Position numbers and translations under genes: made by a program
Source of the DNA: Elusimicrobiaceae bacterium
GTDB lineage: Bacteria > Elusimicrobiota > Elusimicrobia > Elusimicrobiales > Elusimicrobiaceae
Direction of reading: 5' to 3'
Assembly (NCBI GenBank): GCA_017501565.1
Contig: JAFVWP010000086.1
Span: 1 to 38,252 of the forward strand
DNA: 38,252 nucleotides
Notes under the pieces: generated by a model
Told to the model about the DNA's origin: nothing
The model's database searches: none
The model's input: the letters and a program-made list of their open reading frames with translations, nothing else
Part shown: piece after piece, positions 1 through 38,252 of the stretch
Numbering within the stretch: the stretch's first letter is position 1
Layout of the letters: each line of letters opens with the position of its first letter

Positions 1-1
1 T

Positions 2-208
2 GTGATGGCTATCTTGTTTGTCATTGCCATTGCCTTTATGTATCTGTCCGGTAAGTTTGCTCCGGCCCAAAATACGTATGACGATGCCAAAGACTTACAC
101 GTAGTGGATACGACCCCCTGGAATAAAGCCGTCGTAACCAGCGTGGCCATTGTATTGTGTGTGTTTGCGGTGTATGTAATTTTCTCCAAATTCGGCATCG
201 CGGCCTAG
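2..208 (+). CDS. C-terminal end of a probable sodium:solute symporter (partial)
   Basis: Only the last 68 residues are in the window and the reading frame is open to the left edge, so the start lies upstream. Two hydrophobic stretches (about residues 1-17 and 44-62) flank a polar segment ending in a TPW motif. This layout, with a short charged loop, a D-x-T-P-W motif and a final transmembrane helix, resembles the C-terminus of SSS/SGLT-type sodium:solute cotransporters, which are inner-membrane proteins that couple sodium entry to uptake of sugars or similar solutes. The substrate cannot be told from this fragment. A strong hairpin terminator follows. Another multi-helix transporter family is possible. 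Confidence 0.5.
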   Translation: MMAILFVIAIAFMYLSGKFAPAQNTYDDAKDLHVVDTTPWNKAVVTSVAIVLCVFAVYVIFSKFGIAA

Positions 209-221
209 TTTGTTTTCGTTG

Positions 222-257
222 AAAAATACCCCGCTGTAAAAAGCGGGGTATTTTTTT
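222..257 (+). terminator. Rho-independent terminator after the symporter fragment
   Basis: A 14-bp stem (222-235 with 242-255) includes ACCCCGCT/AGCGGGGT, closes a 6-nt loop and runs into seven T residues at 251-257. Confidence 0.9.
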
Positions 258-286
258 GTTACAGGTGGGGGAAAACTTGTTATAAT
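258..286 (+). promoter_or_regulatory. Sigma-70-type promoter for the RDD gene
   Basis: TATAAT lies at 281-286 with GTTACA at 258-263 (4 of 6 matches to TTGACA), separated by 17 nt. The predicted start near 293 leaves a 20-nt leader that holds the GGGAG ribosome site. Confidence 0.6.
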
Positions 287-312
287 ACAAGTAAGTATTT
301 TTGGGAGAAATT

Positions 313-1188
313 ATGACCGAAGAAAATCAAGCAGAACATCGTATTAATATTATGGATACGCAGACGGATTTATTGCAAACGCAAACCGAAACCGAAGAGA
401 GCCGGCAAGACGGCCCGCAAGTGGCCGGCGTGATGGAGCGCTTCGTGGCGTTGATGATTGATGCCGGATTGGTGCTGGTCGGCTACCAAATCTTTTTATG
501 GGTTTTATTAAAATTCTATGCGCCCCAATTGGAGCAAATTATTTGGTTGGCCTTGGGAGTCTTAATTCCTTTTATTATTTATGAAACTATTTTCACTTGC
601 GGCGGACGTTCTACCTTGGGTAAAAAGTTGGTAGGTATTGCTGTGGTGGACGTAAACACCGGCGAGCCTTTGGGCTTTTTCCGCTCGTTTGTTCGCGCGG
701 TCGGCTATGTATTTAGCGGGGCTATTTTGATGTGTGGCTTTTTGTTGGCATTTGTGGACGACCATCACCGCGCTTTGCAAGATTTTTTGGCCGGGTCCGT
801 GGTTATGCAAGCCCGCCCGAAAGGATTTTTTGAAAAAGTCCTGTTGACCTGTACCGGAAGCTTGTTTGTAATGATATTCTCTTTTTCTTTATACTCTCAG
901 CTTTTCGGTGCCGGCTCTTGGGTGCAAAAACGCTTGGTATTACAAGCCAAAGACCATTTGGAGCAAATCGGCTATTTGCAAGAAGTACACCGCACTTATT
1001 TTGGGGTTTATACTAATGATTTATTGCGCTTGTCTTTATTATCGGGGGACCCGGTGCAATTTCAACGCGACACCCAAAAAGTATTGGACCGCAAAGGCTT
1101 TAAAATCGGCGTGAGTGAAAAAGGATACAAAATTACGGCACGTGCCAGAGATGCCCGAAAAACACCGGTTTATTATCCCAGCCGTTAA
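313..1188 (+). CDS. RDD-family membrane protein with a pilin-like C-terminal tail
   Basis: 291 residues. I chose ATG 313 over the upstream in-frame TTG because GGGAG sits 5-9 nt before it. Residues about 38-170 form an RDD domain: Arg43 in an MERFVALMID stretch, a TLGKKLVG motif at 101-108, and acidic and histidine residues at 149-157, with several membrane helices. RDD proteins are poorly understood inner-membrane proteins; some are linked to ion transport. A further helix (about 176-198) is followed by a soluble tail whose AKDHLEQIGYLQEVHRTYFG pattern resembles the region after the N-terminal helix of type IV pilin-like proteins. A clearer version of this architecture is at 3201-4106. The gene is monocistronic, between its own promoter and terminator. 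RDD assignment is firm; the pilin resemblance is inference. Confidence 0.8.
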   Translation: MTEENQAEHRINIMDTQTDLLQTQTETEESRQDGPQVAGVMERFVALMIDAGLVLVGYQIFLWVLLKFYAPQLEQIIWLALGVLIPFIIYETIFTCGGRSTLGKKLVGIAVVDVNTGEPLGFFRSFVRAVGYVFSGAILMCGFLLAFVDDHHRALQDFLAGSVVMQARPKGFFEKVLLTCTGSLFVMIFSFSLYSQLFGAGSWVQKRLVLQAKDHLEQIGYLQEVHRTYFGVYTNDLLRLSLLSGDPVQFQRDTQKVLDRKGFKIGVSEKGYKITARARDARKTPVYYPSR

Positions 1189-1191
1189 ATC

Positions 1192-1221
1192 AAAACCCTT
1201 GCCCAAAGGCAAGGGTTTTTT
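1192..1221 (+). terminator. Rho-independent terminator after the RDD gene
   Basis: A perfect 12-bp stem (1192-1203 with 1208-1219) closes a 4-nt loop and ends in six T residues. Confidence 0.9.
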
Positions 1222-1236
1222 ATAGGGAGGACCTAG

Positions 1237-1287
1237 ATGAAAAATAGGTCTTTTGGCCCTTGTAAGCGTGGCAGTTTAATTTTATAG
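1237..1287 (+). CDS. Possible 16-residue leader peptide
   Basis: A short frame encodes MKNRSFGPCKRGSLIL and has a very strong ribosome site, AGGGAGG, about 6 nt before its ATG. It lies between a terminator and the secreted protein at 1365. Its first part overlaps a weak hairpin (GACCTA at 1229-1234 with TAGGTC at 1245-1250). No family is recognisable, and a chance frame is quite possible. The composition shows no run of one amino acid that would suggest classical attenuation. Confidence 0.2.
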   Translation: MKNRSFGPCKRGSLIL

Positions 1288-1364
1288 TAAGGGTAGGAGC
1301 TAAGCTTCTGACAGAAGATTTACAAAACGTAGGATAATGTTTACAAACAAAAACAGGAGAGAAT

Positions 1365-2132
1365 ATGAAAAAAATATCTTTGTTGGCTGCTGTATTGTTG
1401 TTCCCGCTAGTTGCTTCTGCGCAGTATATGGGGTATAACCCTATCTTTCACAATCCCGAAGTCCAAAAAGAAGGAAACAGACAAATAGCTAAAGCCTGGC
1501 GTCAATTTTGGAAAGAAGATTTTCCGCAATTCTTTTCAGGCCAAAACGGCAAAGCCGCTTTTGCTCCGGCTTGGGTACAATTCACGCCTGCTGCCCAAGC
1601 GGTGGATAAACGTGTGGAAATGGTGGCCAAAGACGCTGCTAAAAAAGCCCGGAAAAAACAACCCGTCAAGGTGGCCGGTAAAGTCTTTGACGGCAGTGCC
1701 GTGGCTTTTGCTTTCTGTGGCGGTGTTGCCGAAGAAGCGTTGGAAGGGGGCTTTTTCCCGCAAGAAATGCAAGGTGTGCTGAATGAATGTCAGGCGGTAG
1801 CCGAAGTGCCGGAAGGGACCGCAGATGAATGTGTAAGCCCTACGGCGTTGGCCCAAGCCAAAGATGAAGGCAAAAGCTGGTTCCGCAAAAATATTATAGA
1901 TGTTTATTTGCAAGGTTGTGCTTCTCAGGCCGCCGCTGCCGATGCCGAACGTGTGGCCGCCTCTGAAACGACCCGCGGTTTGGTAGATTTGTACTTGCAA
2001 GGTTGCCAAAGCCAAGGTGCGTCTTATATGTATCAAACGGAAATGAATCAAAAAACCTGGGAAGATTTGAGCAAACTCTGGAACAGCTTTACCGGTTGGT
2101 TGCGCAATTTAGCGGAAGCTTGCAGCCGCTAG
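1365..2132 (+). CDS. Secreted protein of unknown function
   Basis: 255 residues with a classic signal peptide (basic MKK, hydrophobic core, cleavage near residue 19 after ASA), so it is exported to the periplasm or beyond. A ribosome site AGGAGAG sits 6-7 nt before ATG 1365. The mature part is alanine- and lysine-rich and contains two copies of a short motif, DVYLQGCASQ and DLYLQGCQSQ, about 36 residues apart, plus other cysteines that could pair as disulfides. I do not recognise a family. It stands alone between terminators, so the context gives no functional clue. Confidence 0.75.
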   Translation: MKKISLLAAVLLFPLVASAQYMGYNPIFHNPEVQKEGNRQIAKAWRQFWKEDFPQFFSGQNGKAAFAPAWVQFTPAAQAVDKRVEMVAKDAAKKARKKQPVKVAGKVFDGSAVAFAFCGGVAEEALEGGFFPQEMQGVLNECQAVAEVPEGTADECVSPTALAQAKDEGKSWFRKNIIDVYLQGCASQAAAADAERVAASETTRGLVDLYLQGCQSQGASYMYQTEMNQKTWEDLSKLWNSFTGWLRNLAEACSR

Positions 2133-2152
2133 TTTTGAAGAAACAAACATAT

Positions 2153-2187
2153 AAAAATATCCCCGGTGTTTACCGGGGATATTTTTT
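2153..2187. terminator. Bidirectional terminator between convergent genes
   Basis: A 15-bp stem (2153-2167 with 2172-2186) has A and T runs on either side, so it can end both the secreted-protein gene and the convergent DksA-like gene. Confidence 0.85.
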
Positions 2188-2231
2188 ACCCTAAAATAAA
2201 CTTGCGGCAGAAAGCCGAAGTTTTATATTCC

Positions 2232-2609
2232 CTAACCGCGGTTAGATTCAGAAGAAGATTGGCAATTTACGCAGTAGCGCGCAAACGGCAAGGCTTTGAT
2301 GCGTTTTTTAGGAATGGGCTGGCGGCACATTTCGCAACGGCCGTAAATGCCTTTTTCAATTTTACGCAAGGCGGCTTCAATTTGGCCGATAGTGTTGTGA
2401 GAATTGCCGGAGAGCTCAAATAAAATTTCTTTGTCCAAGCTTTGGCTGGCCGCATCAATAGGGTCGCCCACTTCCGCTTCGGGCATGTCCATATCTTTCT
2501 TTTCTTTCAAGCGTTTTTCCGCATCGGCTTTTAATTCTTCCAATTGTTTTTTGATTGCCTTAATTTCGGCGGCAGTCAGGGTTTCTTTGGTGTTTTTCTT
2601 CATGGCCAT
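2232..2609 (-). CDS. DksA/TraR-type C4 zinc-finger protein
   Basis: 125 residues. The N-terminal half is a charged helical hairpin (about 10-85). It carries a GDPIDAAS stretch that corresponds to the acidic coiled-coil tip of DksA relatives. The C-terminal half has the four-cysteine zinc finger, Cys92, Cys95, Cys113 and Cys116, in the family context YGRCEMC...ARYCVNCQ. DksA-like proteins bind the RNA polymerase secondary channel and modulate transcription, often together with ppGpp. GAGG lies 9 nt before ATG 2609; a second ATG two codons later is also possible. It is monocistronic. Whether it is a true DksA or a shorter TraR/YocK-like relative is not settled. Confidence 0.88.
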   Translation of the reverse strand: MAMKKNTKETLTAAEIKAIKKQLEELKADAEKRLKEKKDMDMPEAEVGDPIDAASQSLDKEILFELSGNSHNTIGQIEAALRKIEKGIYGRCEMCRQPIPKKRIKALPFARYCVNCQSSSESNRG

Positions 2610-2740
2610 ATTCGGCTACCTCTTATTAAATTAAAATCTGTTTCCAGCAAAAAATCACGCTGTTTGTTTAATGTAGCAAATCCGTACGGCGAATGCAAGC
2701 CTATTTAAAAGATTAGCCGAACAGCCGAATGAATATCGTT

Positions 2741-2819
2741 TCAAGCAGTTGATGTGGCTCTCTCTGCATAAAAAAACGCCCTGAAAAGGGCGTTTTAAAT
2801 ACGGAGGGAGAGAGATTTG
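2741..2819 (-). repeat. Second copy of the tRNA-Ser 3' end and its terminator
   Basis: These 79 bases match 2946-3024 at an offset of 205 with one mismatch (2813 against 3018). The copied segment contains the last 18 bases of tRNA-Ser (at 2802-2819), the terminator hairpin, and part of the CTGC-loop hairpin, where the copy breaks off. There is no complete second tRNA. Confidence 0.95.
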
Positions 2820-3006
2820 CCTTCCGGTCGTTTTGTTGACCCAAAACGCCTGCAGGCCGGGCTCGCGGTTTTTGCCTTTCGCCGAAAGGAACTATCATCG
2901 GCTCAAACAAAAACATCGCTGCGCCTTTCAAATCCCTACGCCACATCAAGCAGTTGATGTGGCTCTCTCTGCATAAAAAAACGCCCTGAAAAGGGCGTTT
3001 TAAATA
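2802..3006 (-). mobile_element. Short tRNA-associated element, copy 1, downstream of tRNA-Ser
   Basis: The element begins just past the intact tRNA-Ser 3' end and finishes in the ectopic 18-bp copy of that end, a unit of 205 bp. Its core shares, in the same orientation relative to the tRNA, a 22-nt identical block (2899-2920), a 17-nt identical block (2868-2884) and a 16-nt block with one change (2825-2840) with the element after tRNA-Arg(CCG) at 20947-21150. It also has a perfect 9-bp hairpin with a CTGC loop (2941-2962), matched by a hairpin of different stem sequence but the same loop in the other copy. No integrase or sizeable gene fits inside. Confidence 0.7.
2974..3001 (-). terminator. 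Terminator of tRNA-Ser
   Basis: A 9-bp stem (2979-2987 with 2992-3000) is followed, reading the minus strand, by a T run. It begins five bases after the tRNA discriminator base. A second copy is at 2769-2796. Confidence 0.85.
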
Positions 3007-3091
3007 CGGAGGGAGAGGGATTTGAACCCTCGAAGCCTTGCGGCTTACAGGTTTTCGAGACCTGCTGTTTCAACCACTCACACATCCCTCC
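3007..3091 (-). tRNA. tRNA-Ser (anticodon CGA)
   Basis: 85 nt on the minus strand. The acceptor arms GGAGGGA and TCCCTCC pair perfectly, with discriminator G. The anticodon loop CTCGAAA gives CGA, reading the UCG codon. The long variable arm (a GCC/GGC stem around GCAA) is the class II feature expected for serine. The T loop is TTCAAAT. The 3' CCA is not encoded. Confidence 0.95.
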
Positions 3092-3110
3092 CAAAGCGGT
3101 TGTTTATTCT

Positions 3111-3116
3111 ATTATA
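3111..3116 (-). promoter_or_regulatory. -10 box of tRNA-Ser
   Basis: TATAAT on the minus strand lies 19 bases before the tRNA 5' end, the right distance for a short 5' leader. No convincing -35 hexamer is visible. Confidence 0.5.
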
Positions 3117-3156
3117 TCAAACATTTTGCCCGCCTTGCATAGCCGGTAAAAACTCA

Positions 3157-3187
3157 TAAAAAATGCCCCTGTGAAAGGGGCATTTTG
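3157..3187 (-). terminator. Terminator of the RDD-pilin fusion gene
   Basis: An AAATGCCCCT/AGGGGCATTT-type hairpin is followed by six T residues on the minus strand, just after the stop codon at 3201. Confidence 0.85.
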
Positions 3188-3200
3188 AAACAAATTTCAT

Positions 3201-4106
3201 TTACTTCCATTTTCCGTCGGTATTGTGTCCGTCTGTCAATTGATTGCAAGCCCTTAAGATCTTTCCTTGCGGTTCTTTCGGCGGAATGATGGAGCGGCCT
3301 TGTACTTTTACCGGCTCTTGGGCACAATAATATCTGGCATTTTTGCCGGGCAAGAGCAAAGCAGAAACGACTACCGGGTTTGGGTTTTTAGTTTTTGCGG
3401 AAACGATAAAGTAGTCTTCGCCTTCATGTTGGACACTGACCGGGGCAGATTCCGGAACTTGAATATCTAATCTGTGAGGGTTACTCCCCGGGAATTTACC
3501 CGTTTTCAGATAGTAGCGTTCGCCCGAAGATTTAATCGCTTGGGCATATTTGCGTGCTTCTACTATGCGGGCTCTTTCTACCGCAGAAAAATACTGCGGC
3601 AGGGCTATTGCGGTGAGTATTCCGATAATAAGCATGCAGGGTAAAAAGAGCGCTACAAGTATAACCCATACCGGCACTTTAGAAGATGCCACCGGCTCAG
3701 CTTGCGGGGTATAATCATTGGTAACCACCAAACAACCCGCTATTTTGTCATGCAAACATTGTTTTTGTTCGGTCCAAATACACATTAAATAACCGATACC
3801 CAATGTTAAATTAGATACATTTTCAGCTAAACCACGGGCCAAGGCTCTCCAGAAAGAAATTCTTTGTCCGTTTAAGTCCGTTACTTTGATGCCGACAATT
3901 TTTTTACCTAACGTAGCTTGCCAGGGGGAAGATTCGGCATAAACAAAGTAAAACAGACAAAAACCAAGCGCTACCAAAGTATCTAAAAAGCCTGTATCAG
4001 CACTACCGGAAAAATTCAGGCAAGCCTGAATAATGATAGTACATATCGTATATATAATTGTGTCAATAAGAGTTGCCGCGACACGGCGCCAAAAACCTGC
4101 GTACAT
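3201..4106 (-). CDS. RDD membrane domain fused to a type IV pilin-like domain
   Basis: 301 residues; GGGAGG precedes ATG 4106. Residues 1-130 form an RDD domain: Arg7/Arg8 with Asp15 in the first helix, TLGKKIVG at 65-72, and CLHDKIAG at 117-124. After a polar linker (131-143), residues 147-200 read like a pilin N-terminal helix and its continuation: a hydrophobic helix ending GILTAIALPQYFSAVERAR, then AKYAQ-type helix residues and a GERYYLKTGKFPGS segment, the signature of pilin-like proteins in this lineage. The canonical prepilin peptidase site is absent because the helix is internal. Cysteines near the C-terminus could form the usual pilin disulfide. The function is unknown; the fusion could anchor a pilin-like sensor or assembly factor in the inner membrane. 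Confidence 0.85.
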   Translation of the reverse strand: MYAGFWRRVAATLIDTIIYTICTIIIQACLNFSGSADTGFLDTLVALGFCLFYFVYAESSPWQATLGKKIVGIKVTDLNGQRISFWRALARGLAENVSNLTLGIGYLMCIWTEQKQCLHDKIAGCLVVTNDYTPQAEPVASSKVPVWVILVALFLPCMLIIGILTAIALPQYFSAVERARIVEARKYAQAIKSSGERYYLKTGKFPGSNPHRLDIQVPESAPVSVQHEGEDYFIVSAKTKNPNPVVVSALLLPGKNARYYCAQEPVKVQGRSIIPPKEPQGKILRACNQLTDGHNTDGKWK

Positions 4107-4196
4107 ATTTTCCTCCCAAATAAATATTTTATAACGACTCTTTTATTCTAGATAATTTGTAAAATAAAAGAAAGGTTTATTTAGGAGATAAAGTTT

Positions 4197-5027
4197 ATGG
4201 CAGAATGTACGCATGATTGTTCTTCCTGCAGTCAAAACTGCGGGGAGAGAAAAGAACCCCAAAGCTTATTGGAAAAATTAAATCCGCATGCCCGCGTGAA
4301 AAAAGTAATTGCGGTATGCAGCGGTAAAGGTGGGGTGGGCAAATCCATGGTAACGGCTCTCTTGGCCGCGGCCATGCAACGCAAAGGTTTGCGTGCGGCT
4401 GTATTGGACGGAGATATTACAGGGCCGTCTATCCCCAAAATGTTCGGCGTTACCGAGCGCGCGCAAGGGGACCAAAGCGGTGTATATCCCGTATTGAGCA
4501 AAACAGGCGTGCAGCTGATGTCTTTGAATTTGCTTTTGGATAACGAAACGGACCCGGTCATTTGGCGCGGGCCGTTAATTACAGGGACTATCAAACAATT
4601 TTGGACGGAAGTAATTTGGGACGATGTGGACGTGCTGTTTGTGGATATGCCTCCCGGTACTGGAGATGTAACGTTGACGATTTTCCAAAGTCTGCCGGTG
4701 GACGGCATTGTGTTTGTTTCTTCTCCGCAAGAGCTGGTGGGTATGATTGTGGAAAAAGCCGTTAAAATGGCACAAATGATGAATGTGCTTATTGCCGCAT
4801 TGGTGGAAAATATGAGCTATTTTGTATGTCCCGATTGTGGCAAAGAACATGAAATATTCGGTAAAAGCCGCGTACAGGAATTGGCCCAAAAATATGGGAT
4901 TGCCGCCACGGCCCGTTTGCCTTTAAGCCCCGATATGGCCGCCACGGCGGACCGCGGCGGGGTGGAAGGCTTGGCTTTAGATAACTTAAACGAAGTGTTG
5001 GCTGTATTGGAAAAAATACAAAAGTAA
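4197..5027 (+). CDS. mrp: Mrp/NBP35-family iron-sulfur cluster carrier ATPase
   Basis: 276 residues with TAGGAGA before ATG 4197. The deviant Walker A motif CSGKGGVGKS is at 41-50 and the MPPGTGD motif at 151-157, both diagnostic of the Mrp/ApbC/NBP35 branch of SIMIBI ATPases. These are cytosolic dimers that bind a 4Fe-4S cluster and deliver it to apo-proteins. A CPDC pair at 211-214 is the expected bridging-cluster site. An extra N-terminal cysteine cluster (Cys4, Cys8, Cys11, Cys15) is like that of eukaryotic NBP35. It lacks the DUF59 domain found at the N-terminus of many bacterial Mrp proteins. The aminotransferase starts 54 nt downstream on the same strand, and the two may be co-transcribed. 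Confidence 0.92.
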   Translation: MAECTHDCSSCSQNCGERKEPQSLLEKLNPHARVKKVIAVCSGKGGVGKSMVTALLAAAMQRKGLRAAVLDGDITGPSIPKMFGVTERAQGDQSGVYPVLSKTGVQLMSLNLLLDNETDPVIWRGPLITGTIKQFWTEVIWDDVDVLFVDMPPGTGDVTLTIFQSLPVDGIVFVSSPQELVGMIVEKAVKMAQMMNVLIAALVENMSYFVCPDCGKEHEIFGKSRVQELAQKYGIAATARLPLSPDMAATADRGGVEGLALDNLNEVLAVLEKIQK

Positions 5028-5081
5028 TTGTGTTTTTGTAGGGCATTAAATGTTAGAATAACTATATAGGAGTTTTTCTAC

Positions 5082-6275
5082 ATGGCAGAGCTGACACTTA
5101 GCAAACGTGCGCTGAATATTGCAGATTCTCCAACGCTTAAAATAAATGCGTTGGCGCGTGCGTTAAAGAAAGAAGGAAAACCGCTGATTCATTTGGGGGG
5201 CGGAGAGCCGGTGTTCCCTGCGCCGCAGGCAAGTGTTGATGCTTTGGTGGAAAAAGCCCATTCCCGCCAGATTAAATATACCCCTTCTTCCGGTACGCCG
5301 GAGCTGAAACAAGCCGTAGCCCAATATACTTTGGCAAATTACGGACGGAAAGTAGGGGCAGAACATATTATTGTGTCAGCGGGAGCTAAACAAGCTTTGT
5401 TTAATTTTTTATTGGCGGCCGTGCAAGAAAACGATGAAGTTATTTTTCCGGCTCCGTATTGGGTCAGTTACCCTGAAATGGTTAAGCTGGCCGGAGGCGT
5501 GCCTGTGGCGGTACAACCGCAAAAAGGCTCTTTGCAAGTAACATTAGGCGAATTAGCCGCCGCCATTACACCGCGCACCAAGGCTATTTTGCTCAATAGC
5601 CCCAATAATCCTTCGGGGTTGGTGTCAGATGCGCCTTTTATAAAAGCGGTGGTACAATTAGCCGAGCAGAAAAATATCTTCCTGGTAATGGACGATATTT
5701 ATCACAAACTCGTTTTTGACGGAAAAACTTGCCCTAACCCTTACGATTACAGCACCTGTGGGCAAAACTTGGTGATCATTAATGGGGTTTCCAAGTTATA
5801 TGCCTTAACAGGGCTTCGTATCGGGTGGGCAGTTTCTGAAAATACGTCCTTAATCAGTGCCATGGGCCGGTTGCAGGCGCAGAGTACTTCTTGCAATAGC
5901 GATTTGTCCGAGGCGGCCGCTACCGCGGCCCTATTGGGTGAGCAAAGCTGTATTAAGGAATTATGTTCTTTATTGCAACGCAACAGAGATGTGCTGATGG
6001 AAGAGTTGGCTCAAATCCCGCATTTGAAAATTCAACAACCCCAAGGTACATTTTATTCGTTTGCCGATTTTAGCTATTATAATCCTGACTCGCAGGCGCT
6101 GGCTCAGTATCTGCTGGAAAAGGCTTTGGTAGCTGTGGTGCCCGGAGCAGCCTTTGGTCTGGACGGACATTTGCGCATCAGTTTTTGCGCCTCCCAAGAC
6201 AGCATTGTGGAGGGGGTAAGAAGGATTAAGCGGGCACTTGAAAATCTGACGTTAAAGGAAGATGAAATACTATGA
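5082..6275 (+). CDS. Class I/II aminotransferase, aspartate aminotransferase type
   Basis: 397 residues, typical for fold-type I aminotransferases. TAGGAG precedes ATG 5082. Visible features are the substrate-loop stretch LGGGEPVFPAP (38-48), YTPSSGTPELKQA (66-78), the NSPNNPSG motif (172-179), the PLP-contacting Asp204 and Tyr207, the Schiff-base lysine Lys238 in INGVSKLYALTGLRIGWA, and the C-terminal carboxylate-binding arginine in LRISF. The likely reaction is exchange of amino groups between aspartate (or a similar amino acid) and 2-oxoglutarate. Its stop codon overlaps the start of pckA (ATGA), so the two are translationally coupled. That fits a job of making oxaloacetate from aspartate for PEP carboxykinase. 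Exact substrate specificity is inferred. Confidence 0.85.
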   Translation: MAELTLSKRALNIADSPTLKINALARALKKEGKPLIHLGGGEPVFPAPQASVDALVEKAHSRQIKYTPSSGTPELKQAVAQYTLANYGRKVGAEHIIVSAGAKQALFNFLLAAVQENDEVIFPAPYWVSYPEMVKLAGGVPVAVQPQKGSLQVTLGELAAAITPRTKAILLNSPNNPSGLVSDAPFIKAVVQLAEQKNIFLVMDDIYHKLVFDGKTCPNPYDYSTCGQNLVIINGVSKLYALTGLRIGWAVSENTSLISAMGRLQAQSTSCNSDLSEAAATAALLGEQSCIKELCSLLQRNRDVLMEELAQIPHLKIQQPQGTFYSFADFSYYNPDSQALAQYLLEKALVAVVPGAAFGLDGHLRISFCASQDSIVEGVRRIKRALENLTLKEDEIL

Positions 6276-7921
6276 ATACGAAAAATGCTAATCCGGATTT
6301 TTTTAAACCGGAATATGGGCTGGAAAATTCCGGCCTAAAAACCAACAAGGTTGTGTATTGGAACTATTCCACCCCGGCCTTGTACGAAGAAGCCATCAAA
6401 CGTGAAGAAGGCAATATCGTTTACGGCGGTCCTTTGTGCGTAAGCACCGGTAAACATACCGGCCGCAGCCCCAACGATCGTTTCTTTGTCAAAACCGCTG
6501 ATGTAGAAGGGAAATTATGGTTCAGCAAAGGCAACGTAGGCATTGAGCCGAAATATTGGGACATTTTATTTGCCAAAGCCCAAAAATACGCCGAAGACAA
6601 AGATTTGTTTGTCCGCGATGCTTATGTAGGCTCTAGTGAAGCTTCCCGCTTGAAAGTCCGCGCCATTACCGAATGTGCCTGGACCAACTTGTTTGTCAAA
6701 AATATGTTCATTGAACCCAAACAAGAAGAGCTGAAAGGTTTTGTTCCCGAATTTACGCTTATCTGCTTGCCGAAAATGAAAGCCGATCCGGCCACCGACG
6801 GCACCAACTCCGAAACTGCCATTTTGATTAACTTTGAAAAGAAAATGGTTTTGGTCATCGGTAGCGAATACGGCGGTGAAAACAAAAAAGCTTTGTTTAC
6901 CGTTATGAACTATCTCTTGCCCCAAAAAGGCATCATGACGATGCACTGCTCCGCCAACGTCGGCCCCAAAGGCGACAGCGCTGTATTCTTCGGTTTGTCC
7001 GGTACGGGTAAAACCACCTTGTCCGCTGATGTATCCCGCGGTCTTATCGGCGACGATGAACACGGCTGGGACGAAACCGGTATCTTCAACTTTGAAGGCG
7101 GCTGCTATGCTAAAGTAATCAAACTCAACGCTGAAGCCGAACCCCAAATCTACTCCACCACCCACCGCTTTGGTACGGTTTTGGAAAACGTGGTATTTGA
7201 CAGTGAAACCGGTAAATTGGACTTGGACGACGGCTCCTTGACCGAAAATACCCGCGCTTGCTACCCGCTCAATTTCATCAGCAACGCTGTGGAAAGCGAA
7301 CGTGCCGACCACCCGAAAAACATCATTTTCTTGACCTGTGATGCTTTCGGTGTCATGCCGCCGATTTCCAAACTCAGCCCGGATCAAGCTTTGTACCACT
7401 TCATCAGCGGTTACACCGCCAAAGTAGCCGGTACCGAAAAAGGCATTAAAGAACCCCAAAGCACGTTCAGCACCTGCTTCGGCGGTCCGTTCATGCCCTT
7501 GCATCCGGATACCTATGCTCAACTCTTGAAAAAGAAAATTCAAGAACACAACGTGGATTGCTGGCTTGTAAACACCGGTTGGATCGGTGGTCCTTACGGC
7601 GTAGGCAACCGCATCAGCATCAAATATACCCGCACCTTGCTCAATGCTGCCTTAGACGGCAAATTGGCCAAAGTGGATTTTATTACTGACCCCGTGTTCG
7701 GTTTCCAAATTCCGACGCAGTGCGAAGGCGTACCGGCCGAAATCTTGAACCCGATGAACTTGTGGTCCGATAAAGAAGCTTACATGAAGAAATACCAAGA
7801 ATTGGCTAAATCCTTCGTGGAAAACTTCAAAAAATACGCTGACGGCGTATCCAAAGAAGTGTTGGAAGCTGCCCCGAAAGTGGCCGAAGAATGCGGCTGC
7901 TGCTGCGGTTGCGGCAAATAA
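6272..7921 (+). CDS. pckA: Phosphoenolpyruvate carboxykinase (ATP)
   Basis: 549 residues, close to the usual 530-540. It interconverts oxaloacetate plus ATP with phosphoenolpyruvate, CO2 and ADP in the cytosol. Visible motifs are the HTGRSPNDRF stretch at 62-71, the kinase-1a P-loop GLSGTGKTTLS at 241-251 and the metal-binding DDEHGW at 261-266. The start overlaps the aminotransferase stop by four bases, and coupled translation would replace its own ribosome site. Codon use is strongly biased, as in a highly expressed gene, consistent with a fermentative pathway making ATP from PEP carboxylation. Oddly, the protein ends in a cysteine-rich tail, CGCCCGCGK, with five cysteines in the last nine residues, which is not part of the known enzyme fold. 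Confidence 0.97.
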   Translation: MNTKNANPDFFKPEYGLENSGLKTNKVVYWNYSTPALYEEAIKREEGNIVYGGPLCVSTGKHTGRSPNDRFFVKTADVEGKLWFSKGNVGIEPKYWDILFAKAQKYAEDKDLFVRDAYVGSSEASRLKVRAITECAWTNLFVKNMFIEPKQEELKGFVPEFTLICLPKMKADPATDGTNSETAILINFEKKMVLVIGSEYGGENKKALFTVMNYLLPQKGIMTMHCSANVGPKGDSAVFFGLSGTGKTTLSADVSRGLIGDDEHGWDETGIFNFEGGCYAKVIKLNAEAEPQIYSTTHRFGTVLENVVFDSETGKLDLDDGSLTENTRACYPLNFISNAVESERADHPKNIIFLTCDAFGVMPPISKLSPDQALYHFISGYTAKVAGTEKGIKEPQSTFSTCFGGPFMPLHPDTYAQLLKKKIQEHNVDCWLVNTGWIGGPYGVGNRISIKYTRTLLNAALDGKLAKVDFITDPVFGFQIPTQCEGVPAEILNPMNLWSDKEAYMKKYQELAKSFVENFKKYADGVSKEVLEAAPKVAEECGCCCGCGK

Positions 7922-7933
7922 CATTCTGTATAG

Positions 7934-7971
7934 CTAAATTGTAAGGGGAAATAAAACCCCTTACAATTTAG
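7934..7971. repeat. Perfect inverted repeat after pckA
   Basis: Two 15-base arms (7934-7948 and 7957-7971) pair perfectly around an 8-nt AAATAAAA loop. There is no clear T run after it, so it may be a weak terminator or an mRNA 3'-end stabiliser between pckA and the SWIB gene. Confidence 0.75.
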
Positions 7972-8021
7972 TCAGTAATTTACTAGAATAATATATACCT
8001 TTATTACAGGAGAATTTAACT

Positions 8022-8276
8022 ATGGCTAAAGCGAATGCTAAATTTATGGCCCCGTTGACCCCCAGCGCCGAACTCGCCGCTGTGGTAGGTGCTACCCCGC
8101 TTCCGAGAACTGAAATCGTGAAAAAAATGTGGGAATACATTAAAAAGAATGGTTTGCAAGACCAAAAGAACAAACGCATGATCAACTCTGATGCCAAATT
8201 GGCCGCCATCTTTGAAGGCGAAAAACAAATCAGCATGTTTGACATGAGCAAATACATTTCCAAAAACGTCAAATAA
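8022..8276 (+). CDS. SWIB/MDM2-domain protein
   Basis: 84 residues, essentially one SWIB domain: an M-x-P-L-T-P-S start, the LPRTEIVKKMWEYIKKNGLQD helix pair, NKRMINSDAKL, and a C-terminal SMFDMSKYI segment. SWIB domains are known from eukaryotic chromatin remodelling complexes and from chlamydial proteins; stand-alone bacterial versions are presumed to bind DNA or nucleoid proteins, but their role is not established. ACAGGAG precedes ATG 8022. It is flanked by a hairpin and its own terminator, and its codon bias is strong, suggesting an abundant protein. Confidence 0.9.
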   Translation: MAKANAKFMAPLTPSAELAAVVGATPLPRTEIVKKMWEYIKKNGLQDQKNKRMINSDAKLAAIFEGEKQISMFDMSKYISKNVK

Positions 8277-8298
8277 TCTTGGCTTTTACGGAATTTAT

Positions 8299-8324
8299 AC
8301 CCGCCCTAAAAGGGCGGGTTTTTT
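8299..8324 (+). terminator. Terminator of the SWIB gene
   Basis: A perfect 9-bp stem (ACCCGCCCT with AGGGCGGGT) closes a 3-nt loop and is followed by six T residues. Confidence 0.9.
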
Positions 8325-8329
8325 ATCGG

Positions 8330-8358
8330 TTGAAAAGAGCATTTTCTTTTGCTAAACT
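8330..8358 (+). promoter_or_regulatory. Sigma-70-type promoter of the pilin gene
   Basis: TTGAAA (8330-8335) and TAAACT (8353-8358) are spaced by 17 nt, upstream of a leader with an AGGAG ribosome site before ATG 8402. Confidence 0.65.
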
Positions 8359-8401
8359 AATATAGACGAAGTGCTTATTTTTATATTAAACAGGAGTTTT
8401 T

Positions 8402-9391
8402 ATGAAAAAAGGGTTTACCCTGTTAGAAATGCTCATAGTAATTATGATTATCGGTGTTTTGACGGGTTTTGCTTTGCCAAAATACCAAACGGCGGTGGAT
8501 CAGAGCCGTTACAGCGCGCTGATACCTTTAGCCAAATCGGTCAAAGATTCGCAAGAAACATTTTACATGGCCAATGGCGATTATTCTTCCGTATTTTCGG
8601 GGCTAGATGTCCAATTGCCCGGCAGTGCGGAAATTAGCGGCGGCACCGCTAGCTTAGAAAATGGAGTCAATTTAGAAATTAATATAGAAGAAGACTACAA
8701 ATTTGTCAAAGCTAGCAAAGACGGCATGGATAATAATTATGTTGTTTATTTTACCAACAGCTTTAACTTTCCCAAAGAAATTCACTGCGAAGCCTTGACC
8801 GAAAGTCAACGCGCCAATGTGTTGTGCGATACGATGGGCGGCGTGAAACACACCCAAAAAGGGAACTATACCATTTATATTTTAGATGGTATCGGTGCGG
8901 GTACTTTTTCCAGCACCAGCGGGTCTCCGTATGTGGGTTGGTTTGCCCAATATAACCAAGTACCTAAAAACTGCAGTTGGAGCTCCAGCGGTAGCTGTTA
9001 TTCCCGTAATACGGACGATAATTCCGTTCTCTTACTGAACCAAGACCAAGGCAATATGTTTAAGTATTTGATTCAGATTGACGGAAAAGAAGTCTACTAC
9101 ACCCGTTATACAGCTAGCGGCAGTTTGTACGAAACGGTGGTTTATAACGAAGAAACCGGCTTATACGAACGCACTACCTATGATGTAGATAGCGACGGCG
9201 GCAGCTATACCACCACTTTATACACCAATAATGGCGGTTTTGCCTCTATGTCGGGCTATCAGGGCATTAAAGAGACGGGCACGGTTACCCGCGGCGAAGA
9301 CGGCAATTGGGTGCTCAGCAACGGCGACGAATATCCCAGCTGGACCAACTGCGAAGCTTACGCCAGAAAAGATAAAAATAAATGCGATTAA
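8402..9391 (+). CDS. Type IV pilin-like protein with a long C-terminal domain
   Basis: 329 residues. The start MKKGFTLLEMLIVIMIIG is a class III prepilin signal: cleavage after Gly4, methylated Phe5, and Glu9 as residue 5 of the mature protein, followed by a hydrophobic helix and the ALPKYQTAVDQSRY helix extension. Pilins are processed by a prepilin peptidase at the inner membrane and assembled into pili or pseudopili. The globular part is about twice the usual length. It has a DYSSVFSGLDVQLPGS segment typical of related pilins, several cysteines that could form disulfides, and a tyrosine-, serine- and threonine-rich region from about residue 215. The gene has its own promoter and terminator, with no assembly genes nearby. 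It may be a minor or specialised pilin. Confidence 0.88.
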   Translation: MKKGFTLLEMLIVIMIIGVLTGFALPKYQTAVDQSRYSALIPLAKSVKDSQETFYMANGDYSSVFSGLDVQLPGSAEISGGTASLENGVNLEINIEEDYKFVKASKDGMDNNYVVYFTNSFNFPKEIHCEALTESQRANVLCDTMGGVKHTQKGNYTIYILDGIGAGTFSSTSGSPYVGWFAQYNQVPKNCSWSSSGSCYSRNTDDNSVLLLNQDQGNMFKYLIQIDGKEVYYTRYTASGSLYETVVYNEETGLYERTTYDVDSDGGSYTTTLYTNNGGFASMSGYQGIKETGTVTRGEDGNWVLSNGDEYPSWTNCEAYARKDKNKCD

Positions 9392-9407
9392 CCTTTTCGT
9401 TTTTTTC

Positions 9408-9435
9408 AGCCCCGCACTAAAAGCGGGGCTTTTTT
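9408..9435 (+). terminator. Terminator of the pilin gene
   Basis: An AGCCCCGC/GCGGGGCT stem closes a 7-nt loop and is followed by T residues to 9435. Confidence 0.9.
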
Positions 9436-9490
9436 ATGACCAAGTAGCAAAAAAATTCAAACGGATATTTATTTTTTTAAAAAAATAAAC

Positions 9491-9496
9491 TATACT
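9491..9496 (+). promoter_or_regulatory. -10 box of a leaderless transcript
   Basis: TATACT lies exactly 6 nt before ATG 9503, so transcription should begin at or beside the start codon. There is no Shine-Dalgarno sequence. The -35 region is weak (TTTATT at 9468-9473). Confidence 0.55.
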
Positions 9497-9502
9497 TAAT
9501 AT

Positions 9503-9946
9503 ATGCAAATCGTCTTTTCTGTATTATTTTTATTAATGGTGCTTGCGTTGGGCTGGGGGCTTTGGCTTCGCCGCCCGGTTTCTGTTGAGGTTAAAAAAGA
9601 AAAATACAAAGCCTTAGAGACGCGCGCCGCAGAAGGAGACACCGAAGCCATGTATAGTTTTGCAGAGCTGTATTATGAAGACCATGACGAGCGCTTTTTC
9701 CCGATGGTTTTTAAATGGGTCGGCATTTTGGCCAGCCAAAAGAAAGATCCCGCCGTATGGCTTTTGATGGGCGATTTGTATGCTTCCGGGCACGGCACGT
9801 TGCGCGATGCCAAACGCGCGCTTAGTTGCTATGAGCAAGCTTTATCGGCGGATATTGTTTCGGGTAAAAATACGGATTTATCCCAAGAAGCGCATAACTA
9901 TCTGGAAAAACAAATCATTGATTTGCGCAAAGAAGTTTTCCAATAA
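9503..9946 (+). CDS. Small membrane-anchored Sel1/TPR-like protein
   Basis: 147 residues. One N-terminal transmembrane helix (about 2-23) is followed by RRP and a soluble helical region. Two Sel1-like units are recognisable: AAEGDTEAMYSFAELYYE at about 49-66, and DPAVWLLMGDLYASGHG continuing DAKRALSCYEQAL at about 89-119. Sel1/TPR repeats mediate protein-protein contacts, so a membrane-tethered adaptor is likely, with the repeats probably in the cytoplasm or periplasm depending on topology. The translation start has no ribosome site and appears leaderless. Partners are unknown. Confidence 0.7.
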   Translation: MQIVFSVLFLLMVLALGWGLWLRRPVSVEVKKEKYKALETRAAEGDTEAMYSFAELYYEDHDERFFPMVFKWVGILASQKKDPAVWLLMGDLYASGHGTLRDAKRALSCYEQALSADIVSGKNTDLSQEAHNYLEKQIIDLRKEVFQ

Positions 9947-10036
9947 TTCTTTCCTGTATCTAATCCTTTTTTTTGCTTTTTTGCCGGCGGGTAAAGTGTT
10001 ACCCTGTCTTTACACATTCGTTGTAAAGGGGGGAGT

Positions 10037-10795
10037 ATGTCGGGTAAAAAAGTCATCTTGTCGGCAGTGCTGTTGTGTATGGTGGTGCCGTCTTTTGCGC
10101 AATTGCAAAAAAACTACATTATTCACGATGTAGTGCCTACGGAAAACGTAACGTCCTTAGAGTTTAATCCGTCTTTAGAAGTGTTGGATAATTCTGCCGG
10201 CACGTCTATCAGTAAAATGGCTTTTAAGGCGGGTTTTATGGTGGATGAACACTTTAATATCGGCCTGGAAGTGCCCTTAATGCGTTATGAGTCGGACGGA
10301 TTTGCCAAAAACGGCTTGGGCGATGTTTCTTTGTCCTTAACGGCTACGCAATATGAATGGGGGGCCTTGTCTTTAGGCACAAGTTTTGAATTTATTGCCC
10401 CGACCGCTACCGATGATGTGCTGGGGAGCGGAAAAATGCAGTTTAGTCCTTCGCTGTATGCGGTACTGATGCCGGGGGAACATTTTTTCTTAGCCATGGG
10501 GTATAAGCAATATTGGTCTGTATTCGGTAATGGTAACCGCGCAGACATTGACAAAGGCCGTTTTAGAGCCATTTTCGGCTATTTATCGTCTGATCAATGG
10601 TGGGTGATGGCAGATCCGCGCTATGTGATAGATTATCAAGATTCGGCGCGGGCTCATTTTGCGCCTGAATTTGAAATCGGCACTATGGTCAATCCCGGAG
10701 CGTCGGTTTATTTACGCGGCGGCGGAAAAATGGGGGGCAATTTACCCGGGCCGGATTGGATCGTGAGCGTAGGGTTTAAAGTTTTACATTTATAA
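10037..10795 (+). CDS. Outer-membrane beta-barrel protein, paralogue of 19996-20748
   Basis: 252 residues; GGGGAG precedes ATG 10037. A signal peptide (1-21, ending SFAQ) is followed by alternating amphipathic strands and a C-terminal strand ending in a hydrophobic VGFKVLHL, as in outer-membrane barrels. A PTATDDVLGSGKMQFSPS motif and a GNRADID motif recur in the paralogue at 19996-20748, where they read PTATDDVLGSGKWQISPS and NNRADIN. The pattern resembles the MetA-pathway phenol-degradation/transporter barrel family (PF13557-like), whose members are thought to be outer-membrane channels. The substrate is unknown. The gene ends at a terminator shared with the convergent antiporter gene. Confidence 0.7.
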   Translation: MSGKKVILSAVLLCMVVPSFAQLQKNYIIHDVVPTENVTSLEFNPSLEVLDNSAGTSISKMAFKAGFMVDEHFNIGLEVPLMRYESDGFAKNGLGDVSLSLTATQYEWGALSLGTSFEFIAPTATDDVLGSGKMQFSPSLYAVLMPGEHFFLAMGYKQYWSVFGNGNRADIDKGRFRAIFGYLSSDQWWVMADPRYVIDYQDSARAHFAPEFEIGTMVNPGASVYLRGGGKMGGNLPGPDWIVSVGFKVLHL

Positions 10796-10824
10796 AAAAA
10801 TCCCCCGAACTCGGGGGATTTTTT
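10794..10824. terminator. Bidirectional terminator between the barrel gene and the antiporter gene
   Basis: A 7-bp GC-rich stem TCCCCCG/CGGGGGA closes an AACT loop, with A7 before and T6 after, so it works on both strands. It overlaps the last codons of both convergent genes. Confidence 0.85.
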
Positions 10825-12163
10825 AGCTATGAGATTCTTTTTTCTTCTCGTTTTTGCGGGGCCCTTTTTTAGGATAGCCAAACCAAATGGCTACGATGGC
10901 GCCTACTCCCAACAAATACGGATAATACAAATACTGCATAATGGCAATGGGGGAAAGCTTGGCTAATCCCGCCGCCATCAAAAGCTGTGCCCCATACGGG
11001 ATAGCCCCTTGCACGAAACAAGAGAAAATATCCATTAAGCTGGCTGTTCTGTTGGCGGGGATTTTAAAGCGTGTAGCGATTTCTTTAGCAATCGGGCCGG
11101 ACATAATCAGCGCGATGGTATTATTGGCGGTACATAAGTTGGCAAAACTCACGAGTCCGGCAATAGAAAATTCAGCCGCCCGTACAGAATGGGTGTGTTT
11201 GGTCATTTTTTGGATAATCCAATCAAACCCGCCGTTAACGCGTATCATTTCCAGCATACCGCCCGCTAAAATAGTAACGACGATTAACTCTCCCATACCG
11301 GTAATCCCGGTGCCCATGGCGCCGGTCCAACCCCAAAGGTTAAATCCGTGGGTCAATATGCCGATAATTCCGGCAAAAATCGTGCCCCCTATCAGCACCA
11401 GCATAACGTGTACTCCCGCCACCGCCGCCCCCAATACGGCCAAGTAAGGCAATACGTGTAGCCAATTCACTTGTCCGGGCGCGTAAGGGGTGCCGTTATT
11501 TTGCCCGATGAAAAAATACAAAATTGCCGTCAATATAGCAAAAGGCAATACAATGCGTAAATTGGTGCGGAATTTATCTTTCATACGGCAGCCTTGGGTG
11601 CGGGTGGCAACGATGGTGGTATCGGAGATAAAAGACAGGTTATCCCCGAACATTGCCCCACTGACTACGGCCGCGGCCATTAAAGCGGGCTCAATGCCTG
11701 TATTAACCGCAATCCCCGCCGCTACCGGAATTAAAGCCACAATCGTCCCCACAGAAGTACCTACGGAAACGGATATAAAACAAGCCGCCAAAAACAAACC
11801 GGGAACCAATAATTTTTGCGGTAAAAGCCACAAAGTTAAATGGACCATGCTGTCCACCGCGCCCATGGCTTTAGTGGTTTGGGCAAAGGCACCCGCCAAA
11901 ATGAAAATAAGCACCATGAGCATAATATTTCCGTCGGCGGCGCCCTTACAGAAAAGCTCAATTTTTTGGGTCAGGTTTTGCCCTTTGCTATTGGCTACTG
12001 CCACAATGGCGGCAATGACAAAAGCCACCGAGATAGGCATTTTATAAAAGTCGCCCGCCAGGATAGAAACAACCAAATAGGCAAGCAAAAACACCCATAA
12101 AGGCAACAGGGCCCAAGGGTTGGGTTTAGTAGGAGTAACCGGTAGGGTAGTGAGCGGATCCAT
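10823..12163 (-). CDS. nhaC: NhaC-family Na+/H+ antiporter
   Basis: 446 residues with about 11-12 hydrophobic segments; AGAGG precedes ATG 12163. The conserved central stretch SVSVGTSVGTIVALIPVA is typical of the NhaC family, as are GAMFGDNLSFISDTTIVATRTQGC and the later ANLCTANNTIALI stretch. The protein exchanges sodium (or lithium) for protons across the inner membrane, serving pH and sodium balance. Some family members instead exchange organic acids such as malate/lactate, so the substrate is not certain. A minus-strand promoter and an intrinsic terminator lie in its 5' leader (see 12214-12235), suggesting premature termination as a control point. Confidence 0.88.
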   Translation of the reverse strand: MDPLTTLPVTPTKPNPWALLPLWVFLLAYLVVSILAGDFYKMPISVAFVIAAIVAVANSKGQNLTQKIELFCKGAADGNIMLMVLIFILAGAFAQTTKAMGAVDSMVHLTLWLLPQKLLVPGLFLAACFISVSVGTSVGTIVALIPVAAGIAVNTGIEPALMAAAVVSGAMFGDNLSFISDTTIVATRTQGCRMKDKFRTNLRIVLPFAILTAILYFFIGQNNGTPYAPGQVNWLHVLPYLAVLGAAVAGVHVMLVLIGGTIFAGIIGILTHGFNLWGWTGAMGTGITGMGELIVVTILAGGMLEMIRVNGGFDWIIQKMTKHTHSVRAAEFSIAGLVSFANLCTANNTIALIMSGPIAKEIATRFKIPANRTASLMDIFSCFVQGAIPYGAQLLMAAGLAKLSPIAIMQYLYYPYLLGVGAIVAIWFGYPKKGPRKNEKKKESHS

Positions 12164-12213
12164 AAATACCTCTGAATATGTATAAAATAACCGAGTTAAC
12201 AGCAGAAAAACTC

Positions 12214-12235
12214 AAAAAACCCCTCCAAAGAGGGG
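12214..12235 (-). terminator. Terminator-like hairpin in the antiporter 5' leader (possible attenuator)
   Basis: Reading the minus strand, CCCCTC-TTTG-GAGGGG is followed directly by six T residues. It lies about 25 nt after the predicted transcription start and about 50 nt before the antiporter ATG. No other minus-strand gene lies upstream for it to terminate. Confidence 0.6.
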
Positions 12236-12264
12236 AAAAGAGCGTAATATTGCCGTACTTATAA

Positions 12265-12270
12265 ATTATA
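12265..12270 (-). promoter_or_regulatory. -10 box upstream of the antiporter leader
   Basis: TATAAT on the minus strand predicts a start near 12258, upstream of the hairpin at 12214-12235. The -35 region is AT-rich and not recognisable. Confidence 0.4.
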
Positions 12271-12334
12271 TCAAAAATAAAGGAAAAATAAATAGCGCTC
12301 GTACGCGTGACGCGCGCGTATCGCGTATAATTGC

Positions 12335-12340
12335 TATAAT
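12335..12340 (+). promoter_or_regulatory. -10 box of a leaderless transcript
   Basis: TATAAT lies exactly 6 nt before ATG 12347, and a second TATAAT is at 12326-12331. There is no Shine-Dalgarno sequence. The preceding 20 bases are an odd CG-alternating stretch (12304-12325) rather than a -35 consensus. Confidence 0.55.
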
Positions 12341-12346
12341 AACAAC

Positions 12347-13114
12347 ATGGCTTTTTATCAAATGAATTTTGTTTTGCCCACCCGTAAAACTTTTTTAACG
12401 TTTTTTGGGGTTTTTGTGTTGCTTTCCTTGGGGCTTTTTCAGCTTTTTCCCGTTATCTTTGGCGGGATAGTTTCTTTGCTTTTGGGGACGAGCGATAGCC
12501 TGCTTGTGTTTTTCGCCCACCACGAAGCGGTATATGGCTTTTTTCAAGATATGATTCGTACGTTGTATTGTTGTTGTGTGTTGGGGGCTTTTAATTTCTT
12601 TTTCTTGGTGTACTTGTATAAGTTGCTGGACGAAATTTTGACCCATAGCGGCGAGATGCGCGGGCTTTTTGGGGTGGCTTGGCGCGCCTGGAAACCTTTG
12701 ATGCTTTTGGAAACAAGCCTGCTTGTTCTGTGGGCCTTGGTGGGGGGGAACCCGCTTCACTTTTTACCGGTGTTTGTTTCGTTTTCTCCGTTGGCATGCT
12801 TTTTTATGGCTTTGGCGGAAATTTTGACCATCGGCTTTGCCTGTGGGTTTGCCGCCAGCGAGTCTGCCAAAACGGCGGTGCAATTGTTAGGCAAACTCTT
12901 GGGCAGTTATTGGGGCTCTTGGTTATTTATTATTTTATTAGGGGTTTTTATCGGTTGGATTCCGGCTTTTTTGTTACACGCGGTCGGGACCGAAAGCGTG
13001 GGGCGCATTTTATCTTTTTTCCTGATTATCCATGGGGCTATCAGTCATTTTTTGTTTATTACCCTGACGGCGGTGATGTTATTTAATCGCAAGGAGATTT
13101 TTCAGGTAGAGTAG
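12347..13114 (+). CDS. Multi-pass membrane protein of unknown function
   Basis: 255 residues with about six strongly hydrophobic segments (roughly 14-45, 70-92, 113-130, 135-165, 185-212 and 218-245), so an integral inner-membrane protein. Three adjacent cysteines sit at the third-quarter of the second segment (YCCCVLGAFNF). I recognise no family. It starts without a ribosome site at an apparently leaderless promoter. The large repeat protein begins 58 nt downstream on the same strand, and the two may form an operon with the glycosyltransferase. Confidence 0.7.
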   Translation: MAFYQMNFVLPTRKTFLTFFGVFVLLSLGLFQLFPVIFGGIVSLLLGTSDSLLVFFAHHEAVYGFFQDMIRTLYCCCVLGAFNFFFLVYLYKLLDEILTHSGEMRGLFGVAWRAWKPLMLLETSLLVLWALVGGNPLHFLPVFVSFSPLACFFMALAEILTIGFACGFAASESAKTAVQLLGKLLGSYWGSWLFIILLGVFIGWIPAFLLHAVGTESVGRILSFFLIIHGAISHFLFITLTAVMLFNRKEIFQVE

Positions 13115-13172
13115 TTGTTTTTTTAGCAGAAACCCATATAACTATAAATAATAGTGCATTTTGGAGAGAAAA

Positions 13173-16100
13173 ATGAAAAAATTTTTAGCCTTGTTTTTGA
13201 GTATCAGTTTGATGAGCTCTTACACTTTGCCTTTAGCGGCCCAAACGCCTGAAGAAGAAGCGGAAATAGAGCGAAAAGCCTCTTTGGTTGTGCAAGCGGC
13301 AGAAGAAAATGGGGAAGAAGCCCTTTTTCAAGCAGGGGTTGCATTAGCCAAAAACTTATGCGGCCAACAAGGCGTAGAATGTTTGGAAAGAGCCGCCTTT
13401 GAAGCCTTGCGCGCGGCGGGGGGAAACCCGGCAGAAGCCGTTGTGTGCGATGATAAGCAAGGCCAATGTACCTCTCTGTTAGTGTTTGGGCAAGGGGCGG
13501 TGCATTTTGCTTTAAAGCATATGCTTTACCACCATCAAACCCCTGTGATAGAGCGGGCCGATTCTCTGGTCAGCTTAATCACCCAATATGGGGTCCATTC
13601 TAAAGAAGACCAACGTTTGGCCATTGATTACTTTCAAGCAGCCGTTTCCGCCGCACAAAAGGATTGTTCCGGCGGGTTTTTTGTAGAATACGGCTTATCG
13701 GCCGGGCGGGCAGACCGCCGTCAGGTACGCAACCTGAAATTAGACCGCTGCGGTAAAGAAGTGGCCGCCGTATATGGGCTGGCTATGTTGGCCTACCAAG
13801 GGGCACAAGGGCAAAAAGCTGTCAGTACTATTGCTAAATTATTGGATAAGAAATATGACAGCCAATCCGCCGGGGCTATTATTCCGGCGGGGGTATCGGG
13901 TTTAGCTACCATCGGTACGCCCCAAGCCTATGAAGCCTTGGAAAAATTTTTGACAAAAACCACCACGCCCACGCTGGTCGGCAGCCTTTTTAATACTTCT
14001 TTAGAAGGGGCGGCCCAATTGGTGATGAGCGGCATCAGTGAAATGCGCGGCAGTAATATCCGTTATTTAAACCGCATCAACGCCGCCTACCAATATCCGG
14101 ACGAAGCCGAAGCGGCCCGCCAAGGATATGCGCCCAATACTGCGGCGGATTTGAAAAACCAAGTCCCGCAAACCAACCTGATGGAAGATGTGGGGGTTTT
14201 GTTAGGTACGGAAAGTGCCCAAAATGTCCATGCGAAAAATTTAGCCGTTTTTTTGGTGAAAAAGGCCAATGAATATGTAGAAAAAAATGCACAAGAAATT
14301 AAGCCTTTTTACGCCCACAATCCCCAGGCGGTGCGGGCTCCGTCCAAAGACGGCTTTCATGCCGCATCTAAAATACATTTTCCGTTGATTTTGGGTATTT
14401 TAGACGGCTGGCAACAAAATGCCCCGGCGCTTTTGTCTAATGCAGATGATGCTTTGTTGGAATTTTTCTATAAAGGCGATTGGTGGGATATTAACGAAGG
14501 CACCCAACAGCGTTTGCATTACAAAGCGCGCCAAATTGCCGCCAAAAAAGGCCAAAGCTGGCCCATGCCTACCCGCGATGAGCAAAAGGCCGAACGTTAC
14601 GCGCATAATGCCCAAATTTTAAATATTTCCCAAAAGACGGATATGGTGCTTATTCCTGTATTTTTGGTGATGCTGGTGGTTTCTATTCCGTCTATCGTAC
14701 GCAATATAACTTCTGCGGTGCGTATGCTGAAAACCAACCGCAAATTTATTGGTATTCGCTTAACGGGCCGTGCTTCTAAAACAACCAAAGCCGGCAAAAA
14801 AGCCGCCGCTGTTTCCGCGCAAAAGCCTGTTTCGGCTACGGCTACCAAAACGGCGGGAAAGCCCAAACCGGTTGCTTCTTCTGCGCCGCAAACTGCGGCT
14901 AAACCGACGTCTGCCAAGCCGGCAACGCAACGACCGGCCACAGAGCCGTTGCCGGAAGTGAAGGCTCCTAAGCCGGAGCCGTTGTCTGCCACGCCCAGAA
15001 AACAGATTGATGGGGATCTTTTAGGTCCCCTGGACCAGAAAGTACAACAAGCCAAAAAAATTGGTACGCCGTATCGGGAACGTTCCCTGATGCCTAAGAG
15101 CAAAGAGAACGTGGCAACAGGGCCGTATCAGGCGCGCAAAGACGGCTTAGTATATATGGAAGCACACCCCAACGACCCGTCCAAAGCTGTTTTCTATTAT
15201 GCCGATGATATGGGGCGTGTACGCACCGCTAAAGAAGTGCCGATGAGTCAATACGATGATGTAGTCAGCACTATGACGGAAGCGGACAAAGCCCAATTCA
15301 ATTATGGGGCTGATAATTTGTACGCAGACGATTTGGCCAAAATGCGTAAGGACCGAGAGTTTGACCGCTTGGAAAGCTTGGGCAAACAAATCCGCAAATT
15401 GGAAGATGAACGCCAATACATTATTGATAACCAAGCTGATACCTATGTCTTGGGCGAAGGCGGTCCGTTTGAGCGCACGCGCCAACTCCAGCATGAAATT
15501 GATGCGTTGAAAAAAGAAGCCGAACGTACTATTTTGGATATGAAAGCCAACGGCATGGGAGATGATTATTCCTTGAACATGACCTTGCAAAACGCCATGG
15601 ACAAATTTAGCGATATTCCCGCCGTTGCCCCTAAAAAAGAATTGGTGATTTCAGATGATATTCAAGAAGCCACCCGCCAGCTTGAAAACATTGGCGGAGA
15701 AATGAAAAAACTTCGCGAAGAGTTGCAACGTATCAGAAACTCCGGTCAAACCAATCCGCAAGTGATGGCCCGTACGCGTGAAATCAATAACCAACTGACG
15801 GCCTTGGAAAACGATGGCAGAAGAGCGATTGCTATTATGTCTAAAAAAGGCATGGGCAGTGAAGGTGCTTTATGGAAGATTTTTCAAAATGCCCAAGAAT
15901 CTTATGAAGATACCAAAAAGGTGGTGGCAACGGCAACGGGCAAGCATATGGCTTATCACAAACGTTCTTTAACGCCTAAAGCTTCGCGCAATGCGTCCCA
16001 AACGCAGTTTGCCCCGCGCAAAGACGGCCTGGTCTATATGGAAGAACACGCCACTGACCCGTCCAAAGCCGTTTTCTACTATGCCGATGATATGGGCCAA

Positions 16101-17030
16101 ATCAGCCGTATAGAAGAAGTGCCCATGAGCCATTACGATGACTTTATAGACGGCCTTTCCAGAGCTGATAAAGATGTGTTGGCGCGCTCTGCTGAAGTGT
16201 ATGGCGATGCAGTCTCTGCCGCACGCAAAGAGCGTGAATTTGAGCGCTTGGAAAGCCTGGGGAACCAAATCCGCGATTTACGAACACAACGCCAAGACAT
16301 TACCGGAAGCGGGGTGGTGGATCGCAACAACTTGGCACAAGCCAGCAAAATAGATAAAAAAATAGCCGAATTACAAAAAGAAGCTGAGCGAACTATTGCC
16401 GATATGGCCTCTAATGGTATGGGGCAAGAAGGATCTCTGCGCCGTATTTTCCAAACCGCGCAAGAATCAGTTGCGCCTGTTGGCAATGCAGCGCCGTCTG
16501 CCGCGCGCCATACGGCGTATGCCAACCGCTCTTTGATGCCTAAGTCTTCGGGGAGTAACAGCCGCAGTTTTACTCCGCGCAAAGATGGATTAGTGTATAT
16601 GGAAGCGCACGCCACTGACCCGTCCAAAGCTGTTTTCTACTATGCCGATGATATGGGGAAAATCAGCCGTATAGAAGAAGTGCCCATGAGCCATTACGAT
16701 GACCTTATAGACGGCCTTTCCGGAGCCGATAAAGATGTGTTGGCGCGCTCTGCTGAAGTATATGGCGATGTAGTCTCTGCCGCACGCAAAGAGCGTGAAT
16801 TTGAGCGCTTGGAAAATTTGGCCCATCAAGTGCGCAATTTAAAAGCACAGCAACGTCAGATAGAAACCGGCGGTGTGGTCAATGCACAAACCTTGGCACA
16901 AAGCCGCGATATTCAACATCAAATCTCTTCTTTGGTGGACGAAGCTAACCGCACCATTCGGGATATGTCTTCCAATGGTATGGGGAAAGAGCGTACCTTG
17001 CAACAGCTGTTTGCGAATTGGCAAGAGTAA
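13173..17030 (+). CDS. Large exported or membrane-anchored protein with repeated modules
   Basis: 1285 residues; GGAGAG precedes ATG 13173, preferred over the in-frame TTG at 13161. The layout is: signal peptide (about 1-24), a mainly helical domain (about 30-485), one transmembrane helix (about 489-511), a lysine-, alanine- and proline-rich linker (about 550-615), then tandem modules. Each full module has an RSLMPK lead, a compact RKDGLVYMEAHATDPSKAVF segment continuing YYADDMG, and a coiled coil beginning EFERLESL and ending near NGMG. Three full modules begin near residues 634, 927 and 1116. A coiled-coil-only unit (about 828-910) sits between the first two. The last two modules are nearly identical in DNA. 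No family is recognised. The tail could bind a polymer or a partner on one face of the membrane. Confidence 0.75.
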   Translation: MKKFLALFLSISLMSSYTLPLAAQTPEEEAEIERKASLVVQAAEENGEEALFQAGVALAKNLCGQQGVECLERAAFEALRAAGGNPAEAVVCDDKQGQCTSLLVFGQGAVHFALKHMLYHHQTPVIERADSLVSLITQYGVHSKEDQRLAIDYFQAAVSAAQKDCSGGFFVEYGLSAGRADRRQVRNLKLDRCGKEVAAVYGLAMLAYQGAQGQKAVSTIAKLLDKKYDSQSAGAIIPAGVSGLATIGTPQAYEALEKFLTKTTTPTLVGSLFNTSLEGAAQLVMSGISEMRGSNIRYLNRINAAYQYPDEAEAARQGYAPNTAADLKNQVPQTNLMEDVGVLLGTESAQNVHAKNLAVFLVKKANEYVEKNAQEIKPFYAHNPQAVRAPSKDGFHAASKIHFPLILGILDGWQQNAPALLSNADDALLEFFYKGDWWDINEGTQQRLHYKARQIAAKKGQSWPMPTRDEQKAERYAHNAQILNISQKTDMVLIPVFLVMLVVSIPSIVRNITSAVRMLKTNRKFIGIRLTGRASKTTKAGKKAAAVSAQKPVSATATKTAGKPKPVASSAPQTAAKPTSAKPATQRPATEPLPEVKAPKPEPLSATPRKQIDGDLLGPLDQKVQQAKKIGTPYRERSLMPKSKENVATGPYQARKDGLVYMEAHPNDPSKAVFYYADDMGRVRTAKEVPMSQYDDVVSTMTEADKAQFNYGADNLYADDLAKMRKDREFDRLESLGKQIRKLEDERQYIIDNQADTYVLGEGGPFERTRQLQHEIDALKKEAERTILDMKANGMGDDYSLNMTLQNAMDKFSDIPAVAPKKELVISDDIQEATRQLENIGGEMKKLREELQRIRNSGQTNPQVMARTREINNQLTALENDGRRAIAIMSKKGMGSEGALWKIFQNAQESYEDTKKVVATATGKHMAYHKRSLTPKASRNASQTQFAPRKDGLVYMEEHATDPSKAVFYYADDMGQISRIEEVPMSHYDDFIDGLSRADKDVLARSAEVYGDAVSAARKEREFERLESLGNQIRDLRTQRQDITGSGVVDRNNLAQASKIDKKIAELQKEAERTIADMASNGMGQEGSLRRIFQTAQESVAPVGNAAPSAARHTAYANRSLMPKSSGSNSRSFTPRKDGLVYMEAHATDPSKAVFYYADDMGKISRIEEVPMSHYDDLIDGLSGADKDVLARSAEVYGDVVSAARKEREFERLENLAHQVRNLKAQQRQIETGGVVNAQTLAQSRDIQHQISSLVDEANRTIRDMSSNGMGKERTLQQLFANWQE
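16040..16254 (+). repeat. Intragenic direct repeat, copy A
   Basis: A 215-bp segment matches 16601-16815 at an offset of 561 with only a handful of substitutions, many of them synonymous. A more diverged third copy lies about 882 bp upstream of copy A, near 15160-15380. Confidence 0.9.
16601..16815 (+). repeat. Intragenic direct repeat, copy B
   Basis: Partner of 16040-16254. The high DNA identity implies recent duplication or gene conversion, so module number may vary between strains. Confidence 0.9.
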
Positions 17031-17038
17031 GAAAGGGT

Positions 17039-18121
17039 ATGAATATTTTACATATTGTCTATGCGAAAGTTTGGGGCGGCGGAGAACAATACGTCTATAA
17101 TTTCTGCCGCGAAGAAAAACGCTTGGGGCATAAAAATCTGGTAATTTTGGATCCGGCCCAAAAAGAAGTGTTGGGCCGTTTGCAAGACGTGGCCGATATA
17201 AAATATGCGCCTTTGCGCGGGGCGGGCCGCCTTTGGGCCTGGCAAAAAATCCTGCAAGTGATAGATGAAGAAAAAGTAGATATTTTAAATTGTCACAGCG
17301 GTACCATGTCGGCCTTGTGCGCTTGGATTAAGACACTTCGCCCAAATGTAAAATTCGTGCAATACCGCCATAATGTAACCCCGAATAAAAAGGACCTTTA
17401 TCATCGTTGGTTGCAAAACAAAGCAGACGCTTTTGTGTGTGTATCCAAATTGGTTTATGATTTACAAACCGCCACCGCACTGCCGAAAAATATACAGAAA
17501 TTTCATCTGGTTTACAATGGTATAGACGCCACGAGATTTGTGTATCGGCAAGGGTATCTGCCGGGCAAGTGCTTAAAAATAGGTTATGCGGGGCGAATGG
17601 TAGAAAATAAAGGGGTATTGGTCTTGTTGGAAGCGGCTAAAATTTTAAAAGAAAAATATCACCAACCTTTAGAGCTGATTTTAGCCGGAGACGCAGAGCC
17701 AGCTTTCTTAAAAAAATGCAAAGATTTTGTGCAAAACAATGGCTTGGCCGAAGAGTGGAAATATCTGCTGTTTGTCGTGGATATGCCAAGCTTTTATAAA
17801 GAGTTGGACATTTTTGTGTTGCCCTCTATTGCCCGGGAATCTTTTGGTTTTGTGCTGTGCGAAGCTATGTATAGCGGGGTGCCTGTGGTATCTACCGACA
17901 GCGGGGCACAGGGGAAAATTGTGCAAGATGGCAAAAGCGGTTTCTTGGTGCCTGTGCAAAATGCGGAAATATTGGCTGAAAAACTGCTGTATTTGGCCCG
18001 TCACCCGCAAGAATATGCGGATATGGCCCGACAGGCGCACGAGCGTGTGCAGAGCCATTTTACGTTGTCTGTAATGATAGAAAAGATAAACAGGTTATTT
18101 GCCTATTTATTAAGCCAATAA
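17039..18121 (+). CDS. Glycosyltransferase family 4
   Basis: 360 residues. The in-frame TTG at 17018 overlaps the previous gene, so ATG 17039, preceded by AAAGG, is preferred. The N-terminus MNILHIVYAKVWGGGEQYV has the glycine-rich acceptor loop of GT4 enzymes, and the C-terminal half carries YAGRMVENKGV, a typical GT4 nucleotide-domain stretch. The E-x7-E motif is in ARESFGFVLCEAM (near residues 264-275), followed by GVPVVSTDSGAQGKIVQDG. GT4 enzymes are cytosolic or membrane-associated retaining transferases that add a sugar from an NDP-sugar, usually for lipopolysaccharide, capsule or glycoprotein synthesis. It lies 8 nt after the repeat protein and is probably co-transcribed, so glycosylation of that exported protein is one possibility. 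Confidence 0.9.
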   Translation: MNILHIVYAKVWGGGEQYVYNFCREEKRLGHKNLVILDPAQKEVLGRLQDVADIKYAPLRGAGRLWAWQKILQVIDEEKVDILNCHSGTMSALCAWIKTLRPNVKFVQYRHNVTPNKKDLYHRWLQNKADAFVCVSKLVYDLQTATALPKNIQKFHLVYNGIDATRFVYRQGYLPGKCLKIGYAGRMVENKGVLVLLEAAKILKEKYHQPLELILAGDAEPAFLKKCKDFVQNNGLAEEWKYLLFVVDMPSFYKELDIFVLPSIARESFGFVLCEAMYSGVPVVSTDSGAQGKIVQDGKSGFLVPVQNAEILAEKLLYLARHPQEYADMARQAHERVQSHFTLSVMIEKINRLFAYLLSQ

Positions 18122-18155
18122 TAAATATCCCCCAGCCAGCCTGGGGGATATTTAT
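18121..18155. terminator. Terminator after the glycosyltransferase gene
   Basis: A perfect 15-bp stem (18121-18135 with 18141-18155) closes a 5-nt loop. The T run is short and part of the stem. It can also serve the convergent gene ending at 18181. Confidence 0.7.
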
Positions 18156-18180
18156 AAGAAACCCGTTAAAAGCGGTGTTT

Positions 18181-18924
18181 TTAAGGTTTCTTTGAGAATA
18201 ACTCCGGGAAAAAGTAGGAAATTGCCAAGTCTCTATTGGGGTCGGTCAGCTTTTTGCCAAGTACTTTTTCTTGCTTTTTGATGGCCTGATAAAGGATCTT
18301 TTTCCATTCATCTACTATTCGGGTGAGCAGGTTTATTAAGAGTTCTCTGTCTAGAGTAACATCAAATAAGAAGTGCCCGTAATAATACTCGTCATGGTAA
18401 GATTGCACCACAAAACGCGTTTGATTTTTTTCATCGGTCCACGCTAAAAACTTGACGCTCCAATATTCAAAAAAATATTGAGCCGCAAAAGATTGGGTTT
18501 TAAGTTTTTGAATAAATTCATCCAAGTGCCACATAGCATACGTATCAAATTGCAGATAAGTTCTTTGTTCGTAATCAAAAAATCTCCATTTCTTGTAGGG
18601 GGCGCGCAAGACAATAACAGAAGATAAAGATGTGTAATACTCATCTAGCCCCAAAAGAGATTTAGGAAATTCTACCAAAGGGTTTCCTTCAAAAAAATCA
18701 ATTTCTTCATCTTCTAAAACAATCTCTTTTTCTTCTAAAATTAACGAACGTCCTATCAATAACTCGTAAGAAATTTCTCGGGGCCGCAAAGAAGACTCTT
18801 GCGGGGGTGGGGGAATTTCGTGGGCATCTTCGTACCACATTTCGGTAGCGGGGGCGTACGTCCACTCATCTTCATCGCCGGGACCAAACAAACTGCAAAA
18901 ATAATGGTCTAATTTTCTTTTCAT
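18181..18924 (-). CDS. Hypothetical protein under a WYL-type promoter
   Basis: 247 residues with no signal peptide or membrane helix, so probably cytosolic. It is acidic and very rich in tyrosine, phenylalanine and tryptophan: a DEDEWTYAPATEMWYEDAHE segment at about 18-37, a PPPP run at 38-41, and EYWSVKFLAWTDEKNQTRF and SYHDEYYYGHFLFDV stretches around 147-187. No family is recognised. AAGGAG precedes ATG 18924. Its upstream region carries the motif shared with three other genes of this block (18945-18978), implying co-regulation with the AAA+ ATPase, the DUF2130 protein and the small zinc ribbon. Confidence 0.7.
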   Translation of the reverse strand: MKRKLDHYFCSLFGPGDEDEWTYAPATEMWYEDAHEIPPPPQESSLRPREISYELLIGRSLILEEKEIVLEDEEIDFFEGNPLVEFPKSLLGLDEYYTSLSSVIVLRAPYKKWRFFDYEQRTYLQFDTYAMWHLDEFIQKLKTQSFAAQYFFEYWSVKFLAWTDEKNQTRFVVQSYHDEYYYGHFLFDVTLDRELLINLLTRIVDEWKKILYQAIKKQEKVLGKKLTDPNRDLAISYFFPELFSKKP

Positions 18925-18944
18925 AAAAATACTCCTTTACTTTT

Positions 18945-18978
18945 ATTATAGTTCTGCTGTGCGACAACCTATGGTCGC
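18945..18978 (-). promoter_or_regulatory. Shared TTGTCG-N11-TATAAT promoter, copy 1
   Basis: On the minus strand, TTGTCGCAC, 8 nt, then TATAAT (18950-18945). Here the TGTCG half is part of an inverted repeat with 6-base arms, TGCGAC and GTCGCA (18960-18979). The predicted start lies about 14 nt before ATG 18924. The same arrangement occurs at three other genes. Confidence 0.7.
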
Positions 18979-19036
18979 AATTGAAAAGCCTAAGAAGTTT
19001 TTTAAAAAACAAATATATTTCCATCTGGTAGGGCTA

Positions 19037-19066
19037 TATAAAAAAACCACGCTTTCGCGTGGTTTT
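19037..19066 (-). terminator. Terminator of the acetyltransferase gene
   Basis: An AAAACCACGC/GCGTGGTTTT stem (19043-19052 with 19057-19066) is followed by a T run on the minus strand. It is a near copy of the tRNA-Arg(GCG) terminator: 28 of 30 bases match 19781-19810 at an offset of 740. Confidence 0.8.
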
Positions 19067-19094
19067 ATAGTGGCCAAAAGGATCTGGCTCGGTA

Positions 19095-19718
19095 CTATTT
19101 CAAACTATCAATTTCTTTTTGTAAATTAGCCAAAAATTTACCCGCATGCGCGCCGTCCATTTGCGTGTGATGAAATTGGAAGGATATCGGCAGAGTGTAG
19201 CGGAACCATTTTTTGCGATATTTTCCCCAAATTATAAACGGGTTATTGAAAATTCCGCTGTTCATGCCGACAGCCCCATCTATTTCCGTGTCTATAATGG
19301 CGGACGTACCAATTACCATACTCTCGGCAGATAAATCCCTATCTTGGCAAGTGTTGGCTACTTGGGCGGTACAGGTGAGATACTCTTGGTTGAATTGTCT
19401 TAAATCGGGCGTAAAAAGAATATCGCATGAACTTACTTCTCCCGCTTTGTTTTTTACGATGGTATTTACGGCAAGGGTATTGTATTTTATGAGTCTTTCC
19501 CCAACAGGCAAGGTAAAAAATTCCTTCACTTGCACTGCGGCACTACCGATGCAGTAGTCCAACAGCATATTGGGTTTAAGGTGTTTTTTCTTGCTGATTT
19601 TAATGAGATTTGTTATGTCCAACGTTTTGAAAAAGGTAACCATTGGGTTGGGGGCTTTTAACCATAGTTTGTAAGCCATGGCCCGTGTGGTATCCTGCGG
19701 ATTTACTTCTTTGGGCAT
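19095..19718 (-). CDS. Chloramphenicol acetyltransferase-like O-acyltransferase
   Basis: 207 residues, the typical size for the trimeric CatA family. ATG 19718 is chosen because TAGGAG lies 8 nt upstream; the longer open frame has no ribosome site. The catalytic HHxxxDG motif is present as FQFHHTQMDGAHAGKF, near residues 181-196, and the preceding INNPFIIWGKY and SFQFHH layout follows the family. CatA enzymes transfer acetyl from acetyl-CoA to a hydroxyl group, classically of chloramphenicol. The sequence is divergent in the drug-binding regions, so the substrate is uncertain and resistance should not be assumed. It lies between two near-identical terminators, directly downstream of tRNA-Arg(GCG), which suggests an inserted cassette. 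Confidence 0.8.
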   Translation of the reverse strand: MPKEVNPQDTTRAMAYKLWLKAPNPMVTFFKTLDITNLIKISKKKHLKPNMLLDYCIGSAAVQVKEFFTLPVGERLIKYNTLAVNTIVKNKAGEVSSCDILFTPDLRQFNQEYLTCTAQVANTCQDRDLSAESMVIGTSAIIDTEIDGAVGMNSGIFNNPFIIWGKYRKKWFRYTLPISFQFHHTQMDGAHAGKFLANLQKEIDSLK

Positions 19719-19780
19719 AAAGGGGACTCCTAAACTTAAAAATTGTTTAATCAATTATATATTTTTGTGTAAGGATAAAC

Positions 19781-19808
19781 AAAAAACCACGCTTTTGCGT
19801 GGTTTTAT
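19781..19808 (-). terminator. Terminator of tRNA-Arg(GCG)
   Basis: An AAAACCACGC/GCGTGGTTTT hairpin is followed by a T run on the minus strand, immediately after the tRNA 3' end. It is duplicated at 19041-19070. Confidence 0.85.
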
Positions 19809-19809
19809 A

Positions 19810-19884
19810 TGGTGCGCCCAACAGGAATCGAACTTGTATCTTCAGCTCCGCAGGCTGACACTCTATCCATTGAGCTATGGGCGC
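19810..19884 (-). tRNA. tRNA-Arg (anticodon GCG)
   Basis: 75 nt including an encoded CCA (19812-19810). The acceptor arms GCGCCCA and TGGGCGC pair perfectly. The anticodon stem is TCAGC/GCTGA and the loop CTGCGGA, giving GCG, which reads CGC and CGU. The T stem has an A-C mismatch at positions 52-62. Bacteria usually read these codons with an ACG (inosine) tRNA, so GCG is unusual. It is also the only one of the three tRNAs here with an encoded CCA. Confidence 0.88.
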
Positions 19885-19995
19885 TTAAATCGGAGTTTTT
19901 AACAACCTGTTTTTCTTACTACCTAATTATTGTAACATTTTTGAAATAAATTTACAAAAAATTATTTTTTACGACGAAGATTTTTCTACTCTCTT

Positions 19996-20748
19996 CTATA
20001 AGTATAGTATTTTAAAACCGATATTTAAACTCCAATCTTTGCTTTGCCAATTGCCGCCCAAGTGAAAACCCGGTTTGATATAAAGCGATGTGCCTTGATT
20101 GACCATTACCCCTAACTCACTTTCCAAGAAAAGCTCCGCCTTGCCGGTATTTTCATAATCCATATAATATTGCGGATCCAAGGTAATCCACCACAGGTCG
20201 GGGTGCATATAAGAGAGCAAAAAGCGCACACGCCCGTAATTTATATCCGCGCGGTTGTTTTCTCCTGTCAAAGAATAATAATGCTTATACCCCACAGCGG
20301 CAAAAAAGCTTTTGCTTACGGGATAGACCGCGAATACGGAAGGGGAAATCTGCCACTTTCCACTGCCTAATACATCGTCGGTGGCGGTGGGGAGCATGGT
20401 TTCCATTTTAAAGCCGAAATCTATGCTGTTTCCTGTTTGCACGGCTTGAGCCGATAAAGAAATATCACCTAAACCTTTAATGGAATCATGATCCGATACC
20501 CAGCGGGAAAAGGGCACTTCAACCCCCACATTATAATTAGGATTAAACGCATAATAAGCTTTGGCGGTGAGCGTATCTACGGAAAGGTTTTCGCTTTCAT
20601 CTATAATGGTGGTGGCGGGGGTTAATTCCAAAGAAGTAACATTTTGGGTGGGAGCTAAGCCCGGTACATAAAATCTTTGAAGATGTGCAAAAGCAATATT
20701 GGGGAATATGGCGGCTAACATCAGTGAAAAAAATAGTTTTTTCAGCAT
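19996..20748 (-). CDS. Outer-membrane beta-barrel protein, paralogue of 10037-10795
   Basis: 250 residues; AGGAG precedes ATG 20748. A signal peptide (1-21, ending IAFA) is followed by repeated amphipathic strands, ending in a short C-terminal strand with a hydrophobic final residue (IGFKILYL). It shares the order and spacing of motifs with the protein at 10037: VPGLAPTQNVTSLELTPA near the N-terminus, a VEVPFSRW stretch, PTATDDVLGSGKWQISPS, and NNRADIN. The family resembles phenol-degradation MetA-like/transporter barrels, so an outer-membrane channel is the most likely role. Its substrate is unknown. It is monocistronic, between two tRNA genes, and no clear terminator follows. Confidence 0.7.
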   Translation of the reverse strand: MLKKLFFSLMLAAIFPNIAFAHLQRFYVPGLAPTQNVTSLELTPATTIIDESENLSVDTLTAKAYYAFNPNYNVGVEVPFSRWVSDHDSIKGLGDISLSAQAVQTGNSIDFGFKMETMLPTATDDVLGSGKWQISPSVFAVYPVSKSFFAAVGYKHYYSLTGENNRADINYGRVRFLLSYMHPDLWWITLDPQYYMDYENTGKAELFLESELGVMVNQGTSLYIKPGFHLGGNWQSKDWSLNIGFKILYL

Positions 20749-20874
20749 ATTTTACTCCTTAAGAGTGGTATGCCTTTAGTATAACAAATCTTTGGGAAGA
20801 AAAATTTTTATTTGTAGTTTCGGCAGACAAAATCCAATTATGATAAAATATAGATAAAGAATTACTCCTTTTTC

Positions 20875-20946
20875 GCGCTCGTAGTTCAATGGATAGAGCG
20901 TCAGCCTCCGAAGCTGGAAATGTGGGTTCGACTCCCGCCGAGCGCA
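20875..20946 (+). tRNA. tRNA-Arg (anticodon CCG)
   Basis: 72 nt. The acceptor arms GCGCTCG and CGAGCGC pair perfectly, with discriminator A. The anticodon stem is TCAGC/GCTGG and the loop CTCCGAA, giving CCG, which reads CGG. The T loop is TTCGACT. CCA is not encoded. Confidence 0.94.
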
Positions 20947-21150
20947 GATTTTAAAAACACGCGGAAGCGTGTTTTTTTATGCGCAAGGAGCGGGCCAACT
21001 GCTTTGCCCGCGTCGGGGGGAGAAGACCGGAGCGATGTTTTTGTTTGAGCCGGTAAAAGTTGCCTTACGGCGAAAGGCAAAAACTGCGAGGTCCGGCCCG
21101 AAGGCAATTTGAGTCAACAAAATGACCGCAGGGGACTCCCGCCGAGCGCA
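20947..21150 (+). mobile_element. Short tRNA-associated element, copy 2, downstream of tRNA-Arg(CCG)
   Basis: A unit of 204 bp begins after the intact tRNA and ends with an exact copy (21134-21150) of the last 17 bases of that tRNA (20930-20946). It shares the conserved blocks at 21031-21052, 21068-21084 and 21113-21128 with the element after tRNA-Ser, in the same orientation relative to the tRNA. An 8-position stem with one mismatch (20991-20998 with 21003-21010) again closes on a CTGC loop. Apart from a 25-codon frame beginning MFLFEP, whose downstream reading frame is not conserved in the other copy, nothing coding is visible. The gap from 21151 to 21321 shows no further feature. Confidence 0.7.
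20953..20978 (+). terminator. Terminator of tRNA-Arg(CCG)
   Basis: An AAAAACACGC/GCGTGTTTTT stem with a 4-nt loop and a T run to 20978, beginning 7 bases after the tRNA. It would stop most transcription before the element core. Confidence 0.85.
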
Positions 21151-21321
21151 ATTTTTCTTACTAAAAATCCCTATGTCTTTGTTAGCCTCTTGGTCAGATA
21201 CCACCGCGCTTTGCAAATATAGAAAATTTATGTTTTAATCGTCTGGTGTTTTCTGCATTTTTGCATAGATTTACTAAATATTTTACAATGAAATTATCTT
21301 TTTTGTATTAGGAGTAATACG

Positions 21322-22074
21322 ATGGAACAATTAGCCAATATGCCCATTTGGGCACAGCTGTTGTCTATGGGGGGCTTTATGTTTGCCAGCGGTGTGTTAA
21401 TGACGCGTATTCCGATAGCCCCAGCTCTTATTTTGTCTTTTTTCTACTTGTTTGGAGTTTTTGGCTCGTCTTTGGGAAGGGAAATCCCGGGGTTTACATT
21501 TAAAAATCCTTGCTTATGGACAGCTTTGCTGCTTGCGTTTGCGGGTGTTTTCGCTTTTTTGTGGTATAAATTCTTGCATGCGGATTTTTCTGCTGCTGAT
21601 GGCATGGGGATCGGCTTTGCCGGAGTTTTTTTGAACCTTGCTACCATTGGCTCTGTTATCGGTATGATTATTCTAATGTGGATTCCGGCTGTAAGCAAGT
21701 GGATAAAACTTCTGCCCGCCGTATCTCATGCGCCGTGGCAAATGCTGGTATGGATTGTTTTGTTTGTCGGGGGGATAGCGGTCGGCCTTTTAAGTTTAAA
21801 GGGCTGCTACTCTGACCTTTGGCATAGCCGTGGGGTGCCCATTTATCAAGTTATGTTTGTGACAATGGTAGCGATAGCCGTTTGTGTATGCAGTTTGTTT
21901 TGTATTGCGTGGCAGACAAAAATCTCTATCTTTTTAGAGATGGCTGTTTTGATTGTGGTAGGAAGTGGGCTGTTGTTGTTTAACGGCATTCATAATACCC
22001 TGCGCCACAGCAAGTTTTCTGAGCAGAAACCCCTGGCGGGATCGTCTGTAATCCATGACGGCAAAACAGAATAA
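21322..22074 (+). CDS. Multi-pass membrane protein of unknown function
   Basis: 250 residues; TTAGGAG precedes ATG 21322. About six or seven hydrophobic segments (roughly 8-27, 29-46, 63-84, 97-125, 140-163, 178-201 and 205-224) make it an integral inner-membrane protein with a short polar C-terminal tail. No charged or catalytic residues within the helices point to a transporter or enzyme family that I recognise. It is monocistronic between the tRNA-associated element and a strong terminator. Confidence 0.7.
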   Translation: MEQLANMPIWAQLLSMGGFMFASGVLMTRIPIAPALILSFFYLFGVFGSSLGREIPGFTFKNPCLWTALLLAFAGVFAFLWYKFLHADFSAADGMGIGFAGVFLNLATIGSVIGMIILMWIPAVSKWIKLLPAVSHAPWQMLVWIVLFVGGIAVGLLSLKGCYSDLWHSRGVPIYQVMFVTMVAIAVCVCSLFCIAWQTKISIFLEMAVLIVVGSGLLLFNGIHNTLRHSKFSEQKPLAGSSVIHDGKTE

Positions 22075-22089
22075 TCCCCATTTATTCTA

Positions 22090-22123
22090 AAAAGCCCCCC
22101 GACGATAGCACGGGGGGCTTTTT
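22090..22123. terminator. Bidirectional terminator
   Basis: A 12-bp stem AAAAGCCCCCCG/CGGGGGGCTTTT has A and T runs outside it, and lies between the convergent membrane-protein and AAA+ genes. Confidence 0.9.
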
Positions 22124-22132
22124 CGTAGCTTG

Positions 22133-24103
22133 TTAAATGTTGGCGCAAAAGCCGATTTGGCTATTTCCGCGGGTTTCTTTTAGCTTCTGTTCATCAGTCA
22201 GCATTTGCTTTAATTTTTCTGGGTCTTTTAAGGCTCCTAAAATTTCGGCTTTGTTTTTGACAAGGGCAAAATCCCCCGGGGTTAAACTACTAAGCTCTTC
22301 GGCCCATTGGGCCGGTACCTGTAAGTTAAAAAAATGTTGAAAAGCATTTTGTACTTGCGCCGGATTTAAGTAGCCGTATTTGACCTTAAAGCTAAACCTG
22401 CGTAAGCTGGCCGGGTCTAATTGCGTAATGAGATTGGTGGTGCAAATGAACGGATACGGGTGCGATTCCATCCAAGTCAGCATTTCATTTACGCTGGAAA
22501 CTTCCCAAGAGTGCGACGCCCGTCCGCGGTCTTGCAAAAAGCTGTCCGCTTCGTCAAAAATCAACATGGATTTATTTTCTTTAGCCTGTGCAAAGGCTTT
22601 GGCGATATTTTCTTCCGTTTCGCCCACATAGCAGCCCAGCAGGTCCGAAGCGCGTTTTTGAATGACGCGCAAGCCTAACTTGTCCGCCAAATAACGCCCA
22701 TAAGCAGATTTGCCCGTTCCCGGTGCGCCGTATAAGCAAAGCGAAAAGTTTAAGCGCTCTAATTTTTGCAGTTGCTCTGTCATGGTGCACAAATCCGCAT
22801 CGGCATTGATCAGCGCGGGATTAAACGTTTCGGTTTGGGGAGCCGTTTTGGCTTTAATCCGCCCGAAATTTAAGGCTTGGGTCATAATTTCTAAGTGATT
22901 TTTGACCACTTTTATATCTCCGTTTACAAGTCTGGCTGCTTTGACCGCGCCGGCAATCATAGATGGCGGCACCGAATATTCTTTTGCCAAAGCCAACGCC
23001 TGGGATTTTGAATGCGGCAGTTGGTTTTGCTGTAAATGTTTTTGCCAAATTTTCTGTTGGATTTGGACAGGCGGCTTTTTAAAATGAATCGCTAAAGTAA
23101 AACGGCGGATAAAAGCCGGGTCCATCAGATGGATTTTATTGGTTATCCATATAATAGGGAGCGAATTGTTTTCCAACAGGCGGTTGATTTCCACTTTATT
23201 GCATTTGGTCAGATTGCTGGAAAATAAATCTTCCGCTTCGTCAAAAAGCAAGCAAGCATTGGGCTGTTGGCTTAAAATTACTTCTTTGAAATAAAGTGCT
23301 TGCAAGCGGTGATTGATTTGCATTTCTCCTTTGGAATATTCTCCCACGCTAAAAAGAGCGTTTTGCGTTTCCTTGGCTAACATTTGCGCAAAGCAGGTCT
23401 TACCGGTGCCGGGCGCTCCGTAGAGCAGAATATTAAAGCCGTTTTCCAGGTGTGCCTGTTTCATCAACCGGACGGCAAAATCCGTTTCCGGGATATATTT
23501 GAAATCTTGCGCGAGCCAATCCGCGTTGCAATTCTTCCCTAGCAAAAAATCTTTTCGCTCTTGGTTATTTTTGCAATCGCTGTTCAAGTAATCGCATAGA
23601 AAGTTTTCTAAAGTGTACTCTCCGTCAAAGCGGTTACGGCTTAACAAAGAGTATTTCTGCAAGGGTTGGTTGCTGGAAAGCAATACGCGCATTTTATCTT
23701 GCGATGTATTAGCCAGGCTGGCGGCATAGTCTAAACTAATATCGCTGCTGCGGCAGATTGAAGAGCGGATAAATTTTTTCATGATAAAATTATTTTTCCA
23801 CAAAAAGGCCGCTTCCAAAATGTCTTTCTCTTCGCAAGATAAATGAAAGGTTTTAACAATAAAGTCTAAATTACGCATGGCGGGGCTTTTGCTCATTTTC
23901 GGCGGGGTTTGCGCTAAAGTTTGCAATGTTTTCAAGCAATTTTCAAAAGCTTTTTTTTCGGATTTGCTTTTTTTGGGACAAATTTTATATCGGTTGGCCC
24001 AATAGACAAGGTCACTTTGAATGTCGTTGTTTTCCAGACTGATAAAGTCCAGCAACCGGTTGATAAAAAAGAATGCTCTGTGGTCTTCGTATTGGTATTT
24101 CAT
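22133..24103 (-). CDS. Tandem AAA+ ATPase
   Basis: 656 residues; AGGAG precedes ATG 24103. An N-terminal helical region (1-205) is followed by two AAA+ modules. The first has Walker A GAPGTGKT (229-236), Walker B LLFDEAED (285-292) and arginines at 333-334. The second has GAPGTGKS (459-466), LIFDEADS (514-521) and arginines at 568-569. Both modules keep the catalytic acidic pair, so both may hydrolyse ATP. Such proteins form rings that remodel or unfold protein partners; the N-terminal region would choose the partner. It shares the TTGTCG-N11-TATACT promoter type with three neighbours, including the adjacent DUF2130 gene, which suggests a stress or defence role. The precise family is not recognised. 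Confidence 0.88.
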   Translation of the reverse strand: MKYQYEDHRAFFFINRLLDFISLENNDIQSDLVYWANRYKICPKKSKSEKKAFENCLKTLQTLAQTPPKMSKSPAMRNLDFIVKTFHLSCEEKDILEAAFLWKNNFIMKKFIRSSICRSSDISLDYAASLANTSQDKMRVLLSSNQPLQKYSLLSRNRFDGEYTLENFLCDYLNSDCKNNQERKDFLLGKNCNADWLAQDFKYIPETDFAVRLMKQAHLENGFNILLYGAPGTGKTCFAQMLAKETQNALFSVGEYSKGEMQINHRLQALYFKEVILSQQPNACLLFDEAEDLFSSNLTKCNKVEINRLLENNSLPIIWITNKIHLMDPAFIRRFTLAIHFKKPPVQIQQKIWQKHLQQNQLPHSKSQALALAKEYSVPPSMIAGAVKAARLVNGDIKVVKNHLEIMTQALNFGRIKAKTAPQTETFNPALINADADLCTMTEQLQKLERLNFSLCLYGAPGTGKSAYGRYLADKLGLRVIQKRASDLLGCYVGETEENIAKAFAQAKENKSMLIFDEADSFLQDRGRASHSWEVSSVNEMLTWMESHPYPFICTTNLITQLDPASLRRFSFKVKYGYLNPAQVQNAFQHFFNLQVPAQWAEELSSLTPGDFALVKNKAEILGALKDPEKLKQMLTDEQKLKETRGNSQIGFCANI

Positions 24104-24138
24104 AAGTTTTCTCCTGAGTAAGTATTAGTTGTAAAGAT

Positions 24139-24174
24139 AGTATAAACAACCCCTGCGACAACGTATTGACGCAG
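24139..24174 (-). promoter_or_regulatory. Shared TTGTCG-N11-TATACT promoter, copy 2
   Basis: On the minus strand, TTGTCGCAG, 8 nt, then TATACT (24144-24139), starting transcription about 29 nt before ATG 24103. The TTGTCGCAG block is one arm of a 22-base imperfect palindrome (24153-24174) in which 8 of 9 arm positions pair. Confidence 0.72.
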
Positions 24175-24185
24175 CCAAAAAAGAA

Positions 24186-24217
24186 AATAAAAAAGGCGCC
24201 TTTTTATCAGCGCCTTT
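24186..24217 (-). terminator. Terminator of the DUF2130 gene
   Basis: An AAAGGCGC/GCGCCTTT stem (24192-24199 with 24210-24217) is followed by T residues on the minus strand, separating this gene from the AAA+ gene. Confidence 0.8.
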
Positions 24218-24238
24218 AGAGGAAAAGAACAAGCTTTA

Positions 24239-25447
24239 TTACTCGCTGTCCTGTTGTTTTAACTGCTCAAACATAGCCTTCATGGTAGGGTTTTTATACG
24301 TCAGGCGTTTGATGGTTAAATCTTGGGCTTTATCGTTGGCCCAACGCAAATTATTTTCGCAAGAGATTAAATCACTTTTAGTTTTTTGCAGTTTAGCGAT
24401 GGCGGTATCAATATCCTTGATGGCGCTTTCAAAGGCTTCGCCGGCTTTAATATAGTTTTTGCTGAATTTTTCTTTGAAGTCATTGATTTTTTCTTCAAAG
24501 TTGGAAATATCTATATTTTGGGTTTTGTACGCCGCGATTTGATTGCGGTACTCTATGGTATGTTTGGCCGCATTGCGCAAAAGACTCAGTAGCGGGATAA
24601 AAAACTGCGGGCGAATGGCATACATTTTGGGGTATTTGTAAGACACGTCCACAATGCCGGTATTATACAGCTCATTTTCCGGCTCTAATACGGAAACCAA
24701 TACTGCATACTCGCACCCCTTTTCATGGCGGTCTTTATCTAATTTTTTGAAAAAATCTTCGTTCTTTTGCGTGCCGGTATCCGATTGGTTTTTCATCTCA
24801 AACATGATGGATATAAACTCAACCCCTTGGTCCGATTTTTCACGGAAAATATAATCGCCCTTGGTGCCGGAAGAGGCATCATTGTCTTTGCCGAAGGTGG
24901 CATTGGGAAAGGCCGTCGGGCGGAGTTTGTCAAACTCAATTTCACAATGTTGCTCCAATGTTTCGCCCAACATTTTGGTAGAAAGTTTGGTTTTTAAGTC
25001 TTTATAATAGGCGATGGTTTCATCTTTGGTTTTTAACTGAAAGGCAAAGTTTTCCTTCAAAGATTGGGTTTGAAGCTGTAAATCTTTTTCGACTTCGGAC
25101 ACTTTGCCTTGTAATTGGACGATTTGTTTTTCTTTTTCATTCAGGGCATCTTTTTGAGCACTGACAGCTTGGGCAACGGCCAATTCTTGGGCTTGGCGGG
25201 CAGTGTTGAGTCGCTGTTTTAAGCGTTCTACTTCTTTTTCTAATTCTGTCAAAGCGCGTTCTTTATCCATTTGGGCATTTGCTTTTAACAGCTCCATTTC
25301 GTTCTTTTGTTGGTTCAAAAACTGATGTTCGCGCTCTTTGATTTCTTTTTGAAATTCGGCATTGCGCACTTGGTCTAACAGCGCGGCATAGCCGGATTGG
25401 TCTACTTTAAACACTTCTCCGCATTTGGGACATTTAATTTCGGACAT
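24239..25447 (-). CDS. DUF2130 protein (zinc ribbon, coiled coil, nuclease-like domain)
   Basis: 402 residues. An N-terminal CPKCGE zinc-ribbon half (6-11) is followed by a long charged coiled coil (about 30-170). Then comes the DUF2130 core: KMLGETLEQHCEIEFDKLRP, the KGDYIFRE stretch, FEMKNQSD and NEDFFKKLDKDR. This family resembles restriction-endonuclease-fold proteins; the D-x-I ... E-M-K arrangement (in GDYIFRE and MFEMKN) could be the metal site of a PD-(D/E)xK nuclease, although activity is not established. Its promoter (25482-25514) overlaps the end of the gene at 25496 and belongs to the shared set of four. A role in DNA damage or phage response is plausible. Confidence 0.88.
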   Translation of the reverse strand: MSEIKCPKCGEVFKVDQSGYAALLDQVRNAEFQKEIKEREHQFLNQQKNEMELLKANAQMDKERALTELEKEVERLKQRLNTARQAQELAVAQAVSAQKDALNEKEKQIVQLQGKVSEVEKDLQLQTQSLKENFAFQLKTKDETIAYYKDLKTKLSTKMLGETLEQHCEIEFDKLRPTAFPNATFGKDNDASSGTKGDYIFREKSDQGVEFISIMFEMKNQSDTGTQKNEDFFKKLDKDRHEKGCEYAVLVSVLEPENELYNTGIVDVSYKYPKMYAIRPQFFIPLLSLLRNAAKHTIEYRNQIAAYKTQNIDISNFEEKINDFKEKFSKNYIKAGEAFESAIKDIDTAIAKLQKTKSDLISCENNLRWANDKAQDLTIKRLTYKNPTMKAMFEQLKQQDSE

Positions 25448-25481
25448 ACTTTTCCTCTCTCTTAAAATTTACAGATACAAA

Positions 25482-25514
25482 ATAGTAGTAAATAACTACG
25501 ACAGCGTGTTGTCG
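25482..25514 (-). promoter_or_regulatory. Shared CTGTCG-N11-TACTAT promoter, copy 3
   Basis: On the minus strand, CTGTCGTAG, 8 nt, then TACTAT (25487-25482), starting about 28 nt before ATG 25447. The block CGACAACACGCTGTCG (25514-25499) is an inverted repeat and, extended to 19 bases, is identical to the one at 27807-27825. It begins directly after the stop codon of the gene at 25496-26215 region, overlapping its last codons. Confidence 0.72.
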
Positions 25515-26215
25515 TTGCCTTGCAGACTATCGGATAAAGTTTGCAAGCCCTGTTTTATCCACTGCCAATATAGCTCGTGTGATATTGTCCTTTGGTTGGG
25601 GTGATATACGTTGATAAGTACCCTTTGGCTTTGCTGTTGGCGCGCAAAGGTAAAAGAACCGCTATGTATGGCGGGCAGAGCCGGTTGCAGATCTTTGAAT
25701 ACTTCGCTCTGACCGGAAGCATTTAAAATAATATCCGGGTTAATGGCTTCTATTTGAAGTTGGAGCAACGCTTTGTTTTCTTGGTAAAAGCGGGCTATTT
25801 CTTTCGGGTCAATATTGGCACCCCCGGCCCATTTTTTGGGGTTAACAACGGCAATTTTATCTAATACTTCCTGCGCCAATACGCGTGCCGGTTTGGACGG
25901 GAGTTGACCGCCGTTTAACAGCGACCAGGATATTTTGGCTATTAACCCGTAGGTGCGGTAATACCCTTTCCAAATTTCTGCGACGTTGCCGTATTGCGTC
26001 TGCGCAAATGTGCGTAAATCGTAGCGAATATCGCCCCCGCATTGACGTGCGTGGGATACTTCGTCAAATTCCCTTAATATCCACAATATTTTTAGCGGGG
26101 CTTGGCAAAAACTTTGCAAATCAATGATGCCATCTTGCTTGATGGTGCTGTGATGGCGGGTAAAAAAAGCCTCTATTTCTTGAAGTTTTTGTAAATCAGG
26201 CTGTCTGCCGGACAT
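25496..26215 (-). CDS. Hypothetical protein, possibly uracil-DNA-glycosylase-like fold
   Basis: 239 residues from ATG 26215, chosen because AAGGTAA lies about 5 nt upstream and a TATACT -10 box (26251-26246) lies before it; the open frame extends further but without a ribosome site. It has no membrane or signal segment. The pattern ILWILREFDE near the N-terminus, IAVVNPKKWAGGANID in the middle, and QIEAINPDIILNASGQ about 25 residues later resembles the strand-loop order of uracil-DNA-glycosylase superfamily relatives. The canonical catalytic motifs are not evident, so the assignment is weak. It lies divergent from the WYL regulator gene and its last codons overlap the DUF2130 promoter. Confidence 0.55.
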   Translation of the reverse strand: MSGRQPDLQKLQEIEAFFTRHHSTIKQDGIIDLQSFCQAPLKILWILREFDEVSHARQCGGDIRYDLRTFAQTQYGNVAEIWKGYYRTYGLIAKISWSLLNGGQLPSKPARVLAQEVLDKIAVVNPKKWAGGANIDPKEIARFYQENKALLQLQIEAINPDIILNASGQSEVFKDLQPALPAIHSGSFTFARQQQSQRVLINVYHPNQRTISHELYWQWIKQGLQTLSDSLQGNDNTLS

Positions 26216-26290
26216 AGGCGTTACCTTGTAAAAGAATATAAACATAGTATAGCAGATTAAACAGAAAAACCTTTCATAGTCTGTTTGTGT

Positions 26291-26296
26291 TACAAT
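26291..26296 (+). promoter_or_regulatory. -10 box of a leaderless transcript (WYL gene)
   Basis: TACAAT lies exactly 6 nt before ATG 26303. There is no Shine-Dalgarno sequence and no shared TGTCG motif, so the regulator gene seems to be expressed independently of its supposed targets. Confidence 0.5.
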
Positions 26297-26302
26297 GAAT
26301 AT

Positions 26303-27220
26303 ATGCAAAAAGAAATTCAAACCAAAATTACCCGTTTATTATCTGAGTTAAATGAGCTGGATAAAGGCCCTATTTGCCTGACGGATTTAGCCCCGCAATT
26401 GGGGGTGTCAGTGCGCACCTTGCAACGCGATATGCGCGACATACAGGAAGCGGACTTTCCGCTCTATTGCCCCGAACCGGGCAGCTATGCCTTTATGGAA
26501 GGATTTTCCTTGGAAAAGATAAAACTTTCCCACAGAGAGGCCTGTATGCTGGTGGTGATGAGCGAAATTGCCCATTCTTTGGGAAACCATTTCGGCGGGA
26601 GTTTTGATTTGTTGAAAAAACGCCTGTTGGGCGAAGCCGAAGAAAATCCGTTTTATGTTAAGTTTACCGGCGGGGAAGAATACCCGGACACACCTATCAC
26701 GCGGGAAATATCGGCCTGTATTTTAGCGCGGGAAAAAATGGTGGTCTGTTACGACGGCGGCCGCCGCGCCTGTTATCCGGTCCGTCCGTTAAAATTAATT
26801 TGGGTGGACGGCTTTTGGTATTTGTTGAGCTTGACCGACTATAATAAACTGCTTAAATTCCGTTTAGAAAAAATCACATCTGCCAAAGGGAAAGGTACTT
26901 TTTTTAAGTATGATGAAAATATTGAAAAAATTTTGCGCCAAAGCATTAATATTTGGTTTGAACAGGAACGGAATTTGGAAGTAGAATTGGAAATTTCAGC
27001 CAAAGTAGCCAAGTATTTTAAAGCGCGCAGTTATTTTCCTTTGCAAAAAATTAAAGAAGAATTGCCCGACGGACGATTGATATTGGCTTGCCGCGCCAGC
27101 AGTATAGAAGAAATTATCCATACTATTTTTCATTGGTTGCCGGAAATCAAGGTTATTTCTCCCAAGGAATTGGCAAGTGAAGTAAAACAACAAATTAAAA
27201 CATATTTGAAGGAAATTTAA
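26303..27220 (+). CDS. HTH-WYL transcriptional regulator
   Basis: 305 residues from ATG 26303. A DNA-binding winged helix-turn-helix (about 5-65) contains LTDLAPQLGVSVRTLQRDMR, typical of DeoR/WYL regulators. A linker helix region follows, then the WYL domain (about 138-215) with VCYDGGRRACYPVRPLKL and the signature FWYLLSLTDYNKLLKFRLEKI, and a C-terminal WCX-like region (about 225-300). WYL regulators sense nucleic acids or nucleotides; PafBC and DriD activate DNA-damage genes, and others repress phage-defence operons. Four nearby genes carry a promoter resembling the PafBC-type motif, making this protein the natural candidate regulator. A 33-codon gene starts 2 nt after its stop. Confidence 0.9.
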   Translation: MQKEIQTKITRLLSELNELDKGPICLTDLAPQLGVSVRTLQRDMRDIQEADFPLYCPEPGSYAFMEGFSLEKIKLSHREACMLVVMSEIAHSLGNHFGGSFDLLKKRLLGEAEENPFYVKFTGGEEYPDTPITREISACILAREKMVVCYDGGRRACYPVRPLKLIWVDGFWYLLSLTDYNKLLKFRLEKITSAKGKGTFFKYDENIEKILRQSINIWFEQERNLEVELEISAKVAKYFKARSYFPLQKIKEELPDGRLILACRASSIEEIIHTIFHWLPEIKVISPKELASEVKQQIKTYLKEI

Positions 27221-27222
27221 AT

Positions 27223-27324
27223 ATGAAAAAAACAGAAGAACAGATTAATTCTCTGATAACGGCAGAAGAGTATCCCAAATGGGAAAAGGATATTAAAACA
27301 GCGTTGAAGTCAGTTAATAAATAA
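27223..27324 (+). CDS. 33-residue protein downstream of the WYL regulator
   Basis: Encodes MKKTEEQINSLITAEEYPKW followed by EKDIKTALKSVNK. GAAGGA lies within the end of the WYL gene, about 9 nt before this ATG, and the genes are 2 nt apart, so translation is probably coupled. A terminator follows immediately, which argues that the frame is the true end of the operon. It is a charged, helical peptide with no recognised family; it might modulate the regulator. Confidence 0.55.
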   Translation: MKKTEEQINSLITAEEYPKWEKDIKTALKSVNK

Positions 27325-27330
27325 TATCAA

Positions 27331-27368
27331 AACACCGCCCGGAAATACATACCGGGCGGTGTTGTTTT
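27331..27368 (+). terminator. Terminator of the WYL operon
   Basis: A perfect 12-bp stem (27331-27342 with 27352-27363) closes a 9-nt loop, then GTTTTAG. Confidence 0.85.
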
Positions 27369-27379
27369 AGGCGGTAAAC

Positions 27380-27571
27380 TTACCCTAACAGGTTTTTTAT
27401 CTCCCACCACATTCTTTGGTAGCGGTAGGGGGCAAAAACAGCCGTTTGCAAGCAAAATAAGGCAAAAGCAGCCCAATATCCCCAAGCATATTTTTTATAT
27501 TTTTGGGGAATGCACTTCTGCAATACCATACCAGCTAAAACAGCTCCTGCAAAGAAAAGGATATACTGCAT
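27380..27571 (-). CDS. Small membrane protein
   Basis: 63 residues. AAGGAG lies 6-7 nt before ATG 27571, a strong sign of real translation. Two hydrophobic segments (about 2-18 and 29-47) flank a basic PQKYKKY loop, suggesting a two-helix inner-membrane hairpin. No family is recognised. It lies 68 nt after the small zinc-ribbon gene on the same strand with no terminator between, so it is probably co-transcribed from the shared-type promoter at 27790-27822. Confidence 0.65.
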   Translation of the reverse strand: MQYILFFAGAVLAGMVLQKCIPQKYKKYAWGYWAAFALFCLQTAVFAPYRYQRMWWEIKNLLG

Positions 27572-27639
27572 AATTTTCTCCTTTTGATAGTTTGGTTTTA
27601 ATTAATATTTCCTGTCAGGGGTTTTGTTTTTCCTAAAAT

Positions 27640-27750
27640 TTATTTTCTAAACAAAGGTCCGCCACAAGAGGGACATCTGCCACCCGAAGGGGGGAAAGAA
27701 AACCAAAAAATTTGTTTACAGCGCGCACATTCATATTTTGTATCAGCCAT
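27640..27750 (-). CDS. 36-residue zinc-ribbon protein
   Basis: A short gene encoding a single zinc ribbon: Cys8 and Cys11 in YECARCKQ, then Cys26 and Cys29 in GRCPSCGGPL, ending FRK. CAGGAG lies 6-7 nt before ATG 27750. The two CxxC knuckles 14 residues apart would bind one zinc ion. It has the strongest sign of specific regulation in the block, the shared promoter motif with predicted start about 33 nt upstream. Stand-alone zinc ribbons of this size often bind nucleic acid or partner proteins; its target is unknown. Confidence 0.7.
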   Translation of the reverse strand: MADTKYECARCKQIFWFSFPPSGGRCPSCGGPLFRK

Positions 27751-27789
27751 ACTATTCTCCTGTTTGAAATATAAAATTACTGCTTAAAC

Positions 27790-27822
27790 AGGATAAAAAA
27801 AACGGCCGACAGCGTGTTGTCG
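27790..27822 (-). promoter_or_regulatory. Shared CTGTCG-N11-TATCCT promoter, copy 4
   Basis: On the minus strand, CTGTCGGCC, 8 nt, then TATCCT (27795-27790). The upstream inverted repeat CGACAACACGCTGTCG (27822-27807) is identical to that before the DUF2130 gene. Confidence 0.7.
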
Positions 27823-27826
27823 TTGA

Positions 27827-27852
27827 TAAAAATCCCCGCCGAAGCGGGGGTA
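27827..27852 (-). terminator. Terminator of the serC-serA-DUF1015 operon
   Basis: A CCCCGC/GCGGGG stem with a TTCG loop on the minus strand runs into ATTTTT, directly after the stop codon at 27855. Confidence 0.8.
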
Positions 27853-27854
27853 TT

Positions 27855-29087
27855 TTAGTATTTATAAATAATCAGTCCGCTCCTTAATTTGGACTCAAAC
27901 CACGTGGATTTGGGGGGCATAATCAAATTAGCATCGGCCACTTTCATCAGTTCTTCAATAGACGTAGGATACATGGCAAAGGCCAATTTGTAATGGCCGG
28001 AGTTTACTTCTTTTTCTAATTCCTTTATTCCCCGGATACCGCCTACAAAACTGATGCGTTTATCGGTGCGCGGGTCCCCAATGCCCAAAATAGGGTCCAA
28101 TACATTCTGTTGCAAAATGCTTACGTCCAAGGCCGCTACCGGGTTATTTTCATCACAAATGTTGGGCTTTGCTTTTAAAGTGTACCAACTGCCTTCTATA
28201 TAAAGGCCAAATTCATGACGGGTAGCAGGCTTGGCGTTACTGCTAGGGGTCAAGGTAAACTTTTCCCGCAGTTTTTCCAAAAAATCCTGTGTGGTCAATC
28301 CATTCAAATCTTTAACCAGGCGGTTATAGTCCATGATATATAATTGGTTAGCGGGAAAGATAACCGCCAAAAAGAAATTATAGCTTTCTTGCCCGGTGTG
28401 GTGTGGGTTTTCTGCTTTTCTTCGTCGGGCGATGTTTGCCGCGGAAGCAGAGCGATGATGTCCGTCTGCAATATACAAAAGCGGCAACTTGGCAAATTCT
28501 CGGCAAAGAAAAGCGATGTCTTGGTCCTGATGGATTACCCAAAAATCATGGGTAATGCCGTCCGGGGTGGTGAAATGATATACAGCGGGTTGGGCCGTCA
28601 AAGAAGCTATTTTATCGTCAATTTCTTTTTTGTTAGGGTAGGTCAAAAAGGTTGGTCCCGCCGTCGCACGCAGATTATCTATGTGGCGGGTGCGGTCTTC
28701 TTCTTTATCTTGGCGGGTGAGTTCATGTTTGCGAATAATGCCTTGCTCGTATTCTTCGGCAGAAACCGCACTTACCAAGCCATATTGGGTTCGCCCTTGC
28801 ATGGTTTGGGCGTAAATATAAAGGCAGGGCTTTCTGTCTTGCAACAGCGTTCCGTGGGCGATAAATTTATCTAAATTTTCACGCCCTTTGGCATAGACTT
28901 GTTCATCATACAAATCTACGTCTTGCGGTAAATCTATCTCCGGTTTCACAATGTGTAAAAAGGATAAGGGATTGCCTTTGGCCATTTCGCGTGCTTCTTC
29001 ACTGCTGAGCACATCGTACGGCGGGCTGGCTACCAGCTCAGCCTTATGCGCGGGGCGGTACCCCCTAAAAGGTTTGATCGTGGCCAT
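27855..29087 (-). CDS. DUF1015 family protein
   Basis: 410 residues from ATG 29087. The open frame extends 22 codons upstream, but that part overlaps serA and lacks the family's start. The protein begins MATIKPFRGYRP, the hallmark DUF1015 opening, followed by SPPYDVLSSEEA, the conserved ADGHHRSASAANIAR stretch in the middle, and a DPRTDKRISFVGG segment near the C-terminus. The gene follows serA by 2 nt, and this serC-serA-DUF1015 order recurs in several anaerobic bacteria. It implies a role linked to serine metabolism, possibly as a kinase-like or phosphatase-like partner, although no reaction is assigned here. It is the last gene of the operon. Confidence 0.9.
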   Translation of the reverse strand: MATIKPFRGYRPAHKAELVASPPYDVLSSEEAREMAKGNPLSFLHIVKPEIDLPQDVDLYDEQVYAKGRENLDKFIAHGTLLQDRKPCLYIYAQTMQGRTQYGLVSAVSAEEYEQGIIRKHELTRQDKEEDRTRHIDNLRATAGPTFLTYPNKKEIDDKIASLTAQPAVYHFTTPDGITHDFWVIHQDQDIAFLCREFAKLPLLYIADGHHRSASAANIARRRKAENPHHTGQESYNFFLAVIFPANQLYIMDYNRLVKDLNGLTTQDFLEKLREKFTLTPSSNAKPATRHEFGLYIEGSWYTLKAKPNICDENNPVAALDVSILQQNVLDPILGIGDPRTDKRISFVGGIRGIKELEKEVNSGHYKLAFAMYPTSIEELMKVADANLIMPPKSTWFESKLRSGLIIYKY

Positions 29088-29089
29088 AA

Positions 29090-30043
29090 TCAGTTCACCC
29101 GGTGTAAAAATCGGCCGTTGGTGGCATATTCTTTCACAATTTTTACCACACATTCGGCTACGGCATCTTGGGCTTGTTCGGTAGAAGCCCCGATATGGTG
29201 TGTGCCGTAAAAGTTTTCTGCCCCGATATAGGGGGAATAATCAAAGGCCTTGTCTGTGGCTTTCGGTTCGTTTTCATACACGTCCAGGCCCGCTTTAATG
29301 CCTTTGTTTTGTATGGCTTGGCACAACGCAGATGTTACCACCAATCCGCCACGTGCGGCATTGACAAAAATAGCACCGGGTTTCATCGCGTCAAAGAATT
29401 TTTGGTCAAATAAGCCTTTGGTTTCGGCATTTTCGGGCAGATGAATGGTTATCACGTCTGCTTGGGCCGCCAATTCATATAAATTTTCTATGGGGGTAAT
29501 GCCTAAAGCACGTACTTTTTCGGCGCGTCCGTTCGGGGCATAGCCCAAGATGTTCATGCCAAAGGCACGTGCGCGTTTGGCTACTTCTTGCCCGATAGCA
29601 CCCAAGCCAATGATGCCAATAGTTCTGCCAAACAGCCCTTTTGCCTTGCCGTATTCGTTTTTGTTCCAAACTCCTTGGCGAAGGTCTAACGTGTTGTGTA
29701 CGATACGTCTGTCTAAGGCTAGTACCAGGCCCATCGTAAGCTCTGCCACCGCAACGGAATTGGTGCCGGGGCAGTTGCAGACGGCCACCCCTTTTTGCGC
29801 GGCGCAAGCGGTATCAATCGTATTGGTGCCGGCTCCCGCGCGGATAATTAGTTTTAGGTCGTGGGCGGTTTCTATGACGCAGGCAGGTACTTTGGTGCTT
29901 CGTACAATCAAGATTTCCTGTCCGACCAAGGCTGTCGGTAATGTTTTTTCGTCCAAAGCAGGGTCATAGGTAATGCGGTGGCCTTGTTGGGTTAATACAT
30001 CTGTCCAGCGGGGCGGAAATTTATCGGCGATTAATATGTTCAT
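29090..30043 (-). CDS. serA: D-3-phosphoglycerate dehydrogenase, short form
   Basis: 317 residues. It oxidises 3-phosphoglycerate to 3-phosphohydroxypyruvate with NAD, the first step of serine synthesis. The Rossmann nucleotide motif GLGAIG is at 146-151. Catalytic Arg231 (in NAARGG), Glu258 (in DVYENEP) and a histidine of the THHIGAST motif (His282/283) are all present. It is the short type with no C-terminal ACT domain, so serine feedback through ACT is not expected. Its start overlaps the end of serC by four bases (ATGA), giving coupled translation of consecutive enzymes. Confidence 0.93.
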   Translation of the reverse strand: MNILIADKFPPRWTDVLTQQGHRITYDPALDEKTLPTALVGQEILIVRSTKVPACVIETAHDLKLIIRAGAGTNTIDTACAAQKGVAVCNCPGTNSVAVAELTMGLVLALDRRIVHNTLDLRQGVWNKNEYGKAKGLFGRTIGIIGLGAIGQEVAKRARAFGMNILGYAPNGRAEKVRALGITPIENLYELAAQADVITIHLPENAETKGLFDQKFFDAMKPGAIFVNAARGGLVVTSALCQAIQNKGIKAGLDVYENEPKATDKAFDYSPYIGAENFYGTHHIGASTEQAQDAVAECVVKIVKEYATNGRFLHRVN

Positions 30044-31215
30044 CGGACCTCCCGATTGGCGCGTAAATCCGCCACAATGGCATCTACGGCGCGGGTCAGT
30101 TTTTCGTATTGGGCTGTGCCTGTAATATCCACAAACGGAAAACAGGCAATGCGTACAGAGTTGGTTTTAACGGCAGAATATTTTTTGATGCCGTCTTGCA
30201 AATTGGGTGCGCCGGTGGCCTGTAAGGCTTTGCTGATGTCGGCGGCGTCCAAGGCAGGGTCGGTTATTTGTAGCGTCAGTGTGGTGTAAGAGCGGAAGTC
30301 TTCGTCAGCCACCATCGGTTGGAGCCAATCGGTGTGCCGGGCCCATTGTAACAGGTAATCATAATGTTGGCGGCAAAGTGCGTCCATCGCGGCCAACCCG
30401 CCGTTGTCTAACATCCATTTGCACGCTTGGTTAAACATCCAAATATTGGTGGTGCTGGGGGTGTTGAGCGTTTGGTTTTTGCTTTGAGCTTTTTCTACGG
30501 CGTGGGATAAATCCAAGGAATAGGGAATGCGGCGTAATTTTTTGGCTTCTGCTATGCGTTCAACGGCTTTAGGGCTTAAAATAATTACGCTGCTTCCACC
30601 GCCGACCCCGAAACATTTTTGCATGGAAAAAACCATCACATCGTATGTGTCTTTAGGCAAAAGGCGGCCGCCGGCACAAGAGGTGCAATCCCAAGCAATT
30701 AAGGTGTCGGGCCCTTTGCTTTTCCAAGCATCTAGCAAGTATTGGTCGGGGATTTGTACCCCGGTGGACGTTTCGTTCGGAGTTAAAAGCACTAAGCTGG
30801 CATTATAGTCGGGGGTGCTTTGCGGGAAAAGGGAGCCTTCGGCGGGTTCTTTGAAATCTTTGATGACATTTTCTTCTAAACAATCGGCAATTTTTTTGCT
30901 CCACAGCTTAGAGAATGCCCCAAAACTCAAACCGGAAATAGAGCTCTTGGTTAAACTCCAGGCCACAGCGTCCAAAGCCGGGGTTGCACCACCCATGAAA
31001 AAGATGATGGTATAATCTGACGGCACACGGAGCAGTTCACGCAGATTGTCCGTAGCTTGTTTATAAAGTCCGTCGGTGGAAATATCTTTAGCGCGGTGGC
31101 TTCTTTCAAAAAAAGTATGAGAGAGCGGCGTTTCTCTGATAATGGGGTGCCCTTGGCTGGGGCCACAGGCAAACGTGGAAGTAGGCAAATCGGTCAAGTT
31201 TATTTTTAGGCTCAT
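30040..31215 (-). CDS. serC: Phosphoserine aminotransferase
   Basis: 391 residues; AGGAG precedes ATG 31215. It converts 3-phosphohydroxypyruvate and glutamate to phosphoserine and 2-oxoglutarate, the second step of serine synthesis. The class V aminotransferase fold is shown by CGPSQGHP near the N-terminus, FFMGGATPALDAV (72-84), PNETSTGVQIP (146-156), Asp176 that contacts the PLP ring nitrogen, and Lys200 in FSMQKCFGVGGG, the Schiff-base lysine. It differs from the E. coli enzyme in its opening motif and is closer to the variant found with DUF1015 operons. It heads the serC-serA-DUF1015 operon. The region 31216-31363 between it and the divergent NifU-like gene holds promoters but no gene. 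Confidence 0.9.
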   Translation of the reverse strand: MSLKINLTDLPTSTFACGPSQGHPIIRETPLSHTFFERSHRAKDISTDGLYKQATDNLRELLRVPSDYTIIFFMGGATPALDAVAWSLTKSSISGLSFGAFSKLWSKKIADCLEENVIKDFKEPAEGSLFPQSTPDYNASLVLLTPNETSTGVQIPDQYLLDAWKSKGPDTLIAWDCTSCAGGRLLPKDTYDVMVFSMQKCFGVGGGSSVIILSPKAVERIAEAKKLRRIPYSLDLSHAVEKAQSKNQTLNTPSTTNIWMFNQACKWMLDNGGLAAMDALCRQHYDYLLQWARHTDWLQPMVADEDFRSYTTLTLQITDPALDAADISKALQATGAPNLQDGIKKYSAVKTNSVRIACFPFVDITGTAQYEKLTRAVDAIVADLRANREVR

Positions 31216-31363
31216 GGCTTTCTCCTATTGCGGGGATATAAACCCATTGTAAGAATGTTATGTAAAAAAAGCAAGGGTAATTTTTTGGCAAAAAACATTT
31301 AAGATGAAGTATTTTTTTGTAAAATATATAGGTAAGATTTATATTCTTTATTAGGAGAAGCGA

Positions 31364-32065
31364 ATGAGCTGCGAAAAATGCACCCCTGAAGTAAAGGAAA
31401 TGTGCTGCGTTTGCAAAGGCGCTAAGCACGATCCGGCCCCGATTCCCGAAGAAGGAAAATGGGTAAAAGCCAAACAAATCAGCGATATTAGCGGTCTGAC
31501 CCACGGTGTGGGTTGGTGTGCCCCGCAACAAGGCGCCTGCAAATTGACCTTAAATGTCAAAGGCGGCGTGATTAAAGAAGCCTTGGTGGAAACCTTGGGC
31601 TGCTCCGGTATGACTCACTCTGCGGCAATGGCTGCTGAAATCTTGCCGGGAAAAACCCTTTTGGAAGCCTTGAACTCTGACCTCGTATGCGATGCTATCA
31701 ACACCGCCATGCGCGAACTTTTCTTGCAAATTGTTTATGGCCGCACGCAAAGTGCTTTCTCTGAAGACGGCTTGCCCATCGGCGCCGGTATGGAAGACTT
31801 GGGTAAAGGCCACCGCAGCCAAGTAGGCACCATGTACGGCACCGAAGCCAAAGGTCCGCGCTACTTGGAAATGGCCGAAGGCTATGTATTGGAAATTGGT
31901 TTAGATGCCAATAACGAAATCATCGGTTACAAATTTGTCCACTTGGGCAAAATGATGGACGCCATTAAGAAAGGAACCGACGCCAAAAAGGCTTTTGAAG
32001 ACAATGTCAAAACCTATGGCCGCTTTGAAGATGCCGTCAAGAAAATTGACCCCCGCAAAGAGTAA
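31364..32065 (+). CDS. NifU/IscU-like iron-sulfur scaffold protein
   Basis: 233 residues; TAGGAG precedes ATG 31364. The core ALVETLGCSGMTHSAAMAAE followed by ILPGKTLLEAL corresponds to the IscU/NifU N-terminal stretch around its second cluster cysteine. A cysteine-containing WCAPQQGACKLTL segment precedes it. An unusual N-terminal cysteine cluster (Cys3, Cys6, Cys14, Cys15, Cys17) could bind its own metal. The region after about residue 120 differs from classical IscU. It is followed 17 nt later by the GGGtGRT protein, its usual partner in anaerobes, so it probably builds or carries a cluster for that protein. Codon bias suggests high expression. Confidence 0.85.
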   Translation: MSCEKCTPEVKEMCCVCKGAKHDPAPIPEEGKWVKAKQISDISGLTHGVGWCAPQQGACKLTLNVKGGVIKEALVETLGCSGMTHSAAMAAEILPGKTLLEALNSDLVCDAINTAMRELFLQIVYGRTQSAFSEDGLPIGAGMEDLGKGHRSQVGTMYGTEAKGPRYLEMAEGYVLEIGLDANNEIIGYKFVHLGKMMDAIKKGTDAKKAFEDNVKTYGRFEDAVKKIDPRKE

Positions 32066-32082
32066 GCCTAGGAGAGAACAAT

Positions 32083-33081
32083 ATGAGCATTACGTTTGAA
32101 GGATACGAAAGAAGAATTGACAAAATCAACGCCGCTTTGAAAGAAGCCGGTATCAAAGACCTTGAAGAAGCGCGCCAAATTTGTTTAGACAAAGGCGTTG
32201 ACGTAGAAAAAATCGTCAAAGGCATTCAGCCGATCGCTTTTGAAAACGCCGTTTGGGCCTACACCGTAGGTGCTGCCATCGCTTTTAAAGCCGGTGTCAA
32301 ATCCGCTGCCGAAGCCGCCGAAAAAATCGGTTTGGGCTTGCAAAGCTTCTGCATTCCCGGTTCTGTGGCTGACCAACGTGCCGTAGGCTTGGGCCATGGT
32401 AACTTGGGGGCTATGCTCTTAAGAGAAGAAACCAAATGTTTCTGCTTCTTGGCCGGTCACGAAAGCTTTGCCGCCGCAGAAGGGGCTATCGGTATTGCCC
32501 GCACCGCCAATAAAGTGCGCAAAGAACCCTTGCGCGTTATCTTAAACGGCTTGGGTAAAGATGCTGCTTACATCATCTCCCGCATCAACGGCTTTACCGC
32601 GGTTGAAACGGAATATGACTATCATACGGGCGAACTCAAAATCGTGAGTGAAAAAGCTTTCTCCGATGGCGATAAAGCCAAAGTGAAATGCTATGGTGCC
32701 GACGATGTAAACGAAGGCGTAGCCATTATGCGTCACGAAGGGGTGGACGTGTCCATCACCGGTAACTCCACCAACCCGACCCGCTTCCAACACCCGGTAG
32801 CCGGTACGTATAAGAAATGGGCCATTGAAAACGGCAAAAAATATTTCTCCGTGGCTTCCGGTGGCGGTACTGGCCGCACCTTGCACCCGGACAATATGGC
32901 CGCCGGTCCCGCTTCTTATGGTATGACCGACACCATGGGCCGCATGCATGGCGATGCCCAATTTGCGGGTTCCTCTTCCGTACCTGCCCACGTGGAAATG
33001 ATGGGCTTGATCGGTATGGGTAACAACCCGATGGTAGGGGCGACCGTAGCGGTAGCCGTAGCCGTCAGTCAAGCCAAATAA
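32083..33081 (+). CDS. GGGtGRT-family protein
   Basis: 332 residues; TAGGAGAG precedes ATG 32083. The name-giving motif GGGTGRTLHPDNMAAGPASY lies near residues 259-278. Other conserved stretches are CIPGSVADQRAVGLGHGNLG near 92-111 and GNSTNPTRFQHPVAGTYKKW near 226-246. This family occurs in strict anaerobes, next to an iron-sulfur scaffold gene, but its reaction is unknown. The glycine-rich motif suggests nucleotide or phosphate binding, and the partner gene suggests an iron-sulfur or oxygen-sensitive function. It has a strong terminator and high codon bias, as for an abundant cytosolic protein. Confidence 0.9.
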   Translation: MSITFEGYERRIDKINAALKEAGIKDLEEARQICLDKGVDVEKIVKGIQPIAFENAVWAYTVGAAIAFKAGVKSAAEAAEKIGLGLQSFCIPGSVADQRAVGLGHGNLGAMLLREETKCFCFLAGHESFAAAEGAIGIARTANKVRKEPLRVILNGLGKDAAYIISRINGFTAVETEYDYHTGELKIVSEKAFSDGDKAKVKCYGADDVNEGVAIMRHEGVDVSITGNSTNPTRFQHPVAGTYKKWAIENGKKYFSVASGGGTGRTLHPDNMAAGPASYGMTDTMGRMHGDAQFAGSSSVPAHVEMMGLIGMGNNPMVGATVAVAVAVSQAK

Positions 33082-33098
33082 GTAAAAACTTTAGAAGT

Positions 33099-33130
33099 AA
33101 AAAGCGCGCTCTGAAGGGCGCGCTTTTTTT
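33099..33130 (+). terminator. Terminator of the scaffold-GGGtGRT operon
   Basis: A 9-bp stem AAAGCGCGC/GCGCGCTTT closes an 8-nt loop and runs into T residues to 33130. Confidence 0.9.
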
Positions 33131-33181
33131 GTTGATTATATCTTCTTTTCTTTTATACTATATGAAAAGAGAGAAAATTTT

Positions 33182-34540
33182 ATGAAAAAATTTTTGGCTT
33201 TTTTTATTTTACTTTTCTTTTCGGGCAGCTCTTTTGCTTGGGTTTTTACCACCGAAGCCGTAGAGCTGGACACGAAGTCTATTCTGTTGGATAAATTAAT
33301 TTCTACGCGGCAGTTAAACGTATGTATTCATGTGCGCCATCATGAAGCCGGGCGCGATTGCAACACATCTGCCTGTGCGGATATGCATGGCTCTACCAAG
33401 GTTTTGTTTGAGGCCGCTTACCGATATTGGTTTTCTTCCTTAAAAAATATCATTATTGGCAGTGGTCGGCAGAGAGAATTTGCCGATATTTTAGCCTTAC
33501 TTCCGGATCAATTATCGTTTAGCTATTCTAATGGTCCAGAAAATAATTTTGCTTCTTGCGACTATCACACTTTCAAGACGAATTTTGCAAACATAGACTT
33601 GATTTTAATGCCTTTTACACACTTAACCCAATGGAGCCCGGGCGCACTTGTGGAAGGGGGACATTACAACAAAAGCGGTAATCCGCAACAAGCGCGTGCG
33701 AAAGTGACGTTGGATTTTTATTACCAAAGCGAAAATTTTGGGGTGGACGGCTATCCCTTAACCCAAGGAAAGAAAAACACCCATAAGGTGGGGGAGAATA
33801 ACCGCAGTTCTTTTCATACCATGACACATGAGTTGGGCCACTCTTTGGGGTTGGGGGATTTGTATGCCGCCGCGGTAGCTAATTCTTATAATAGCCGTTT
33901 ATATACTACCCACCATATCATGCCCGGTCCGAAGACCGATTCTATTATGAATACGTCTATCGGACTCACTTGTGACGATATGGACGGGTTGGTAAATTTG
34001 TTGGATCATTATTATGGTGAAACGCGATTAAAAAATTCCATTCGCCGTCAAAAAGGCTGGCTTAGTTTTTGCCAAGATAAAAATATAGCTTATGCCTACG
34101 GCTTACCTTTTTCCGTTACCAAACAGGAAAAGGAGCAATACCGGATTTTTGCCACCATGGGGGAAACCGCGAACGCGAATGTTTTTCAAGCTCCTTGCGC
34201 CGATAAAGTCCGCCAAAACTATCAACAGAGTTATCAGGGCAAAAATGAGCTGAAAATGCGCCAAGCGGTGGCAGACTCTTTGGCTCAAGCCCAACAACAA
34301 CATTTAAAGAAACAAGAGCTTGCAGATACCACCGCGCGCATTGCCGAGTATAACCAAAATGCTTTGGTTTGCCCCGTTTGCGGGAAAAAAGTGCTTTATG
34401 GCCAGGATAAATACCCCTACAATGCCAATATCGGCGGTGTGCCTTATCAAATGCATGTGCATGCCCAATGTGATAAGGGGTTAAGTAACATAAAAGTAAC
34501 GGCGGGTGTTTTTAAGCAATACGGACGGCGGCTAAAATAG
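33182..34540 (+). CDS. Secreted metzincin-type zinc metalloprotease
   Basis: 452 residues with a signal peptide (1-19, ending SSFA). The catalytic HELGHSLGLGD motif (216-226) supplies His216, Glu217 and His220, with Asp226 as the probable third zinc ligand, as in metzincins of the HExxHxxGxxD type. A Met-turn candidate SIMNTS follows at 254-259, and TCDDMDGL just after it. The domain therefore resembles M10/M12-like or related secreted peptidases. The C-terminal region is mostly helical and includes a second metal site candidate: CPVCGKK near residue 396 and HVHAQC about 30 residues later. Substrates could be host or surface proteins. The ribosome site is weak (GAGAG). Confidence 0.85.
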   Translation: MKKFLAFFILLFFSGSSFAWVFTTEAVELDTKSILLDKLISTRQLNVCIHVRHHEAGRDCNTSACADMHGSTKVLFEAAYRYWFSSLKNIIIGSGRQREFADILALLPDQLSFSYSNGPENNFASCDYHTFKTNFANIDLILMPFTHLTQWSPGALVEGGHYNKSGNPQQARAKVTLDFYYQSENFGVDGYPLTQGKKNTHKVGENNRSSFHTMTHELGHSLGLGDLYAAAVANSYNSRLYTTHHIMPGPKTDSIMNTSIGLTCDDMDGLVNLLDHYYGETRLKNSIRRQKGWLSFCQDKNIAYAYGLPFSVTKQEKEQYRIFATMGETANANVFQAPCADKVRQNYQQSYQGKNELKMRQAVADSLAQAQQQHLKKQELADTTARIAEYNQNALVCPVCGKKVLYGQDKYPYNANIGGVPYQMHVHAQCDKGLSNIKVTAGVFKQYGRRLK

Positions 34541-34557
34541 TTTTGTGTAGCAGATAT

Positions 34558-34586
34558 AAAAAACCCCGCTTTTCAGCGGGGTTTTT
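34558..34586. terminator. Bidirectional terminator
   Basis: An AACCCCGCT/AGCGGGGTT stem with a TTTC loop has A6 before and T5 after, between the protease gene and the convergent secreted-protein gene. Confidence 0.9.
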
Positions 34587-34592
34587 GTTCAA

Positions 34593-35357
34593 TTAGTGCC
34601 AAGGTTTTAAATCCATTAAATCGTGGTCATTACGCGTTTTTTGGATTAATTCCTTGTTGTAGATTTGTATGGTATATTTTTTTGTATCAAATACCAATTG
34701 CACCACTTCTCCATCGGTTTGCGGTACATCAAAGGTTACCACTACTCTGTGATCTGACGTTTCAAAAGCATTTTTAGGCTCCGGGCGGGCATTGGGATAA
34801 GTGGGTTTGCCTTTGGCTTCTACGGGATAGCTTCTTTGTTTCGGTTCGCTTTCCAAGATGAACTCTACCATTTTAACCGCTTTAGCGGAAGCTTCCACAT
34901 AAAAAGAGCTTTCGTTGGCAGCTTCCAATAAGGCATAGTCGGAGCTAAGGAAAAAGTTTACTTTTGTTAAAATTTCAAAATGAGAATATCTGTTTACTGC
35001 TTTTTGGATAGTCTCAAATTTGGCTTGTTCATTTTGGGTATCTTCAGCAGTTTGGTAAAAGTAATCTGTCGCTTTTTTGGTGATAACGGCTTCGGAAAAT
35101 TCTTCTGCCTTGTCTTCGCGTTCCCAAGCGGCATCTTGTTTGGGGGTTTTGCCGGTAATCAAGGAAGCCAAAGATTCTCTGATCAATTTATTGGCTAATC
35201 TTTTATTGGACACATGCACTTGATAATACCAGGGTTCGTATTTTTGGTATTTTAATACGCCTCCGTAGTAGCTGACGTCGGCCTTTTGGGCAAAAGCATT
35301 ACTGCCCATTGCCACAGCGGCTACGAATAAGCAGAGTAAAACAAACAATTTTTTCAT
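34593..35357 (-). CDS. Secreted protein of unknown function
   Basis: 254 residues; AAGGAG precedes ATG 35357. A signal peptide (1-23, ending AFA) marks export. The mature protein is charged, with a helical middle (about 50-150) and a C-terminal part rich in beta-prone segments such as HRVVVTFDVPQTDGEVVQLV and KKYTIQIYNKELI. No cysteines remain in the mature part, and no family is recognised. It is monocistronic; the convergent neighbour is the secreted protease, but no functional link is visible. Confidence 0.72.
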   Translation of the reverse strand: MKKLFVLLCLFVAAVAMGSNAFAQKADVSYYGGVLKYQKYEPWYYQVHVSNKRLANKLIRESLASLITGKTPKQDAAWEREDKAEEFSEAVITKKATDYFYQTAEDTQNEQAKFETIQKAVNRYSHFEILTKVNFFLSSDYALLEAANESSFYVEASAKAVKMVEFILESEPKQRSYPVEAKGKPTYPNARPEPKNAFETSDHRVVVTFDVPQTDGEVVQLVFDTKKYTIQIYNKELIQKTRNDHDLMDLKPWH

Positions 35358-35432
35358 GGTTTCTCCTTAAAAAATATATATCTATAATTAAAATATAAAA
35401 AAATGAGATTTAAAATGCCAGGGTCTTTAGAC

Positions 35433-36083
35433 CTATTTGAACATGGGTCCTATGCCCCAGAAGTGTTTTACCAGCATAAAAATACCTACCCAGCCTATCC
35501 AGCCGAGAACAACAAACATCATCTCAACCACGCGCCAGCGTATGGGGGGTAAGTCTTTAGGAAGCAACAGAATATGCTTTTGAAGCACAAAAGGAGCGAT
35601 GAAAAAGCACGCCGCACCTACTAAACGCCAAAAGACGTTGAGCATAGGCAAACACGCCGCCGTCAATCCGCCCCAAAAGAGAATCGTCCAAAAAACAGGG
35701 GAAAGCATCTGTTTTTTACCCATATAGTCGCATGTGCGGTTGATGATAGCGGCTAAAGGATAAAAATAGAACATACCAAAAAATGCCCTTACCAATGCCC
35801 CGCCGATTAACGGCTTGCGGGCTGTATTTTTGTAGCCGGAAATAATGGCTTTCCATTGTTTATAAGACCAATAAAAATAGAAAAATCCACCGCTTAGGAT
35901 ATTAAACAAAAGCAAGCGGTAGGGGGGAATGAAAAAATAACAAGTAGACAATCCTTCTTGTTTAAGTTTGTCTTTATGTTCTTGGCGTTTGGCTTCGCTG
36001 TTGTAATCCCATTTTTTCAGCAACATTACATAGGTTACATATATCAAGGCCGCGCCTGCTAAAATATGCCATACTCTTTCCAT
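35433..36083 (-). CDS. Multi-pass membrane protein, leaderless
   Basis: 216 residues from ATG 36083. The longer open frame begins within the promoter, so the shorter start is chosen. About five hydrophobic segments: near 5-21, 54-75, 96-115, 129-152 and 189-210. The YRLLLFNILSGGFFYFYWSYKQWKAI stretch at about 55-80 resembles small DUF4234/TM2-like membrane domains with an FxxYWxYK motif, which occur in proteins of unknown role. Translation probably begins at the 5' end of the mRNA, since TATAAT lies 6 nt before the ATG and there is no ribosome site. Confidence 0.68.
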   Translation of the reverse strand: MERVWHILAGAALIYVTYVMLLKKWDYNSEAKRQEHKDKLKQEGLSTCYFFIPPYRLLLFNILSGGFFYFYWSYKQWKAIISGYKNTARKPLIGGALVRAFFGMFYFYPLAAIINRTCDYMGKKQMLSPVFWTILFWGGLTAACLPMLNVFWRLVGAACFFIAPFVLQKHILLLPKDLPPIRWRVVEMMFVVLGWIGWVGIFMLVKHFWGIGPMFK

Positions 36084-36089
36084 AGCGTT

Positions 36090-36118
36090 ATTATAATAAA
36101 AAAACACTCAGACGGCAA
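36090..36118 (-). promoter_or_regulatory. Promoter of a leaderless transcript
   Basis: On the minus strand, TTGCCG (36118-36113), 17 nt, TATAAT (36095-36090), 6 nt, ATG 36083. This is the best-formed of the four leaderless promoters. Confidence 0.7.
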
Positions 36119-36199
36119 AGGCGCTCTTTTCGTACGCGAGCGAAAAATGATAAAATATATTAATCTGCAAAGTCGGCCCCGCGGCTCAGCCCGCTCCTT

Positions 36200-36231
36200 C
36201 AATCTCCTGCCCAGCGGTGAGATTGTTTTTT
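36200..36231 (+). terminator. Terminator-like hairpin in the typA leader (possible attenuator)
   Basis: CAATCTC (36200-36206) pairs with GAGATTG (36219-36225) and is followed by six T residues. It lies between a probable promoter (TAAAAT at 36151-36156) and the typA start at 36264. AGCGG in the loop (36213-36217) can instead pair with CCGCT at 36191-36195, giving a possible switch between two structures. Confidence 0.5.
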
Positions 36232-36263
36232 GTGGAAATTTTGAATACGGAAGAAAGAATTTT

Positions 36264-38114
36264 ATGAAGAATGTTCGCAGTGATGTACGCAATGTGGCAA
36301 TTATCGCCCACGTAGACCATGGTAAAACCACCGTGGTAGATGCCTTGCTGAAATTGGCGGGGCAGTTTAATGTAAAAGAAGACCAAGCCCAAGAAACGGT
36401 TTTGGACTCTAACCCCTTGGAACGTGAACGCGGTATTACCATTTTGGCTAAATGTACTTCTGTGAAATACAAAGACCACACTATTAATATTGTAGATACT
36501 CCGGGACACGCAGACTTCGGCAGTGAAGTGGAACGCGTGCTCAGAATGGTGGACGGAGCTATTTTGATGGTGGACGCGGTGGAAGGGCCGATGCCGCAAA
36601 CCCGCTTTGTACTGCGCAAAGCCTTGGCGTTGGGGCTGCGCCCGATTGTAGTGATTAATAAGATGGACCGCGAACATATCCGCCCCAGCGAAGTGGTGGA
36701 CGAAGTATTCAATTTATTTATGGAGTTGGGCGCTACGGACGAGCAGTTGGATTTCCCTATTTTGTATGCTTCCGGCCGCGAAGGTTGGGCCAGCTTGGTG
36801 ATGGAAGAAAAAGGCCAAGATATTGCGCCCTTGTTTGATACCATTGTTTCCCATGTCCCGGCTCCGGTGGCCATGCCGGACGAACCCTTGCAAATGCAAG
36901 TAACGATGTTAGATTACAATAATTTCTTGGGCCATGTGGGAATCGGCCGTATTTTAGCCGGTAAAATTACCCGCGGTCAAAACGTGCTCTTGTTGCACCA
37001 AAATGGCACGCAAACTACCGCCAAAGCCGCTAAAATTGAAATGTTTGAAGGATTGGGTAAGAGAGAAGTAGAAAGTGCGCAAGCGGGCGATATTGTATCC
37101 ATTGCCGGATTGGAAGGGGTGGACGTGGGTGATACAATGTGTCAGCCTGAATGCCCCAAAGCTTTACCGCCTTTGGCGATTGACGAGCCGACGATGTCTA
37201 TGGACTTTATGGTCAATGACAGCCCGTTTTCGGGCCAAGAAGGTAAATTTGTCACCAGCCGCCATCTTAAAAACCGCTTGGAAAAAGAAGCCCAAACCAA
37301 TGTGGGCTTAAAAGTGGAAGCCTTGGAAGGGGAAGGAAAATTTAAAGTATACGGCCGCGGAGAACTGCATTTAACCGTTTTGATTGAAAGTATGCGCCGC
37401 GAAGGCTTTGAATTGGCGGTGTCTTCCCCCGAAGTGATTTATAAAGAAGAAAACGGACAAATTTTAGAGCCGATGGAATATTTGGTCTTGGATATTAAAT
37501 CCGAGCACCAAGGGGCCGTATTTACATTAGTCGGCACGCGTGCGGCGCGCTTGGAAAATATGGTAGCCGAAGGGCAAGACCGCTTGCGCTTGGAATATTT
37601 GATTCCGTCTCGTGCTTTGATTGGCTTTAAAAATGAATTTTTAACCGGTACCCGCGGAACGGGTATTATGCACCACAGCTTTCACGGGTTTTATCCCAAA
37701 GCGAATTTGCCGCCCTTGCGCCACAACGGCGTGTTGGTAGCAAAAGAAGACGGCGTAACCACCGCCTATGCGTTGTTTGCGTTGGAAAACGGCGGGGAAC
37801 TTTTCTTAAACCCCGGAGAAAAAGTATATGCGGGCCAAATCGTGGGGGAAAACTCCCGCGATAATGACCTGGTGGTGAACCCCTGTAAAGCCAAACATTT
37901 AAGCAATATGCGCAGCTCTTCCAGCGACGAGTCCTACACGCTTACCCCGCCGCGCCAAATGAGCTTGGAGCAAGCGGTAGAGTATATCGCCCCCGATGAA
38001 TTGGTGGAAATTACGCCTACGTCTTTACGCTTGCGTAAGAAAATATTGGTACACCACTTGCGCAAACGTGCGGCGATAGCAGAAGAAAAAGCCATGGAAG
38101 CCGAAATGGCGTAA
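36264..38114 (+). CDS. typA: Ribosome-associated GTPase TypA/BipA
   Basis: 616 residues from ATG 36264, close to the usual length of about 605-615; the frame is open further upstream but the family start MKNVRSDVRNVAIIAHVDHG begins here. GTPase motifs visible are G1 AHVDHGKTT, the switch I stretch ERERGITI, G3 DTPGHADFGSEVERV and G4 NKMDR. The C-terminal part has YKEENGQILEPMEYL and the GTRGTGIMHHSFHGF stretch typical of TypA/BipA. The protein is an EF-G-like GTPase that binds the 70S ribosome and helps 50S assembly at low temperature or under stress. The ribosome site is weak (GGAAGAAAG). A terminator-like hairpin lies in its leader. Confidence 0.96.
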   Translation: MKNVRSDVRNVAIIAHVDHGKTTVVDALLKLAGQFNVKEDQAQETVLDSNPLERERGITILAKCTSVKYKDHTINIVDTPGHADFGSEVERVLRMVDGAILMVDAVEGPMPQTRFVLRKALALGLRPIVVINKMDREHIRPSEVVDEVFNLFMELGATDEQLDFPILYASGREGWASLVMEEKGQDIAPLFDTIVSHVPAPVAMPDEPLQMQVTMLDYNNFLGHVGIGRILAGKITRGQNVLLLHQNGTQTTAKAAKIEMFEGLGKREVESAQAGDIVSIAGLEGVDVGDTMCQPECPKALPPLAIDEPTMSMDFMVNDSPFSGQEGKFVTSRHLKNRLEKEAQTNVGLKVEALEGEGKFKVYGRGELHLTVLIESMRREGFELAVSSPEVIYKEENGQILEPMEYLVLDIKSEHQGAVFTLVGTRAARLENMVAEGQDRLRLEYLIPSRALIGFKNEFLTGTRGTGIMHHSFHGFYPKANLPPLRHNGVLVAKEDGVTTAYALFALENGGELFLNPGEKVYAGQIVGENSRDNDLVVNPCKAKHLSNMRSSSSDESYTLTPPRQMSLEQAVEYIAPDELVEITPTSLRLRKKILVHHLRKRAAIAEEKAMEAEMA

Positions 38115-38116
38115 CT

Positions 38117-38146
38117 CTTACTTTTTGGCATTGCCCAAAAAGTAAG
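38117..38146. repeat. Perfect inverted repeat after typA
   Basis: The arms CTTACTTTTTGG and CCAAAAAGTAAG (12 bases each) surround a 6-nt loop directly after the typA stop. There is no long T run, but the structure may end transcription or stabilise the mRNA. Confidence 0.75.
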
Positions 38147-38185
38147 CAAAAAGGCTAGCCGATTCGGGAAATATAAAAATACCTG

Positions 38186-38252
38186 TTTTTAGGCTGTTTT
38201 GTAAACTTGTGTTAAGAACACTCAAACATACAAAACAGAGCACTCCTAAAAA
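38186..38252. repeat. Long interrupted inverted repeat at the window edge
   Basis: TTTTTAGG (38186-38193) pairs with CCTAAAAA (38245-38252). Directly inside, CTGTTTTGTA (38194-38203) pairs with TACAAAACAG (38229-38238), and GTGTT/AACAC near the centre may pair too. It reaches the last base of the window, so its full extent is unknown. Confidence 0.6.

What the first reader, a model, noticed from the sequence alone, without database searches (positions are those of the whole stretch)
20875..21150. Second copy of the same element at tRNA-Arg(CCG), with its own tRNA end copied
The last 17 bases of a different tRNA, tRNA-Arg(CCG), are copied exactly 204 bp downstream (20930-20946 and 21134-21150). 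The same conserved blocks lie between, in the same orientation relative to the tRNA. Since each copy carries the end of its own host tRNA, the duplication arose at insertion (or the element captured the end), not by copying one locus. The near-equal unit length (204 and 205) is striking.
Basis: seen in the sequence. Interest (0 to 1): 0.85.

Follow-up and report, generated by a model that had tools for sequence, protein, structure and literature searches.

The report
tRNA-end non-coding mobile element
Just behind many tRNA genes of two distantly related bacterial phyla sits a roughly 200-base stretch of non-coding DNA that folds like an RNA, carries forward and backward copies of its neighbour tRNA's own tail, and appears to spread among tRNA genes by a mechanism nobody has described.

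Summary
The last 17 bases of tRNA-Arg(CCG) recur 204 bp downstream, and the stretch between is the same element as at tRNA-Ser(CGA). It is a dispersed family, not two copies. The window's genome has at least 7, each behind a different tRNA; a covariance model finds it in 117 of 295 Elusimicrobiota genomes and 39 of 380 genomes of the phylum of a Colwellbacteria MAG (Patescibacteria). It lies behind at least 26 isoacceptors, often in tandem, and is absent at orthologous tRNAs in sister genomes.

Unit (median 195 bp): tRNA 3' end from about C56/G57; spacer, often a terminator; an antisense copy of the same tRNA end, split between positions 64 and 65 by a hairpin with variable arms and loop AACTGCTT; a conserved two-hairpin core; then the tRNA end again. 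The antisense arms match the local tRNA far better than others (0 of 10,000 permutations); cores do not follow tRNA identity, so arms are rewritten per site. 36 of 47 helix pairs covary, on the sense strand. No ORF, Rfam match or consistent partner enzyme was found. Most likely a non-autonomous structured mobile element entering the tRNA T-loop; the helper is unknown.

The parts
20875..20946 (+). host gene tRNA-Arg(CCG)
   Evidence: ARAGORN; Rfam RF00005
20930..20946 (+). left tRNA-end repeat (tRNA 57 to 3' end), start of the 204-bp unit
20959..20979 (+). intrinsic-terminator-like hairpin plus T run; resembles the terminator of the tRNA-Arg(GCG) paralogue at 19781-19809, so probably the local tRNA terminator
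   Evidence: repeat D6
20980..20984 (+). antisense to the tRNA 3' end (short in this copy)
   Evidence: sequence; test over 102 loci
20990..21011 (+). hairpin hp1: variable arms around the conserved loop AACTGCTT (20997-21004)
21014..21024 (+). antisense to tRNA positions 54-64 (T loop and T stem), 8 of 11 matches in this copy; 5' strand of helix P1
21025..21133 (+). conserved core: GACC-GGAGCGATG, hairpin HP2, CTGCGAG-GTCC, hairpin HP3 with GTCA loop
21134..21150 (+). right tRNA-end repeat; also 3' strand of helix P1
3007..3091 (-). host gene tRNA-Ser(CGA) of the second copy in the window
2946..3024 (-). left 79-bp repeat of the Ser copy: tRNA end, terminator, antisense acceptor part and hp1 up to AACTGCTTGA
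   Evidence: repeat D5
2820..2945 (-). Ser copy: rest of hp1, antisense T arm, core with HP2 and HP3
2741..2819 (-). right 79-bp repeat of the Ser copy, ending just past the hp1 loop
   Evidence: repeat D5

Best explanation
A family of small (about 180-205 bp) non-autonomous, non-coding mobile elements that enter tRNA genes in the T loop, next to C56/G57. The tRNA stays intact and the element is flanked by copies of the tRNA 3' end. SHOWN: position, polymorphism, tandem growth, one conserved fold, site-specific antisense arms. INFERRED: the sense strand acts as a folded single strand (RNA, or ssDNA as in integron attC sites). Its antisense arms, split by hp1, pair with the tRNA end: with the left copy (target recognition) or with the right copy (helix P1 closing the core). 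A host or mobile-element recombinase or the repair machinery completes insertion, and homologous recombination between tRNA-end copies gives arrays and loss. Arms are rewritten to the local tRNA, plausibly by quasipalindrome template switching. UNKNOWN: the enzyme, whether the element is transcribed, and any benefit to the host. The confidence given is for 'mobile structured element at the T loop'; RNA/ssDNA pairing as the targeting step is about 0.35.
For: At least 7 copies behind different tRNAs in one genome. Two phyla, 1 to more than 20 copies per genome. Clean empty sites at the orthologous tRNA-Thr/TerC locus in eight sister genomes and in a second copy within G010; filled in G000, G001, G010; truncated in G013; remnant in G015. 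Tandem arrays; the right copy most often begins at tRNA 56/57 (39 of 79). Antisense arms match the local tRNA: 735 matches versus 503 +/- 10 for T-arm positions 57-64 and 513 versus 343 +/- 10 for the acceptor part, neither reached in 10,000 permutations. Cores at the same tRNA in different genomes are no more alike than at different tRNAs (0.774 versus 0.769); within one genome 0.802. Covariation: 86.9% paired versus 67.4 +/- 0.8 shuffled, 36 of 47 pairs with double changes, slid controls 34-46%. The sense strand folds better in 129 of 139 units; conserved G-U pairs and GNNA loops.
Against: No excised form, transcript or enzyme seen. Terminators stand between tRNA and element in 58 of 104 loci, which argues against routine expression from the tRNA promoter. 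hp1 stems hold almost no G-T pairs (2 of 1119 positions), unusual for a purely RNA-level constraint. About a fifth of copies lack a recognisable right tRNA repeat (23 of 102); some mobility may be plain homologous recombination.
Confidence: 0.62

Rival explanations
1. Classical tRNA-integrating element: a tyrosine recombinase of a prophage or ICE acts in trans on T-loop att sites. The 200-bp units are minimal cargo-less satellites, and the hairpins are recombinase-binding arm sites.
For: T-loop to 3'-end repeats are the usual footprint of tRNA integrases (PMC2647930 citing Williams 2002; PMC9897764). Element-rich genomes G003, G015, G018, G053, G059, G064 share related solo integrases of about 364 aa.
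Against: G000 and G004, both element-rich, have only the XerC/XerD-sized pair; G005 and G107 have 5-6 hits but 1 or 0 elements. A recombinase with a fixed core site does not explain 26 isoacceptors with matching antisense arms, nor compensatory changes across the core.
Confidence: 0.2
2. Host-beneficial non-coding RNA linked to tRNA genes (a tRNA-like or tRNA-binding RNA), kept in step with its tRNA by gene conversion and spread by homologous recombination.
For: Strong fold conservation, GNNA loops and conserved internal loops suggest a function of the folded strand. The arms form an acceptor/T-stem-like helix with hp1 at 64/65.
Against: Presence is patchy among sister species and at orthologous tRNAs; copies decay; terminators often precede the element.
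Confidence: 0.12
3. Retroelement: an RNA copy is inserted by target-primed reverse transcription.
For: Variable-length flanking repeats, partial last units and one apparent 3' transduction (L304 to L310).
Against: Reverse transcriptase (PF00078) is absent from G000, G004, G011, G015, G018, G019, G024, G059, G064 and G085, all rich in the element.
Confidence: 0.04
4. No dedicated mobility: palindrome-driven replication slippage and template switching at tRNA ends generates and spreads the pattern.
For: Near-perfect palindromes, palindrome deletions (L057, L140, L164, L224, L301), arms rewritten to the local sequence; quasipalindrome correction is a known process (PMC7202029).
Against: Cannot create the conserved core with the same internal loops in two phyla at many tRNAs.
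Confidence: 0.06

Closest known systems
tRNA-integrating elements of tyrosine recombinases (prophages, ICEs, tycheposons)
   Same: tRNA 3'-end repeats starting in the T loop; tRNA left intact
   Different: No integrase, no cargo, about 200 bp, many isoacceptors at once, antisense copy of the tRNA end, covarying fold
Integron cassettes and attC sites
   Same: Tandem units, each with a structure-conserved, sequence-variable site; the boundary falls inside the paired stem
   Different: No IntI seen, no ORF in the unit, anchored at tRNA genes, stem sequence follows the local tRNA
IS110/IS1111 elements with bridge RNA
   Same: Non-coding structured strand of about 150-180 nt holding a stretch complementary to the target
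   Different: No IS110 transposase in the genus; both antisense parts pair with the same target strand; tRNA-end repeats are made
MITEs and REP elements mobilised by TnpA-REP
   Same: Short, non-coding, hairpin-forming, multi-copy, presumably mobilised in trans
   Different: No terminal inverted repeats, no Y1 transposase in G000; strictly at tRNA ends in one orientation

Membership tests
tRNA-integrating element of a tyrosine recombinase | direct repeat of the tRNA 3' end at both ends | tested here: met
   right copy found in 79 of 102 loci, most often from position 56/57
tRNA-integrating element of a tyrosine recombinase | own or consistent helper integrase | tested here: not met
   none encoded in the unit; only the XerC/D-sized pair in G000 and G004
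Integron cassette / attC | R'/R'' core boxes GTTRRRY/RYYYAAC and an IntI | tested here: inconclusive
   no conserved GTTRRRY at the boundary in the aligned units; IntI not searched for specifically
IS110/IS1111 bridge-RNA element | IS110 transposase (PF02371) in the genome | tested here: not met
   absent from all 16 genomes of the genus tested
REP/IS200 elements with a Y1 transposase | Y1_Tnp (PF01797) in the genome | tested here: not met
   absent from G000 and 13 other genomes of the genus, present in 2
Retroelement (group II intron, retron) | reverse transcriptase | tested here: not met
   absent from most element-rich genomes
Known RNA family of Rfam 15 | match to a covariance model | tested here: not met
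   only tRNA at gathering score in the window; no credible match at E<=1 over four units from other genomes
Phage- or plasmid-borne element | presence in phage or plasmid records | tested here: not met
   no true match in viral contigs, phages or plasmids with the patterns and the query tried

The most novel reading that the evidence does not exclude
A mobile element that finds tRNA genes by nucleic-acid pairing: a folded RNA (or ssDNA) whose split antisense arms read the 3' end of a tRNA gene and direct insertion at C56/G57, with arms that are rewritten at each new tRNA. That would be an RNA-guided or structure-guided integration system without its own protein.
Probability: 0.22. Interest if true: 0.95.

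Novelty: categorically new. Interest (0 to 1): 0.85.

Why it matters
It is a widespread, apparently undescribed class of structured non-coding DNA tied to one of the most conserved genes of the cell, in two phyla of mostly uncultured, small-genome bacteria. If mobile, it is among the smallest insertion elements known and its target recognition may rest on base pairing. It also leaves tRNA-end fragments that can mislead tRNA annotation, and its fold gives a ready covariance model for tracing it through metagenomes.

Tried and rejected
Rfam at gathering score and at E<=1: nothing but tRNA, apart from two weak sub-threshold matches overlapping tRNA genes. Families RT, IS110, Y1 and tyrosine recombinase as partners: none consistent. 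Clustering 801 ORFs near 131 loci: no recurrent partner; the largest clusters look like chained pilin-type ORFs and chance ORFs through the element itself. Phage, plasmid and viral-contig searches: empty apart from a coding false positive. The scan of genome contigs gave coding false positives in Thermomonas (2), Paraburkholderia, Mycetocola and Minwuia, which lack a tRNA. Literature searches found no description. Near-equal unit length as a special clue was rejected. Hammerhead, group I and group II ribozymes were considered by eye; no catalytic core was recognised.

Full report
CHECK OF THE OBSERVATION. tRNA-Arg(CCG) lies at 20875-20946. Its last 17 bases recur once, 204 bp downstream (20930 and 21134), against about 1.3e-6 chance occurrences in the window. 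The stretch between is similar to the one behind tRNA-Ser(CGA) (inverted pairs I2 and I4; L005).

A FAMILY, NOT A PAIR. A search of the window's own genome with this stretch finds the element behind tRNA-Arg(CCG), Thr(TGT), Val(CAC), Gln(CTG), Ser(CGA), Ser(TGA) and, more distantly, Gln(TTG), plus a remnant without a tRNA. Plain BLASTN finds it in 23 of 25 genomes of the genus. One gapped pattern of its conserved blocks, scanned over 84,980 species genomes, returned 107 stretches: mostly Elusimicrobiota, but also Colwell-, Yanofsky-, Harrison-, Lloyd-, Zambryskibacteria and Parcubacteria group MAGs, unnamed bacteria and one MAG labelled Nanoarchaeota. Each true hit that I read lies behind a tRNA or its end; five other hits were coding sequence without a tRNA. 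A covariance model built from 25 units finds it in 117 of 295 Elusimicrobiota genomes, 24 of 90 genera (at most about 10 candidates per genome were scored), and in 39 of 380 genomes of the phylum of the Colwellbacteria MAG; one 1.3-Mb genome has at least 21 matches.

ANATOMY. Reading with the tRNA: (a) tRNA 3' part from about position 57; (b) a spacer, holding a terminator-like hairpin in 58 of 104 loci; (c) an antisense copy of the tRNA acceptor end whose match most often starts at position 65; (d) hairpin hp1, 7-8 bp, with loop AACTGCTT; (e) antisense to positions 54-64; (f) the core, with hairpin HP2 inside the conserved internal loop GCAGCGATG/CCGCGAG, and hairpin HP3 with a GNNA loop; (g) the tRNA 3' end again. 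Helix P1 pairs (e) with (g). hp1 has more than 25 different stems but 1101 Watson-Crick, 2 G-T, 2 A-C and 14 other positions. HP3 loops are GTCA 72, GTTA 11, GCAA 8, GAAA 4, GGAA 3, GTGA 1. More distant patescibacterial copies keep the architecture while the hp1 loop changes.

THE FOLD IS REAL AND ON THE SENSE STRAND. On 25 units, 86.9% of pair cells are standard against 67.4 +/- 0.8 in shuffles; 36 of 47 pairs have changes on both sides; slid versions give 34-46%. The structure was drawn on this alignment, so the percentage paired is favoured; the double changes (211 cells against 64 +/- 7) are the stronger point. Conserved G-U pairs in HP2 and HP3 exist only on the sense strand, which folds better in 129 of 139 units with RNA as well as with DNA energies. 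RNA and ssDNA are therefore not separated by these data. The window's Arg copy alone folds at -67.2 kcal/mol, z = -2.4.

THE ARMS FOLLOW THE LOCAL tRNA. Over 104 loci and 26 isoacceptors, the 11 bases before the core match positions 54-64 of their own tRNA at 10.0 of 11 against 7.6 for other tRNAs; at positions 57-64 the sum is 735 against 503 +/- 10 in 10,000 permutations, maximum 547. The acceptor arm behaves alike: 513 against 343 +/- 10, maximum 384. Cores do not follow the tRNA: mean identity 0.774 at the same tRNA in different genomes, 0.769 at different tRNAs in different genomes, 0.802 at different tRNAs in one genome (few pairs in the first and last class). In G064 the same hp1 stem stands behind Leu, Asn, Gln and Arg tRNAs while spacer and arms are local. 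So the core and hp1 travel and the arms are rewritten. Quasipalindrome template switching, a known mutational process that perfects imperfect inverted repeats (PMC7202029, PMC3820800), would do this and would also explain the missing G-T pairs of hp1; that is inference.

MOBILITY. At the orthologous tRNA-Thr locus in front of a TerC-like gene, eight sister genomes and a second copy within G010 are empty; G000, G001 and G010 are filled; G013 is truncated and G015 holds a remnant. In G000 the flanking repeat there is 28 bp and includes downstream sequence also seen in empty sites (TTTTTTCTTTG). Tandem arrays occur behind Tyr, Thr, Met and Ser tRNAs, among others. Right copies most often begin at tRNA 56 or 57 (39 of 79). 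At the Ser locus of G064 the element's right flank is shared with the Leu locus of the same contig (L304, L310).

WHO MOVES IT. The unit has no conserved ORF, and no gene family recurs beside it. Reverse transcriptase is absent from most of the element-rich genomes tested, IS110 from the genus, Y1 transposase from G000 and most of the genus. Tyrosine recombinases are present everywhere, but G000 and G004 have only the XerC/XerD-sized pair. Related integrases of about 364 aa occur in G003, G015, G018, G053, G059 and G064, but were not seen in other element-rich genomes. No match was found in phage, plasmid or viral-contig collections, apart from one coding false positive.

WHAT IT IS MOST LIKELY. 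A non-autonomous structured mobile element that enters tRNA genes at the T loop. What is shown is position, polymorphism, tandem growth, fold and site-specific arms. What is inferred is that pairing of the arms with the tRNA end takes part in targeting, and that a host or foreign enzyme performs strand transfer. It works like an attC-type or bridge-RNA-type system in having a structured strand complementary to its target, but it fails the enzyme test for IS110, Y1 and reverse-transcribing elements, and no helper integrase could be pinned down. No description was found in the searches made; these cover Rfam 15 and open-licence papers only, so prior mention elsewhere is possible.

Noticed in passing
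window 19041-19069 and 19781-19809: Near-identical terminators 740 bp apart flank a gene (19095-19754 -) whose product resembles chloramphenicol acetyltransferase-fold acyltransferases, just behind tRNA-Arg(GCG); it looks ordinary.
   Followed up: partly
window 13161-17030: Large ORF (1289 aa) with internal repeats: three copies of an 83-nt block and a 281-nt repeat at 89% identity, spaced 561 nt.
   Followed up: no
L373, L374, L375, L085, L089, L372: A subfamily of solo tyrosine integrases (about 364 aa, starting MSVHKIKKGPYYYADY or similar) in varied contexts, without an adjacent tRNA, in several element-rich genomes; a possible helper.
   Followed up: partly
L081, L377, L383 (tRNA-Val(GAC) locus): tRNA-Val(GAC) or its 3' end carries the element and lies close to a longer integrase in three genomes; the tRNA 5' part is not recognisable in G011.
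   Followed up: partly
L057, L140, L164, L224, L301: Recurrent loss of the palindrome tRNA end-terminator-antisense in right-hand copies, leaving the T-loop start joined to hp1, as expected from hairpin deletion.
   Followed up: partly
L175: A full copy in a MAG labelled Nanoarchaeota; possibly a binning error, not checked.
   Followed up: no
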